From: Sulfolobus sp. A20
GTDB taxonomy: Archaea > Thermoproteota > Thermoprotei_A > Sulfolobales > Sulfolobaceae
Direction: 5' to 3'
DNA length: 64,000 bases
Assembly (NCBI RefSeq): GCF_001719125.1
Contig: NZ_CP017006.1
Span: forward strand, 1,674,001-1,738,000
This document shows, piece by piece, positions 1 through 64,000 of this stretch. Position 1 is the first letter of the stretch, and each line of letters opens with the position of its first letter. The notes below the pieces were generated by a model that ran no database searches, was not told the DNA's origin, and saw nothing but the letters and a program-made list of their open reading frames with translations. Position numbers and translations under genes: made by a program.

Positions 1-19
1 AGGCCAAAGCTGATTTTAA

Positions 20-757
<738 letters not shown>

Positions 758-768
758 GAAAAAGACCA

Positions 769-1629
769 TTACTGTTCTAACTTAAATCTATAATTTGGTA
801 ATCCCTTTACGTTTACCTCAGCTGTGAACAGTTTTCCTGCCAAGGGATCTGGGCTCTTACCTGCAGTTGATATGAACACTTGGCTCATTTCCGGAGTTCC
901 AAAGGTTATTGAAGTAACGTAAGTAGCAGGAACTTTAATTTCATCGACCTTTTTTCCATTTTTTGGGTTCCATCTACTAACCTTACCACCTCCCCAATGG
1001 GCTACCCAAATTAATCCTTCCTCGTCTATTGTCATGCCATCTGGATTCCCCGGTTCATTTCCGAAATCTACAGCAACTCTCTTATTATATATTTCTCCTT
1101 TATTTAAGTCAAAATCGAATACGAATACTTTTCTTGTAGGAGTATCAATTAAGTACATCACCTTATCGTCGCTATCCCACGCTAAACCATTAGATATCGT
1201 TAAGCCCTCTAATAATTTTGTAACCTTCTTACCCTCTAACTTATAGAAATTGCCAGTGGGCTTTCTTTCCGTCATGTTCATGGTTCCCGCCCAATATCTA
1301 CCTAATTTATCGCATTTGCCATCGTTAAACCTATTACTCTCCATGTCACTTTCGACTTCAGCTACTTTTGTAAACGAATTTTTAGATAGATCTACTATAT
1401 AGAATGTGTGCCTAATTGTAGCAATTACCCTCTTATCATCTATTACACATAGGGAAGAGACCAAATCTGGCATATCATAAACTACCTCAGCACCGCTGTT
1501 CAAATCATTCGTGATTACTTTTTTACCTTCAATATCTACCCAAAACAGCTTGTTTAGCTCTTTGTCGTAAACTGGACCCTCACCTAAGATTGCCTTATAG
1601 TTACTTAAAACGATTAGTTTAGTTTCCAT
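769..1629 (-). CDS. SMP-30/gluconolactonase/LRE family protein
   Basis: The 286-residue six-bladed propeller protein belongs to the SMP-30/regucalcin family. Family members are metal-dependent lactonases that hydrolyse sugar lactones, which would fit the non-phosphorylated Entner-Doudoroff pathway of Sulfolobales. The sequence shows the N-terminal GEGPVYD metal-ligand Glu, NGLAWD and [11 protein letters not shown], the usual metal-site blocks. There is no signal peptide, so it should be cytosolic. A TATA-like aatttatac lies about 27 nt before the ATG. The substrate cannot be read from sequence. Confidence 0.85.
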
Positions 1630-1861
1630 TATAGCTCAAGTTAAGTAAGAGTATAAATTAAAATGTTTTAACGACAATTAACTATCTAGAGAATGCATTC
1701 ATTAAATATTTTGAAAATTTTTCTATGACTAAATGCGATCGTCTCAAAATCGTTAACGCCTACTATTCCGTCTTAATTTTTTATCTTCAACTTTTGAGAT
1801 TATTCATATTTCTAAGTTATTAAAAACAATAAAAAGTTGAAAGAGTTAAGAAAATGTTTCT

Positions 1862-3265
1862 TTACTGTTTTACCTTAGTATTACCGCCTAAAATAGATAG
1901 AATGATTGAGACAAATATTATTACTGATGATACTAAGAATGCAAAATGCAATCCATTTACAAAAGCCATGCTAACCTTTCCGTCTAGAACGTTAGTTCCT
2001 AAGAATATCTCAAATGCCACATATCTGGGAACTACCAAAGTTGCTACAGATATACTTAAAACATAGCTTATGGTAGTTCCTACATTTCCTAATGTTCTGG
2101 AAATACCAGAGACTGAGCCGTAATATTCCCTAGGAGCGCTAAACATTATTGCAGTAGCATTAGAAGGCCAGAACATAGCGGAACCAATACCGGTTATGCC
2201 TGAAATTATTAAAATAATGTAATATGGGGTGAAGGGAGTTAGCGTAATATAATAAAGTATTAGAGATACCAGAATTAGGGACAATCCTATTCCTGCTAAT
2301 AATCCTGGTTTTCCTTTATCGGCTATTCGACCCATAAATGGTGCTAATATACTTGCTATAACATAACCCGGCGTAAGTAACAAAGAGGAGCTTAGTGGTG
2401 ACAATCCTCTAACTCCTTGTAAATACATTATGAGCAAGAAATTCAAAGAGAGAGCTCCTACTCCTTGTAGGAGTGAGGCTAATAATGAATATGATAAAAG
2501 CCTTATCTTAAAGACATTAAGGTTTATTATTGGCATTCTGGCTCTCATCTCATTATATATGAATAAAGGAATTAACAAAATTCCTACTACTACTTCTACT
2601 ATGTACAAAATTGACACACCGTAACTAACTATGAATATAGCTCCCAACGAGATCAGTGCTAAAGAAATGCCTAAGATAATTGAACCGGTAATGTCAAGTT
2701 TACTATTAACCTTATTTATATCTTTAATTTCCCTCAATCCAAGGAGTACTGCTATAATCCCTATTGGTACATTGATATAGAAAATATATCTCCAGCCTAA
2801 AAAGGTAGTAAGGATACCTCCTAAGACTATTCCTACTAATGCTCCAATGTTCCAACCTAGTGACGTTATACCGTAAGCTCTTCCCCTTTGATTAGGGGGA
2901 AATATATCAGCTATGATTGCACTACTATTAGCTGTTAACATAGAACCTCCGATAGCTTGTAAAACTCTGAATGATATTAGCAATAGAATGTTAGTAGAGA
3001 TACCACATAACGCTGAAGCTATAGTAAAGATGGCAAATCCCATATTGTATATTCTACCTCTACCGTTTAGATCGCCTATTCTACCAGCTTGAGTAGAGAG
3101 TATTGACAGTACTAGTAAATATGCTATTAATATCCATATTGATGATAGTAAATCAGTATGTAAGTCAACGGTAATAGTGGGTAATGCCAATAATACGATA
3201 GTCGTATCTATTGCTGCCATCATAGAACCTAAGGTTAATACAAATAGTATGAGCTTAGTGTTCAT
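1862..3265 (-). CDS. MFS drug-efflux type transporter (DHA2-like, 14 TM)
   Basis: The 467-residue integral membrane protein has about 14 hydrophobic segments. The motif GRIGDLNGRGR after TM2 is the MFS cytoplasmic-loop motif A, and LGGILTTFLGWRYIF resembles the antiporter motif C region of the DHA2 (EmrB/QacA) family. It probably exports small molecules using the proton gradient. It is a paralogue of the exporter at 13.9-15.6 kb: both carry (M/N)GFAIFT after motif A and QRG near TM4. The C-terminus is short and basic (GGNTKVKQ). A 230-bp AT-rich gap with no further feature separates it from the SMP-30 gene. The substrate is unknown. Confidence 0.88.
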   Translation of the reverse strand: MNTKLILFVLTLGSMMAAIDTTIVLLALPTITVDLHTDLLSSIWILIAYLLVLSILSTQAGRIGDLNGRGRIYNMGFAIFTIASALCGISTNILLLISFRVLQAIGGSMLTANSSAIIADIFPPNQRGRAYGITSLGWNIGALVGIVLGGILTTFLGWRYIFYINVPIGIIAVLLGLREIKDINKVNSKLDITGSIILGISLALISLGAIFIVSYGVSILYIVEVVVGILLIPLFIYNEMRARMPIINLNVFKIRLLSYSLLASLLQGVGALSLNFLLIMYLQGVRGLSPLSSSLLLTPGYVIASILAPFMGRIADKGKPGLLAGIGLSLILVSLILYYITLTPFTPYYIILIISGITGIGSAMFWPSNATAIMFSAPREYYGSVSGISRTLGNVGTTISYVLSISVATLVVPRYVAFEIFLGTNVLDGKVSMAFVNGLHFAFLVSSVIIFVSIILSILGGNTKVKQ

Positions 3266-3516
3266 AGCGATTATTGTTTAGATAAAATACAGTTAAAAAG
3301 TTAACTTATAGATCTTTTAAAATAGTGACTATACATAATTACTTAAAAATATAAAAGTTTTTATTTCATTAATACATTTTTCGCAAATTATAAATATAAT
3401 AACTTTCCTAGTTAAAGAAATTATCTCTTCCCTACCCTTAATGGAGAGTTTTGCCTTTCTCTTATCCAATAGCCGTTTAATCAAGAAATATATTGTTAAG
3501 CTAAATTAATTAGGTA

Positions 3517-5292
3517 ATGAAGCCAGAAGAAGCATACTCGTTAAGGGTTATACAAGACATCTATATAATGGATAAAATGTACAGCCTGCTTCACGTAGAG
3601 ACGTGGATAGAGGAGGATAAGTATAAGTCTTCAATTTACATGAATTTGAATAGGATAACGTTTCAAGGTAATGAGTCATTGCCTAAGTTTTATGAAGATA
3701 AAATATACTTCGTTAGAACATCTGAGAATCAATCTTCACTTTTAGAGGGTTCTCAGTTTGGTGAGCCCAAGAACTTAGTAAGCTTAGGTAAAATATATAA
3801 ATATGATTTTCATCGACAAGGTGTACTAATCATTGGTGAGGAAAAGGTAGATAAGACTTTGCCCTTCAAAACTGAGAAGTTAAAATATAGATTTGATAAT
3901 AGGGGATTACTTAGGACTAGACAGACGCTCTATTTATTTGACGGTAAACAGTTAAGGAATATAGTTAATGGAAACTTCGATGTTACTGATTTAGCCACTA
4001 ACGGGGATAGGATAGTAATTTCTGCGACTAAAGATGGTGATGATTATGGTTTAGCTGACCTATATGAAGTTGATTTAAACACGGGAGAACTGAAGAAAAT
4101 AACTAAGGGAGAGGGTGTAATTCAAGCAATCGCAATGAATCAAAAAGGTGAAATTGCGTATCTAGGGCACAGAAAAGGGCTAACTCCTTGGGCGGTTCTA
4201 GAAGTTAGCTTACCGGAAGAGGAGAAGAGTTATCTATGTGGAAAGACTTGCGGGAGTAAGGTTTTAACGGATTTGTTCGATGGAGTTAAGGATAAGTTAG
4301 TATTTGATAAGGATGAAATAATCACATTAGGACAAGAAGGTGGAACAAGCCATATTTATAAAATATCTGATGGTAAAGTAGATAAAGTAACTAGTGGAAA
4401 CATAGTTGTAAGGGGATTCGATTATAAGGATGGAAGACTAGCGTATTTTTACTCAACACCCGAGAAACCAGTAATCTTAAAGTACAAGGATGTTGAATAC
4501 GACCCAAATCCTAACATTAAGGGGGAAACTCCAGAGAGACTAGCCATTAACTCTAATGGTATGGAAATAGAAGGATGGTACGTAGTTAAAAATCCAGAAG
4601 CTCCAACAATAGTGTTTATCCATGGGGGACCTCATATGGCTTATGGATATGCCTACTTCATAGAATTTCAGTTCTTTATATCAAATGGTTTCAATATAAT
4701 ATATACTAATCCTAGAGGTAGTCAAGGATACGGAGAGGAATTTGCTAAAGCATGTGTAGGCGATTGGGGAGGGAAAGACATGGAGGACATAATAAATTTC
4801 GTTAATACTGTTAAACAAAAATATAATCTAAAGGGAAAGATAGGGGTTACTGGAGGATCGTATGGAGGATTTATGACTAATTGGATAGTTACTCAAACCA
4901 ATATTTTTTCGGCTGCAATCAGCGAAAGAGGGATATCAAACCTAGTAAGCATGTGTGGCACTAGCGATATTGGTTTTTGGTTTAATGTAATAGAGTCTGG
5001 AATTGATGACCCATGGAGTAAAGAAGGTATTGAAAAGCTAATGAGGATGTCCCCCATATACTATGTTAAGAACGTTAAAACACCAACTATGCTAATTCAT
5101 GGGGAAGAAGATTACAGATGTCCTATTGAACAAGCAGAGCAATTCTACGTGGCATTAAAAATGAACGGTGTACCTACTGAGCTAGTTAGATATCAAGGGG
5201 ATAGTCATGAACACGCTAGAAGAGGAAAACCTAAGAATATGGTAGATAGACTAAATACTAAATTAGAGTGGTTTAAGAAATACCTTACGTAA
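3517..5292 (+). CDS. Acylaminoacyl peptidase (S9C prolyl oligopeptidase family)
   Basis: The 591-residue cytosolic serine peptidase is built of an N-terminal beta-propeller (about residues 1-340) and a C-terminal alpha/beta hydrolase. The nucleophile is Ser448 in GGSYGG. Asp532 in GEEDYRCP and His564 in DSHEHAR complete the triad. HGGPH near residue 370 forms the oxyanion region. Family members remove N-acylated residues from peptides, and S. solfataricus has characterised APEH enzymes of this size. A TATA-like aaatatattg lies 26 nt before the ATG, so the transcript is probably leaderless. A poly-T run after the stop (around 5310) may terminate it. Confidence 0.93.
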   Translation: MKPEEAYSLRVIQDIYIMDKMYSLLHVETWIEEDKYKSSIYMNLNRITFQGNESLPKFYEDKIYFVRTSENQSSLLEGSQFGEPKNLVSLGKIYKYDFHRQGVLIIGEEKVDKTLPFKTEKLKYRFDNRGLLRTRQTLYLFDGKQLRNIVNGNFDVTDLATNGDRIVISATKDGDDYGLADLYEVDLNTGELKKITKGEGVIQAIAMNQKGEIAYLGHRKGLTPWAVLEVSLPEEEKSYLCGKTCGSKVLTDLFDGVKDKLVFDKDEIITLGQEGGTSHIYKISDGKVDKVTSGNIVVRGFDYKDGRLAYFYSTPEKPVILKYKDVEYDPNPNIKGETPERLAINSNGMEIEGWYVVKNPEAPTIVFIHGGPHMAYGYAYFIEFQFFISNGFNIIYTNPRGSQGYGEEFAKACVGDWGGKDMEDIINFVNTVKQKYNLKGKIGVTGGSYGGFMTNWIVTQTNIFSAAISERGISNLVSMCGTSDIGFWFNVIESGIDDPWSKEGIEKLMRMSPIYYVKNVKTPTMLIHGEEDYRCPIEQAEQFYVALKMNGVPTELVRYQGDSHEHARRGKPKNMVDRLNTKLEWFKKYLT

Positions 5293-5464
5293 TATTTCAC
5301 TAAATAAAATTTTTATTTATAAATATGAATAGCTTTGCTCATTATATGATAAAACTCCATTTTTTCTTCCTTATTTTGTAACCTTCTCTCATCAACTTGG
5401 TTGCAACCTCATTCAAGCTGGATTTACTTAAGTTTATTCCTCTAAGATTATGTTTGTCCCTAAA

Positions 5465-5513
5465 CTCTGACCTCCTCCCCGCCCTAAAGGGCGAGTGTTC
5501 CCTACTTTGTAAA
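5465..5513 (-). repeat. Recurring hairpin element, copy a
   Basis: Read on the minus strand it is an imperfect palindrome: tttacaaagtaggga, then cgccctttagggcg, then a gaggaggtcag tail. The same core recurs at seven other places in the window on both strands. It abuts the 3' end of a degraded tnpB-like reading frame, which suggests it is the right end of an IS200/IS605-family element. It lies in the 690-bp gap between convergent genes. Confidence 0.6.
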
Positions 5514-5860
5514 TCTATCCTTAGAGTAAAGCCCCCATTAGGTGAGTAGATAATCTTTAAGTTAGGACAAAGACAACGAGAAGGGTTAACAAGGATTACT
5601 GGAACATCAAAAATCTTTAGCCTTCTTGATAATAAGCCTTTTTAAGAGATTTGAGTGTAGACTTATAGATTCTGTCCTATTGTTTATCCTTAATGCGTTG
5701 AATGATCCTCTCTGGGATATTTTTAGGCAAGTCTATAGTGATGTTTTGAAGGTATAGAACAAAATGTGTTAATTAGTAGTAGTCATGAGGATTTTTAATT
5801 TAGCAAAATCTAATGCGTAATCGGTATTTTTTATACCCATATAACGACACTATATCCGCG
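5514..5860 (-). pseudogene. Degraded IS200/IS605-like transposase (tnpB) remnant
   Basis: No intact frame remains. On the minus strand broken frames give peptides typical of a transposase-accessory protein: TDYALDFAKLKILM, then ITIDLPKNIPERIIQRIKDK, then KSLKKAYYQEG, then LLSRRLKIFDVPVILVNPSR. The last resembles the TnpB segment just before the zinc-finger cysteines. Stops and frameshifts lie between the pieces, so it cannot be functional. The 5' part (5745-5860) is shared with the gap at 55.36-55.5 kb. The exact family is uncertain. Confidence 0.5.
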
Positions 5861-5903
5861 TATAAGTCTCACATAGGTCTAGTTAAAAGTTTTTATAAAG
5901 AAG

Positions 5904-5950
5904 TTTACAAGGTAAGGAAAGCCTCACCTTTAAGAGTGAGGAGGAAGTCA
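5904..5950 (+). repeat. Recurring hairpin element, copy b
   Basis: Plus-strand copy: tttacaaggtaaggaaagcc, then tcacctttaagagtga and ggaggaagtca. It is inverted relative to copy a, and the two bracket the transposase remnant. The stem could also act as a transcription stop for the MFS gene ending at 5984. Confidence 0.6.
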
Positions 5951-5983
5951 AGATAGGAATACTGCTTAAACATAATAAATTGT

Positions 5984-7177
5984 CTATTCAGTTTTATAAT
6001 CCTTATAACTACTAGAACTCTTTGTCGTGGATAACAATTTCATATATACATACCCTCCTATAGCTTGGAGAACTCCACCAACTTCTAGTGGTAATGGCAA
6101 AGCGTATTCTAAAAGATATCCGCTCAGTCCAGAGCTCATTTGAGATAGCCTAGTAGCTATACCTTGAATACTTGAGGCAGTACCAAAATCTTCAGCGGAA
6201 ACTCCCCTTACATTTACCATCGTTCTATTAGGAGAACCAATTCCGGCATTTAGCCCTCTAATAATATAAATTAACGCAGCTAATGGAAACCACGGTGACA
6301 GCGCCATGGCTATTAAGAATACTCCATTTAATATTCTAGTCACTGAAGCTACACGCAGTGGTTCTGCCTTAATCTTATTGGATACTAACGAACCTACTGC
6401 TGTGAATAGATAAGACATAGTAAATACTAATCCAATCATAAATGAGTTAGCATGAAAAGCTAAGTTAAACCACAATGGTAAAAGGGGAATTGCTAGTCCT
6501 AAACCAAATCCAGTTATTGAATTAGATATAATAACTTTTGAAATGTATTTAAAGCTGGAAATTGACATTATCTTGGACGTCTTTCTGGGTCTCTTAACTT
6601 CTCCTACGAAGAAAAGTGAAATTGTAGAAATTAATAATAATATAAAGGATATCAAATATAACATTCTATACCCTTGAATAGTGTTGTTTATATAGGCTCT
6701 AAGACTTAATAGTATACTTCCGCCTATACCAGAAAAGGAAGAAGCTGACATCAAAAAGCTCATTCTCTTAATTCTTTCTCTCTCATCTTTCCAGTTACTT
6801 GCTACTAACGCGGTAAGTCCAGGTGAAAAAGCCCCTCTAATTCCACCTGCTGCTCCACCTACTCCACCTATAATTAGAGCTGTAAATATTAAATAGTAAT
6901 TAGAGACTACAGTACCCAAAATTAGGGAAGCAACACAGGCTAATGTCTCAGTCGCTATTAAAATCTTCTTATACCCATACCTGTCACCTATCATACCTAA
7001 TGAAAACGTAAGAACAGAGGAAAACCCTATTGCTCCCAAGAACACTACTCCTATTACGTCTGGTTTTACTCCTAATGCTGATAGATATAATGAAGAAGAA
7101 AGCGTTATGTAAATTATTCCTACGCTTCTAGCAACACGTGATATTAAAAGAAAGACATAGCCATAGTCATCTCTCAA
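5984..7177 (-). CDS. MFS transporter (12 TM)
   Basis: The 397-residue membrane protein has about 12 hydrophobic helices in two halves. GMIGDRYGYKK after TM2 is MFS motif A. VGGVGGAAGG and RGAFSPGLTALVA around TM4 are small-residue rich, as in MFS exporters. A second-half loop is short. The C-terminus ends in a Ser/Lys-rich tail. It is distinct in sequence from the two DHA2-type proteins in the window. It stands alone, facing the 320-residue gene across a 112-bp divergent gap. The substrate cannot be predicted. Confidence 0.85.
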   Translation of the reverse strand: MRDDYGYVFLLISRVARSVGIIYITLSSSLYLSALGVKPDVIGVVFLGAIGFSSVLTFSLGMIGDRYGYKKILIATETLACVASLILGTVVSNYYLIFTALIIGGVGGAAGGIRGAFSPGLTALVASNWKDERERIKRMSFLMSASSFSGIGGSILLSLRAYINNTIQGYRMLYLISFILLLISTISLFFVGEVKRPRKTSKIMSISSFKYISKVIISNSITGFGLGLAIPLLPLWFNLAFHANSFMIGLVFTMSYLFTAVGSLVSNKIKAEPLRVASVTRILNGVFLIAMALSPWFPLAALIYIIRGLNAGIGSPNRTMVNVRGVSAEDFGTASSIQGIATRLSQMSSGLSGYLLEYALPLPLEVGGVLQAIGGYVYMKLLSTTKSSSSYKDYKTE

Positions 7178-7289
7178 AAAAATCCCCTAATTTACGAATA
7201 GTTAATTAAATACTTAAACTTTTTCTTTCTAACTAACTAATTCGAAAAAAGAGTTAATATAAATGAAATGATTTTATTTTATCTTAAGT

Positions 7290-8249
7290 TTGAGGATTAA
7301 ATTTAATAACACGTTTAAAGATACATTAGGTTATATGCCTATATGCCCATCTTGTGAAATTAAATTTAGTTCTTGGGAAGAATTAACGAAACATATAGAT
7401 GAAATGGCTAACTCAAAAAGTGAACCCTCTCACGTAATGTGGTTAAATAGGAATATTTCCATAAAGAGGATAGAAAGAGAAGAGCTTCAACGTAGGTTAG
7501 AAAGTTTCTTTAATGAGCCTGAAAGTTTAGCAATGTGGATAAGAAAAAGATTCATAGACAAATTTTATGGTGATAATCCTCATCCATTCATGATAGCAAT
7601 GCAGAAGCCTACTAGAGGAGTATTACTAGGTTACGTCATTGAACATCAACATTTCTTAAAGAATTGGGTGAAAGTACTATCATCAATTGTCTTTAATACT
7701 GATAAAGATGACGTATTGCATTATGAGTTAGAAAATATCAAAGTAGAGTTTATAGGATATGGTAATAGACCATCACATTATGAATTACTGTTGAGAATGG
7801 GAGAGTCATTAGGGATGCCTAGAGACAAAATCCTATCCACACCTCCACTTCCTGCGACTCAATCTGCTATAAGAACGTGGGTAAACATAGCTAAAACTAG
7901 GAATTGGCTGATAACTATGGCTTCAATGCACAGTTTAGAGTTAGTTGCAGATAGATCACTGACAAAGTACGGAGCCAAGTTAACTTATTTTAATCCCTCT
8001 ATATTGACCTCAGATGAATATCCGAAAGAAGTTAAAGATTTCTTAAGAGAAGGCTATGAAGCTGATATATCACATGCTGGAGAAGCATTAGAAATGGTGG
8101 AGAAATACGCAGATCAGATAAACTTGAAGGAAGAAGTTCAGGTCGTAGTTCTGAAGTCATTTGATGCCTTTTCAAAATACTTATTAGCTAGATTAGAGAG
8201 AGGATTTGAAATAGAACCTAATCTGGTTAAGGTGGTGTTTAAGGGATGA
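7290..8249 (+). CDS. Zinc-finger, heme-oxygenase-fold (TenA/PqqC/HDO-like) protein
   Basis: The 319-residue protein starts with TTG; the next in-frame ATG is codon 16. Residues 19-48 carry C-x2-C-x12-H-x12-H, a possible zinc finger. The rest is helical and resembles the heme-oxygenase-like superfamily. Candidate metal or catalytic residues are Glu118/His121 (IEHQHF), His163/Glu165 (SHYELL), His214/Glu217 (MHSLEL) and Asp259/His262 (EADISHAGE). This spacing resembles diiron heme-oxygenase-like oxidases as well as TenA and PqqC proteins. The reaction is unknown. It overlaps the next gene by 4 nt (ATGA), so the two are co-translated. Confidence 0.6.
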
Positions 8250-8566
8250 GGATAATCGTTAATGGAAAGGAAGCGGGAACCAAGGAAAAAGGTTGTGCAC
8301 TGTGTGGGGCTACTTGGGGAGAGTACTACGAAGAAATAGATAATGAAAAACTGTTTTTCTGCTGTGACTTTTGTGCATTAGAATTCACTAACATGATTAA
8401 AGAGGTTAAAAAGAGAAATAATTGGGATAGAATTGATGACCTAGAAATTAACGGTAATTATTACACTGGAAGAACTTGTACAGCAAAACGACAAGGAAAG
8501 GAGTATAAATTCTACGTCAAATTTGACGATGAAGGAGGGATAGGCACTTTCAAAGAGTTAAATTAA
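8246..8566 (+). CDS. Small Cys-rich protein (Ta0938-like zinc-binding)
   Basis: The 106-residue protein starts at the ATGA junction with the preceding gene. It has CALC near residue 17 and CCDFC near residue 39, two knuckles of a likely zinc or iron site, plus a single Cys in RTCTAKR. The layout resembles the Thermoplasma Ta0938 family of small metal-binding proteins; this family link is from memory of the pattern only. Being coupled to the heme-oxygenase-fold gene, it may be a metal donor, electron carrier or subunit for it. A 205-bp gap with a hairpin follows. Confidence 0.6.
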
Positions 8567-8688
8567 TATTTTAGAACTTTAACCGGCATCCAAAAATGCT
8601 TCTAATTTTATTAGAATTTAATCTCAGTAATATAGGAAGAAGCATTCTAAACTAGAATTCTTACTGATTGAAATTTCTCCTAGCTTGC

Positions 8689-8726
8689 TCTCACCTTAAA
8701 GGGGAGGCTTTCCTCGCTTTGCAAAA
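8689..8726 (-). repeat. Recurring hairpin element, copy c
   Basis: On the minus strand: gcaaagcgaggaaagcctcc followed by cctttaaggtgag. The first half matches the family consensus (caaagtgaggaaagcc); the tail is diverged. It sits between two convergent genes, where its stem could stop transcription from both sides. Confidence 0.55.
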
Positions 8727-8771
8727 AATTAGGAATAATATCTTTAAAAATTATATAAGAATTTAAGTAAA

Positions 8772-9047
8772 TTAATTAATCTCTCTGCATAACCCATTCT
8801 CATCTATCCTTACCTTATTACTTCTTGGATGTTCTAAAGAACGACAAAATACTCTGGCGTTTCCGATTTTAACTAGGAGTAAGAAGTATGAATTTTCGAA
8901 TCCATCTGGAGTAGCATTTAATTTCCACGACTGTATTACTTCACCTTCGTTTGCTTTAATTTCACTGAATTCAGATGAGTTACACTTAGGACATCTAGCC
9001 CTTTTTACCCAAAAGGTATAGTTACAGTTCTTACATACATATATCAT
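8772..9047 (-). CDS. DUF35 OB-fold / zinc-ribbon acyl-CoA-associated protein
   Basis: The 91-residue protein has an N-terminal rubredoxin-like zinc ribbon (CKNC near residue 5 and CPKC near residue 19) followed by an OB-fold, the DUF35 architecture. DUF35 proteins pair with thiolases; in the archaeal mevalonate pathway they bridge acetoacetyl-CoA thiolase and HMG-CoA synthase. Its ATG overlaps the stop of the upstream thiolase by 4 nt, so the two are a translationally coupled pair. Confidence 0.85.
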   Translation of the reverse strand: MIYVCKNCNYTFWVKRARCPKCNSSEFSEIKANEGEVIQSWKLNATPDGFENSYFLLLVKIGNARVFCRSLEHPRSNKVRIDENGLCREIN

Positions 9048-10177
9048 GGCTCATCACCATATATTATTACAGTGGCTGAATTTCCGAAACCAGCCATACT
9101 TAATGAGAGTCCAGTTCTAGCATTTTTAACTTGTCTCTGTCCAGCTTCTCCCCTTATTTGATAAAAAGCTTCAATAGCTTGGGCTACACCACTAGCCCCT
9201 ATTGGATGACCTTTAGAATTAAGACCTCCACTAGTATTTATAGGTATTTCACCATTTATTGAAGTATAATCATCTAGATACGCTTTCCAACCTTCACCCT
9301 TCTTGAGCAGTCCTAATTCTTCAGCCTCAACAATTTCTAAAACAGTTGCCATATCGTGTAATTCAGCAAAATCCACTTTTTCTATTTTTGACGATTTCCT
9401 AGCCATCTCCCCAGCTACTTTAACGGCTTTGATAGAAAGTATATCTTCTCTCTCCGATATTGAAGATGAATCAGCATAAGTTCCAATACCTTTTATGAAG
9501 ACAGGTTTTTTATTATAGCTGTAAGCATCTTCATCTCTCGTCATAACTATGGCGCAAGCTCCATCACTAATTGGTGTAAATTCATAAAGTGTTAAGGGAT
9601 CCGCTATTATAGGGGACTTTAATACTTCTTCCAGAGTCACTTTAGATTGTATATGAGCATATGGGTTAAGGGAACCGTTATAGTGATTTTTTACAGCTAC
9701 TAGTGCAAAAACATCTCTGGGTGCGTTATACTTCTTCATATATTCTTTTGCCATTAATCCGGCTAATGAGGGCAAAGTTAATCCAGCTCTTCTTTCTTCA
9801 TATGGTAGTAATGAAGCTATTATCGAAGTTATTTGCTTAGTATTCCTTTCAGACATTTTCTCGACTCCAATAACTAAGACCGAATTAGCTACCTTAGAGT
9901 CAAGTAATGATTTAGCCACTAATATAGCTGAACCTCCACTTCCGCTTGTATTATCTACTCTTATTGAAGGTAAATTATCCTTGCCTATATAAGTTGTTAT
10001 TAGATTATTTAAACCTGATATCGAGTTAAACTCGCCAGAATAACTATTAGATATTATTGCAAAGTCTATATTTTCATACTTTTGAACTAAGGGCAGAGAG
10101 ACCTCAGCTGCTAGATCTAATACATTCTCTTTTCTCTTACCGAATCGAGTTATTTTCACATCGATAATTGCAACCAT
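9044..10177 (-). CDS. Thiolase-family protein with Ser at the nucleophile position
   Basis: The 377-residue protein has the SCP2/archaeal-type thiolase fold. GGLNSKGHPIGASG is the conserved His loop and FAELHDMAT the second-half helix. The block that normally reads N-A-C-A-S-G-S reads NTSGSGG here, with Ser78 where the acyl-accepting Cys belongs. The C-terminal loop is AGFGNSA without Cys. Condensing or thiolytic activity is therefore doubtful; it may be a scaffold or use another chemistry. A TATA-like tttaaatttata lies about 30 nt before the ATG. It forms an operon with the DUF35 gene. Confidence 0.8.
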   Translation of the reverse strand: MVAIIDVKITRFGKRKENVLDLAAEVSLPLVQKYENIDFAIISNSYSGEFNSISGLNNLITTYIGKDNLPSIRVDNTSGSGGSAILVAKSLLDSKVANSVLVIGVEKMSERNTKQITSIIASLLPYEERRAGLTLPSLAGLMAKEYMKKYNAPRDVFALVAVKNHYNGSLNPYAHIQSKVTLEEVLKSPIIADPLTLYEFTPISDGACAIVMTRDEDAYSYNKKPVFIKGIGTYADSSSISEREDILSIKAVKVAGEMARKSSKIEKVDFAELHDMATVLEIVEAEELGLLKKGEGWKAYLDDYTSINGEIPINTSGGLNSKGHPIGASGVAQAIEAFYQIRGEAGQRQVKNARTGLSLSMAGFGNSATVIIYGDEP

Positions 10178-10313
10178 TCAATTTCAACTTTAGTAATAGA
10201 ATATAAATTTAAATTCTATATTTAGAGAATATAAATTAAGTTCGTCTATCATTTTAAATAGACTGGATCTCTATCTAAGAAATATCTATAAACTAGGTAT
10301 ACGATCAACATAT

Positions 10314-10628
10314 ATGGCTATATTTATTGTTTTATCAAGCTTAACGGATAAAGGAGCTGAGACTATAGCAGACAAACCTGAAAGGATTAAGGAAGTGAAC
10401 GAGGAACTGGCTAAAATAGGGGCTAAAGTGAGAGAACAATATGTGGTGTTTGGCGACATTGATTTTATTAATATTGTGGAAGTAGAGAATGTTGAAGCTT
10501 TTTTGAAAGCTCTAGTCGAATTAAATAGTAGAGGTACAGTAAGGACTAAGACCTATTTAGCACTTGCAGTTGATGATGCTATTAAAGCCTTGAAGTCAAC
10601 TCCCACTATAGGACACCCACATAAATAG
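10314..10628 (+). CDS. GYD-domain protein
   Basis: The 104-residue protein resembles the GYD family of small alpha/beta ferredoxin-like proteins. It starts MAIFIVLSSLTDKG, has VREQYVVFGDIDFINIVE in the middle (the family GxYD region, here FGDID) and ends with a short His tail (GHPHK). Function is unknown for the family. The hairpin-bearing repeat begins directly at its stop codon and may provide its terminator. Confidence 0.75.
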   Translation: MAIFIVLSSLTDKGAETIADKPERIKEVNEELAKIGAKVREQYVVFGDIDFINIVEVENVEAFLKALVELNSRGTVRTKTYLALAVDDAIKALKSTPTIGHPHK

Positions 10629-10870
<242 letters not shown>

Positions 10871-11004
10871 AATTATAAAGGCCTAATTCTAAGGGCGATA
10901 GAGGAGAACTTCCAATCAATTGCGTTTTTACTAACAATTGCAAGATAGTCTTTTCATCAAATATATCAGATATAGATTTTAAGCCATGATAATATACTTT
11001 TTAT

Positions 11005-11841
11005 GTGAATTCAGTAACTACATACTGGTGGAAATACTATCTGGTATCATTTTTTTCAATCTTCGTTATAGCTCTGCTTGTATCAACTTTAACCTTAAAC
11101 ATACCTTTCTTCCTTATACTTCAAATTTTCCTAATCTTCTTTCTATGGTATCTCGTCTCACCATTTATCATGATCATAACTTTTAAGATGAAAAAGGCTA
11201 ATGATACCTATCTAATATCACTAATTGAAAATCTATCTAATAAATTCGAAGTAAAAAAACCTAAAGTGTACGTTATTAATGATAATTTCTTAAACGCTTT
11301 TGCTTTTGGCAACGTATTATTTAGAGGAATTGCTATAACACTTCCACTAATAGATGCCTTAACTTCAGAGGAATTAACAGCTGTATTAGCCCACGAGATT
11401 TCCCACATAAGAAATTTCGACCCAGAAACAATGTTAGTAACAATTTTATGCGTCAACTTAATTTACTCGGCTTTACTGAATTTCATTCCTATCTATTTTA
11501 TAACATTATTGATACTTGTTTACATCTTGCTTCTATTACCTCTAGTCTTTTACGTACATAGAAAGGTAGAAAGAAGAGCTGACTTAACAGTAGTAAAGAA
11601 AGACCCGTCACTAGCCTATTGGCTTGAGAGTTCTTTAATAAAAATCGGATACTTGAGCAGAAATATACCAGTAAATATGCTCAGATATGTAATGCCAATT
11701 CAAATATTATTTGCAAAAGATTTTATATTGCATAATAATATAGAAAAATCTAGCCCATTTTCCTTTAGAACTCATCCCAGCTTAAAAGAAAGGTTAGAAT
11801 ATTTAAGTAAATATGAAGGACAAAAATTGTACTACGTTTAG
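11005..11841 (+). CDS. M48-family (HtpX-like) membrane zinc metalloprotease
   Basis: The 278-residue protein uses a GTG start. Two N-terminal TM helices (residues about 13-60) are followed by a cytosolic catalytic domain with H130-E131-x2-H134 (LAHEISH). A third-ligand Glu lies near VERRAD, and another hydrophobic pair comes between these motifs. This is the HtpX/CAAX-type M48 layout, with a role in membrane-protein quality control. Its stop overlaps that of the convergent zinc-ribbon gene by 4 nt. Confidence 0.88.
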
Positions 11842-12200
11842 GCCGAACCACTACCACATCCACAATAACCATATTCGTCTATTTCTACTCCACATATTGG
11901 ACATGAAACTCCTAGTGTTTTGACTTCTTCAGCCCTCTTGCCATATAGAAGCAAATGTTGATCAAAGTAGATATCCTTCAAACTAGGCAACTTTTCATTT
12001 TCATCTATTTTTTCCTCTAGGGCTTCTTTTATTCTAAACCTGAGTGACTTTCTCTTTAAAGCTGTTTTAACAATTTGCTTGGAAGTAATTTTGCCAATAC
12101 TCTCATTATTACTGTTGAGTATTTCAATTTCCTCATCGTCAATGTTTAAAACAACTTTTTCCACGTTTTCATTTTCATACACTTTATTTGTCCTGTACAT
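11838..12200 (-). CDS. Hypothetical protein with C-terminal Cys-rich ribbon
   Basis: The 120-residue protein is acidic and charged in the first 90 residues. It ends with [21 protein letters not shown], a CPxC...CxC motif suggestive of a zinc ribbon. No family is recognised. The last codons overlap the convergent protease gene by 4 nt. Upstream is a strong AT-rich promoter-like region (tttttaaaatatataaac at about 12215-12232). Confidence 0.6.
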
Positions 12201-12431
12201 AGTCTTACTTATACTTTTTAAAATATATAAACTTTCTTCTCCTTATCTAGTTTTTATTTATCTACAATTATATAAATATTATATACACACTAATAACCAA
12301 AGACCTCTAAATTTAAGATAACGGATTAAACCCAGTTTTCATCTTACTTCTTTCACACTGATACTTCCTTTTTCATTCATAAAATATTATTAAAAACGAG
12401 TTTATCTTTCTCCTATAACTATAGTTAAACT

Positions 12432-13040
12432 ATGAGCCAGAAAATTGACTTTGATTACATTAATCAGCTTGCCAAAAGATCATTAGGAGGTGATCTAAAA
12501 AGTTTTGAAAAACTACTTAATATACTAGAAAAATATGAGAATTTTCCACAAGTAAAATTCGGACTATATTCTTTAATTTATCAACTTTCTATGAATGTTT
12601 TTATCGACGTCTCAAAAGAATGTGAAAAATGTGGTGGGAAATGTTGCAAATCTGGTTATCCTATACCAGTCTATGAATTTGATTACAAGGAATTAGCTAA
12701 AAGAATGAATAGAGAAGAACTTGAGAAATTGAGGAGAGTAGACAACATTTATTTATTACCTAGACCTTGCCCATTCCAACAAGGATGGGTCTGTACTATC
12801 CATAGATTTAAACCTTATGCTTGTTTATCTTTTCCATTTGCTACTGAAGATGAACAAAGAGAGATTATTAATAATTACGATGGAAAAGGTATACCAGACT
12901 TCAAAGTGCCAGAATACTGCATCGCAGGAAAGAAAGTAAAAGAAACTCTTAATGCAATAATCAGTGACTTAGAGAAATGCCTTGGAAGAAAACCTACTCC
13001 TAAAGAACTTTACCAAGCAATAATGAAAAAAAAGAAATAA
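12432..13040 (+). CDS. YkgJ-family cysteine-cluster protein
   Basis: The 202-residue cytosolic protein contains CEKCGGKCCKSG near residue 63, then PCPFQQGWVCTIHRFKPYAC and a late EYCIAGKK Cys. This is the CxxCxxxCC...C...C pattern of the YkgJ/UPF0153 family, believed to bind zinc or an FeS cluster. The biochemical role is unknown. The start ATG follows tttatctttctcctataactatag; the 230-bp upstream gap is AT-rich with no other feature. Confidence 0.82.
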   Translation: MSQKIDFDYINQLAKRSLGGDLKSFEKLLNILEKYENFPQVKFGLYSLIYQLSMNVFIDVSKECEKCGGKCCKSGYPIPVYEFDYKELAKRMNREELEKLRRVDNIYLLPRPCPFQQGWVCTIHRFKPYACLSFPFATEDEQREIINNYDGKGIPDFKVPEYCIAGKKVKETLNAIISDLEKCLGRKPTPKELYQAIMKKKK

Positions 13041-13072
13041 TAAAATAGATTTTATCATTTAAGACTTACCCT

Positions 13073-13231
13073 TTATCCTCCCCAAGTATATGTTGCAGTA
13101 TGAGTAGCCGTATGAGCAGAGGTAGTCATAGCTGTATGAGAAACTGCTGCCATACCAAAAAATACGCCACCTATTATCAATATAGCTATAGATATTCCTA
13201 GCAATATAACTCCAACTTTATTTATTCTCAT
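13073..13231 (-). CDS. Small His/Thr-rich single-TM protein (52 aa)
   Basis: A short frame begins MRINKVGVILLGISIAILII, giving one TM helix at the N-terminus (residues about 5-30). The outer tail is SHTAMTTSAHTATHTATY and ends TWGG. The repeated TATH/AHTAT steps give four His residues that could bind metal outside the membrane. The ATG follows an AT-rich upstream sequence, and the frame fits exactly between the convergent YkgJ gene and the next gene. It is short, so composition alone supports it. Confidence 0.5.
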   Translation of the reverse strand: MRINKVGVILLGISIAILIIGGVFFGMAAVSHTAMTTSAHTATHTATYTWGG

Positions 13232-13344
13232 TTAATTTTATTTCTGACACTACTTCTTTTAAATTTTTTCCTAATATTATTCTTTCAATTAAATACATGA
13301 ATTGGGAAAAAATTTAATTAGTAACAAACCACTTGTTGCTTTAT

Positions 13345-13728
13345 ATGACACAAGTCTCAAGATTATCGTTAGTTTTAAGTATTATAGCAGGAATACTAAG
13401 CTTTGCCTGGGCTTTTGTTCATATACCGCTATACAATATATCTTTCCTACCTTTTGGAATAAGAGTGTTTTTCCTTGCCGACGGAGTTCTTGCAATTATA
13501 GCTGGTATACTCTTTATACTATTATTTAGATTAGTAACTCTAAAAATTATCTATATAATTGAGATAGTATATTGGTGGATAAATTACTTATTGTTAACCT
13601 TAACCAGAATACTACCAGCACCTATTATAGGAAGACCTTTACCAGTAACTACTGGTCCGGCATTAATAGCGTTTATCCTAGACATTTTACTTATTATAAT
13701 GTCAACATTAATCTATATTATACAATGA
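13345..13728 (+). CDS. Small four-TM membrane protein
   Basis: The frame encodes about 127 residues from the ATG (MTQVSRLSLVLSII). A TTG 12 nt upstream is also possible. About four hydrophobic helices fill the protein, with a short loop RILPAPIIGRPLPVTTGPA between the last two. No family is recognised. It precedes a 14-TM exporter in the same direction by 146 bp. Function is unknown. Confidence 0.65.
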   Translation: MTQVSRLSLVLSIIAGILSFAWAFVHIPLYNISFLPFGIRVFFLADGVLAIIAGILFILLFRLVTLKIIYIIEIVYWWINYLLLTLTRILPAPIIGRPLPVTTGPALIAFILDILLIIMSTLIYIIQ

Positions 13729-13874
13729 GGATGAGGAGATAGACCGCTACAGAACTTGATGAAGAGAAAGGGAAGGCTGACATTAATTTATAATAACAAA
13801 TTATTGTCTTTTAAAAAAGCTTTAATAATCAAGGGGAAAAAGTTTTAATAGTTTAAAGTTAATTTCCTAACCAT

Positions 13875-15575
13875 ATGGTTCAGTATAAATGGATAGCGTT
13901 ATCTAACACAAGTCTTGGAGTATTTATGGGTTTTATGAACGCTAATATTGTACTAATATCGTTGCCTGCTATATTTAGGGGTATTAACATCAATCCATTC
14001 ACATCATTTCAGTATCTATTATGGATATTATTCGGATATAGTATAGTATCAGCAATATTAGTTGTGAACGTTGGTAGAATATCTGACATTTTTGGAAGAG
14101 TTAGAATGTACAATATAGGATTTGCAATATTTACTGTCGCTTCCATCTTACTATACCTCACTCCAGGTAAGGGAAGCATAGCAGCCCTTCAGATAATCTC
14201 TTACAGAATACTTCAAGGTGTTGGAGCATCTTTCCTAATGGCTAACAGTACAGCAATCCTCTCAGAAGCTTTTCCTCCAAACCAGAGAGGGTTTGCCTTA
14301 GGGCTAAATGGCGTTATCGGAATTTTTGGAGGAGTAGCAGGGATAATAATTGGAGGAATCCTTGCCTCCATATATTGGCGTGATGTATTCCTAGTTAGCG
14401 TTCCTTTAGGAATAGCAGGTACGATATGGTCATATAAATCATTGAAACAACTGAGTAAACCTAATAGAAATCAAAAAATAGATTACGTTGGAAATATACT
14501 ATATGCCGTAGCATTGATACTAATACTTATAGGAATTACTTATGGTATCCTACCTTATGGTACTCAAGCGACTGGTTGGAGTAATCCATTTGTTATAACG
14601 AGTATAGTAGTGGGTTTAGCTCTATTTGCCGCCTTTCTCCTAGCTGAGAAAAAAATTAAGGATCCTATGTTTAGAATAGAATTATTTAAAGTGAGAGCTT
14701 TCTCAGCAGCTGCCACGTCAATACTATTAGCACAATTAGCTTTTGGTGGGTTACAGTTAATGTTAGTATTGTTGCTTCAAGCTATATGGTTACCTTTACA
14801 CGGCTATAGTTACGAGGTAACTCCATTTTGGGCTGGAATATACTTACTACCACTATTAGCTGGCTTTGGAATCATGGGATCCATAGCAGGGAGGCTCTCT
14901 GATCGTTATGGAGCTAGACCTTTATCTACATTGGGTTTAGTAATTATGGGCATAGGGCTTCTCACTTTAACGTTGTTACCTTATAATTTCAACTATATAG
15001 ACTTCGCATTGATCGTATTCTTCATAGGAGTAGGAAATGGGCTTTTCGTATCCCCTAATACAGCAGCATTAATGAACGCATCTCCACCACAACATAGAGG
15101 TTCAGCATCTGGTATAAGGGCTATGTTAACTAACACTGGAAGTACACTAAGCATAGGAATCTTCTTCACAATAGTAATAGATGTGCTATACGTTGCATTA
15201 CCACCAGCACTAACATCTGCTCTCAACGCTGCAGGAGCACCTCAATTAGCGCCAATAATGGCTAAAATTCCACCTACTGCAGCAATTTTTGCAGCATTCT
15301 TGGGATATAATCCGGTGGGCTCAATATTGTCAACTCTCCCATCTTCTATAACCAGCTCAATACCTGCGACCACTATAAATACAATAACTAGTACATATTG
15401 GTTCCCAACAGTGGTAGCACCAGCCTTTATGGAGTCACTGAGGATAGCGTTCTTTGTAGCTTCAGCATTAGCTTTTAGTGCAGCTATAGCCTCGGCATTA
15501 AGAGGAAAAGCGATAATATATGAGAGAGATCTAATGAAAGCAAGTACTATATCTCAAACAGAGAAAAACAGTTAA
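13875..15575 (+). CDS. MFS drug-efflux type transporter (DHA2-like, 14 TM)
   Basis: The 566-residue membrane protein has about 14 TM helices. [11 protein letters not shown] is motif [17 protein letters not shown] lies in the motif C region of DHA2 exporters. A large extracellular loop between the last two TM helices (about residues 455-515, Pro/Ala/Thr-rich) is longer than in the paralogue at 1.9-3.3 kb. The ATG is preceded by a T/A-rich region (agttttaatagttt) about 25 nt upstream. It ends 6 nt from the convergent AIR-synthase-like gene. The substrate is unknown. Confidence 0.88.
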
Positions 15576-15592
15576 AATTTTTCATTTTTTAT
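15573..15592. terminator. Shared T-rich stop region of convergent genes
   Basis: The sequence between the two stops (aaaatttttcattttttatt) is T-rich on the plus strand and overlaps the stop of the convergent gene. Archaeal RNA polymerase terminates at such runs. This is pattern-based only. Confidence 0.4.
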
Positions 15593-16607
15593 TAGCTAAT
15601 TCGAAGAATACTTTCCAAAATGGATCCTCTTTAGGAGTGTCGATTTTCTGCCTACTACCGTCAGACTTAACTAAGTTGACTTCCTTGACATCATCTACTA
15701 TTTTACCTATTATTTCAGCCCTAATTCCTTGCTCATTTAATCTTTTCTTAACTTCATCTCCTTTGTTAGTGATTATAATCATAGTACCTTCACTTATAGA
15801 TACCCAAGGATCTATATTTACTAATTTAGTAACTTCTCTCACAGCCCTATTCATAAATAACTTATCCTCGTAAATCTTCATACCTTTTCCACTAGCTATA
15901 GATATCTCAACTAATGCCTCAAACACTCCTCCCTCAGTTGCGTCGTGCATTAAATGTATTCCTACATTGGAGGCAATTAAACCATCTTTCCAGCAACTCA
16001 TCTCCCAGTATAGATTATAGGCTTCATTAAAGACCTCCTTATCTAACCTGTTTCTGAAGTATTCTGGATAAAGGTTAACTAATAGAGCAGTAGCTTCAAT
16101 CGCTGGTCCCTTAGTCATTAGTATATCGTCACCTACTTGAACCTTTGAGGGCATTCCTAATTTCTCCTTTTCGCCTATACCGAACATCGTAAATCCACCA
16201 ACCATAGGGTAATCTGTACCTTCATATATTCCAGTATGACCACCTACCACCATAACACCTATTTCACTTAAGGCTTCATGAATACCTATCCACATCTCTT
16301 CAAACTCATTATCTCCAATTTTAGGGGGTAGATTAAGATCAATAAGAGCATATTTTGGAGGTATACCAGAAGTCATGACATCACTAGCTAATATGTGAAC
16401 AGCAAACCACGAAGCCTTCTTAAAACCAAATTGAGGAACTATGAAAACGGGATCAGTTTTTACTACTAGTACTCTTCCGTCTTGAAGGTCAATTGCACCA
16501 GTATCCACTCCATGTTGAGGTCTGACTATTACTTCATTATGCAAGAAGCCTAGATGTGGATATATAATCTTGTTAAAAATTTCTTGGTTTATCTTGCCTA
16601 ATCTCAT
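15582..16607 (-). CDS. AIR synthase-related (PurM/HypE/SelD superfamily) protein
   Basis: The 341-residue protein has the two-domain ATP-binding fold of the PurM superfamily. [11 protein letters not shown] and VVKTDP near residues 35-55 resemble the HypE substrate loop. [21 protein letters not shown] and VGGHTG follow, then [16 protein letters not shown] and [10 protein letters not shown]. It could be a hydrogenase-maturation-like or thiamine-phosphate-kinase-like enzyme; no hydrogenase genes are near. I take the ATG at 16607, which lies about 20-25 nt after an actatatatgc TATA box; the ATG at 16622 would sit inside that box. Confidence 0.75.
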
Positions 16608-16676
16608 AAAGTGTAAAAGCATATATAGTTTTTATCGTTTTTGCAACTTAGACAAAAAGAAAGGATAAAAAATTCC

Positions 16677-16949
16677 TTAAATTATCTCATTAGAGTACCA
16701 TATACTCCTCTTATTCGATATTTGCACACTCTCTATCGTAAAACAAGGATCTTCTCCCTTATCCTTATGCATAGCTTGATGCTCGTATGCTTTATTAACC
16801 GATAGAATCTGATTACATAATTTGCATCTTAACATTAATTCTGTTTGATCGTAAGTAGAAATGTTAGAAGGCGAGGGTAAACCTGGAAATACTTGATTAG
16901 TTGGTATTATAGGTAATCTACCAGTATTTGATATATCCCTTTTGCTCAT
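16677..16949 (-). CDS. Small C2H2-like zinc-finger protein
   Basis: About 90 residues from MSKRDISN. Earlier in-frame starts exist but would cross the promoter region. One finger is present: CKLC-x11-H-x3-H (CKLCNQILSVNKAYEHQAMH). The N-terminal half is a Pro/Ser-rich linker (LPSPSNISTYDQ). Single-finger archaeal proteins of this size are often DNA-binding, but that is inference. A tttttattc box lies about 27 nt upstream of the chosen ATG. Confidence 0.6.
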   Translation of the reverse strand: MSKRDISNTGRLPIIPTNQVFPGLPSPSNISTYDQTELMLRCKLCNQILSVNKAYEHQAMHKDKGEDPCFTIESVQISNKRSIWYSNEII

Positions 16950-17164
16950 AGATACTAAGTTCTCTTTGAAGAATAAAAATTTTATCAAAGTAGATTGAAT
17001 TAACCAAATATTCATATATTTTAGTTTATACTTTATTAAGCATATAATAAAATTTTAGCAATACTGATCCAATTCTTCGAAATGGTCTGATACACTATTG
17101 TCTTTTCACCCTTTTCTTTAAATATTCGTGTGTGGACAACAATTTGGTTGTTTTAATATAAATT

Positions 17165-17765
17165 GAATTTTCTTTATTATGAAAAAATATTTTTAGGGTT
17201 ATTTATTACGGCAAGAATATGAATAGGTTTGATTTCCCAAATTATCTCTACCCTTTTAAGCCTAGGTTTCACTCCTTGGATGAGATTGTATTAGCCTTAA
17301 CATCTTGCTTGTCAAGTTGGAGGACTTCATTTCCTCACACTACCTTGCTCCTCACAAGTTGGCTAATGTTAATTATGAGCTTAAGCTTGATGTTAAGGAG
17401 GGGATCGTTTACTCGTTGATGAGGGTTAATGGTGAGATGGGTTGTTAGGCATTACCAGTCTGGGCTAGTTGTATTCTTCATGTAGTTTCCACGTTTACGT
17501 AATGTTAAGCTTAAGAATTGGAGGGATAATATTATCTTCCTACACGATAAGGCTACAAGGCATTCTCTTGGTCTAAACACGATGTTGAAACTTTTTGCAA
17601 GCTTAGTAAGTGTTCAGAAGCTTAAGCAAGTATGCACTTCACATGAAACTCAACAGGGAACACGATAACGAGATGGCTAAAAATATTCTTCAACACAATT
17701 TACTCGAAATCTATTGGCATAAGTTAGAATATGGGGGGTGGATGAAATTGTTGTCCACATACAGT
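17165..17765 (+). pseudogene. Decayed DDE-type transposase remnant
   Basis: Three frames alternate with stops across 600 bp. Recognisable pieces on the plus strand are YPFKPRFHSLDEIVLALTS, NYELKLDVKEGIVYSLMRV, FLHDKATRHSLGLNTMLKL and VDEIVVHIQFNF. Together they look like a single transposase broken by several frameshifts. The insertion sequence family could not be fixed. It ends exactly at the stop of the convergent DUF504 gene. Nothing else is seen between 16950 and 17165. Confidence 0.55.
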
Positions 17766-18026
17766 TTAACTTTCAGAAAACTTGTCGTCTCCTCTTTTCC
17801 AAACCACTTTACAATCGGTTTTTCTCTTTATCATTAAGACTCTATGCATTGGGATTATTGTATCATCATTTAAATATATGTAGTTTCTATCTATTTTGTC
17901 AATGTTTTCAAAAGGTATCTCACTTATACCTGTAGAGCTTATCCTATCTTTGATTATTAATACGTATTCGCTTATCCTTTCTTTTTCTTTCCAAATAACT
18001 CTATTTATGGCATCTCTTATATTCAT
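17766..18026 (-). CDS. DUF504 (UPF0248) family protein
   Basis: About 86 residues from MNIRDAINRVIWKEKERISE. The pattern RDAINRVIW...IPFENID...IPMHRVLMIK...KVVWKRG matches the archaeal UPF0248/DUF504 family. An upstream extension to 18116 is possible but would overlap the preceding gene, and a cttaaaaataac box about 28 nt before this ATG supports the shorter form. Function is unknown. The C-terminal DDKFSES extends slightly past the family core, next to the transposon remnant. Confidence 0.75.
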   Translation of the reverse strand: MNIRDAINRVIWKEKERISEYVLIIKDRISSTGISEIPFENIDKIDRNYIYLNDDTIIPMHRVLMIKRKTDCKVVWKRGDDKFSES

Positions 18027-18052
18027 TGAATTAGAGTTGGAAAAAGTTATTT

Positions 18053-18445
18053 TTAAGCTGATGCTACTAATTGATCTATCTTCTTCATAAGTTCTGACTC
18101 TACATGAACATTCCACAGCATTTCCGGAACATCTACAACTAGAAATAATTCAGAAAGTAATAGTACCTCAATAGCTGTAACAGCTAAGTTCTGTATCCAC
18201 TTCCCTATTCCTGCCGTTACTTTCAATCCTTGAGGTGTATTCTCAAAGGTGAAAGTTAGAGCTCTATCTGCAGCTATAATATCGCGTAGTATACCTCCCT
18301 TTTGTGCTTGTAAAATTGCCTTATTTCCTTCTACTTTTTGTTGTACTTTCCAGCCGTTGCTTTGAAGATATGTTGAGAATTCATTTACTAATTTGTTTAC
18401 GTCTACTTGTTTAGGATAAATTTTTTCCTTTTTAAAAGGATTCAT
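18053..18445 (-). CDS. Conserved hypothetical protein (130 aa)
   Basis: The N-terminal region is basic (MNPFKKEKIYPKQVD). It is followed by a predicted alpha/beta part with LQSNGWKVQQKVEGNKAILQ and a hydrophobic stretch NLAVTAIEVLLLSELFLVVDV that may be a membrane or buried helix. The end is helical (SELMKKIDQLVASA). No family is recognised. It precedes the DUF504 gene in the same direction by 27 bp. Confidence 0.55.
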   Translation of the reverse strand: MNPFKKEKIYPKQVDVNKLVNEFSTYLQSNGWKVQQKVEGNKAILQAQKGGILRDIIAADRALTFTFENTPQGLKVTAGIGKWIQNLAVTAIEVLLLSELFLVVDVPEMLWNVHVESELMKKIDQLVASA

Positions 18446-18827
18446 ATTAGTATTGTATAATATTCATATTTAAAATTTTTCGTAAGTTCATCAACGGTAA
18501 AAGGTTATCTTTTTATTACTATTTCTCTAATTTTTTATAAATAGTTTTATTGAAGCAATTGGTTTTCTTCAAGAATACTTTTTAGACTTGAGTATAGAAT
18601 TATTTTTAAACAACCATAAGATTCTGATCGCTTACAATAATACGAAATCTTAACGTAATAACAACTGTTGTATATGCGAAAAGTATAATAGTGAAATAAC
18701 ACATTAACATAAATGATATAAATTTTACTTACTACTATACAAAAATTCCGATATGGTTAACATCCGTCCCTAGAAAATTACTTTAAAATAATACGTATCA
18801 TAACTACCAGTGAATATTTGTGTTTCC

Positions 18828-18874
18828 GACTTCCTCCCCACCATGAGTGGCGAGGCTTTCATCACTTTGTGAAA
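18828..18874 (-). repeat. Recurring hairpin element, copy e
   Basis: On the minus strand: ttcacaaagtgatgaaagcc, then tcgccactcatggtggggag and gaagtc. Both conserved halves are present. It lies in the 480-bp divergent gap 18446-18926, which otherwise holds only AT-rich sequence with no gene or RNA that I can see. Confidence 0.6.
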
Positions 18875-18926
18875 TTTAGAAGCCCTGAATAAGACTTTTA
18901 ACGCTTAATGTAATATTTCATTATAC

Positions 18927-19703
18927 ATGATAAACCTACTAATATTAATTTCACTATTTTTAGTTGCATCTTTAATGGTAGCAATCATAGTTATAATACT
19001 ATATTATATGGAGAAAATAAAGACGTACATTGGAGTTTTCTTCATATATTTCTCTCTTGCAATGATGCTTACAATGTTTATAGGTGCATCGATATATCTT
19101 TTCTCGCCATCATCAACTTCTTTGGCTATAGCTTTCGGAGTTAACATGGCAATAATGATTTCCGCTTTGGCGTATTTTTTTATAATAGCTGAAGAAATTG
19201 CTAAAATAAGATTTAATGGTCAAAGGATACATGTAGTATTTTTCTCAATATTAGTAGTAATAAATGAAATATTAATGGGGACTACGTTCGGATTAGCAGA
19301 ATTCGGGAGTGTACGCTTTTCTACCCCTTATGATGCATTCTATAACTCCGTAAACAGTTATTGGTTCTTCTACCCAATGATGGCTGAAATGTTAGCGTTT
19401 TATCTCATTCACTACTTAAGAGGATTAACGTTTAGAGAGATCTTTCCATTAATAGGAGTAGCGGCATTTCCACCAACTGCTTTCAATTATACAGATTGGT
19501 TCTACTCTGCTGTTGTATTATCATTAGGATTTTCAGCTTTAGGAATATTATCATCTAAGCGATTATTACGATATATTTACTCTGCACTAGCTTTAACGAT
19601 ATTACTAACACTTATCAATCCTATTCCGTATGATGCACTTATTATAACATCAATGATAATATATTATAATTATATCTTAACTTCCACACTAACCAAACAT
19701 TGA
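18927..19703 (+). CDS. Multi-TM membrane protein of unknown function
   Basis: The 258-residue protein has seven or eight hydrophobic helices (for example residues 1-27, 36-58, 66-92 and 104-125). The loops contain conserved-looking EEIAKIRFNGQ and HYLRGLTFREI. The architecture (7 TM with small loops) does not match a named family that I recognise. Its 3' end overlaps the convergent M28 peptidase by 15 bp. Confidence 0.65.
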   Translation: MINLLILISLFLVASLMVAIIVIILYYMEKIKTYIGVFFIYFSLAMMLTMFIGASIYLFSPSSTSLAIAFGVNMAIMISALAYFFIIAEEIAKIRFNGQRIHVVFFSILVVINEILMGTTFGLAEFGSVRFSTPYDAFYNSVNSYWFFYPMMAEMLAFYLIHYLRGLTFREIFPLIGVAAFPPTAFNYTDWFYSAVVLSLGFSALGILSSKRLLRYIYSALALTILLTLINPIPYDALIITSMIIYYNYILTSTLTKH

Positions 19704-20774
19704 GGTTAGATTAACATAATCTGGTAAAATCTTATTCGTACCAAACTTATTTAGCCTCAGCTCATCAACACTATGTTTATCTACCTCTTCTAACATTTTC
19801 CTTAAACTACCAATAATGCTTAACTTATATTGTTCATCTTCATTAAATTCCACATCCCTATCAGAGTGATAATATGGGATTAGATCATCATTGTAAAGTA
19901 CTACAGCCGGAATACCATGTTGAATAAAGCTAAAGTGGTCTGAGAAAGGTGTTGGCATTTCTATCCTTTTTAGCTTAAAATATTTAGAGAAATCCCATAA
20001 GCTAGGTATTGCAGAGAAGACAACTCTATTAGGAAATAACGCGTCTAAAACTATTGCAATACTTACACCATCCTTAGGATACTGAAATGAACCAGCACAG
20101 CACCTAGGACCTTCCTCTGAAGAGAAGAAGACTACTTTCATACCATGATTTCTTACCATTATTTCTTTACTATAAATAAGAGAAAGTAAAGTATCAACGG
20201 AAAACAAATTATCATGATAGCCGGTTAGCCAATGATCTATATGAGCACCAATTAAAATATAATCGTCTTTTCCTTCTCTCAATTCTACTTCAAGATTGTA
20301 AGATATAGTATCTTTTAATTCAGATTCAGCCTCTATTTCTATCACAGTTCCCTTTTCTAGCTTTTGGGGTATCATCAAGATGGGGATATTTACATCTCCT
20401 AAAGTGATCCTTCTCTTTAAAGAGTTCTCATAAAATATTAGTGCTTCTGCTCCTTGCTCTATTGCCACCTTGTACAGATCCTTTACCTTAAAAGGATGAT
20501 TTGGAAAAGAAAATTGCAAAATATTACTACCCACTCTCCCCTTAACACTTCCACGAGAATAGGGAAATAACGTAAAGTCTTCAACTTCTTTATTATTAAT
20601 CAAGAGTTTCTGAAACTTTATAGCCCATTCCTTCGTGTTTACTGGTAATTGTCTAATGCTTATTCCCTCATCAAACTCTAGGCTATCCTTTATCATTTTT
20701 AGTGCTTTTTTCTCCTTTTCTGAGCCGTGGATTATTTCACCTAACCTATATATTTTGGACGTTAACTCTAGCAC
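19689..20774 (-). CDS. M28-family zinc aminopeptidase
   Basis: The 361-residue protein starts with GTG, about 27 nt after a tttattaatata box. A PA-like insert precedes the catalytic domain. The zinc site residues are visible in order: GAHIDHW, GYHDNLFSVDTLL, SSEEGPRCCAGS (catalytic Glu), VLDALFP and TPFSDHFSF (last His). It probably removes N-terminal residues from peptides; no signal peptide is visible, so it is likely cytosolic. CC next to the catalytic loop is unusual. Confidence 0.82.
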   Translation of the reverse strand: MLELTSKIYRLGEIIHGSEKEKKALKMIKDSLEFDEGISIRQLPVNTKEWAIKFQKLLINNKEVEDFTLFPYSRGSVKGRVGSNILQFSFPNHPFKVKDLYKVAIEQGAEALIFYENSLKRRITLGDVNIPILMIPQKLEKGTVIEIEAESELKDTISYNLEVELREGKDDYILIGAHIDHWLTGYHDNLFSVDTLLSLIYSKEIMVRNHGMKVVFFSSEEGPRCCAGSFQYPKDGVSIAIVLDALFPNRVVFSAIPSLWDFSKYFKLKRIEMPTPFSDHFSFIQHGIPAVVLYNDDLIPYYHSDRDVEFNEDEQYKLSIIGSLRKMLEEVDKHSVDELRLNKFGTNKILPDYVNLTSMFG

Positions 20775-20867
20775 AAAATTAAGCTATCAAAATATATTAA
20801 TAAACATTTTTGAACATGTTCATGATTTCAAGAAACATTTATAATTTTGTTACTTAGTTGTATTTCA

Positions 20868-21482
20868 ATGATATTGATATCTGCAATCGGATTTGAGGAA
20901 AAATTTCTCGTAAGATGCTTTCTTAGGAATGGTAAAAATAACATAGATAAGGTTATATTAATTAAACCTGAGGGAGAGGAGAATCCTAAGACTAGGGAAG
21001 CAATAAATAATTTTAAGAAGCTACTAGATGAAGCTTCTATACCCTTAGAAATCTTAGAGGTTAATCAGCTTGACCTAATATCTACAATTGTAAAAATATC
21101 TAAGAAAATATTATCTATAAAAAAGAGAGATTTCTTACTAAACTTGTCAAGTGGCATGAGAATATTAAATTTCGAAATATTGGCTACGTTTTTAATGTTA
21201 GGATATGACGCCAAGGTTGAGATTGAGGCAGAAAACCTAACTGGTGTCGTTACGTTCGAGTTAAAGGAAATAGTAAATGATGAGCTAGACGAAAAGGAAG
21301 TGGAAATCATAAATGCAATAAAAGGTGGTCATAAGAAAGTCAGAGATATAGCAAAGGTAACGAATATACCACTGTCTACGGTATCAAAGAAGATTAATAA
21401 TTTAGCTGAAAAGGGTTATTTAGAAAAAGGAAAGGAGATAAAATTAACCAAGAAAGGAGAAATAATATCACAAGTATACTAG
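20868..21482 (+). CDS. CARF-wHTH regulator (Csa3-like)
   Basis: About 204 residues from the ATG at 20868; a TTG at 20847 is less likely because tttataatt sits about 28 nt before the ATG. The N-terminal 125 residues form a Rossmann-like CARF fold (MILISAIGFEEKFLVRCFLR, then LLNLSSGMRILNFEI). A C-terminal winged helix follows (VRDIAKVTNIPLSTVSKKIN and KGYLEKGKEIKLTKKG). This is the layout of the Csa3 transcription factors that sense cyclic oligoadenylate in Sulfolobus. No CRISPR or cas gene lies in this window. Confidence 0.75.
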   Translation: MILISAIGFEEKFLVRCFLRNGKNNIDKVILIKPEGEENPKTREAINNFKKLLDEASIPLEILEVNQLDLISTIVKISKKILSIKKRDFLLNLSSGMRILNFEILATFLMLGYDAKVEIEAENLTGVVTFELKEIVNDELDEKEVEIINAIKGGHKKVRDIAKVTNIPLSTVSKKINNLAEKGYLEKGKEIKLTKKGEIISQVY

Positions 21483-23023
21483 GAGGGAAAGTTTTCTCCT
21501 ATTACCTTACCGTTTAATTCTATTATAAAGAACACTACTATGTAAGGATATCCACCATAATTTACGTTCAAAACACTATCATTAGTCGGAACCACTATGG
21601 GTAGTCCGTATATATAAAATGAGTTATTCAAAAAGTTCTCAGTGGCATTGAACATCACTGGTAAGGACTGATTAGTAAATGAGAAGTTTAAAAGAAATGG
21701 CGGAGAATATGAGGAAACATTGTATGTTATGTTAAGTATGATAGGCAAATTAGTGAATTCCCCTTCAGATGCGTTATACTCAATATTAAACGAAGATAAG
21801 TTTAACTGGTTAATTGAACTTCCCTTTAAGAGCACTGATACGTTCATATCTAGCCATCCTAGAAATATTTTTGATCCTCCTACTCTCATGAAATTGTCAC
21901 TGCTATAATTATAGTTAATACTATATACATAATAGTAATAATATAGATAGCTATTACCAATTGAATGTATTTTTTCCACGTTATTAATCGTTGGCTTAAC
22001 CCATAATTCACTATAATTTCCTACTATATAATACCCGCTCTGATTAGTTACATTATAAGTGTAAACTGTCATACTTAATGGAACATAACCGCTCTCACTG
22101 ACATTGATATTAATCACATATCCGTCAGGATAATTAACTGGACCATAAGAATAGTAATTGTAAGTTGTATTGTAATAAATATGAAAGCTCCCAACTGGTT
22201 GAGATTCTAGCAGTCCATTCTGATAATAGTTAGCATAAACGGTACCATTCCAACTAGCCTGACCAGCATAAATCAAATAAACCTTATTATCCCTTATATC
22301 GACTGCCTTAATTACAGTAACATTTTCGAAATACTTAACATTAACGGTATAATAATTTACCACAATTCTGGTCGGAGGAGTACCAGTAGGCGGAATTGTA
22401 CTATTAAATAATGGAGGCGTTTTATTGTATATTAACTCTACACTAGTGACATTTTTAGGACCTAACAGATTTGAAGAACTGCTTTTTATAGTCAATATAC
22501 TATCGTTACCTATTTGAAAAACAGTGTAATTTTGGCTCGTTTCTCCAGCTTGTAACGTCTTAGTGGATGGGGGGAATAGGACTAAACTAAAGGTAGAGCC
22601 ACTCTCAGTGACAAATATTATTTGACCTGTGGTAATGTTAGGTCTTATAACTATTGCTTGACCGGGACTTAAAACTACTCCTTGCTTAGTTATAGATCCG
22701 TTAGTGAATATCACTAAACTCTTCACGGGAAACATACGATATAATCCATTGAAGGAATACTCAAATACGTTTGTAATAGTGTAAACTCCTTCCATGTCAA
22801 GTAGATAAACATGAGGTATAAACGATATTGTGTTATTCTTTAATTCCTCAACCACCCAGTAATAACCGACTTTAGCTTTGGAAAGTATTTGGTTATTTTC
22901 TACATTTTGAGAGCTTAAATATTCTCTTTCATTTTGGGCGTTAAAGATGATAACTCCAGTGACAACTGAAAATAAAATGATAACAACTATTGCTAAAGCA
23001 ATTAATCCAAGAGTATCCTGCAT
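21479..23023 (-). CDS. Large exported Tyr/Asn-rich protein, pilus-locus associated
   Basis: The 514-residue protein has one N-terminal hydrophobic helix (LGLIALAIVVIILFSVVTGV) followed by a long extracellular beta-rich domain with many Asn-x-Ser/Thr sites and Tyr. The N-terminus lacks the charged residue and Gly of a canonical class III signal peptide, although the helix is pilin-like. It lies 53 nt downstream of the TadC-like gene in the same orientation and shares a 4-nt stop overlap with the CARF gene. It is probably a large surface subunit or adhesin of the locus; function is unproven. Confidence 0.6.
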   Translation of the reverse strand: MQDTLGLIALAIVVIILFSVVTGVIIFNAQNEREYLSSQNVENNQILSKAKVGYYWVVEELKNNTISFIPHVYLLDMEGVYTITNVFEYSFNGLYRMFPVKSLVIFTNGSITKQGVVLSPGQAIVIRPNITTGQIIFVTESGSTFSLVLFPPSTKTLQAGETSQNYTVFQIGNDSILTIKSSSSNLLGPKNVTSVELIYNKTPPLFNSTIPPTGTPPTRIVVNYYTVNVKYFENVTVIKAVDIRDNKVYLIYAGQASWNGTVYANYYQNGLLESQPVGSFHIYYNTTYNYYSYGPVNYPDGYVININVSESGYVPLSMTVYTYNVTNQSGYYIVGNYSELWVKPTINNVEKIHSIGNSYLYYYYYVYSINYNYSSDNFMRVGGSKIFLGWLDMNVSVLLKGSSINQLNLSSFNIEYNASEGEFTNLPIILNITYNVSSYSPPFLLNFSFTNQSLPVMFNATENFLNNSFYIYGLPIVVPTNDSVLNVNYGGYPYIVVFFIIELNGKVIGENFPS

Positions 23024-23076
23024 CTATGATAAAAATATACATTAAGAGAGTATAAATATTATTATTTTTCTTTCAA

Positions 23077-25056
23077 CTATATAGAAAATAGTTTTAGTAT
23101 TATAGGCTCTAACACGTTAAAGAAGTGGACGGAAAGTAAGGCTATTGCTAAAGTTATAGTTGGTAATATCATGTACTTCACAGTTCCGTATAACGCCTTA
23201 GTAACCAATAATCCTATCGTAAATGAAGACATGAATATGAAAGAGAACATCTCTAGTAAGTTAATTGGAGATAATATTACTTGACTAATTATGTTAGGAA
23301 ATTGTATACCGAAAGTACCGGGAACATCAAATAAGGTAAAAGAACCCATAATCACTACTGAAATTAATATTGTAGCGATTAGAAGTATGGGTGTTAAAAC
23401 TCCTAAAACTTGATACGCTCTCATTCTTGAAAATGCCTCCCTCTTAGATTCGATAAAGTTCTGGGTAAACTCAGTTAAGTACTCTAAAAGATCAGGTCTA
23501 ACGGCTCCACTCTCTATTAGTATTTGAACTGTAGATAAGGCAAACTTTCCTAGCCAACTACGTGTTGTAATTTTAGCTCTAGTTAAAGGTATTCCCATGT
23601 TGTTTTGCCTTACAAGTTCATTTAAAACCCTATTAAACTCAGCCCTATATCTCTTCTCTTCTGCTAAAGTTCTTATAGCCCTAACCATATCATAACCTAT
23701 CTTCCTAAACTCAGTAACATCACGCAAAAATTGGGGAAGTGAGGCTTCTACATCACTTATCTCCTTAACTTGTTTATATGAGAATATTGTAAATAATAAG
23801 CTAAAAGTAAATAAACTTAATCCAATTGTGTAGAAAATCTTTCCTATAAATACTTCTACAATACCACCTATTACGAATGATGCTAAGAACGCTATGAGAA
23901 CTTGAATAATACTTAACCTTATATCGTCCATATACCTAGGTCTGTTAGCAGTCGTTATAGCGTAAAGAATTGTGCCAAACAGTATGGGTATTACGAGTAG
24001 AAACACTATTACAGCACCGTTCGTGAAAAAGGCTAAGGCTATAAGAAACATCGGAAAAATTAGGAATAATATCACTATTAATTCACCAAGAAAGGCTGTC
24101 CTTTCTGAATAAACTCTCCACCTAAATTGTAACCAATTTAAAAACTCTCTAGCTTTTTGAAAAAGATAAGCCTCAATCTCACCTCCACTTCTGATTATTG
24201 AAGTATATCCAGCTAAAAACCACGAATAGTCCCTGTTTAGCGTTATTCTAGCTCTGTGCTCTAAAGCGTCTAAAGGAGATTTCCCAAAGAAATCTATATC
24301 CCTTAAGATTAGTAATGCTTCCTTCCTTATGGCTTTAAACAATGGAAACTCTACGACTTTCTTCATGGCTTCATAAATGTTACTCCCCCCAGCTGAAATT
24401 ATTGTGATTAGAACAACAAAAAATGGTAGTTCATCTTGTAGATTATCTCTCATCTCTCTTGCTCTGCTTTTGTAAGCCTGGTCTGGATAAAGTAGAAAAA
24501 TTATAGGGACTAGGAGAAGTACGAAAGGAATAGGAGAGAGTAAGGCTAATGCCAAGGCAATTGATAACGGGATAACAATTAGTAATGATATTAGAAAGTA
24601 AGCTGTAAAGCTAATTCCTATTTGCAGTGGGCTCTTTAAATCTGCACTAGCGTTAACATATCTCTCAATTCTACGCCTTATCCAATACGCTAGATTACTT
24701 AATCTACTACTAGTTATTATTCTAGATTGAAGTATAGTTGAAATCGGAACTCCAGCTTCATACTCACCTCTAACCCTAGTGTAATTAACAGTAAACGTAA
24801 TAGCTAAGAGTACAATTCCTCCTATGAAAAGCCCTAGTAACGAGGCCTGCAATACCAAAAGAAATCCCAAAGCATCGCCAAGAGCTACTGAAGAGCTTAT
24901 CACAATATATCTAAATAAACTGGAGAAAACGTATAGGAAATGACCCTTAAAAAGAGTTAAGATTAAGTCTAATACTCCAGAAAGTATCACTAAAATTAAA
25001 TCGTATGATACTATATTAGCAAATTTTAATTTTCCCCCTCTATCCAATACTATCAC
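23077..25056 (-). CDS. basF: TadC/GspF-like pilus assembly membrane protein (BasF-type)
   Basis: The 659-residue polytopic protein has about 10 TM helices and two copies of the T2SSF module: about residues 130-370 and 400-640. SILQSRIITSSRLSNLAYWI opens the first, and RDVTEFRKIGYDMVRAIRTL with ALSTVQILIESGAVRPDLLE lies in the second. It forms the membrane platform for the secretion ATPase. It overlaps the ATPase gene by 17 nt. The order with three small pilin-like proteins matches the bas locus of S. solfataricus; the alternative is the Aap or Ups pilus locus. Confidence 0.75.
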   Translation of the reverse strand: MIVLDRGGKLKFANIVSYDLILVILSGVLDLILTLFKGHFLYVFSSLFRYIVISSSVALGDALGFLLVLQASLLGLFIGGIVLLAITFTVNYTRVRGEYEAGVPISTILQSRIITSSRLSNLAYWIRRRIERYVNASADLKSPLQIGISFTAYFLISLLIVIPLSIALALALLSPIPFVLLLVPIIFLLYPDQAYKSRAREMRDNLQDELPFFVVLITIISAGGSNIYEAMKKVVEFPLFKAIRKEALLILRDIDFFGKSPLDALEHRARITLNRDYSWFLAGYTSIIRSGGEIEAYLFQKAREFLNWLQFRWRVYSERTAFLGELIVILFLIFPMFLIALAFFTNGAVIVFLLVIPILFGTILYAITTANRPRYMDDIRLSIIQVLIAFLASFVIGGIVEVFIGKIFYTIGLSLFTFSLLFTIFSYKQVKEISDVEASLPQFLRDVTEFRKIGYDMVRAIRTLAEEKRYRAEFNRVLNELVRQNNMGIPLTRAKITTRSWLGKFALSTVQILIESGAVRPDLLEYLTEFTQNFIESKREAFSRMRAYQVLGVLTPILLIATILISVVIMGSFTLFDVPGTFGIQFPNIISQVILSPINLLEMFSFIFMSSFTIGLLVTKALYGTVKYMILPTITLAIALLSVHFFNVLEPIILKLFSI

Positions 25057-26590
25057 CGTTTACGTAATACCTTACTAAAGCCTTAGCTAACTCATCATAG
25101 TCTGATATACCCTTTTCACCTAATCTCCTCAAAAGTAAGATCCTCCTATCAATTTCTTCATATAATCTTTCCTTAGTCCAACCTAACAATTCTCTCGCCT
25201 TATCTAATTGAACACTATTTAACTCCTCTGGACTATTTGGTATGAAAAAGTCCTTACTATAATCGTACTTAAAGATCTCCTTAAAATCATTACCAACGTT
25301 CTCAACTATCGATACTATTTTCCTATTAGCTTTTTTGTTTCCATGCTCTTCTATTCTCTTTATTGAAGCGACGACTGAGATTAATTGTCTAAACTGTTGT
25401 GAAAGATCTGGACCTAATAACCCACTTATCCTAGTTATTACATCAACATGATTTGAGCCGTGAAAGGTCGTGAGTCCCCCATGACCACTAGCCACAGCTT
25501 GCACTAACCATTCTATTTCTTTACCTCTAACCTCTCCTACGATTATATAGTCTGGTCTATACCTCAGTGAAAGTTTAACTAGATCATAATACGTAATCTC
25601 CCTCCCACTACCATAAGAAGATGGTCTAGTGTAGAACTGAATCCAATACTTATGCGGAAGTTTCAGCTCTGGTGTATCTTCAATTGTTAAGTATTTTGAT
25701 AGAGGGTTGAGGAGCATTAGCAATGAATTTAATGTGGTAGTCTTTCCACTTCCAGTTGGACCTACCAAAAACATAAACAACTTAGCCTCAGCTATTATCC
25801 ATAAATAAACTGCCATTAATTCACTTAACGTATTATACTTGTATATTAGATCAACTATAGTTAAAGGTTTTTCAGGGAACTTTCTTACGTTAAAGGTAGT
25901 TCCTTTACTTATCTCCTCACCGTAACTTACTGCTACTCTATGACCTTCAGGTAACATGAAATCTTGCAAAGGCATAGCTGTACTAACACTTCTCCCGCCT
26001 AAAGACGATAAACGCTCAACTAATCTCCTTACTCTTATCTCGCTATTCAAGATAATGTTAGTCTCAAGTCTAGGCCATTCAGTATGTCTACTGTGGACTA
26101 CCGATACTGGTTTATATGGTGATACTAATTCAATTTCTTCAATATATGGATCACTCATCGGAACTTGCAAAACTGAGTACTTTATCTCCCTTAAAATGTA
26201 ATATAAAAATTTTCCTAAATTGCCCTTAACTTGAGAAATTACCCCTAACTTGGCTGAAATTTTTAAAATCTCCTTTTCCAACTCCTTTACGTTAATTTCC
26301 TTAGAAGAGAAAGCTGTAGTGGGGCTATAAATAAGGCTATCCAATAAAGCCATTAATATCCTATTTTCCCTATCACTCAGGGGAGGTTCATTTACTAAAT
26401 AATATCCTATGCCTTCCCTCTCTGCAATGTAAACATCTACGTTATAAGAAGTTAGAGTATAGTGGTCTAAAACGTTAAATCCATCTAAATTAGTTCGTAG
26501 AGTAATCAAACCCGAATCATCTATTGATTGCAAATAATATGATAGTTCATCAAATTTATTATCTGATTTCTTTTTGCGAATAAGTGCCAT
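25040..26590 (-). CDS. basE: Type IV pilus-type secretion ATPase (BasE-type, GspE family)
   Basis: The 516-residue cytosolic ATPase has the Walker A motif GPTGSGKTTT about two-thirds of the way along, Asp/His boxes (TIEDTPELKLPH), Walker B (YIIVGEVRGKE) and the His box (SGHGGLTTFHGS). It powers assembly of class III signal-peptide proteins. It overlaps the membrane-protein gene by 17 nt and lies 53 nt after the last small pilin-like gene, so one operon is likely. Confidence 0.88.
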   Translation of the reverse strand: MALIRKKKSDNKFDELSYYLQSIDDSGLITLRTNLDGFNVLDHYTLTSYNVDVYIAEREGIGYYLVNEPPLSDRENRILMALLDSLIYSPTTAFSSKEINVKELEKEILKISAKLGVISQVKGNLGKFLYYILREIKYSVLQVPMSDPYIEEIELVSPYKPVSVVHSRHTEWPRLETNIILNSEIRVRRLVERLSSLGGRSVSTAMPLQDFMLPEGHRVAVSYGEEISKGTTFNVRKFPEKPLTIVDLIYKYNTLSELMAVYLWIIAEAKLFMFLVGPTGSGKTTTLNSLLMLLNPLSKYLTIEDTPELKLPHKYWIQFYTRPSSYGSGREITYYDLVKLSLRYRPDYIIVGEVRGKEIEWLVQAVASGHGGLTTFHGSNHVDVITRISGLLGPDLSQQFRQLISVVASIKRIEEHGNKKANRKIVSIVENVGNDFKEIFKYDYSKDFFIPNSPEELNSVQLDKARELLGWTKERLYEEIDRRILLLRRLGEKGISDYDELAKALVRYYVNGDSIG

Positions 26591-26643
26591 ATATTATATT
26601 AAAAAGGACAAATATAAAACCATTAACTTAAAAATGATTATTT

Positions 26644-27072
26644 TTAGCCGTTGTCAGTAACTTCTATAGATGTTGAATAAGTATTTCCATTATTATACTT
26701 CACAGTGACGATTATCACGTAGTTATTTCCGCTTACTGCGTTTTTAACACCTATAACAAATGAATACGTCTGCCCTGGAGAAATATTCAAACTAGAATTA
26801 GCGTAGCTGACTATAGGAGTTGAATTCCCAGGAATATGGACTTGTATAATTATTTCAGTTATATTACTATTTCCTTGATTTAGAATATCCCCAGTAACTA
26901 TACCACCTACCATCTGAACATTATTTATGCTAATGTCACTGCTAACGAAACTGTGCCTTAACAAACCAAAAAAGTAATAACTTATCAGACTTACTGCAGC
27001 TATAGCAATGAGTATTAAAAGAACCGTAACTAATGCGTTCTCTAATCCTTTTCTTTGCCTTTTACTGCTCAT
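26644..27072 (-). CDS. Pilin-like class III signal-peptide protein (BasC-type)
   Basis: The 142-residue protein starts MSSKRQRKGLENALVTVLLI, a basic leader with Gly before the hydrophobic helix, the recognition pattern of the archaeal peptidase PibD. The rest is a beta-rich extracellular domain with NSNITEIIIQVHIPG and Asn-x-Ser/Thr sites. It is one of three small subunits in series, followed by the ATPase. Confidence 0.72.
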   Translation of the reverse strand: MSSKRQRKGLENALVTVLLILIAIAAVSLISYYFFGLLRHSFVSSDISINNVQMVGGIVTGDILNQGNSNITEIIIQVHIPGNSTPIVSYANSSLNISPGQTYSFVIGVKNAVSGNNYVIIVTVKYNNGNTYSTSIEVTDNG

Positions 27073-27111
27073 ATATCATAGTATATTGGCTTTTACTTTT
27101 TACTTTTTCGT

Positions 27112-27489
27112 TTAATTCAATTTAACATAATAACTATTCCCATATGAGGTAACTACTACGTAAGATTGAGCATGCCCGACATGTATTATTATATTCTGAT
27201 TAGGGGAAATGCTAACGTTTTCCGGTTGTATTGTAACATTAGTGGGATTAATCAACAAAATTGCAACAATCTTAGTGACAACAGTACCAGCGTTATATAT
27301 CGAGAGAGAGCCATCTGAGTAGCTTATGAGAAGATTTTCCTTAGCTTGATTTGCCTTTATTTGGGATATAGTGAGGTACTCTTTTTGCAGACTTAGATAT
27401 GAAGCTGTAACGTAAAGCGTCAGGCTAATCGTTAAGAGTAGCAGAAAGAACACAACGATCATGGCTATTACTGAAGCTTGCCCTCTCAT
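27112..27489 (-). CDS. Pilin-like class III signal-peptide protein (BasB-type)
   Basis: The 125-residue protein has the short leader MRGQASVIAMIVVFFLLLL, with Arg-Gly before the helix. A beta-rich domain follows with IYNAGTVVTKIVAILLINPT and PNQNIIIHVGHAQS. It begins 2 nt after the stop of the preceding pilin gene, so the two are translated together. Confidence 0.7.
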   Translation of the reverse strand: MRGQASVIAMIVVFFLLLLTISLTLYVTASYLSLQKEYLTISQIKANQAKENLLISYSDGSLSIYNAGTVVTKIVAILLINPTNVTIQPENVSISPNQNIIIHVGHAQSYVVVTSYGNSYYVKLN

Positions 27490-27490
27490 T

Positions 27491-27937
27491 CTATGCCACC
27501 AATTGAATTAAATTGTCATTTGATGTTCTAATTATGATAGAAGTAACATTAGCATGGACTAAGATCACATAGACTAACTGGGGATAAAGTACATTGATCT
27601 TTGTATTAGTTGAATTATAAATTACATAGCTTAAGTGTGTGGAAGAACTAACTTGTGTTGAATTCAAATAAATTTGAGTGACATTTATTGGGACGTTTCC
27701 AATATTCTCTACAAAGAAATAACTACAACCCCCCTTTTGATAATAATAGACCACTGTCAAAAGCTGACCTATATCTTTATATTGATTACTTAGCTCCTCT
27801 GATAAGCTCAATTGATGGAGACTGACTACATGTAGATAGTAAATAGAAACTATAGCAACAGCAACAAGTGTAATTAAAATCAAAAAAACTACAGTTATAG
27901 CTTCTGATATTCCCTTATTCATTATAATATTATTCAC
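27491..27937 (-). CDS. Pilin-like class III signal-peptide protein (BasA-type), first gene of locus
   Basis: The 148-residue protein has a leader ending NKGISEAITVVFLILITLVA, with Lys-Gly before the hydrophobic helix. Its extracellular domain includes VENIGNVPINVTQIYL. The start is preceded by a TATA-like tttaaatatata about 28 nt upstream (27950-27963), so the transcript is leaderless and this is likely the operon head. Confidence 0.7.
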   Translation of the reverse strand: MNNIIMNKGISEAITVVFLILITLVAVAIVSIYYLHVVSLHQLSLSEELSNQYKDIGQLLTVVYYYQKGGCSYFFVENIGNVPINVTQIYLNSTQVSSSTHLSYVIYNSTNTKINVLYPQLVYVILVHANVTSIIIRTSNDNLIQLVA

Positions 27938-28029
27938 TTAACATTAGAATATATATTTAAAGCGTGGAATTGATAGAACGTAAGTCATTGATATTAAATT
28001 AGAAAAACTTGTTTAGTTTATAAAAATCA

Positions 28030-28773
28030 CTATAAATCTCTGACAAGTAAATAAGATAAGATAGAAGTATAAGGTATTGTAAAGACATTGATTACTGGTA
28101 TTAAACTAAGCAGAGAACCGATGAAGATAACTATTGCTGAGCCTGCGTCTCTATTAAAAGCCTTGATATACCAATCTATAGAACTGGTCAAACTCATAGG
28201 TTTACCTAATACTACTGAAGCTGACATTATGTATAGTAATATACCTACTAGTCCAACTAAGAACCATACTACAGCTGATGATCTGCTTAACCCTCCCAGT
28301 ATTCCTAATAGTATTAAAATACCTACAATAGAATATAAGTGAGATAAAGTAGATCTAGCTCTGGAGAAAGAGTTGCTAGCATTTATTGGTAAGTTATTAC
28401 TCGCATCACTTGCCATATACATAGTAGTGTGAACGACTACAGAGAATAAAATCGCACTTATCAACCCCATAATTATGGCAAATATTACAGCTAAAATTAT
28501 ACTAGCTATAGGCGAAACAAAGAAAATCCCTAAAGTTAATACTGAGAATATAACAGCCAGCACTATCTCCACTATCAGTAAAATAATTGATGGTACTACC
28601 ATTCCAAGATTCTTTGTAAATATATTAAATGCTTCGCTTAACCTATCTCGCTGAGTTGGAGGAGGCAAATTAGGTTGAGGAGAGGAAGTTAGCGGTAAGG
28701 GATAGCCACAGTTAGAGCAAAAATTTGCAGTATCAGGGTTTAAATATCCACATCGAGGACACTGTTTTGCCAT
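28030..28773 (-). CDS. Zinc-ribbon membrane protein
   Basis: The 247-residue protein has an N-terminal zinc ribbon ([20 protein letters not shown], residues 5-24) on the cytosolic side and about five TM helices of the DUF7847/YckC-like glycerophosphoryl-diester membrane type. The middle region ([20 protein letters not shown]) is polar. No enzymatic motif is visible. It stands alone downstream of a candidate C/D sRNA gene. Confidence 0.68.
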
Positions 28774-28798
28774 TAGTATAGTTACTCAACTAAAGTTT

Positions 28799-28862
28799 AT
28801 CAGTTTTGCGCCCGGTATCTCATCAATCGAGGCGGCGGCACAGCACTATTTCCTCATCTATT
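28799..28862 (-). ncRNA. Candidate C/D box guide sRNA
   Basis: Read on the minus strand from about 28862. An agatgag C-like box is followed by a GC-rich stretch (gtgctgtgccgccgcc), a ctcga D'-like box, an exact tgatga C' box (28825-28820), 16 nt, and an exact ctga D box (28803-28800). It is the only GC-rich non-coding stretch of its length outside transposon remnants. A tttaat TATA-like box (forward 28881-28890) lies about 25 nt upstream. Guides would be the two stretches before D' and D. I could not confirm an rRNA or tRNA target. Confidence 0.5.
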
Positions 28863-28910
28863 TAGCTATCTTGACGATCAAGATTAAAAGCTATCATTAC
28901 TGTTTAAACG

Positions 28911-28919
28911 TTTTTATAC
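28911..28919 (+). promoter_or_regulatory. TATA box of the cobalamin operon
   Basis: The sequence tttttatac is centred about 25 nt before the ATG at 28940, the spacing expected when transcription starts at the start codon. It supports the choice of the shorter cbiX-cbiC start over an upstream in-frame codon at 28871. Confidence 0.5.
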
Positions 28920-28939
28920 TTGTGAAGGGATATATTCGT

Positions 28940-29944
28940 ATGGATAACTTATCCAATACCGCTATCATGCTCGTCGGTCATGGATCTCGCAGAGAAACGT
29001 ATAATGAGGACATAGAAATGATGATAGACTATATAAGAAAGAGAATAAACTTACCAATCTTCTTAACTTACAATGAATTTTCTAAGCCAGACTGGAGAGA
29101 GTTATTGAACGTTATCGTAGAACGCGGATTTAGAAGAGTAATAATTGGTTTAGTGTTCTTAGGGAGAGGAAATCACGTATTTAAAGATATCATGAATTAC
29201 ATTAAAGTAAATAAGTTAAACACTTGGACTAGGACACAGATTAATGATAGTATTATAGAAGTTTACGTAACTGAACCTTTAGCATCGTCTCCCTTAGTAG
29301 CTTTATCTTTATTTTATAGATTATCTAGAGCGATTAACCTCTTTCCGTCATTAGATGACTTTATTGAAGATCCTACAGAAATAGAGGAAGAGAGTATGAA
29401 CAAAATTCTAAAAAGTTTAGTTATAAACGATGAAAGGGAGAAAAGGGTTATAGCTAAGGCCGTATTTGCTTCTGGGAATCCAGAAATTGCAAAATACGTT
29501 AAAGTGAACAACATAGACGCTGGGATTGAAGCGATAAAGTCACAAGTAGAAATCTTAACGGACGTTAAAATGGTCGCTGCAGGTATAAGATGGAATAAAG
29601 TAATTTGCCTAATAGATGATGATGAGGTAAAGAAGTTATCTAAAGATTTAGGAATTACAAGAGCAGCTGCAGCTATGAGACTTGGATTAAGCAAAGAAGA
29701 TGGAAAATTAGTAGTAATAGGGAATGCACCCACAGCCTTAATTGAAGCTATTAGACTAGTGAGAGAAGGAAAAGATATACCATTTATAGTAGCATCTCCA
29801 CCCGGCTTTACTAACGCTGCAGAGGCAAAAGAAGCTCTAGTCAATAGTAATATACCCTCAGTAGTAGTTTCAAATACTTATGGGGGAAGTGGAATAGCGG
29901 TTGCGATAATTAATGAAATAATTAAAATGGCATTAGAGGCGTGA
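28940..29944 (+). CDS. cbiXC: CbiX-CbiC fusion: sirohydrochlorin cobaltochelatase + cobalt-precorrin-8 methylmutase
   Basis: The 334-residue protein fuses two enzymes. Residues 1-125 are a short CbiX: His14 (LVGHGSR) and His79 (GRGNHVFKD) are the metal-insertion ligands that put Co2+ into sirohydrochlorin. Residues about 145-334 are CbiC, which moves the C11 methyl to C12: TRAAAAMRLG, VIGNAPTAL and SPPGFTNAAEAK are typical. The block that normally holds the proposed catalytic His (VIHATGD in family members) reads AVFASGNPE with Phe176. It is the first gene of the operon. Confidence 0.85.
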   Translation: MDNLSNTAIMLVGHGSRRETYNEDIEMMIDYIRKRINLPIFLTYNEFSKPDWRELLNVIVERGFRRVIIGLVFLGRGNHVFKDIMNYIKVNKLNTWTRTQINDSIIEVYVTEPLASSPLVALSLFYRLSRAINLFPSLDDFIEDPTEIEEESMNKILKSLVINDEREKRVIAKAVFASGNPEIAKYVKVNNIDAGIEAIKSQVEILTDVKMVAAGIRWNKVICLIDDDEVKKLSKDLGITRAAAAMRLGLSKEDGKLVVIGNAPTALIEAIRLVREGKDIPFIVASPPGFTNAAEAKEALVNSNIPSVVVSNTYGGSGIAVAIINEIIKMALEA

Positions 29945-29948
29945 AATC

Positions 29949-30695
29949 ATGGGTAAGCTTTACATAGTCGGGATTGGACCAGGTTCAAAGGAACAAAGAA
30001 CGATCAAAGCTCAAGAAGTTTTAGAGAAAGCAAATGTAATTATAGGCTATAATACTTACTTACGGCTGATCTCTGATGTATTAAATGGTAAAAAAGAGGT
30101 TATAGGGGCAAGGATGAAAGAGGAGATATTTAGAGCTAATACTGCAATAGAAAAAGCCCTCGAAGATAACAATAATGTAGCATTAGTATCTAGCGGAGAT
30201 CCTCAAATTTATGGAATGGCTGGATTAGTGTTTGACATTATTGCGAAGAAGAAAATAGACCTTGAGGTAGAAGTTATTCCAGGAGTAACGGCTGCATTAG
30301 CTGCAGCAGCTAAATTGGGTAGTCCACTTTCCCTAGACTTCGTGGTCATAAGTCTAAGTGATTTACTAATACCAGCTGATGAAATTCTGAAAAAGGTTAC
30401 AAAAGCGTCAGAGGGTGACTTTACGATAGTATTTTATAACTTAATAAATAAGAAGCTATTACTCCAGAGCATGGAAATAGTGTCGAAACATAGGAAACCA
30501 GATACTCCCGTTGGAATTGTAAAGAGTGCATACAGAGATGAGGAGAAAGTGATTATCACTACATTATCCTCTTGGAAAGAACATTTAGAAGAAATAGGTA
30601 TGACGACTACTATGATAATAGGAAACTCTTTAACGTATAGATATAAGAACTACATGATAACTCCAAGAGGATACGAGAGGAAGTATAACCTATGA
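29949..30695 (+). CDS. cbiH: CbiH, cobalt-precorrin-3 C17-methyltransferase
   Basis: The 248-residue tetrapyrrole methylase carries the SAM loop [15 protein letters not shown] and GYNTYLRLI, which mark CbiH/Cob[13 protein letters not shown] is the substrate loop and [14 protein letters not shown] the second-domain helix. It methylates C17 and contracts the ring in the anaerobic pathway. It begins 4 nt after the fusion gene; its stop overlaps the cbiD start. Confidence 0.9.
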
Positions 30696-31744
30696 TAATA
30701 AACACGTTAAAGAGATTTGGAATAACTACTGGTGCGGCAGCTGCGGCTGCATCTAAAGCCTCAACTATTTTACTAGTCAGAAACGAAATCCCTAAATCGG
30801 TAACTATTCCCACCCCAATAGGTTTAAGGCTAGAGATTCCCGTAGAGAGTGTGGAGAAAAGAGATGAATTCTGTTGCGCCGAAGTTAAGAAGTTCTCTGG
30901 TGATAACCCAGACATATTAGATGGCCTAATAATACAATCTTGTGTAAAGTTTAATGGGAACGAAATTGAGATAGAAGGAGGAGAAGGAGTAGGCATAGTA
31001 ACTAGGCCAGGGTTAAAAATAGGAATAGGAGAGAGAGCGATAAATCCAATAGTGAAAGAGATGATTAAAAACGCTATTAGAGAAGTTACTGACAGAGGAG
31101 TTAAGGTAATAATTCAAGTTCCTAATGGAAAGGAGATAGCACCGAAAACCATGAACGAGGTGGTAGGTGTAGTTGAAGGCATTTCTATTCTAGGAACTAC
31201 TGGAATAGAAACCCCGGTAAGTGATGAGGATTACATCGAGCATATTAGTTGTGAGCTAAATTCAATAAAAACTTCACACAAGCACGTAGTACTAGCACCA
31301 GGTAATACTGCAGCTAAGCTAGCATCTAAGATTTTCGATAAAAATACGGTTGTAAAAGTAGGTGATAGGATAGGCGATTCAATAAGGATAGCTTCTAGTC
31401 TATTTCAGAGAATCATATTAGCTGGATTACCAGCAAAGCTTCTCAAAGTTTACGCGGGCATCTTTAACACTCATAACTCGTTTGGAGATGCTAGAATAGA
31501 ATCTTTGACTCACGCCTCGTTACTTTCCAACGTAGTTGATCATGAAACTTTAATCAAAATCGCCAATTCTTCCTCAGTAGAGGAGGCGTTTAGTTACATG
31601 ACTAAAGAACAGAGAAGAGTGGTAATGAAGATCGTTGCAGAGAGAATCTTATCTAGGATTAGAAAAATAAATGATAAGGTATCTTTTTGTGTAATTATCT
31701 TTGATTATGATGAAGAAGAGTTATGTAGGGTTGGTTGTGAATGA
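30692..31744 (+). CDS. cbiD: CbiD, cobalt-precorrin-5B C1-methyltransferase
   Basis: The 350-residue protein begins near [18 protein letters not shown], the CbiD signature, with ITRPGLKIG-like [11 protein letters not shown] and [14 protein letters not shown] further on. It adds the C1 methyl using SAM in the anaerobic route. ATGA overlaps on both sides show translational coupling. The signature usually has Cys in G-x-C-A-A; here it is Ala. Confidence 0.9.
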
Positions 31745-32343
31745 AATGGGAATTTAACGTACCTGGGATACCAGACGACTATTTTGAAAGGGAAGAAGAA
31801 ATACCAATGACTAAGGAAGAGATAAGGGCTTTAGCACTATCGAAACTCAGAGTAAAAAGGGGTGACAGATTTTTAGATATAGGATGCGGTACTGGTAGCG
31901 TAACTATTGAAGCTTCCTTGCTAGTTGGAAGAGAAGGTAAGGTTTATGGTATCGATAAGGAAGAGAAGGCAATTAAGTTAACCAAAAGAAACATTGAAAG
32001 ATTCAATTTACAAGATAATAATATACAGTTGATTTTAGGCAAAGCACCCGAGGTGCTACTTACCCTAAACGAGAAGTTCGATAAGATATTCATCGGAGGA
32101 GGGTCTGAAAAGATAGACGAAATATTAAAGGCATCATGGTTAATATTAAATGAAAATGGTAGAGTAGTACTAGATGCTATTTTAATAGAGACCGTAAACA
32201 AAGCAATTTCGGCTATGGAAAGTATTGGGTTTAATGATATAGAAATAACTGAGGTAATAATTGCCAAGGGTATGAGAACTAAGGTAGGCACGGCAATGAT
32301 ATCAAGGAACCCCATATTTATTATTGCTGGTGAAAAGAGATGA
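31741..32343 (+). CDS. cbiT: CbiT, cobalt-precorrin-6B C15-methyltransferase (decarboxylating)
   Basis: The 200-residue class I SAM methyltransferase has [16 protein letters not shown] as the SAM loop, [10 protein letters not shown] as the acidic strand and [37 protein letters not shown] is the CbiT N-terminal helix. It methylates C15 and decarboxylates the C12 acetate. CbiE is encoded separately, five genes downstream, rather than fused as CobL. Confidence 0.9.
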
Positions 32344-33011
32344 AAAAACTTTACGTTATAGGCTTAGGTCCAGGTGACAATGAACTAATTACAGTCAAAG
32401 CCATGAAAGCGCTATCTGATGTAAAAACAGTATTCATACCATATTCCACGGGTACGAATAGAAGTTTAGCTGAGACAATTGTTAAAAATTACGTTAGTCG
32501 AGATACAAAAATCGTTTTGTTAGGATTTCCAATGTCCAAGAACGTAAACGATGAAGTATTACGGGAAATAGGGAAGAGGATATGTGAAGAAATGGGTGAA
32601 GGAGAATCCGCCTTTGTTACATTAGGAGACCCAACTTTATATAGTACGTTTTTCAGGGTTAAAATGCCTTGTAACCCTGATGTAGAAATCATTCCTGGTG
32701 TTAGCTCAATAACCGCTTGTGCTTCAAGGGCTAAGTTGTCATTAGCAAATGCAGAAGATTCTATAGCAATCATCCCGGCATCAAGACTTGATTTAATTAA
32801 AAAATCTAAGGAATTTGAGACTATTATAATTCTTAAAGCTAATGAAAACCTCAAGGAATTAATAGAAATACTAGGTGATGATTATGATTTGCTTTACGCT
32901 AAGAGATGTTTCATGAAGGAAGAGAGAATTGTACCCTTGAGTATGAATGTAGAAGATAAAGATTATTTTTCTATGATTATCGCAATTAGGAGAAAAGGTG
33001 AAACTAGATGA
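32340..33011 (+). CDS. cbiL: CbiL, cobalt-factor II C20-methyltransferase
   Basis: The 223-residue tetrapyrrole methylase begins with YVIGLGPGDNELITVKA. IPYSTGTNRSLAETIV is the CbiL-specific region (family P-x-S/R-SLA), and VTLGDPTLYSTF the conserved substrate loop. It performs the C20 methylation that is the first methyl transfer after cobalt insertion. ATGA overlaps link it to cbiT and cbiF. Confidence 0.88.
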   Translation: MKKLYVIGLGPGDNELITVKAMKALSDVKTVFIPYSTGTNRSLAETIVKNYVSRDTKIVLLGFPMSKNVNDEVLREIGKRICEEMGEGESAFVTLGDPTLYSTFFRVKMPCNPDVEIIPGVSSITACASRAKLSLANAEDSIAIIPASRLDLIKKSKEFETIIILKANENLKELIEILGDDYDLLYAKRCFMKEERIVPLSMNVEDKDYFSMIIAIRRKGETR

Positions 33012-33796
33012 ATGGAAAGGTAGTTTTCATTGGAGCCGGTCCGGGAGATCCAGAGTTAATTACAGTAAAAGCAAAAAAATATATTGAAATTGCTGATGTG
33101 ATAATCTACGCTGGATCACTTGTTAATCCAGAAATTCTAAAATGGGCTCGAAAGGACGCTGAAATTCATAATAGTGCACCTCTTACCTTAAATGATATTG
33201 TTGAATTAATGGTGAAGAATGCAAGTCAAGGAAAATTAGTGGTGAGGATAAAGTCTGGAGATTCTTCAATCTACGGAGCTTTATTTGAAGAAATATGGGC
33301 TTTAGAAGCTGCTGGTATAAAATATGAAGTAGTTCCAGGGATAACTGCAGCTCTGGCTGCAGCTTCAGTAATTCCAATAGAGCTAACAGTCCCTAAACTA
33401 GCACAAACTGTTATCATTACTAGAGCTTCCTTAAGAGTGCCAATGCAAGGTTCAATAAGGGACTTTGCAAAAATGGTTAAGATAGGTGCGACTATGGTTA
33501 TCTATACTGGAATACACGTAATTGATAGAGTAGTTAATGAGTTAAAAGAGGGAGGTCTAACTGATGATACTCCAGTGATTGTGGTGTACAGGGCGACTTG
33601 GCCAGAACAAAAGATAATCAAAGGTACCTTAGCTGACATAGTAGCCAAAGTAAGAGAAGCTAAAATATATAGGGATTCAGTGATAATTGTTGGATTGGCA
33701 GCATCTCCAGAGACGATAAAGAATATGGTAAGATCTAGTGTATATGATCCCAAGCATAATCACTCTTATAGACCATGGAAGGTTGAAGAGGATTGA
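33008..33796 (+). CDS. cbiF: CbiF, cobalt-precorrin-4 C11-methyltransferase
   Basis: The 262-residue tetrapyrrole methylase begins VVFIGAGPGDPELITVKAKK. IYAGSLVNPEIL and VRIKSGDSSIYGAL are specific to CbiF/CobM, and VVYRATWPEQKIIKGTL lies near the C-terminus. It adds the C11 methyl that CbiC later migrates. The C-terminal tail (HNHSYRPWKVEED) is His-rich. It overlaps the TTG start of cbiG by 4 nt. Confidence 0.92.
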   Translation: MNGKVVFIGAGPGDPELITVKAKKYIEIADVIIYAGSLVNPEILKWARKDAEIHNSAPLTLNDIVELMVKNASQGKLVVRIKSGDSSIYGALFEEIWALEAAGIKYEVVPGITAALAAASVIPIELTVPKLAQTVIITRASLRVPMQGSIRDFAKMVKIGATMVIYTGIHVIDRVVNELKEGGLTDDTPVIVVYRATWPEQKIIKGTLADIVAKVREAKIYRDSVIIVGLAASPETIKNMVRSSVYDPKHNHSYRPWKVEED

Positions 33797-34782
33797 TAGA
33801 GAGATTATGGAAAGGAATTGCGATAATCTCAGCCTCCGAAGATGGATATAAGGCTGGAGAGATAATAAAAGAAAAGCTAAAGGGGGTTGAGGTACCAGTA
33901 GTACATTATAGATATAAGGACGTTAATTTAGAAAATATTTGGGAATGCTTCGACGCAGTAATTTTCGTAATGGCACTGGAGGGAGCAGTAAGAATTTCTT
34001 GTAAGTACGCTAGGAATAAGACTGAGGATCCTGCAGTAATATGCATCGATGATAAGATTAATTATATTATACCATTATTAGGCGGACATTGGGGGGCAAA
34101 CGATATTACGAAAGATCTTTCCAATATTTTAAATGCTAATCCAATAATTACTACTGCATCTGAACTTAAGGGAAAAATAAGCGTCGAAAAAATTGCTGAG
34201 ATGCTTATTGCTAAGATAGAGAACCCTGAAGCGATAGTTAAAGTAAATTCAGCCTTATTAAGAGACGAGATAGTTTGTATTGACGAAAACGTAAATTTAG
34301 ATTTACCTAAAAATATAGTAATAAATGACTCTTCATGCAAATACATAATATCATTACGAGAAAAGACTTATGACGATAAGGTAGTTGTAAAATTAAAACC
34401 CTTGAAACTAGCTATAGGTATTGGGTCTAAAAAAGAGGTCAATTTAGACGAAATTAAAAACGGAATAGACAAAATATTAGAGAGACTTAACGTAGGCAAA
34501 GACAGAATAGGAGTAATTGCGTCGATAAGGGAAGGGATAAGCAAGATTGCTGAAGAACTAAATGTTAAGTTTAGGCTGGTAAGTGAGAAAGAAATAAACA
34601 GTTTTACTAACCCTTGTCTAACTCCACCTAGTAAAACTCTTGTAGAGCTGGGACTTAAGGGAGTTGCTGAAATCTCAGCTTTAATAGCTGGAGGAGAGAA
34701 ATCTAAATTAATATTACGAAAAGTAGCAATTGGGAAAAATGTAACAATTGCCGTGGCAAGTTACGAAGGGAGGTCTGACTAA
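33793..34782 (+). CDS. cbiG: CbiG, cobalt-precorrin-5A hydrolase
   Basis: The 329-residue protein starts with TTG at the TTGA junction with cbiF. The N-terminal part has FVMALEGAVRISCKYARNKTEDPAV and PLLGGHWGAND, the CbiG N and middle signatures. The C-terminal domain has AIGIGSKKEV and PSKTLVELGLKGVAEISAL. It opens the delta-lactone ring and releases acetaldehyde. Full length, no defects seen. Confidence 0.9.
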   Translation: MIERLWKGIAIISASEDGYKAGEIIKEKLKGVEVPVVHYRYKDVNLENIWECFDAVIFVMALEGAVRISCKYARNKTEDPAVICIDDKINYIIPLLGGHWGANDITKDLSNILNANPIITTASELKGKISVEKIAEMLIAKIENPEAIVKVNSALLRDEIVCIDENVNLDLPKNIVINDSSCKYIISLREKTYDDKVVVKLKPLKLAIGIGSKKEVNLDEIKNGIDKILERLNVGKDRIGVIASIREGISKIAEELNVKFRLVSEKEINSFTNPCLTPPSKTLVELGLKGVAEISALIAGGEKSKLILRKVAIGKNVTIAVASYEGRSD

Positions 34783-34783
34783 A

Positions 34784-35449
34784 ATGGTCGTTTACATTAT
34801 CGGTGTTGGTCCAGGGGATCCAGAGTATTTAACATTAAAAGGTTACAAAGCTATAAAAGATAGCAAGATAGTAGTTGGATGGAAAGGTGTAATAGATAGA
34901 TTTTCACCCATCTTGGAAGGTAAGGAAATTGTAATATTGGATTATAAGAATGAATTAGAACAATTAAATCAGGTAGTTGAAAAAGCTAAAGGAGAAAACA
35001 TAGCAATATTAAATCATGGAGATCCTTCTGTTTCTGATTGGCAATTCGTAGAGAAGATTAGAAACATTTGTGCAGATAAGAACGTAAAGGTAACAATAAT
35101 ATCTGGAGTTTCTTCCCTAAATGTACTTTTAGCAAAGTTAGGATTAGATATGAACTTTATCGGATTTGTCACCCTTCATGTGAGAGGTGATATATCTGAT
35201 TACTTAAGGAATATTTTACAAATATTAGAAATGGGTAGAGTAGCAATTGTAATACCAGAACCTTACAATGATGGTCCGCAGAGAGTAGCTAAATATCTAT
35301 ACCAGAATGGATTAAATTGTAGAGTTGCTGTATTTGAGAAGTTAACATATGAAAATGAGAGCTTAAGATACTATGATAACTTAATTTCACTAATAAATGA
35401 CTCTCATAACTTCAGCGACTTAACAATAATGGCTATATTTTCTAAATGA
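34784..35449 (+). CDS. cbiE: CbiE, cobalt-precorrin-7 C5-methyltransferase
   Basis: About 222 residues from the ATG at 34784, directly after the cbiG stop; an upstream codon at 34748 would overlap cbiG. YIIGVGPGDPEYLTLKGYKA is the SAM loop and LNHGDPSVSDW the substrate loop of CbiE. HVRGDISDYLRNI matches the family RG box. It methylates C5 and works with CbiT. The stop overlaps the next gene's ATG. Confidence 0.88.
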   Translation: MVVYIIGVGPGDPEYLTLKGYKAIKDSKIVVGWKGVIDRFSPILEGKEIVILDYKNELEQLNQVVEKAKGENIAILNHGDPSVSDWQFVEKIRNICADKNVKVTIISGVSSLNVLLAKLGLDMNFIGFVTLHVRGDISDYLRNILQILEMGRVAIVIPEPYNDGPQRVAKYLYQNGLNCRVAVFEKLTYENESLRYYDNLISLINDSHNFSDLTIMAIFSK

Positions 35450-35865
35450 ATAATTTTAGTATGCAGAGCGTTGAATACGTCTTTCAAGAGGTCGTAAGAA
35501 TATATGATACAGATGCCCAAGGAATTGCCCACTACGCTGCGTATTATAGATTTTTTACCAACACGATAGAGAAGTTCATGCACGATAAGGTGGGTATCCC
35601 CTATCCCATTGTGAATGATGAGTTGTGGTTTGTTATAATCGAGTCACAAGCAATATATCATAAGCCGGTAAAGTTAGGTGACAACTTAACAATACTTTTA
35701 AGCCCTAAGATCATATCCAATAAAATCATTAAATTTGAATTAAAAATATACAGAAATGGAGAGCTTACAACTGAAGGTTACTTAACCCAAATAGCAATAA
35801 ATCCAAAAATTTGGAAATCTACAGAGGTTCCAAAAGATATCTTGAGCAAAATAATGGTAACTTAA
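35446..35865 (+). CDS. 4HBT hotdog-fold acyl-CoA thioesterase
   Basis: The 139-residue single-hotdog protein has the YbgC-type motif YDTDAQGIAHYAAYYRFF, with the catalytic Asp and the GxxHxxxY helix. It would hydrolyse acyl-CoA thioesters in the cytosol. Coupling to cbiE by ATGA makes it the last gene of the cobalamin operon, although no step of corrin synthesis is known to need it. Its stop overlaps the convergent permease gene by 4 nt. Confidence 0.78.
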   Translation: MNNFSMQSVEYVFQEVVRIYDTDAQGIAHYAAYYRFFTNTIEKFMHDKVGIPYPIVNDELWFVIIESQAIYHKPVKLGDNLTILLSPKIISNKIIKFELKIYRNGELTTEGYLTQIAINPKIWKSTEVPKDILSKIMVT

Positions 35866-37400
35866 TCCGGTGGAATTTCTTTAAACACTATTGAAATGTC
35901 AATACCTTTTCTTGCATTAATAGTTTTTGAAACGTACCATATTACTACTCCAGCTATAAACGATATTAGTACAAAAGCTAATGTAATATAATTAATTCCA
36001 CTTGAGGTAGTAAAGCCAAATAATGGATTAGTTCCAGCTTCATAGGTTAAGTAAACGAAATATCCAGCCATCAGAAATCCAGCAGTAATCATCATGGAAT
36101 TATTATTTTTCAAACCATATACTATTGCAGCTATTCCAACTGCCAAGAAATATAACATACCGACTATTGACGCACCATATAATGCTAATGCAGCGTTCAG
36201 CGAGAAAACTGGTACTAGAAGTAATACCAAAGTTAATACTAAATCAAGAGTGTGAGCATAAACTGGTGAGCCATATTTATTGAGTTTTGAAAATATTTCT
36301 GGTAATACTCTATCAAAAGATAAGGCAAAAACGTATCTAGAAAATACTACTACACCATAAGCTAATACAAAGTAATTCCATAAGATTAATCCTAATCCTA
36401 ATATCCACTCTATTACATAATTGTTAGATAATGCTATAGCCGCAGTCCAGAAATTGTATATAGCAGATGGGTAGGCATTTAAATTATAGTAGTATCCTGC
36501 AACAGCATCCATTTCAAAAAATCCCAGCGTAACAAACGTTCCCGTTAATAGTAAGGATATAAGTACATTGTATTTTGAAACTTTGCCTCCCTTAAATTCT
36601 GAGGATACTGCAGGTCCTGCATTCATCCACGGATACGTATACAAGGCAAACAGTGGTAATAAGAAAAGAGTAGCTCCTAAAGATACTGAAGTGGGGAGTA
36701 TTGTCTTAGGTAAGTTTGATTGTACACTAACGTTGAAATCATTTAATAATGGAGTTATGGAAGAACCAAAATGTGATGAATTAATTGCTATTATTATCAT
36801 ACCTAAAATTACGGTTAGCATAGAGAATATTCCTAACCCAGTAACAAGCTTAAATCCCCACTTCGATCTTAAAATATTGATCAAAATTATTGCTATAAAG
36901 GCTATCGATGATATTCCGTAAAATATTAACCTTTGATTAAAGGTTGGATTAATGTAGGGATTAACAATGATATTTTGAGCTACGTATATTAAAGAACTTT
37001 GATGATTTAAATAGCCTATTGTAAGAAGAGCTGAATTGATAGCTGATGCCGAAAAGAATGAAATTAAAGCATAAAAGGCTGTTGATTCTATCAAATAAGC
37101 TATTGCGAAAATAGTTCCTAATGAACCTCCCAGATTTCTCGAAATCCATATATAATCCCCGCCAGTCCTCCCGATTTTCCTATTAAAAAAAGTATAGACT
37201 AAGGCTTGTGGAAGAGCTAAGACTAGTCCAATCAGAGAAGCTATCCATAACACACCGCCCTTTGTAATATATGGAGAGATCGACTGAAACAAGGCTATAC
37301 CTATGGACATGTTTGCTATGTTCAACATTACAGCATCGATCAAGGATACTTGCTTAATTAGACCAGAAGTTTCCCTAACAAATATAGTTTTCTTTTCCAT
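35862..37400 (-). CDS. APC-family amino-acid permease
   Basis: The 512-residue membrane protein has about 12-13 TM helices. LIDAVMLNIANMSIGIALFQ is the first helix with the small-residue unwound substrate site, and GGDYIWISRNLGGSLG matches the TM3 region of APC transporters. PVYAHTLDLVLTLVLL lies in TM8-9. It probably imports amino acids or polyamines. The ATG lies near a small AT-rich promoter. The substrate is unknown. Confidence 0.82.
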   Translation of the reverse strand: MEKKTIFVRETSGLIKQVSLIDAVMLNIANMSIGIALFQSISPYITKGGVLWIASLIGLVLALPQALVYTFFNRKIGRTGGDYIWISRNLGGSLGTIFAIAYLIESTAFYALISFFSASAINSALLTIGYLNHQSSLIYVAQNIIVNPYINPTFNQRLIFYGISSIAFIAIILINILRSKWGFKLVTGLGIFSMLTVILGMIIIAINSSHFGSSITPLLNDFNVSVQSNLPKTILPTSVSLGATLFLLPLFALYTYPWMNAGPAVSSEFKGGKVSKYNVLISLLLTGTFVTLGFFEMDAVAGYYYNLNAYPSAIYNFWTAAIALSNNYVIEWILGLGLILWNYFVLAYGVVVFSRYVFALSFDRVLPEIFSKLNKYGSPVYAHTLDLVLTLVLLLVPVFSLNAALALYGASIVGMLYFLAVGIAAIVYGLKNNNSMMITAGFLMAGYFVYLTYEAGTNPLFGFTTSSGINYITLAFVLISFIAGVVIWYVSKTINARKGIDISIVFKEIPPD

Positions 37401-37697
37401 GTCAAACTTAACTAGTTACGCTTTATAAAATTACCTTAAGCAAGAAAATTTAAACTGCTAACGTAGTGATATATTTACTTAGCAAAGTAAACAAGAATTC
37501 ATAAGAACCTCTTATGTATAGTATTAGTGTAATATAGTATTTATTTTAAATTATATAATTTCAAATAAATTATAGATATCTTACATAATGCTGTTATGAG
37601 TAAAGATAATACCTATCTTCACCACAAATCATTAGAAAACAAAGAATATTAGCGAAACTAGATAGATATACTCTAGCCTAACGTATTATACTGTTTT

Positions 37698-37733
37698 TCT
37701 CCTCGCCCTAAAGGGAGAAGTTTGCTATTCTTT
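37698..37733 (-). repeat. Recurring hairpin element, copy f
   Basis: Forward sequence ctcctcgccctaaagggaga contains the palindromic core seen at the other sites, on the minus strand. It is truncated on its left half. It faces copy g 37 bp away in inverted orientation, as copies a and b do, but with no transposase frame between them. Confidence 0.5.
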
Positions 37734-37770
37734 CATTCATTTACTACTAAAGGTGTTTGTGTGACTTAAA

Positions 37771-37818
37771 TTACAAAGTAGGGAAAGCCTTTCACTTTAG
37801 GGACAAAAGGAGTTCAGT
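37771..37818 (+). repeat. Recurring hairpin element, copy g
   Basis: ttacaaagtagggaaagcct, ttcactttagggac and a ggagttcag tail match the family halves. With copy f it marks a collapsed element in the 698-bp gap 37401-38098. The rest of the gap (37820-38095) is moderately GC-rich without an open frame and shows no other recognised signal. Confidence 0.55.
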
Positions 37819-38098
37819 GACAATTATCTTCATAAAAGACATAAACCATTTATTTCTCCTTTTTGATCTGACGATAAAGTTGACTCAGATACCCCTACGC
37901 CCCTAACCCTTTTATTAGAGTGTTAAGTTTACTCAGTAGATGAGGAGATATAGTTAAGCATTTCTCACAATAGCCTAGAGGCTTTTCCGCAGTCGTATGA
38001 GTTCCCCAAAAAACATAAAAAGAGGATTTACTTCCTTATGGTGCAAAGGATTAGAAAAAGATTAAAAAGTTTTAGGTTAATTCAACCTATTAGGCTAT

Positions 38099-39946
38099 TT
38101 ACTCAGCTTTCTTTTTTTCTCTAACAGCTAGAGGGATAATAGCTGGCAAGCAAATTGTTGGAATGTTTGTTACCGCGGCGGGATTAGATGAGGATTGATA
38201 TGGTGGGATGTTATACACGACGTAGAACTTCAAGGTCAGATTTCCATAATAAGACACATTAGGTGCCATAATTTCCACATTAAATTGCACGTCCTCATTA
38301 AATAAAACCCCTATCAGCTTAGGATATGTCCCTACCAGTTTGAAGGGCGGAGTGACGCTGATACCTACTATCGAGTAGTTATATACCCCCGCGTAGAGGT
38401 TAGTATAACCTGTTATGTTAAACGTCTCTCCTGAGTAAAGATATATAAAAAGGTATGGTGGAGTTGTAATATATACATACGTAGTGTTGGTAACTTTACA
38501 TATGGTACCTATAAGGCTGAAGTATATAGGCTTTATGCCTTGTACAGGAATCTTGTCCATAACTATCCCGTTTTGGCTTCTGAAGACTAGGTAGTAAGGT
38601 TTAGCCTTAACAGGCACAAAGAAGACTAACTGGTAGGAGAGTTTTGAGCCATTAAGTACGGAGCTGCTGTAGAGATCGTTTGTAACTGTGGCTAAATGTG
38701 TGTTACCAACATATGTGGTATTAAAGGTGCCGGCACTGGTGACTAAAACGAAGTCTTGAGCCTCTATTCCAGCCTCACTGCTGACGGGATTCACAAAACT
38801 GACCGAGATGTTATAGACAAAGTACGAGTCGCCAAACTCTTGGACAAACATAGCCTCTGCGGTATCGTTAATGAAAGCGTCAACCTTTATGCTCCACGAT
38901 GGTATATACGTGAAATAGAACGAAATGTTAATGTCCCCCTCATAGTTCTCTGGTGGCAAGTATATAGTAAGGCTGATGGGTGTTGAAGAAGGCACATAAT
39001 AATATGAGAGGAATTCAGAATTAATACTTACCAGAGGTAGCTCTTTCCCTATTAGCCCCTTAGTGACCGTGAAGTTGAAGCTGGGTGAGATATTTACAGC
39101 TGTGAGGGCTACAGTGGCTGTGATATGTTCGTTCACTATATCTCCTTTGATATTTAATACGTTGCTGATGGTATATATTGGGTTAGAGGAGTTATATGAA
39201 ATACAGACACTTGAATCGTTACTTATGAAGTTCAGCTTTATAACTGACAAGTAGTGTAAAGTAGAACTGCTTATTGCAGTACTCCCCACTGATATACCTC
39301 TCTCTACGACCTTTATACCCTCTATAGTTGAGCCCTTGGGGACTACGAATATCACTTGCTTCCCACTCACGCCATAAGATGGTATGAGCTTAACACTACT
39401 AGATGTAGATTGGAATAAAGGAGTTAGGGAGACACCAGTCTCGTTTAGGTCGTAGAAGGCAGTAGTTGGGACAACTACACTGCCATAAGTACCATTACTG
39501 GTAATTATGCTGAAGTTTGAATAATATAGTGTTACGTTTTGGTTTGATATGTCGACTATTGAAATGTTAACGATGACGAATTCGCCTTGTTTTAGTTCAT
39601 TTACAAAGGTGTAGTTGTATGTTGAGTTACTCATGAGTTGGTTGGCATACATTAAAGCGTCTTCATGATCTACTATGACGTTGTTGACGTTGAGTTGTAA
39701 TAGCTTAACTTGGGGAGGAGGAATTGTTGAAGTAGTAGTTGGAGGAGGAACTGAGGTGGTAGTGGTTGGAGGAGGGGCCGTAGTAGTTGTGACTGAGGAA
39801 ATAGGGGCTGTTGAAGTAGACGTAGTGGTTGAAGTTGATTCTGTAACATGTTTATGTAATAGGGGTGACAATAGGAAGAAGAGAGAAAGTATTACTAATA
39901 ACACCAAATCTATTATAATAATGGGTGTCTTGCTCATCTTCTTCAC
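38099..39946 (-). CDS. Surface protein with Thr/Pro-rich linker
   Basis: The 615-residue protein starts after a gaggtga ribosome-binding site 8 nt before the ATG. An N-terminal helix (IIIIDLVLLVILSLFFLLSP) is followed by a low-complexity region of Thr, Ser and Pro (residues about 36-80: TTTTSVPPPTTTSTIPPP), then a long beta-sandwich-like domain with many Asn-x-Ser/Thr sites. A short basic C-terminus (REKKKAE) suggests the protein spans or anchors near the membrane. It is probably an outer-surface, heavily glycosylated protein. The family is not recognised. Confidence 0.65.
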   Translation of the reverse strand: MKKMSKTPIIIIDLVLLVILSLFFLLSPLLHKHVTESTSTTTSTSTAPISSVTTTTAPPPTTTTSVPPPTTTSTIPPPQVKLLQLNVNNVIVDHEDALMYANQLMSNSTYNYTFVNELKQGEFVIVNISIVDISNQNVTLYYSNFSIITSNGTYGSVVVPTTAFYDLNETGVSLTPLFQSTSSSVKLIPSYGVSGKQVIFVVPKGSTIEGIKVVERGISVGSTAISSSTLHYLSVIKLNFISNDSSVCISYNSSNPIYTISNVLNIKGDIVNEHITATVALTAVNISPSFNFTVTKGLIGKELPLVSINSEFLSYYYVPSSTPISLTIYLPPENYEGDINISFYFTYIPSWSIKVDAFINDTAEAMFVQEFGDSYFVYNISVSFVNPVSSEAGIEAQDFVLVTSAGTFNTTYVGNTHLATVTNDLYSSSVLNGSKLSYQLVFFVPVKAKPYYLVFRSQNGIVMDKIPVQGIKPIYFSLIGTICKVTNTTYVYITTPPYLFIYLYSGETFNITGYTNLYAGVYNYSIVGISVTPPFKLVGTYPKLIGVLFNEDVQFNVEIMAPNVSYYGNLTLKFYVVYNIPPYQSSSNPAAVTNIPTICLPAIIPLAVREKKKAE

Positions 39947-40340
39947 CTCTATGTCTTTTTTATTAATAGACCATGAAATTTAAAAATTTTATTATGTTTA
40001 AAATAGTACGTTTTTAAAAGAGGTATGGGAAAAATAGAGGAATTTTCAGATCCTCCACTTATCACAACAAGTTCACCTTGGATTGCCCTAACATACATAT
40101 AATATGAGACATCTACATCACTCTTTAGTTCCACCTATAGTGTTTTCATATGCTTCTCTTTGGGTAGGTCGTTTGATCAACTTATTTTCCTCGTAGTCAA
40201 CTTACGTATTTGTCGTCTGATTAGATCACAATAAAAGAAATTGAAATTAAGGCTACTATTGGTACCTTTATGCGTGTCTTTTAACAACTTTTTTGGCTTA
40301 TTTTCTCTCAACCATTCAAGGACGAAAACTACCCTTTTTC

Positions 40341-40525
40341 ATAGTTTGGAACAAGGCTGAGCAGAGGGGAGGTGAGGGAAATCTTCATCGAAATTGTGCC
40401 TCTGATTTTGACCCCACCCTTGTCTCTGACCCCTTTGCTCATAGATTATGGATATGGAGGAAAGAGTTTTGTATACTTTTCACAACCCCGCCTTGAAGGG
40501 AAAGGTTTTCCTCACTTTGCAATAT
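40341..40525 (-). repeat. Long hairpin/IS-end element, copy h
   Basis: On the minus strand this 185-bp block parallels the element at 10629-10790. Shared landmarks in order are caaagtgaggaaa, ggcggg, tgaaaagtat, aaatcagag, gaagatttccc and acctcccctct. It lies in the 620-bp divergent gap 39947-40566. The rest of that gap (39950-40340) contains only short unsupported frames. Confidence 0.6.
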
Positions 40526-40566
40526 GAAGAATATTTTTATGTATAACAAAGACTTGAATATTACTA

Positions 40567-40959
40567 ATGAATGTAAGCCAGCTATATGAGAGGGCATATA
40601 ATTTTTTGAAGGCAGCTAAATTTAATTACGATAATGGCTATTATGATATTTCAATTTATGCTACCGAAGAAGCTCTATATCTATTTCTTAATGCATGCAT
40701 AATAGAGAGGTGGAACGAACTACCGTGGTATTTCGACTTTGATGCATTGCTAAGAGCTACGAGCAGATTACTAAGCATTGATGAGTTAGATAGGATAAGA
40801 GTAACTGAAAAGAACCTTATAAAAACTTTAAATGAAATTAGAATTAGGTTAGGCTATTCTATCCCCTTAGAGAGTAATAAAAAAGAGGCAGAAGAGTTGA
40901 TGCTATTCGCAGAAAGGATATTTGAAATTATTAATAAGGTGAAAAAAGGAATAACTTAG
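40567..40959 (+). CDS. HEPN-domain protein
   Basis: The 130-residue helical protein shows the HEPN pattern: LYERAYNFLKAAKFNYDNGYYDISIYATEEALYLFLNA, and near the end EIRIRLGYSIPL. The RNase motif R-x4-6-H is replaced: the equivalent region reads RIRLGY without His, so RNase activity is doubtful. HEPN proteins often pair with MNT nucleotidyltransferases, but none is adjacent. It converges on the kinase gene with a 6-nt gap. Confidence 0.75.
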   Translation: MNVSQLYERAYNFLKAAKFNYDNGYYDISIYATEEALYLFLNACIIERWNELPWYFDFDALLRATSRLLSIDELDRIRVTEKNLIKTLNEIRIRLGYSIPLESNKKEAEELMLFAERIFEIINKVKKGIT

Positions 40960-40965
40960 TAAAAA

Positions 40966-42687
40966 TTATCTTAGATTATTATTAATTACCTCGTATATTT
41001 GCCTTGCTGTTATATTTTGATTTAATGTTCTATAAAGTAAATTAGAAAACCATATTGGAACATTTACTATTTTTGGTAATACTATATAGTTTTTAGCTTG
41101 GCTTAAGTAGATAATGTAATTCCTTCCTCCTCTTGTATAGTCATCTATCGCTTTTTCAATTAAACTGTAATAATTGTCGGGGAAAACATAAGATCCAGTT
41201 AGTAACTTATACATGGAGGAACCTAGTGCAAAAATATCCATTGAGGGTTTTGCACCATCAGTCTTTAGGATAGCGCTAACTATTTGTTCATATGGACAAT
41301 AAAATTCTGTGAATTGATCAAATTTCTCTCCTATTCTTCTAGCTGACCCTAGATCGCCAAGTTTCACAGCTACCCTTCCCGTGTATAGATTGTGAAAAAT
41401 TTCCCTCTCATCCCTACCAACTGGCTTATCGAAATATATGTTCTGAGGTTTAACGTCTAAGTGAACATACCCCGCTGAATGAATTATATCTAAAGCCATA
41501 GCTACTTCTCTCATAATTACCGCAACTACCTTATACCATTCACTAGAGCGATAAGTTACACTACTCATAAGCTCATAAGAGCTTCCTCCTTCCATTAGTT
41601 CCATTACTATAAAGGGAGGTTTAGTCAAATATAGATAAGAATCTCCTTTTTCAATCCTCATTATATTATCTATACTAATCTCACTAATCCCATAAAGCTG
41701 AACTATATTATTGCTCTTTAATGAAATCTCTTGAAGACTGATGAATTCCTTTCCTAATTCTAAAACTATATTACCAGCGTTAATCCTAGTCTGCCCACTT
41801 TTACTCCCTTCTATCTTAGGTATTTTCATGGCTAGGAATTTGTCACCCTTTCTAACCTTTAGTACGTAAGAGCTTCCTCCTATCCCAATTATTTCCTCTA
41901 CCTTATACTCCCCTATGTTTCTGCCTATCCAAATTTTTGGGTCCCAGTTGCTAACAGATGGTAAATGAGTAAGCTTTGTGAAGTATATATCAATTACTGG
42001 TTCACGTATTATACCATCACTGGGATTAGGTATGTATTTATCATTACCTATTTGCAAAGTGTCTACTCGAAACGTGTTAAAACTACTACTCCTTTTATCT
42101 AAATTAACCTTCAATATTTGGGAATCGGTATAGTACTTGTTAACGTTATTAATTGTAACAACCCATCTAACACCTCTGGGTAAGCCGTAAGCTCTAAAAA
42201 TTACACTTCTGTTATTGAATTTGTTATCCCTTCTCCTCGGCTGGTTATAATTAGAAACGTTTACTCTAACCCCCTGCCATGCCAAAAGCTGTAAGGCATT
42301 GCTTATTTCATAAGACAAGATTATGAGTGACACTAATATTTCATTGCTTATTACTTCTGGCTTTACAATAAACTCATTATATATATAAAGAATTAATAGT
42401 ACAAGAGACAGTGAAAAGGGGATTATTGAATATTTTTTCCTACTATCCCTATAAGCCTTATAAAGAAAGACGGAACCAAGAAGAAGGGAAATAATTGAGA
42501 ATAAATACGCAAATATCGAGTTAAAGAAAAGAGGAGAATAAAGTGCAAAAGAGAAGAAAAGTCCAGCCAAGAAAGAATAAGCTATTGATATAAGACTTCC
42601 AAGTGCTATGCCGTAAATTAAGTAACCTACCAAGGGAATTACAATTGATATAATTATTCCTATTTTTGCTATCGTCTTGTTAGCCAT
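40966..42687 (-). CDS. Membrane-anchored Ser/Thr protein kinase (Hanks-type)
   Basis: The 573-residue protein has four or five TM helices in the first 130 residues, a beta-rich middle domain, and a C-terminal kinase domain from about residue 255. GIGGSSYVLKV is the Gly loop and LAMKIPK the ATP Lys. HLDVKPQN replaces HRD-type HRDxKxxN, KLGDLGSA replaces DFG, and PSMDIFALGSSMYKLLTG is the subdomain IX block. Such kinases act in archaeal phospho-signalling. Its target is unknown. Confidence 0.88.
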   Translation of the reverse strand: MANKTIAKIGIIISIVIPLVGYLIYGIALGSLISIAYSFLAGLFFSFALYSPLFFNSIFAYLFSIISLLLGSVFLYKAYRDSRKKYSIIPFSLSLVLLILYIYNEFIVKPEVISNEILVSLIILSYEISNALQLLAWQGVRVNVSNYNQPRRRDNKFNNRSVIFRAYGLPRGVRWVVTINNVNKYYTDSQILKVNLDKRSSSFNTFRVDTLQIGNDKYIPNPSDGIIREPVIDIYFTKLTHLPSVSNWDPKIWIGRNIGEYKVEEIIGIGGSSYVLKVRKGDKFLAMKIPKIEGSKSGQTRINAGNIVLELGKEFISLQEISLKSNNIVQLYGISEISIDNIMRIEKGDSYLYLTKPPFIVMELMEGGSSYELMSSVTYRSSEWYKVVAVIMREVAMALDIIHSAGYVHLDVKPQNIYFDKPVGRDEREIFHNLYTGRVAVKLGDLGSARRIGEKFDQFTEFYCPYEQIVSAILKTDGAKPSMDIFALGSSMYKLLTGSYVFPDNYYSLIEKAIDDYTRGGRNYIIYLSQAKNYIVLPKIVNVPIWFSNLLYRTLNQNITARQIYEVINNNLR

Positions 42688-43074
42688 CCTATTTGATTTT
42701 ATCGTTTAATCACTTTTATATTTCTCCAACATGAGACCTTTAAATTAGACCAATAGAAAACTGGCCTATTTTGAGTATCACCGTTACTACGTCATAAATT
42801 ATAATTTCGTATTAATAGAATGCCTAATGAAAATAATTTAAGTTTAACAACTCTGAATTTAAAGCTGGCTTAAGAATTCTATCCTTAACCTATCTAATAT
42901 CGGAAAAAGCTCTACAAATAGACTTAACTATTTTTTAAAATTGAAAACATATGGATGGATACCATCGAATTTAAGCACATTGCTAAAACTTAATTTGAAC
43001 GTTAAGATTTTTAATACTGTAGATTAAATTAATAATATAATCAATCTTATAGGCTGATTAATTAACCATGTGTA
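42688..43074. other. Gene-free 387-bp gap
   Basis: AT-rich sequence separating the kinase gene start from the 3' end of the chaperone gene. I see no open frame, strong hairpin or RNA motif. The promoter of the kinase gene must lie at its left end. Confidence 0.4.
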
Positions 43075-43731
43075 CTATATCCTTGGAATATTCCTTGATA
43101 TCTCCCTATAGTCATATTCTATCCAATTATTTAGATTTTTACAAACTACCTTAAATATATCAGCTCTATTATCATTTATTACGTCATTAGCCCAGTCCGG
43201 TATCCAGCTGATTATATGGGTTGTCATGAAATTATACTCATCGCTTAGTATTTTGAATAAGTCTCTATTTTCTTTTCTGATCTCATATTCCTCCTTAACT
43301 AAGTACGACATAAATGCTAAAATTGTTGATATATGGTCTGGTTCATGAACGAAGTTATCTCCAAATTTTATTAATAATCTCCTAGAACCATAAAATCTAG
43401 TTATATCTTGATACTTAAATAGAGCTATCTTTTCACCGCTAATTACGAAAAATCTTTTACTTTCTACCGGAGTCAATGGTTTATAACCCAAACCAGTTAA
43501 GAAAAGTGTTGAGTACTCTACTAAGTAGTCACTCTTCTTCTTTTCGAAAAACTTTTGTCTGATTTCTGATAAATCGACCTTTGCAATTTCCTTTACTAAA
43601 TCTCCTAACTTTTCCTCTGCCTTATTGATCTTATCAATCATTTGCTGATATTGTCTATCATCAATCTTGTACAAAAAAATTTCAGAAAATAAATCGTAAA
43701 TATGGAACCTTAAAATGGTCTGTTCAAACAT
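43075..43731 (-). CDS. TorD/DmsD-like redox-enzyme chaperone (SreE-type)
   Basis: The 218-residue all-helical protein has the TorD-family pattern YSTLFLTGLGYKPLTPVESKRFF and HEPDHISTILAFMSYLVKEE (E-x-P-D-H). These cytosolic chaperones bind the Tat leader of molybdo-enzymes until cofactor insertion. It is the last gene of the minus-strand unit, 17 nt after the FeS subunit. In Acidianus a chaperone gene, sreE, belongs to the sulfur-reductase cluster. Confidence 0.8.
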   Translation of the reverse strand: MFEQTILRFHIYDLFSEIFLYKIDDRQYQQMIDKINKAEEKLGDLVKEIAKVDLSEIRQKFFEKKKSDYLVEYSTLFLTGLGYKPLTPVESKRFFVISGEKIALFKYQDITRFYGSRRLLIKFGDNFVHEPDHISTILAFMSYLVKEEYEIRKENRDLFKILSDEYNFMTTHIISWIPDWANDVINDNRADIFKVVCKNLNNWIEYDYREISRNIPRI

Positions 43732-43748
43732 AAAAAATAACCTACCTT

Positions 43749-44594
43749 TTATTCTTGACTAGAGTTAGTTCCTTGACCATTCCCTTCAGTATACGTCGAA
43801 TTATCTCCTTGAGCTCCTAACTGAACTACACCATTACCAGTCCAAACATTATAATATTCAGCCTGAGATAACAATTCGACATCCTCGTCAGCTGCATACT
43901 CACTTCTCCAAGGTAAATATCCGCTAGCTGGATTAGCACCCGTTTCTGGACCCAATACGAAACCACCTTTATCAACAAACAATATTGTTCCTGGATCTGT
44001 AGGATCTAATATATTAGCCCAAATTCTAGCTTGAACCATACATCCATGGATACATGCGGGTATTCTTTCTTCTGGAGGCAAATTAGGATCGTAAATCCTA
44101 TCAAAACAGTGAGTACACTTCTTTACTACACCTTCTATAGGATCGAACAGCCTATTTCCGTAAGGACAACCATATATACAGTACTTGCATCCTATACACT
44201 TAGTATAATCTACTAGAACTATTCCATCTTCAATCCTCTTAAATGTGGCTCCTACTGGGCAAACTGGTACACATGGGGCATTTAAGCAGTGGAAGCAATT
44301 TATCGGAATATTATAAACCTTAGTCTGAGGCCAGTTTCCTACCTCTATATATAATACTCTAAGCCAGAACATTACGTCTAGATCTCCATAGGGATTTATA
44401 TCGGGCAATGGACCGAACATACCAGAAGTATTCCATTCCTTGCACGACATCTGACAACCTCCGCATCCAAAACATTTATTCAAATCAGTAATGATAGCGT
44501 AATTAGTGTTTGGCTTAAAGGGTAATTGATACTCTACTCCATTTTGATATATATTTAAGGTTATTTGATTGGAGGAGGACATAACTATTATCAC
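43749..44594 (-). CDS. Molybdo-enzyme [4Fe-4S] electron-transfer subunit (SreB/DmsB-like)
   Basis: The 281-residue protein carries four ferredoxin-type clusters. Motifs in order are [47 protein letters not shown], and CTHC with a later CIHGC. This layout is shared by DmsB, PsrB and SreB subunits, which pass electrons between a membrane quinone-linked anchor and the Mo centre. The C-terminus is Asn/Gly/Ser-rich. It overlaps the catalytic gene by 4 nt. Confidence 0.9.
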
Positions 44595-47500
44595 CCCGCT
44601 GACGAAGTAGACTCAGATGCAAAACCATATCTTACCTTATAATTACCGATTACATAACCGTTCTGAGCTAATGAGCTAGGAGCTACAAAGCTCCATATTG
44701 AAGTGTTTTGAATCGTATTAGCGTTAAATCTTAAGTGTGGAACATTTACGGGTTGTGCAAATGCTGGTATAGCAGGAGCATTACTCACACTTATCTGCCC
44801 TCCGCTTAACTGAGACGAAATTACACTAAGAATGTCTTGACTACTGAAATTCTGCCCCATGTAAATGAATCTATTAGCTGTTACAGATACCTTATTTACC
44901 GTGGCTTTTCCAACAATTTTAATTCTAGAATCATGCCATGCAGTCTGCCCAGTTATGGGATCTAAATTCATTATAGGAAATGCATTATCTGTCTCTGGGC
45001 TTAATTGCCCACCTCTAGATGGAGGCATGTATGATATATTAGCCCAGTTATTAAGGATACTGTATTTTACTTGCGGTGAATCAGGAGTCTGACTTCTAAA
45101 CCCTGGTAGAGCTTGAGCGGATACTACAACCCATGCTGATCCAGGTCTAGTAGCCTCGTCTAGAAATGCTATTCCCGTTAATTGAGTTCTTAATCCTCCA
45201 CTCCAAGGTTCATTTACTGCCTCAAATATGACGAAATCCCCATTATTAATCCCCATTGACTTGACGTAAGGATCAGCCTTACTTAACATCACTGGCGTAT
45301 AAGGCATTATTGCGGTAAGCCAAGGTACGTTAAAGGACCAGCTGTGATAAGTTCTATCATGTCTCCTAACGAAGAAGGTTAATGGATATTCTGATAAGTT
45401 TATTCCATCTTGTGTTATATCAGATTGCCACGTGGGTGGTGGGTAGAAACCACCAAATGGTCTGTGATAGTCTAAAAGATTTTTCTGCAGTGCTTTTCCA
45501 TAACTATCGTTCGGAAGGACTGACGGTATCAAGAACTTAGAGTTTCCAGTGAGCTTGTAGTAGTAATAATATGCTGCATTATATCCCTTCCATTTTCCAG
45601 CTGCAGCTAACCTAAACTTTTGCAAATACTCTAAATAAATTCTGTGGACATAAGGCAAGCCAATAGGGCCGTAACCACCAGGCATATACGCTCCCCAGCC
45701 TCTGAAATAGAACATATTAACATTTCTCATGTATCTTATTGATGGAGGCAATACATATACTGCCCCTCCTTTACCTACTTTCACCATGCCAGGATTAATA
45801 TCGTTTAACGTCATTTGTCCGCTTGCATAATTTTCAATAATCGTTTGAAACATTGCTTGTAATAGGGGTTGGAACTTAACTGGTATCCTAAAGTAGTGTT
45901 CAATTCCACTGCTCCTATTACCTGCGGAAATCTTATAAGTTGTCGCGGTAGAGAATTGCATACCAGATGGTACTTGGGATAGAATTTGGTTTATCACAGT
46001 AGTTTGGTCAGCACCATTCGGTACAAAAGATGCATACAGTTTTAATTGTTGAGGATTGGGTGATTGTGCCCCTTCTTCATTCGTTAGTATGTACTCAAAG
46101 TTACTACCATATCCTGCTAAAAGCGTTCCACTTTTCAGTATATACATTCCGGATGATATCAGTCCGGGTTGCCCTTGAGCTAAGATTTGTTGACCAGTTA
46201 CTGGATCGTGAATCGTAATAGGGCTTACTAGAGGGAGACCTGTCACTGGATCTTGTGTAGTGTAATGAGGATTATTAGAAGGAGATATAGATAGATTTGG
46301 ATTTGCTTTTTGATTTGGATAAGCTCTTAATAGCCACGCTAAAGTAAGGAGAAAATCGCCTGCAGCTAGCACGGGATACAAAGAAGGCAATGAAGGCCAA
46401 TTTAGTGAGTCAGAAGGACCTTGTGGAAGACTAGTGGGCCTATCGAAAGTGGAATGGAATCCGTAAATCTCAAGGAACGATAAGTCTGGGATTATCAGGT
46501 CAACAACGTTATTAGTCTCTTGCATGAATAAGTCTATACTTATTGTGAAAGGAATGTAATAGTTTCCATTAGAATCGGTATCTGTGACTTTTTGTAGTAA
46601 ATCAGTTAAAGTATATGCATTATTCCAGTAGGGTGCTGTGATATACCACATCATTGCTTGTATCTGATATGGGAATATTCCAGCACTAGCATATTTATTA
46701 ATATAATGAGTCGTATAAGCAACAGCTGAAATTGACCTTTGAGTAGTTAATGGTATTTCCCAACTATATGCTCTATCTACTAATAATGGCCTTCCAGTCT
46801 TATAGATAACTAGGTCATCTGGACCATCTGGAAAGCCATACGGTCCTGCAGGCACTACACTTACACTAGCTATATCCACAGTTCCATCATTGTAAATTAA
46901 CTCATTTTTCAAGAACCCTGCTCTTCCTCCGGCTTGAGGCTTAACACCTAATGAAGCTAGATCTGGGTCTATTGATGGAGTATTAGCTAATGGATGAGGA
47001 GGTACTGCATGCCCTGGGAAGTAGTGAGGATATGGATATTTATACAAATCAGCCCCTGGGTTATCCCAAGCACCTACAACTAATACTAAATAGTAGAGCG
47101 AAGCAGCAGACATGAAACCGTTTGCATGGGCAGCTAGACCTCTCATAAAGTATATTGAAACTGGTCTACCAATCACGTAATCGTGATATCTCCCTAAATA
47201 ATCTACCCATTTAGCTGGCTGTTGTATAGCTTTCTGGAAGGCAACTGTAGCTATTTCATTAGCTATTCTGACCACTGTATTATGAGGTATGCCCGTTACA
47301 TTTGCTACATTAAGTGCACCATATTGCGCAGGTTGATCATATGGCGTATAAGGATCATAATTCATTAATTCTGCCCTCAGTAGTTCAAAGGCTGTAGTAA
47401 CTGTTAACGTGATGGTATTATTGCTGTTAGGTGATACAGGGACAGTGATCTGTATTGCGGGAACTTTGACAGTCTGTCCATTCTTCAGTTTGTATGGAAC

Positions 47501-48961
47501 TTGAACTATTTGAGACAACATATTGGATGGTAACTCGTCTAGCGTCAGTATCGGAAACACGCCCTTCTGCCAAGGAGTGTCTACAAAAGCATAAACATTA
47601 CCATCATTACCCATAACAGCTTCGAGCCAAGGATGAGCAGGGAAAGATATCGAAACAGTCTTACCGCTTGAGGTAGTCGCAGTTATCTTCTGAGGTTTTG
47701 CGTATAACGGGTTATTCACTGGCATTCTAACGTGTAAGCCCACATTGCTTCCTGCTGTAGGATCAGTAGGATCTAGTGCATCTCCGTTTTGAGGATTTGG
47801 ATTTACTATGACGAGCCAAGATAAATTAGTATAATACCTTAGAAACTCCTCATCTATATGCGGAAATACGGCGGTCTCTGGTATATCTCCAAACTGAGGT
47901 AATTGCACTACTTGACCACTTGGAGAGATAGTTTGCATAATTAACTGTCCAGTACTTGGATCATATACAGGTGAAACTGGTTGTAGCGTTATTGGATTTA
48001 AGACAGTTTGCCCTTTAGATACTTTATAAACGTAATAATGAAAGTCAACTAATACCCTTATCCATCCCATTGCTAGTGCTCCATCCGTAGCGGGGTTAAC
48101 ATACAGATGTTCGTCAGATACACTATAGAATCCAAACCTTTCTGGGGCTATTGTAACTACTTTTCCTCCATTCTCCCTAATTCTTGCTATTATTCTTCTC
48201 ATCCAGTTAGGGAAGTGGTCTCCAGCTAGTCCAGCTAGTATAAAGTATTGTGATCTTTCCTCATCTGGTCCAGCATATTCCCATACTGGAGCTCCAGTTA
48301 CGTAAACTCCAGCAGAATAGACGTTCATTGAGCAAAATCCGCCGTGAGCTCCAGCATTAGCTGTACCGAAATTACCCGCAAAGAAACCTGCAGTTATACC
48401 CGGTATTAATTGGTCTCTACCTTGGAAGAATGCTAATCCATGGGGATTCGTTTCCCTTATCTTAAGTAGTCCCGGGAAGTTACCTATTCCTAGTTCAGAA
48501 GGATTTAATCCAAGTTTAGACCAAGAACTAGCATTTGCCCCATTAACTATTATATCATAAGCAGTATCATAATCTATAGCTACCCATTTACCCGAGCCTC
48601 TTGGACCAGCTCTTAGTAATGGATATCTTAATCTTGCTGGTGTGAAGTAATAGAAAACGTCTGATGCTCCTCTTGGGCAAACACCACCATCATTTATGTG
48701 CCAGCCAATTGTTCCAGTAACAAATCTGGGATAACCCTCTGGTGTTCTAGTAACTTGAATAGCACACCTACCTAGACACTGAAAGCAATTCGTATAAACT
48801 ATTTCATCTGAGGGATAATTTAGTGTATATTGAACGTCATTAGTAGCTGATGAGAAAATTTTATCTATTACTGGTGGAGCCTCGAAAAGTAAAGCAGTAC
48901 CTACAGCAACAGCTCCGCTAATCTTCAGAAAATCACGTCTAGTCAGCTTTAATTGGCTCAT
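44591..48961 (-). CDS. Molybdopterin oxidoreductase catalytic subunit (SreA-like, Tat-exported)
   Basis: The 1456-residue protein of the DMSO reductase family begins with a Tat leader ([20 protein letters not shown]). The [4Fe-4S] site is Cys59-x2-Cys62-x3-Cys66-x28-Cys95. Cys210 in AHGGFCSMN is the likely Mo ligand, as in PsrA/PhsA enzymes. It is much longer than usual for the family, with extra segments in the middle. Candidate reactions are reduction of sulfur, polysulfide or tetrathionate. It heads the minus-strand unit, facing its regulator. Confidence 0.82.
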
Positions 48962-49187
48962 TCCTAATCTAAAAAACTAATTTTACTTAAGTTTTTTAAA
49001 GATTCACTTCAAAATGTAGATATTACCAGTTGTTCATATTTTTAATAACGGTAAAGTTAGGTTTTTTTAAGCTCTACTCATTTAAACTAATATATTAAAA
49101 TCTCTTTCTTTTGAAATAAGTTAAAATAAGGGTTTATTAGACTATATAAATTAAGTTTTTAAGATTGGACGAGAATAATAGAATGTA
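48962..49187. promoter_or_regulatory. Divergent promoter region of the molybdo-enzyme cluster
   Basis: The 226-bp AT-rich gap holds outward promoters. On the minus strand tttaaaaaac lies about 35 nt before the ATG at 48961; on the plus strand actatataaatt (about 49141-49152) lies 36-47 nt before the ATG at 49188. The region is the natural binding site for the regulator encoded next door, but no palindrome stands out. Confidence 0.45.
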
Positions 49188-49823
49188 ATGATTAAATTAG
49201 ACGATATAGATATTATGGTGCTTGAAGAGTTTATAATATATTTAAATTTGACCTCTTACAAATTCTCTAAGATAACTGGTGTTCCTAACGCTACATCATG
49301 GAGAGTTTTCAACAGACTAGCTGAATTAGGTTTAATAAGGAAGAACGATAAGGGATTTGCAATAACTCCAAGAGGTGTGGTAATCACATATCTTCATACG
49401 AACAAGGAAAATATTAAGAAGAGTTGTCTGTCGTTGCTTAAAAAGTTCTGGAATTATAACGGTAATGAAGAGGATCTCAAAAGTTTCTTAGAAGATATTT
49501 GTAAAGTGCTTAAGTCACTTAAGCTGTCCCCCTTTACAATATGTTTTAATCAACCAGTAACTGTGGCTACAATGTTATATAATAGAATAGAGAGTCTTCG
49601 AGAAGAGAGTAAAAGGGTAATTGCGGATATCTTCTTGAATTTCTTTCCATCAGTTGATTTAAGTAACGGCTGTAAAGCAATAATATCGTACGATAATGAA
49701 GGAAAACCCTACGCATTAGTTGCTAGATGTAGAAAGGAAGGTGTAAAATTAAATTATTATTGCCCAGAAATATCAAAATACTTAGGTAAGATGAATAATG
49801 AATTACTACAAAAACTACATTGA
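49188..49823 (+). CDS. Winged-helix transcriptional regulator
   Basis: The 211-residue protein has an N-terminal winged helix (ILE-type: LTSYKFSKITGVPNATSWRV, then LAELGLIRKNDKGFAITPRG). The C-terminal helical domain contains three scattered Cys (CLSLLKK, DICKVLK, FTICFNQ) and more near the end (GCKAII, ARCRKE and YYCPE). Several Cys could allow sensing of redox state or reduced sulfur. It lies divergently from the molybdo-enzyme and overlaps the next gene by 26 nt. Confidence 0.65.
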   Translation: MIKLDDIDIMVLEEFIIYLNLTSYKFSKITGVPNATSWRVFNRLAELGLIRKNDKGFAITPRGVVITYLHTNKENIKKSCLSLLKKFWNYNGNEEDLKSFLEDICKVLKSLKLSPFTICFNQPVTVATMLYNRIESLREESKRVIADIFLNFFPSVDLSNGCKAIISYDNEGKPYALVARCRKEGVKLNYYCPEISKYLGKMNNELLQKLH

Positions 49824-50682
49824 ATTAGGGTTTAATCCTTCAACTCTCCTTGTCACTTGTGACTTAGGCAAGCAATCAGATATATACCATGGCAATAAAG
49901 GTGAGAGAGTAAAAATAACATTAATAAAATCTCCCGTTAAAATGGAAAAGTTTGATAAAAATTCACAAATTCTAATTTATTACTTCTCGCCTAAACATAG
50001 TTTAGCCATAGAAAGGGAAATCTCATTACAAAAAGATTCACTAGTTTCAGCATCTACGCTAAGATTTGTTGATTTAAGCCTAGATCCTTTGTCAGAAGTT
50101 TATGAGGATATACTTAAAGGATTAGTGTTGAATCCAATAATAATTAAAGGAGCAGTTGATAATATATACTTTAAGAGAGAAGACGTTGTATTTGGCTGGG
50201 GTATAGGTGAGGGAAGGGCAAAATTTGGTAATTTTGAACCTACGGATTGTTGCATAATAGGTACGTTAGGAGAATTGGCGTTTATATCATTATATAATAG
50301 ATATTTACTAGGATATATTAATAATGTTGATATAAACTACATAAGGGAAGAGAAAGATAAGATAATACGAAAATCGTCAAAAGTTTACAAGGAATTGGGA
50401 GAAGCGATAAAGGAAAATGAGGATCACGTAGTTTTTGCTGATGATATAGGATTTAATTCAGATATGAAGAAAAAACTGGTTGGAATAAATAAGTTACCTA
50501 TACGTGATAGGAAAATTTTATTAATCGCTAGTAACATAATGAAAAACCCTTTAGCTAGTCCTTTTCTAGGTCTAGTTTTAGGGGATAAAGTAGGTATAGA
50601 GAGAATTTGTGATAAGGCAACAAGCTTGGGTTTAAACATATATAAGGTAAAGGTTTCTACTCCCCCAAAATATACTTTTTAA
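49798..50682 (+). CDS. Hypothetical protein of sulfur-reductase cluster (294 aa)
   Basis: No family is recognised. The protein is soluble and mixed alpha/beta, with LLVTCDLGKQSDIYHGNKGE near the start, DVVFGWGIGEGRAKFGNF in the middle and DHVVFADDIGFNSDMKKK later. Two cysteines in TDCCIIGT may matter. It starts inside the regulator gene, so it belongs to the same transcript. Its place between regulator and TPR genes suggests a role in maturation or control of the enzyme. Confidence 0.55.
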   Translation: MNYYKNYIELGFNPSTLLVTCDLGKQSDIYHGNKGERVKITLIKSPVKMEKFDKNSQILIYYFSPKHSLAIEREISLQKDSLVSASTLRFVDLSLDPLSEVYEDILKGLVLNPIIIKGAVDNIYFKREDVVFGWGIGEGRAKFGNFEPTDCCIIGTLGELAFISLYNRYLLGYINNVDINYIREEKDKIIRKSSKVYKELGEAIKENEDHVVFADDIGFNSDMKKKLVGINKLPIRDRKILLIASNIMKNPLASPFLGLVLGDKVGIERICDKATSLGLNIYKVKVSTPPKYTF

Positions 50683-50762
50683 ATTTTCCCTTCATCTTTT
50701 CGATATGAATAGTTATCCATATTTACTAATCATTTTAAACTCTACACACAAAGGTTGTTTAG

Positions 50763-51509
50763 ATGGAAGAAGATATAATTGAGGAAGCTGAAAAATTGCT
50801 TGAGAAAAGAGAGAATTTAGAAGTGATTAAAACGCTCAAAGAGATTCAAGTGCCAGATGCATATGTCCTGAGAAGCAAAGCTTATTATAACTTAGGAGAT
50901 AAAGAAAATGCTATAAAAGAATTAGAGGAGGGTATAAAGAAATTTCCATATTCGCACTATTTATATTATGAATTAGCTCTGATATTTTTTATGGAAAATG
51001 AGTTGAATAGAGCTCTAGATGAAATTGAAAAGGCGTTATCAATTATACCGTATTCATATGATTATAACAAACTTAAGGCAAAAATTTTATTCAAGATGGA
51101 AGAATACGAGAAGGCTTATGAAGTATTAGTTTTCGTAAATAAACTAAAGCCAGATGATGTTGAGAGTAGAATGATGAGGGCTGAATGTTTCTATAGGACT
51201 GGCAAATACTTAGATGCATTATATGAGATAAATAGGGCATTAGAGTATAATAATAGAGATCATTTATTACATTATTTGAAGGGTAAGATATATTTGGAAA
51301 CTGGCTATTTCAGGTTAGCTGTAAGTGAGTTTAAAATAGCAATTAGCATTTCTCCCTCAGCAGAGTATTACTATTATTTAGCACTGGCTGAGTATATGAA
51401 CAAGGAATATGATAAAGCAATGAATGATATTAGTAAGGCGATAAGTATAGATCCTAATAACCATAAGATTAAAGAATTTTATGAATCGTTGAAAAATATG
51501 AATAAATAG
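50763..51509 (+). CDS. TPR-repeat protein
   Basis: The 248-residue protein consists of about six tetratricopeptide repeats in series; typical helices are AYYNLGDKENAIKELEEGIK, LYYELALIFFMENELNRALD and LAEYMNKEYDKAMNDISKAI. TPR arrays hold protein partners together. Acidic overall, cytosolic, no signal. Placed in the plus-strand unit of the molybdo-enzyme cluster, it may act in assembly. It sits 80 bp after the preceding gene. Confidence 0.82.
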   Translation: MEEDIIEEAEKLLEKRENLEVIKTLKEIQVPDAYVLRSKAYYNLGDKENAIKELEEGIKKFPYSHYLYYELALIFFMENELNRALDEIEKALSIIPYSYDYNKLKAKILFKMEEYEKAYEVLVFVNKLKPDDVESRMMRAECFYRTGKYLDALYEINRALEYNNRDHLLHYLKGKIYLETGYFRLAVSEFKIAISISPSAEYYYYLALAEYMNKEYDKAMNDISKAISIDPNNHKIKEFYESLKNMNK

Positions 51510-51543
51510 TAATATCAGTTTTCTGAAAATAGATGTTTATTAC

Positions 51544-53079
51544 ATGACAATTCATAGATTTACTTATATGTCACTAATGAGGCTAAACGTTGGTTTATTA
51601 GTGTCAAAAAAGGGCAGAGAATACTTAGGAGATGAGCTCCTCAAAGAAATATTCAGCGAGGGTGAGTTGTCATATGCTGCTGAATATGGAGACTATGTAG
51701 TTAATGATCTTAGAGATAATGACATACAAGCATTAGTGATTGTGAGTGAAAGGGAAAATAAAGATATATCAGATTTTCTGAGAAATATTGATGATCTAAC
51801 AGCTATTAATCCATTATCTATCGAACATGTTTATCTTGAATGGTTAGAAAGTAAGGAACAAGCTAAGGCATTGATATTAGCATACATAAGCAAGGCTTCA
51901 TTATCTTTTCTCGCTAAAAGAGTTCAGCCAGTAAGATCTAAGAATTTATCGAGAAGATCATTACTAAGGGGAAAGTTGTACTACTATAAGCCCTATCCAG
52001 TATTATATCAAGAAATAAGCTTCGAAAGAGAAATGAACTATTTATCCTCTTTATGTGAGTTAGTTACTAAAACGCCGGAAGGACCACAAGTTTCTAATCC
52101 AGAGACGTGTTCGGCTTGTGGTTTCTGTTCTGGAATGTCGTTTTTAGGTTATTTGGAAGTACCCAATTTTACTACTGACCAAATAATAGCATACTTGAAT
52201 GCTTTAGCTAAATATGCCCCAAATGATAAGCCAAGCGTTGTTTTAATTACATGCAATAAAATTGGAAAGATTCCTCAATTAGACGGAATACATATTTATC
52301 CCCTAATAGCCCCATGTATTTCGTCAGTTCACGATTCATTCTTAATGATAATCTTTGCCTCCGGCTTTTATCCCGTTGTATTTTCACCAGATAATAAATG
52401 CGAATTGAGAGATATCGCAAAATTGAGGGCTGAAGCTATGATGAAAAAATTTCCGGGTACTGAAATAAATTTCCCGTATGTAGAAGACTTCAAAGAACTT
52501 GAACTAGTATTAAAAGGTATCTCCAATTCTCAGAATCTTGAGAGGAGTTACATTCCTCAAGATCTCCCTCTAAGTAGGAGTAGGAGAAGAAGCCTAATGC
52601 TTTGGTCGTTATCAGAGGTTAGTAAAAGAATGGTATTAAATGAGGAGGATGAAATTCCCGGTGTGTACGAAGTTATAGTAGATCCTAATAAATGTGTATT
52701 ATGTGGCGTTTGCGTGAGATCATGTCAGATGTTAGTCTTCGACATGAAAAATAATCCCGAAACTTCCAATCTATATTATGATCTTTCTTACTGCATAGGT
52801 TCACAGAGATGTGTTAGAAACTGCCCAGAAAAGGCAGTATATGTAAAAGGATTTGTGAAAATAAAGGATCTGGGTAAAAAATTAGTCGTTACATCTAGGA
52901 TTGTTAAATGCAGATACTGTGGAAAGCCATTAGATTCATTTAGGATAAAGAGCAGGGTTGGTGAAATGTTATCGAGTTTAGGGATACAAGATTTAGAGGA
53001 TTACACTGATGTATGCAACGAGTGTAAACAAAAGATATTAACTAAAAGATGGATAGAAAAGGTGTTGATGAAGAAATGA
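51544..53079 (+). CDS. Polyferredoxin-type protein (SreD-like)
   Basis: The 511-residue protein has a central Cys group SACGFCSGM (residues about 190-200), then two ferredoxin-type clusters near residues 380-430 (CVLCGVCVRSC and CIGSQRCVRNCPEKA), and a C-terminal CRYCGKPL...CNECKQK ribbon. The FeS protein SreD of unknown role is part of the Acidianus sulfur-reductase cluster; size and context agree. Between the Cys groups the sequence is not assigned. It overlaps the next gene at ATGA. Confidence 0.68.
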   Translation: MTIHRFTYMSLMRLNVGLLVSKKGREYLGDELLKEIFSEGELSYAAEYGDYVVNDLRDNDIQALVIVSERENKDISDFLRNIDDLTAINPLSIEHVYLEWLESKEQAKALILAYISKASLSFLAKRVQPVRSKNLSRRSLLRGKLYYYKPYPVLYQEISFEREMNYLSSLCELVTKTPEGPQVSNPETCSACGFCSGMSFLGYLEVPNFTTDQIIAYLNALAKYAPNDKPSVVLITCNKIGKIPQLDGIHIYPLIAPCISSVHDSFLMIIFASGFYPVVFSPDNKCELRDIAKLRAEAMMKKFPGTEINFPYVEDFKELELVLKGISNSQNLERSYIPQDLPLSRSRRRSLMLWSLSEVSKRMVLNEEDEIPGVYEVIVDPNKCVLCGVCVRSCQMLVFDMKNNPETSNLYYDLSYCIGSQRCVRNCPEKAVYVKGFVKIKDLGKKLVVTSRIVKCRYCGKPLDSFRIKSRVGEMLSSLGIQDLEDYTDVCNECKQKILTKRWIEKVLMKK

Positions 53080-53594
53080 GTTACATCATAACTCTTATAA
53101 ACACATTAGTGAAGTTACCTAATTCTAATACAATTATAGATCAGATAAAATCTTCAGACAAATATTACAGAATAGAAATTAATGTAGATGACGTAACTCC
53201 ATATGATGATATATATTATCTAGAAGAGTTATCCTATAGGGGTAGAATATATATTGCAACTAACTTGCCAAAGAAGACCGCGTATGATATATTAAATAAG
53301 TTCAACATTGATGCATTCATTAGTAATGTAATATCCGCTGAAGAACCTAAAGCATTCACCAATAATCCAAACTATTTCAATTATTTATTAAAAATCACTA
53401 ACCTTAAAACTGGATATTTTATAACTGCTAATGATCTCTCAATAAGTGTTGCAAAATCATTTGGTTTAAAAACGATCTTTTTAGACCGAGATGGTAAAAA
53501 GAGTAGTGTAAACAGCCTCAAGAAATTGGTTGAGATAACTTCCAAATCTTATGTCGACTCTAAAATAGGTGACTCGGCATTGAGGTGTAGTTAA
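53076..53594 (+). CDS. HAD-like protein without catalytic Asp motif
   Basis: About 172 residues from the ATG at 53076, which overlaps the preceding stop (ATGA). The middle resembles a HAD hydrolase (GRIYIATNLPKKTAYDIL, then FISNVISAEEPKAFT and GYFITANDLSISVAKSFGLK), but the DxDx(T/V) nucleophile loop of the family is missing from the N-terminus. It may be a degenerate HAD fold serving as a binding protein. The C-terminus ends ALRCS. Confidence 0.5.
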   Translation: MSYIITLINTLVKLPNSNTIIDQIKSSDKYYRIEINVDDVTPYDDIYYLEELSYRGRIYIATNLPKKTAYDILNKFNIDAFISNVISAEEPKAFTNNPNYFNYLLKITNLKTGYFITANDLSISVAKSFGLKTIFLDRDGKKSSVNSLKKLVEITSKSYVDSKIGDSALRCS

Positions 53595-53597
53595 GTG

Positions 53598-53993
53598 ATG
53601 GATTCTGACATCGTAGACTTGTTTAAAGAATTAGGGATGAAGGTTGAAAAAGGCAAGGGCGAAGGATTATATTTTCATGTAACAGTTTCTCCACCAGTAG
53701 GTAATGCTCCTGCGGTATCTATTATAAGACCTAACGCCAATTCCAAATATTATATAGTAACAATGTTAATTGAACTGGATATTTCTAGGGTTACCTCGGA
53801 AAAAATAAAGAGAGTTTTGATAGAACTAGCTAAGATGAACGTAGAGGCATTTATGAACCCTCCAGATAAGCCCAATTTGATACAGATTGCTAAGTTGCTT
53901 TACTCTGAGGGTTTAACTAAAAATGAGGTTATTAATGCTGTAACGCTAGTGAAGAATGCAGGCTTTCTAGCGTATAACCTTATATATGATTGA
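53598..53993 (+). CDS. Small conserved hypothetical protein (131 aa)
   Basis: The protein starts MDSDIVDLFKELGMKVEKG; a GTG 3 nt upstream is the other possible start. It has a beta-rich N-terminal half (YFHVTVSPPVGNAPAVSIIR) and helices after residue 65. It resembles the archaeal DUF2299 group only loosely. It follows the HAD-like gene by 3 nt. Function is unknown, but its fixed place in the cluster suggests a chaperone or regulatory role. Confidence 0.5.
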   Translation: MDSDIVDLFKELGMKVEKGKGEGLYFHVTVSPPVGNAPAVSIIRPNANSKYYIVTMLIELDISRVTSEKIKRVLIELAKMNVEAFMNPPDKPNLIQIAKLLYSEGLTKNEVINAVTLVKNAGFLAYNLIYD

Positions 53994-54065
53994 AATATGT
54001 ATACTTAGTAATATCAAATAAGTGAAATTAAGGTTTATTTATAATCTAATGTGATTTTCTATTTA

Positions 54066-55103
54066 ATGGGTCTATTTACTGCACCAGCACCTGGTACCAA
54101 CTTCGGAATAAACTCGCCAATAATACAGATTAATCAGTATCCAGTGTGGGATATAACAGTAGCGTTAGCTCTCTATTTTACTGGACTAGGAGGAATGTTA
54201 ATGGCTATAACGGGTGCTTTAGAGTTAAGTGGCAAATATCCTAATCTTGTCAAAAGGAATTCAATATTCGCATTCATATTCACAGTATTAGCTCTAGTAA
54301 CTTTCGATATACACTTAGGGAATCCAGTCAGAGGATTCTTCGCTCCGGCTAACGCTCTTCTTGAATTAACCCATTCATGGATGGCGAGAGGTATAATATT
54401 TGTGGGAGGTCTACTATTATTCTCATTTCTGTTCATGGTACTAAAAGTGCTTAATAATAAAAACGTAGTCGCTAATTGGACATTAGCCATACTGGGACTA
54501 ATTGCGGGCATTTTTTCGACTACGTATAGCGGATTTGAATTAGCTGCAACTACTGGAATACCATTTTGGAATAATGGAGGATTACCAGCTCTGTTTTTAG
54601 CGTCTGGAACTGTAGGAGGTGCTGCTTGGAGTTACATAATGAGCTTAATAGATAGAGGAGAGGAGGGAATAAGAGCGAGAAGGTTAACCGCAAAAATCTT
54701 AATGTATTCTGCAATAGCAGAACTGGCAACGTGGTTCTTATTTATGGCTAACGTTAATTTTATCTACGTATTCGATCAAGTAGCTTACGAATATATGCTA
54801 TCCTCTGTAACATTTATCATAGATTTAGCTTTCTTAGCTTTAACTTTCATTATCCCTGGCGTAGGAAACTTAATGTTATGGAGAATGGTTAAACCGACCG
54901 GAGGACAATCTATTGTAGACTTTCCAGCATATATTAAATACGCAATCTTGGTTGTTGCTATTCTAGCCCTTATAGCGGGATTCTATACTAGAGCCGATGT
55001 ATTATTTGCTGGGCAATACGCATATCAGCTAGCTCCGATGACTCCATTTCAAACTACTAGTAATCAACCTATACCTGTTGGTTCGTTCGGATGGAGAAGT
55101 TAA
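54066..55103 (+). CDS. NrfD/PsrC-family membrane anchor (SreC-like)
   Basis: About 345 residues from the ATG at 54066; a GTG at 54051 is possible, but tttatttataatc about 28 nt before this ATG supports a leaderless start. There are eight or nine TM helices, with DIHLGNPVRGFFAP and LELTHSWMARGII as in NrfD/PsrC quinone-site proteins. It would exchange electrons between the quinone pool and the FeS subunit. Its own promoter suggests separate expression from the genes upstream. Confidence 0.82.
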   Translation: MGLFTAPAPGTNFGINSPIIQINQYPVWDITVALALYFTGLGGMLMAITGALELSGKYPNLVKRNSIFAFIFTVLALVTFDIHLGNPVRGFFAPANALLELTHSWMARGIIFVGGLLLFSFLFMVLKVLNNKNVVANWTLAILGLIAGIFSTTYSGFELAATTGIPFWNNGGLPALFLASGTVGGAAWSYIMSLIDRGEEGIRARRLTAKILMYSAIAELATWFLFMANVNFIYVFDQVAYEYMLSSVTFIIDLAFLALTFIIPGVGNLMLWRMVKPTGGQSIVDFPAYIKYAILVVAILALIAGFYTRADVLFAGQYAYQLAPMTPFQTTSNQPIPVGSFGWRS

Positions 55104-55136
55104 TTTTTCTTTTTTGTTTATAAAATTTTTTTAACT
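55101..55136 (+). terminator. T-rich terminator after the membrane anchor gene
   Basis: Runs of T follow the stop (aatttttcttttttg, then aaaatttttttaac). Such oligo-T tracts are the known archaeal termination signal. No stem is needed or seen. Confidence 0.45.
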
Positions 55137-55363
55137 ATATCATGAAAACCAATTCAATACAAATAAACTATACTAATTAATGAATTTTTTCGTAACTTAT
55201 ATTAGCTAAATAAGAACTTCTAATCAATGGTGCCAAATTTATTAATTTCTATCCTTGTTGCGTGATATAATATTTATTTTTGAGAGCGTCTTACGAAGAG
55301 AAAACTATCATAGAGAAAAATTCTGCAACATTTTGTAAATGGTAAATACAGAATTATAATGAC

Positions 55364-55495
55364 CATTTGAAGGTATAAAATAAATTATAAAATTTGTTAA
55401 TATATTATAGTCATGAGGATTTAAATTTTGTAAAATCTAATTCGTCAATAAGCTGGTTGTAATTAATATTTTATACCTATGTAACGGCACTATGA
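55364..55495 (-). repeat. Transposase-remnant repeat shared with 5.75-5.86 kb
   Basis: Forward landmarks tttgaaggtata, agtcatgaggatttaaatt, aaaatctaattcgt and tttatacctatgtaacggc match the remnant at 5741-5860 with substitutions and a short insertion. On the minus strand it encodes DELDFTKF, like DYALDFAKL there. The rest of the 749-bp gap (55137-55363 and 55496-55852) shows no gene or RNA. Confidence 0.55.
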
Positions 55496-55852
55496 TATAA
55501 AATTCATCTGTATTGCCTTTAGTAATTATAATCAATTTGCGTTAATTGGCGCGAATATCAATATCCTACTAAAATGTTACTGCGTAATCTCTAATCTGAA
55601 ATTTATTTTATCATTAACCAAAACTTCTTAGTAAGTAATGGAGATAATTCATCTTGAGCATTAATGACTATCGTTCTAAAGAAGTCTTATCCTCGTTCTT
55701 CTTAATTTAATAAATTTTTATAAAAATTAAAGATATAACTTACACACATCTTAATGAGTATAAATTAAAGAATAGTTTAATATGAAGATTTAAGAAGTGA
55801 AAAACAACTATGATAGTCTTCAATCTTATAAATGAACGCTTTCAAAAAAAAT

Positions 55853-58210
55853 CTATTTTAATTTGGAGTAAACTTGTATAAGTTCTTCAGTGGATTTAAC
55901 CTGCCTCTCGATCTCCTTATATTTTATCCTCTCAAGAAATTCAAGAATCTCCTTTGGCTTATCAATACCGCACATCGTCATAGTACCCCTAAGTAAATAA
56001 CCGAAAACCCAAGGACCCCCACCAATACTGTTAACAAATTCTTTAACCTTCTCAGAGTTATCGATAATGAAATTACAGATTTCCTCCCTAACAAAGGGAT
56101 TATGTGCCAATAAGCTAAACACGAATCTAGCATCTTGAAACTTTATAGTTCTGTTAAATATCAATTCTATAATCTTTTCGACTACTGATTTATCTCTTAT
56201 TGCAACCATACCTTTTAGAAATCTGTATCTTTCCTCGTCAATATTAGCAGAAATATACTTATTCAGTAATGTTGAAAAATCTGACGTTGCAACACCATAA
56301 GCTATCGCGACAGCTTCCTTAATATTACTATCTAACTTGTCATTTTCCTGAAACAGATAAGATAAGCCCAATGCAAAATCCTCATCAATAGAAGCTAAGG
56401 AACTCATTAGAGTGGAATAAGCCATTTTGCTTAAGTCATCTTTCAAATCCTTATAGATCTTTACTTGGTTAGTCAAAAACTCTCTTATCGCGTCATAGTA
56501 TTTATTCTTATTTATATTATACAAAGTGAGGAGTTCAGACACAATTTCGCTTGTTAAGAATGAATTTTTAGTATATTCATATTTCTTGACTATATTAAGA
56601 TATTGATCCACTTTAAAAAGACCAGCTAGGACAAAATTCCAGTAATCATTCACTAATCCTAGCTCCTCATATCTGTTGAGATTAGCTTTAAACACTGGCT
56701 CTAAGGAACTATAGAATACTCTATAGAAACCACTCCTATTTACATTAACTTTTATAGTCTCTATCCCTCCTTCTACACTTAATTTATAATATGACTCCTT
56801 CATGAGCAAAGTACTAAACTTTCCATTTGTTTCAAACGTTAATGGGACCTTGTATATAGTATTATCATTATTTTCCAATAGAGTAAATCTCCTTTGGCGA
56901 AATTCAATTGAGCTATCTCTTATGTCAACAAAGATTATGGGGTAGCCTTGTTTTGTTATCCAATCTGATACTACATCATTAATGTTTGAACCATAAGATG
57001 AGGAAATACTACTCCAAAAATCAAAACCCCTAGCATTAGAAAAGGAAAAAGACTTAAGATAAGAAACAACACCCCTCCTAAAAAACTCATCACCAACAAA
57101 AGACTCAAACATCCTCAAAACACTAGCACCCTTACCATAACTAATATCATCAAACATCTGCTCAACATCACTAACAGAAGAAACATCAGACCTAATAGGA
57201 TGAGAGGAGAAGAGAGAGTCCTCTTCTAAGGCACTAAGCGTCTCATTATATATAAAAGAGCCTATCGGATCCCACTCTGGGTGTAGTTCTGCTAAAGCCT
57301 TATGACTCATGAAAGTAGCAAAACTCTCATTAAGCCAAAGATCATCCCACCAATACAGAGTAACCAAATTACCAAACCACTGATGAGCCAACTCATGAGC
57401 AACAACCTCAGCAACCCTAAACCTCTGCTGAGAAGAAGAAGAATCATCAGCCAACAAAGCAGTCTCCCTAAAAGTAATAGCACCCCAATTCTCCATAGCC
57501 CCATAAGCGAACTCTGGCACAGCTATTAAGTGAACCTTTGGTAGTTGGTATGGTATTTCAAAATACTTTTCGTAGAAATCTAAGACCTTCCTAGCAATGT
57601 TCATTGCGAAATAACCCCTCTTAGACTTACCCTCAGTAGTTGCAAGAATAATAGTAGGCACCCTACTACTATCAACAACCTCCTCAAAATCACCAATGCC
57701 TAAATATAACAAATACGTAGACATCCTAGGAGTCTCATCAAACTCATAAACAACCTTACCACCATCATCCCTAAAACTAACAATAGGCATATTAGAAATA
57801 ACCTTCAAACCCCTATCAACCCTAACAAACAACTTAAACCTAGCCTTCATATAAGGAACATCAAAACAAGGAATAAAACGCCTAGCATGAGAAGCCTCAA
57901 ACTGAGTAGTAACAATATACTTTTTATTATTGTCATATGGTGCGATATAAATACCTACTATTGATTTATCAGAGGCTCTCCCTTTGAACCTTATTTCTAA
58001 TTCCTTACCTACCTTAGAATATACTACTAACTTATCGTTATTTACATCATATCTTACACTATTACCGTCTGCCTTAACTTCCAAAATTTCTATTCCAACA
58101 CTATCAATTTCTAACTTATCCTCATCTGAAACCATCTGGATTTTTTCATTGCCATAATATTCAGGTCCATTGAAGTCGAGAAAGATTTCATATCTATATA
58201 AGGTAATCAT
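55853..58210 (-). CDS. M1-family zinc aminopeptidase (tricorn-interacting factor type)
   Basis: The 785-residue gluzincin has the exopeptidase motif GAMENWG and the zinc site HELAHQWFGN with the distal Glu (LNESFA). An N-terminal beta-domain and a C-terminal helical bowl complete the F2/F3 architecture. It trims peptides in the cytosol. Codon use is patchy: in three stretches, about 57000-57195, 57300-57510 and 57600-57910, the coding strand is T/G-ending, whereas the rest is A/T-ending like the neighbours. Confidence 0.9.
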   Translation of the reverse strand: MITLYRYEIFLDFNGPEYYGNEKIQMVSDEDKLEIDSVGIEILEVKADGNSVRYDVNNDKLVVYSKVGKELEIRFKGRASDKSIVGIYIAPYDNNKKYIVTTQFEASHARRFIPCFDVPYMKARFKLFVRVDRGLKVISNMPIVSFRDDGGKVVYEFDETPRMSTYLLYLGIGDFEEVVDSSRVPTIILATTEGKSKRGYFAMNIARKVLDFYEKYFEIPYQLPKVHLIAVPEFAYGAMENWGAITFRETALLADDSSSSQQRFRVAEVVAHELAHQWFGNLVTLYWWDDLWLNESFATFMSHKALAELHPEWDPIGSFIYNETLSALEEDSLFSSHPIRSDVSSVSDVEQMFDDISYGKGASVLRMFESFVGDEFFRRGVVSYLKSFSFSNARGFDFWSSISSSYGSNINDVVSDWITKQGYPIIFVDIRDSSIEFRQRRFTLLENNDNTIYKVPLTFETNGKFSTLLMKESYYKLSVEGGIETIKVNVNRSGFYRVFYSSLEPVFKANLNRYEELGLVNDYWNFVLAGLFKVDQYLNIVKKYEYTKNSFLTSEIVSELLTLYNINKNKYYDAIREFLTNQVKIYKDLKDDLSKMAYSTLMSSLASIDEDFALGLSYLFQENDKLDSNIKEAVAIAYGVATSDFSTLLNKYISANIDEERYRFLKGMVAIRDKSVVEKIIELIFNRTIKFQDARFVFSLLAHNPFVREEICNFIIDNSEKVKEFVNSIGGGPWVFGYLLRGTMTMCGIDKPKEILEFLERIKYKEIERQVKSTEELIQVYSKLK

Positions 58211-58261
58211 ACATCTTTAAAATAGCTATATACATAAAAAATTATTTGTAGGGGATTTAGA

Positions 58262-60217
58262 TTGAGGTTGGAGGAATACTTTGGTGTACCCTTGGGAGGA
58301 ATAGGTACTGGTAAGATAAACTTCTATAGAGACTTAACAATCGGAGACATTACTATTATGAACAATTGGTCTAATCCTTTAAAAGTAGTTAGAGGGTTTC
58401 ATATAGTGTATTATATGAGGGATAACCCAGTATTTCTACAATTAAATCCGGGTAAAAACATAGAATCTCCACCACCTTACACGCATATAAAGGACTTCGA
58501 CGTAGAAGTAGAATATCCTAAAATTTCCTATTACATACCTCTACAAGACGTGAGTAAGGTGGAGGTATACTCTATCTTAATAAAAGATAACGTAAAAGAT
58601 TCTGCCATTCCTGCTATTAAGATAAGGGTTATAGCAAATGGCAGATTTGCTATCTCATTTCCAAACGTCACTGGCAGTAAAAGAGCCGGTAGAGTTAACA
58701 TACCGTATAAGGGTAAAATTAACGGTGTGATAATGAAGAACAAGAGGGCACTGCAAACAGACCCATCTTATGGAGAAATATTTCTGGGGTGTAAAGACTG
58801 TAATGTGATGACAAATTATGCTTATTATAAGCCTGGAAAAAGAGGAATGACAGAGGATATAACGTACTTCTACAAGTTAGAGAATCACGATAGCGAATAC
58901 GAAATAAAGCCTTATGCTAGGGAGGAAATCGGAGGAATAGTTTGGAAAGACGTTAATGGAGAAGAAACATTTATATTATCTTGGTACTTCAACGGGAGAC
59001 CATATCATTATCCTTATGGGCATTATTATGAGAATTTCTTTAAAAACTCTGTTGAAGTTGCTGAATACGCATTAAACCTAGAACCTTATTTAGGAATCGA
59101 ATCAGAGGATTGGCTAGGTGACGCAATGCTGAATAGCCTATATGTACTGGTTTCAAATAGCTGGTTAACTAAGGATGGAAGATTTGCAGTTTACGAAGAC
59201 CCTTACGTAAGTAAGCTAATGAACACTATAGGCTCACTCACATTTGATGGTTTAGGCTTCACTCTCCATAAGTTATATAAAGACCTAGTGCTAAAGGCTG
59301 ATTCTTATTTCCTCAACTTCATAAATAATGGGGAAGTTCCCCATGACTTAGGAGAAGATAGTATTGAAGATCCTATTTATGGAGCATCTTATCCTTATTG
59401 GTGGACTGATTTAGGACCTACTTTCATATTAATGTTATTTAGAGACTACTTCTTCACTAACGATGTAAAAATTTTGGAAAACGCTTATCCTAAGATGAAG
59501 GAAATAATAGATTGGCTAATTTACAAGGACAAGGACGGAGATTGTATACCAGACTCAAAAGGAGGATACGACAACTCCTATGATGGTACCCACATGTATG
59601 GAACTTCTTCATACGTTGCTTCTATGTTCTTATGCAGTTTAAACGCATTTATTAGAGTTTCTGAAATTTTAGGAAAAAAGGTTGATGAGAAATATTACAA
59701 AATTTTGGAGTGTGGAAAGAAGACTTTAGACTCTATGTGGAACGGAAGGTATTTTATAATGTGGAAGAAGGGAGAAGAAGAGGACAGATCTTGTTTGAAC
59801 TCCCAATTGCTAGGTCAATTTTGGTGTGATATACTCGACCTACCTCCTATTGTAGAGGAGGATAAGATAGTTGGAGCCTTGAAGAGCATTTACGAACTAA
59901 ATTATAAATCATCAAACTTCTGCCTAACTAACGCTGTAAATTTGGATGGGAGTGTAAACGTAAATTACGATCAGTTAAAATCATGTTGGCCTAGAGTGTC
60001 ATTTGCTATATCCGCTCACATGATATTGAGAGGGATGGTTAGGGAAGGTTTAGAGATTGCTAGAAGGGAGTGGGAAACTATAAAAAGATTAAACCCATGG
60101 AACCAATCGTCTCGAATTGATGCAATAGATGGAAAATACGTAGGATTAATGTCCTATATTGGTAGCACATCTATATGGTTAGTTAGACTAGCATTGGAAA
60201 GAAAGGGATTGATATGA
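58262..60217 (+). CDS. GH116-family glycoside hydrolase (first of pair)
   Basis: The 651-residue protein starts with TTG. N-terminal beta-domain GVPLGGIGTGKINFYRDL and catalytic (alpha/alpha)6 barrel from about residue 280. Candidate catalytic residues are Glu in AVYEDPYV and Asp in GGYDNSYDGTHMYG, the latter matching the GH116 acid/base block. Sulfolobus GH116 enzymes cleave beta-glucosides, beta-xylosides or beta-N-acetylglucosaminides. There is no signal peptide. It overlaps the second GH116 gene by 4 nt. Confidence 0.82.
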   Translation: MRLEEYFGVPLGGIGTGKINFYRDLTIGDITIMNNWSNPLKVVRGFHIVYYMRDNPVFLQLNPGKNIESPPPYTHIKDFDVEVEYPKISYYIPLQDVSKVEVYSILIKDNVKDSAIPAIKIRVIANGRFAISFPNVTGSKRAGRVNIPYKGKINGVIMKNKRALQTDPSYGEIFLGCKDCNVMTNYAYYKPGKRGMTEDITYFYKLENHDSEYEIKPYAREEIGGIVWKDVNGEETFILSWYFNGRPYHYPYGHYYENFFKNSVEVAEYALNLEPYLGIESEDWLGDAMLNSLYVLVSNSWLTKDGRFAVYEDPYVSKLMNTIGSLTFDGLGFTLHKLYKDLVLKADSYFLNFINNGEVPHDLGEDSIEDPIYGASYPYWWTDLGPTFILMLFRDYFFTNDVKILENAYPKMKEIIDWLIYKDKDGDCIPDSKGGYDNSYDGTHMYGTSSYVASMFLCSLNAFIRVSEILGKKVDEKYYKILECGKKTLDSMWNGRYFIMWKKGEEEDRSCLNSQLLGQFWCDILDLPPIVEEDKIVGALKSIYELNYKSSNFCLTNAVNLDGSVNVNYDQLKSCWPRVSFAISAHMILRGMVREGLEIARREWETIKRLNPWNQSSRIDAIDGKYVGLMSYIGSTSIWLVRLALERKGLI

Positions 60218-62670
60218 AATATGAGTATTCTTATAATTTGTCTAGCGGTATTGCATTGGGAGGATTGGGGACTGGCACGGTAGAAATAAGATCTGATGGT
60301 CTATTTTACGATCCTACAATTTTTAACGTAGGATCATATTCACTAACTAATAGAAACGAGAAATTAATGAATCCAGAAGATATGGTATTTTTAACTAGAA
60401 TAGAGAAATTAAGACAGGTTAGAATACTAGCTTCTACCAACTACTTACTAACTTCTAGTCCATATAACACACCATGGGTTAGACCCACGAGAAAAATTCT
60501 GTTTGAGGGAAAAGGAGCTATAGCAGAACTTAGTTATGATAATTATGGAAGAATTACATTCTTATCTCCAACCATTCCATTAGATTTGAAGAATTCATCA
60601 ATACCTGCATTCATAGTCGATTCCAACTTAATTGGAGAATCGATTTTAGTATTTAAATTTCCCTTTAAATTCTCATTAAGGAAGATTAAAAATGGTTTAA
60701 CAATATCTTCTGACGAAACTAATGAAAATAGCCCGACGTATAATGGTAATTTAACAATTTTGTCTGATAATACTATAAACGTTGGTAGGATAAATGATTT
60801 AAGAGGTGCTTTTGCCGATTTTAGAAACGATGGAATAGTAGAGGATCAAGGAACGGGGGATTATGTCTTTCTAAACTTTAAACCTAAGTCTAACATTATT
60901 TTCTCATGGTATTTCCCAAATTACAGAGATAACGATGGGAATGTTCTAGGACATTACTATGAGAATTTCTTTAAGGATTCAGAACAAGTAGCTATATACG
61001 TTAAGGAGAACATGAATTATTTAGTAGAAAAAACACTTCAATTTATCAATAGTATTTATAACACAAAAAATATCCCTAACTATGTTGCTGATTTAATAAG
61101 CTCACAAATTTCAGCGTTAAAGAAGATTACAGTAATTACAAAAGATTTCTCAGTAGGTATATGGGAGGGATATTATGATGATGTTTTTGACGGACCTATA
61201 AGAGGAGCTTTCAATACCGCTGATGTAGCTTTTCATTATGCCCCCGCACTATTGATTCTTTATCCTGATCTATTAAAGAACTTATTGGAACAACTTTACA
61301 AGTTTAGACTAGATTATAATACGGAAGAATTTGTAATAATAGCAAATTCGATCCTAGAAAATTTTATAGAGTATAAGAGAGCGATTTTGAAAGATCCATC
61401 TTTGCTATCTGATTTTAAGAAAATTGTCGAAACAGTCAAGGATATTGTTAAGAAAACCGGTAAAGATCCAAAGGATAGGATACCACATTTCTTCAGAATA
61501 CCTAATAGAAGATCGGTACAAGGGTACCACCTTTTAGACGCTTCAATAAAGTATTTGTTAATGGTATACTTGTATAGTAGATATACTGGTGATACTTCTC
61601 TAATGAAGACTACTGAAGAGGTTATTCAATCTATCGTAAGGACTCATTTAAAGGACGGATTACCATATCACTTCACTCCAGCTGGAATAGATCAAGAATG
61701 GAAAACTACCTTTAACTTCTTCAGAAATCAAGATATGAGAGATAATGCTAGATCATTACTAGGCTATACCACCTCAGAAATAAGTTATCAGACATTTGAT
61801 GATTGGAGCATGATAGGTTTCGTATCATATACTTCAATATTATGGTATTCAGCAATTAAGTTGTTAGGAAAACAGAAATTATTAGAAGAAGCCGAAAATG
61901 GTTTGAATAAATTGTGGAATGGAAAATATTATGATTTGTGGTATGATCCGGAGAGCGGTTACAGAGATACAGCTTGTTTATCATCACAGTTAATGGGAGT
62001 TTGGTATTGTAGATTAGTTGGGGAGAGTTGTTTTGATGAGGATAAGGAGAGAAAAATTATGAGTGAAATATTTAAAAACAATTTCATAGAAGGAGAAGGA
62101 TTAATAAATGGAAGATATATAAATAAGCCTAGACCATCAGAAGTGGGAAATATTCCTTACTTTAACAATACTGGATTAATCAACAGGGTTGGAAGTCAGA
62201 TGGATACTCCATGGACTGGAGTTGAGTTCGCTTTCGCTTCTCATCTACTTTATCTTGGTATGGAAGATGAAGCTCTTAAAATTCTCAAAGAAGTCTACGA
62301 TAGATATGAGACAGCTGGAATGTTTTGGAAACATGTTGAGTGGGGGGCATATTACAGTAGACCATTATCTGCATTTTCAATAACCTTGGCGTATGCTGGT
62401 ATTAGTTATGATGGAGGGAGGAAACTGCTTAAGATAAGACCTAAGAAGAAAAATTTCACATGGATAATACTTTTACCCTCTTTTTGGGGGATAATAGACT
62501 ACGACGAAGAGAACAGACTAATAAAAATAAAGGTTATAAAAACTAAAGATGGAGTTGCTGATGTTAATGCAATCGAAACAAACTTTCCGATAGGTGACAT
62601 AACAATAAATGGAGAAAAAACTAGATTTCCCTTAAGAATAAAGGATGGTGACGAAATCCTAATTAGATGA
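60214..62670 (+). CDS. GH116-like glycoside hydrolase (second of pair)
   Basis: The 818-residue protein is related to its upstream neighbour but longer. GIALGGLGTGTVEIRSDG opens the beta-domain, GHYYENFFKDSEQVA is shared with the first (HYYENFFKNSVEVA), and the barrel follows. Candidate catalytic residues are Glu in GIWEGYYDD and Asp in YQTFDDWSMIG. A C-terminal beta-part (LIKIKVIKTKDGVADVNAIE) is extra. No signal peptide. The 3' end overlaps nagA by 12 bp. Confidence 0.78.
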   Translation: MKYEYSYNLSSGIALGGLGTGTVEIRSDGLFYDPTIFNVGSYSLTNRNEKLMNPEDMVFLTRIEKLRQVRILASTNYLLTSSPYNTPWVRPTRKILFEGKGAIAELSYDNYGRITFLSPTIPLDLKNSSIPAFIVDSNLIGESILVFKFPFKFSLRKIKNGLTISSDETNENSPTYNGNLTILSDNTINVGRINDLRGAFADFRNDGIVEDQGTGDYVFLNFKPKSNIIFSWYFPNYRDNDGNVLGHYYENFFKDSEQVAIYVKENMNYLVEKTLQFINSIYNTKNIPNYVADLISSQISALKKITVITKDFSVGIWEGYYDDVFDGPIRGAFNTADVAFHYAPALLILYPDLLKNLLEQLYKFRLDYNTEEFVIIANSILENFIEYKRAILKDPSLLSDFKKIVETVKDIVKKTGKDPKDRIPHFFRIPNRRSVQGYHLLDASIKYLLMVYLYSRYTGDTSLMKTTEEVIQSIVRTHLKDGLPYHFTPAGIDQEWKTTFNFFRNQDMRDNARSLLGYTTSEISYQTFDDWSMIGFVSYTSILWYSAIKLLGKQKLLEEAENGLNKLWNGKYYDLWYDPESGYRDTACLSSQLMGVWYCRLVGESCFDEDKERKIMSEIFKNNFIEGEGLINGRYINKPRPSEVGNIPYFNNTGLINRVGSQMDTPWTGVEFAFASHLLYLGMEDEALKILKEVYDRYETAGMFWKHVEWGAYYSRPLSAFSITLAYAGISYDGGRKLLKIRPKKKNFTWIILLPSFWGIIDYDEENRLIKIKVIKTKDGVADVNAIETNFPIGDITINGEKTRFPLRIKDGDEILIR

Positions 62671-63750
62671 ATATACTACTCTCCCTTCTTTCATAGTTAA
62701 CAACACTTTTAGATTTTCATCTAATACAACGAGATCAGCTTTTTTACCCCTTATGATTTCTCCGGCGTCTATCCCTAAAAGACTAGCGGGAGAATAAGTG
62801 GAATATGTTATAGCCTTTTTAATTCCCAGAAACTTTGAAACTCTCCTAATGCCTTCATCAAGAGTTATATTACTTCCTACCAGCTTTCCCTCCTTGGAGT
62901 AACAAGCGCTATTACAGATTATTTCTTCATCATATAGATAATAACTTCCTAAGTTACTTATCCCTGCTGAGTGTAAAGAGTCAGTAATTAGAATAACTCT
63001 GTCATCACTTTTAGCCATACTAACGAGTTTTATTGCAATATCACTTACATGAACTAAATCGGCTATTATTTCCACGTATATGGGAGTAGTTAGTGAAACT
63101 CCTATTATGCCCGGATCTCTATGATGAAATTCCCTCATAGCATTGAATAAATGTGTTATAGAAGTAGCTCCAAGCCCTATTGCTTCCCTAGTAATTGTTG
63201 CATCTGCATCAGTGTGTCCTAGTGATACTTCGAAGTTTTCCGCTAATTCTTCTATTTCATTATCTTTTAAGATTTCGGGAGCTATAGTAATTCTCTTTAT
63301 TTTAAAAAGTTTTGAAATTTCTAATATTCGGTTATTGTACCTATCACTCAAAAATTTATGAGCTCCTCTTCTCTTTGGATTTAAAAAGGGACCTTCTAGG
63401 TGAATTCCAGGACTTTTGGCTTCGTGAAGAATTTTAGAGACTTTTATCAGTCTATCAATAGAGTCTGAAATAGTAGAGGGAATAAAGGTGGTAACTCCAT
63501 GAGAATAATAAAAACTCTTCATCCTCTCATAATCTTCAACAGTAGCGATCTCATTAACTAAAACCCCACCTATTCCATGAGTGTGAATATCAATCAAACC
63601 AGGGATCGCGTACTTACTGTTAGGAACCCTTATCTCCTCCTTACATATGCCACTGCTTCCAACTCTTGAGATTATATTATCATAAATTACTATGTCATCC
63701 CTTAACGTCTCTAAGGGAGTTATAATCTCTAACCCTCTTATACATATCAT
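62659..63750 (-). CDS. nagA: N-acetylglucosamine-6-phosphate deacetylase
   Basis: The 363-residue amidohydrolase has IDIHTHGIGG, LEGPFLNPKRRGAH, a metal-site Glu and His pair, GHTDADATI, THLFNAMREFHHRDPG and ITDSLHSAG with the catalytic Asp. It removes acetate from GlcNAc-6-phosphate in the cytosol. Its ATG overlaps the stop of the SIS-domain gene upstream, so it is the second gene of that operon. It converges on the GH116 pair. Confidence 0.9.
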   Translation of the reverse strand: MICIRGLEIITPLETLRDDIVIYDNIISRVGSSGICKEEIRVPNSKYAIPGLIDIHTHGIGGVLVNEIATVEDYERMKSFYYSHGVTTFIPSTISDSIDRLIKVSKILHEAKSPGIHLEGPFLNPKRRGAHKFLSDRYNNRILEISKLFKIKRITIAPEILKDNEIEELAENFEVSLGHTDADATITREAIGLGATSITHLFNAMREFHHRDPGIIGVSLTTPIYVEIIADLVHVSDIAIKLVSMAKSDDRVILITDSLHSAGISNLGSYYLYDEEIICNSACYSKEGKLVGSNITLDEGIRRVSKFLGIKKAITYSTYSPASLLGIDAGEIIRGKKADLVVLDENLKVLLTMKEGRVVYSSN

Positions 63751-64000
63751 TCTCTAACTACCTTAACTAACTTCTCTGGCTTATCTGGATTTAGACCCTT
63801 AGCTAATGCTTTATAAAAAGCTATAAGTTGAACTGGGATGATATAGAGTATTGGCTTCAATAATTCATTAGTTAACGGAATATTTATCTCACATCCTTCA
63901 CATATTCTAATCAATCTTGAATCATAGTGTTTAATCTTATTTATAACTTGAATCTCGTCTTCACTGTTTCCTAAAATTATTACAGTAGTCTGAGGATCTA
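63747..64000 (-). CDS. SIS-domain sugar isomerase/deaminase-like protein (partial, C-terminal part)
   Basis: The window ends inside this gene; only the last 84 residues are seen. PLTNELLKPILYIIPVQL, AFYKALAKGLNPDKPEKL and the end KVVRE match the C-terminus of GlmS-type SIS domains. It probably interconverts glucosamine-6-phosphate and fructose-6-phosphate. Its stop overlaps the nagA start by ATGA. Whether a glutaminase domain exists lies outside the window. Confidence 0.75.
   Translation of the reverse strand, partial: DPQTTVIILGNSEDEIQVINKIKHYDSRLIRICEGCEINIPLTNELLKPILYIIPVQLIAFYKALAKGLNPDKPEKLVKVVRE

Follow-up and report, generated by a model that had tools for sequence, protein, structure and literature searches.

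A finger-bearing TenA/HDO-fold protein and its Cys-rich Ta0938-family partner form a conserved gene pair, with a probable selenoprotein partner in bacteria

The window analyzed here is a stretch of 64,000 nucleotides from the genome of Sulfolobus sp. A20, which is 2.69 Mb long and consists of a single contig. Two open reading frames, 7290-8249 and 8246-8566, overlap by the sequence ATGA at the locus under study. The upstream gene encodes a finger followed by a heme-oxygenase-like domain (hereafter the enzyme), and the downstream gene encodes a small Cys-rich protein of the Ta0938 family (hereafter the partner). An earlier reading of this DNA, made from the letters and their open reading frames (the sequence-only reading), had let the first gene start at TTG 7290. 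However, alignments of relatives and of 4LQX to the enzyme begin at the MPxCPxC motif, and the upstream-extended aligned stretch carries stop codons in 8 of 21 other full-length relatives. Therefore, ATG 7335 is the likely start of the enzyme gene. The features of the locus are as follows.

7335..8249, plus strand: TenA/HDO-like protein of 304 aa with a zinc finger and a heme-oxygenase fold, probably starting at ATG 7335 (the listed open reading frame starts at TTG 7290)
7335..7508, plus strand: zf-C2H2_9 finger with Cys4, Cys7, His20 and His33 (codons 7344, 7353, 7392 and 7431)
7515..8228, plus strand: heme-oxygenase-like / TenA-fold domain, from profiles and model (model residues about 61-298)
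7746..7748, plus strand: Glu138, putative metal ligand, unchanged throughout the 55 archaeal and 7 bacterial rows
7776..7778, plus strand: His148, putative metal ligand, invariant in the same rows
7938..7940, plus strand: Glu202, putative metal ligand, invariant in the same rows
8052..8054, plus strand: Gly240, at the third-His position of CADD/NePabS, Gly in 55/55 archaeal rows; the bacterial rows have Ser, Thr or Gly
8064..8066, plus strand: Asp244, putative metal ligand, unchanged throughout the 55 archaeal and 7 bacterial rows
8073..8075, plus strand: His247, putative metal ligand, invariant in the same rows
8246..8566, plus strand: Ta0938-family (PF11494) Cys-rich partner, 106 aa, with the ATGA overlap to the enzyme gene
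8294..8305, plus strand: partner CxxC (Cys17, Cys20), which remains Cys in bacteria
8360..8374, plus strand: partner CCxxC (Cys39, Cys40, Cys43), the site of TGA codons in bacterial homologues

The enzyme matched the profiles zf-C2H2_9 (PF16293; 97.2 bits, cut-off 29) and TENA_THI-4 (PF03070; 162.9 bits, Pfam cut-off 22), and Haem_oxygenas_2 was also over its cut-off with 56 bits; the CADD-family profile gave an E-value of 5e-6, far below that profile's cut-off. An AlphaFold model built with 28 sequences reached a pLDDT of 94.6 and a pTM of 0.92, and its superposition gave VIA Z values of 45.3 for 4LQX, 21.9 for TenA, 21.4-21.7 for CADD, 20.1 for PqqC, and 19.2 for both HrmI and UndA. The profile search and the structure model, which the sequence-only reading had proposed as checks, thus bore out its assignment of a heme-oxygenase / HDO-like fold that superposes on the metal-binding CADD, UndA and HrmI. 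The closest known relative, like the enzyme in family and architecture, is SSO2700 of Sulfolobus solfataricus (4LQX, TENA/THI-4 domain-containing; 77% identity, E 1.5e-163), and we found no open PMC paper naming 4LQX or SSO2700, nor one that links it to the partner or to a selenoprotein. TenA (thiaminase II) and PqqC share the TENA_THI-4 family and the fold with the enzyme, but their identity to it is 10-20%, and three separate TenA-like genes are present in the same genome. TenA catalysis uses Cys/Glu, and outside the finger no alignment column of the enzyme family reaches 90% Cys. Although they share the fold, TenA and PqqC are not known to have an HDO-type metal site.

Putative metal-ligand positions of the enzyme were assigned by sequence alignment to CADD and the pABA synthase 9PJ4, starting from the residues which we take to bind metal in CADD. 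The 55 archaeal rows contain 50 distinct sequences, five being identical copies of others, and the residue counts omit L093 (frameshifted) and L063 (truncated enzyme, partner intact). Five of the six CADD-type positions (E138, H148, E202, D244 and H247) were kept in all archaeal and bacterial rows, and Gly240 stands at the remaining His position of the HxxxDxxH motif. With Gly in place of this third His throughout the archaeal rows, the classic three-His diiron site is not supported. The four Glu/Asp-His pairs of the sequence-only reading accordingly give way to these five invariants and G240 as the sixth position, and of a standard diiron site with three His and three carboxylates one His is missing in every member. 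Ligand variation among orthologues, which had been named as a finding that would speak against the site, was confined to the third-His position, where archaea have Gly and bacteria Ser, Thr or Gly. Y100, E103, H104, H199, Y218 and Y241 were further invariants in the archaeal enzymes. The recent review PMC13108848 gives three His and three carboxylates as the common HDO ligand set, and describes a mononuclear variant in which two ligands of helix alpha3 are missing. UndA, HrmI and other HDO oxygenases share the heme-oxygenase-like fold with the enzyme, but by this rule their set is 3H/3C, in contrast to 2H/3C in the enzyme. Judged by its aligned residues, the enzyme family fits neither the 3-His/3-carboxylate set nor the mononuclear variant exactly; with two His and three carboxylates it could be mononuclear, or it could hold no catalytic metal, as in PqqC/TenA, on which the model superposes just as well.

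The finger has the spacing C4-x2-C7-x12-H20-x12-H33, and these four residues were present in 53-54 of the 55 archaeal rows, the rest being gaps. Fusion of a C2H2-like finger to a heme-oxygenase-like domain was correctly seen in the sequence-only reading, but the case for calling the combination unusual is weak, for both parts are in Pfam and a fused relative, 4LQX, has been solved. Six of the seven bacterial loci encode the finger in a gene of its own, and it is fused to the enzyme only in L094. This standalone gene in most bacterial loci suggests that the finger serves for docking or assembly.

We found the full-length enzyme in 22 of 60 relatives, and the same 22 carried Ta0938 over the cut-off, always adjacent. 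In the genome collection the partner adjoined the enzyme in 36 of 36 loci, 32 of them by the profile of an ordinary open reading frame (including Bathyarchaeota, Thaumarchaeota, Thermoplasmatota and Crenarchaeota) and four after TGA read-through. The proposed coupling of the two genes was therefore supported in both sets, and the pair spans several archaeal phyla and two bacterial phyla, a range for which "thermoacidophiles" had been too narrow. Because co-occurrence and ligand conservation both extend across phyla, the pairing lies above chance. The ATGA overlap was present in 19 of 24 loci examined in detail. A simple pattern detected the two genes in order at 59 of 64 loci; it missed L063, L071, L073, L086 and L093, and in the last four the partner was present by profile. 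In L063 (G199:C12) the enzyme gene is about 500 bases shorter and the partner gene is intact, which may reflect an assembly fault or a decaying pair. The 23rd enzyme match among the 60 relatives (L023; G010:C2:215064-215285) is a 74-residue remnant without a partner, and both genes of this genome seem to have been lost together.

Gao and Gupta (2007) tabulated Ta0938 and its neighbour Ta0939 ('PQQC') as common to Thermoplasmata and Sulfolobus (PMC1852104, the part covered). By that table, the pair had already been seen as a thermoacidophile signature, with no function attached. In our tree, which omits 10 near copies and has a single outgroup row, the bacteria fall on a long branch inside soil archaea, and the branch is too long to trust. 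A heme-copper oxidase (COX1) gene was present in 11 of 12 finger-positive Thermoproteota genomes versus 115 of 300. This is consistent with the use of O2 by the pair, but the link is driven by one family: COX1 also occurs in those Sulfolobaceae that have no pair, and it is missing from one positive MAG.

The partner is a clear member of the Ta0938 family (PF11494, 147.7 bits against a cut-off of 27; match to 2FQH, E 1.9e-31), for which no function assignment was found in open PMC papers; a plasmid search for it gave no match. Its cysteines had been described as two pairs, but they form a CxxC and a CCxxC motif with five invariant Cys. In the model (pLDDT 97.6), short strands lead into a helix that starts at residue 41, directly at CCxxC, and a four-strand sheet follows. 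The start of a helix is a usual place for a reactive Cys or Sec thiol. The profile TRASH_HVO_1752_C matched seven of seven bacterial partners below its cut-off (16.5-26.2 bits, cut-off 27), and YHS matched four of seven, also below the cut-off (best 20.6 bits against 30.3). These weak matches point to a putative metal-binding domain of zinc-finger type, and together with the position of CCxxC at the helix start they favour a partner with a metal-thiolate or redox role. A structure search with the partner model gave no clear match, the best Z being 5.0, to unrelated cystatin-like and designed proteins. The solved relative 2FQH was absent among the best 50 matches listed for this confident model (8246-8566); the model may depart from the NMR structure, or 2FQH may have gone unranked by Foldseek.

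Four bacterial loci, one in Bacillota and three in Actinomycetota, had no partner as an ordinary open reading frame. When TGA was read through, PF11494 appeared in all four genomes immediately downstream of the enzyme gene, with two to three in-frame TGA codons each. Wider searches covered 396 Actinomycetota genomes (one match, already known), 397 genomes of one order (four matches, three of them new) and 154 genomes of the Bacillota class (one match, already known). The resulting seven bacterial partner genes, whose sources include metagenome bins, each hold two to three in-frame TGA codons, and all 18 of these lie at C39, C40 or C43, the invariant cysteines of the archaeal CCxxC. The archaeal FCCxxC thus reads FCUxxU in three bacterial partners and FUUxxU in four, and with TGA taken as Sec the seven proteins score 49.7-63.9 bits against Ta0938. 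The naive probability of this placement is about 1e-25 when common descent is ignored; for one gene with two TGA codons it is about 0.002. In six genes, codon differences past the last TGA were 0.22, 0.20 and 0.48 per codon at positions 1, 2 and 3, the third position being more than twice as variable as either of the others. A tRNA-Sec with the anticodon tca was found in all four bacterial genomes tested of the seven, and SelB was over its cut-off in three of these, the fourth scoring 213.9 bits against 242. Given TGA at the archaeal Cys positions, coding past the TGA, and tRNA-Sec and SelB in the genomes, we conclude that the bacterial PF11494 partners are probable selenoproteins with two to three selenocysteines in CCxxC. 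A reassigned code that reads TGA as Trp or Cys was rejected, since 11 of 15 neighbouring genes in five bacterial loci have TGA as their stop codon and TGG codons occur in all 15.

Evidence for a SECIS element after the UGA is weak. We searched for SECIS-like hairpins by the published rule (PMC13188914, section 5). The rule was matched in seven of seven genes, but also at 371 of 710 control positions (52% background), and by minimum free energy the candidate elements were not clearly below shuffles in most of the seven genes. A stem 3 nt past the last TGA codon was paired in 83% of cells versus 34-57% when it was slid, and its covariation was weak, with the score being reached by 23 of 500 shuffles.

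The PF11494/Ta0938 family is neither in the 87-family selenoprotein table of PMC9312934 nor in the 119-family table of PMC13188914, and it did not appear among the nine new selenoprotein families in the covered part of PMC12013277. Open PMC full text on Ta0938, 4LQX and SSO2700, on selenoproteins with a TRASH domain or a heme oxygenase-like one, and on selenocysteine in Acidimicrobi likewise gave no such report. The bacterial Sec members of PF11494 are new here, and the probable selenocysteine partner is the new and most useful result of this work. Within the covered part of PMC13188914, the most similar known proteins are small metal-binding Sec proteins (FmdB family UxxU, MbdU and NF041115 UxxU), which likewise carry two Sec in a metal or redox motif. 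An NCBIfam scan of four of the seven bacterial partners gave no match to FmdB, MbdU or NF041115, indicating different families.

Since selenocysteine in the bacterial partner seemingly replaces the very cysteines of the archaeal one, the partner probably does chemistry rather than only holding zinc. That the Cys-rich partner may supply iron or electrons, as the sequence-only reading had suggested, becomes more plausible with the bacterial in-frame TGA codons where archaea have Cys. We propose that the pair is a two-component metalloenzyme, presumably using O2, with a dedicated redox or soft-metal-binding partner, a reading to which we give an even chance of being right. The enzyme would be a TenA/HDO-fold oxidoreductase with one or two metal ions, probably iron, held by two His (H148, H247) and three carboxylates (E138, E202, D244). 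The partner would have a TRASH-like fold of zinc-finger type, be redox active or bind a soft metal, and most likely hand electrons or metal to the enzyme in a stable complex, with the finger acting as a docking module; the bacterial version would be the same partner with two to three selenocysteines in CCxxC.

The same observations can be read in other ways. The 1:1 gene pairing, and the matches of TRASH_HVO_1752_C and YHS below their cut-offs in seven and four of the seven bacterial partners, would also suit a metallochaperone, in which case a TRASH-like carrier would supply metal to the HDO-fold protein and take no part in turnover. However, Sec is mostly found in redox motifs in the covered part of the catalogue PMC13188914, where the soft-metal cases MerT, ZntA and FmdB also occur, and we regard such a carrier as possible though unlikely. 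That the partner is instead the substrate, with the enzyme oxidizing or modifying its Cys/Sec or another of its residues, would agree with the strict pairing and the CCxxC at the helix start, and CADD/NePabS set a precedent for HDO enzymes that act on protein residues (PMC11965152 and PMC13108848); the five Cys, however, resemble a metal site, and we consider this idea quite unlikely. There is little chance, in our view, that both proteins hold structural Zn and that the TenA-like fold serves binding or regulation without catalysis: the finger, the zinc-finger-like partner and the likeness to TenA and PqqC (Z 21.9 and 20.1), which are not known to have such a metal site, are in line with it, but five polar ligand-type residues are invariant across archaea and bacteria, and the partner has probable Sec at two or three positions.

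An archaeal pABA (folate/methanopterin) synthase of the CADD/NePabS kind is scarcely probable. CADD and NePabS share with the enzyme the fold and five of the six ligand positions, the CADD-family profile gave its match far below the cut-off, and L094 has folP 3 kb downstream, while in L075 the operon is flanked by thyX. However, the enzyme has Gly for the third His, an extra finger and an obligate partner, and the gene is absent from many relatives. The self-sacrificing synthases use up Tyr25/Tyr27 and Lys159/Lys152, according to the covered parts of PMC11965152 and PMC13108848. In the enzyme family, the Tyr position (HPF+1, matched by eye on the HPF motif) is M, I, L or V in 55 of 55 archaeal rows, there is no Lys column at 90%, and the Lys position, counted from the ligand Glu, is Y, E, D or M. 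With both sacrificial residues absent, we rejected this reading.

The two-component metalloenzyme can be put in a bolder form. Here PF11494 would be a selenoprotein family missing from the catalogues, and its Cys/Sec cluster would act directly at the HDO metal site, where a thiolate or selenolate could take the vacant third-His position as ligand, reductant or substrate. We consider this version unlikely; if true, two proteins would together form a novel type of centre for O2 activation, sulfur-based in archaea and selenium-based in bacteria. The pairing brings together, as a single conserved system, two orphan families whose structures are solved, PF16293+PF03070 (4LQX) and PF11494 (2FQH). 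A further gain is a probable selenoprotein family with as many as three Sec, whose genes a standard gene caller would cut short at the first UGA. Sec exactly at the conserved partner Cys points to CCxxC as the reactive part, and this makes the role of the pair testable. Moreover, an HDO-fold protein with a changed ligand set is available in Sulfolobales, some of which are genetically tractable.

The MFS, DUF35-like and thiolase genes next to the pair in the window were rejected as operon partners, as they recurred only in loci from the same genus. A third gene, which encodes a small protein (about 71 aa, with two invariant Cys in CxxxC), immediately precedes the enzyme gene at 13 of 36 loci, for example at 7762-7977 of L079, and was also noted at 8122-8427 (minus strand) of L134. 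With these 13 loci and three of the 60 relatives it was not accepted as an operon partner beyond the pair, and the two copies scanned had no Pfam match over the cut-off. In L085 of Metallosphaera yellowstonensis, a Rieske ferredoxin gene (7376-7729; Pfam Rieske, 42 bits), a possible electron donor, stands just upstream of the three-gene group. Folate-related genes occur near the operon in unrelated genomes, namely folP and, by eye, an HPPK-like region in L094 (within 7083-9530), thyX in L075 (1861-2598) and, again by eye, a folate-related gene in L077 (420-1157). In the window itself, 12432-13040, 4 kb downstream of the pair, encodes a CxxCxxCC (PF03692) putative zinc- or iron-chelating protein.
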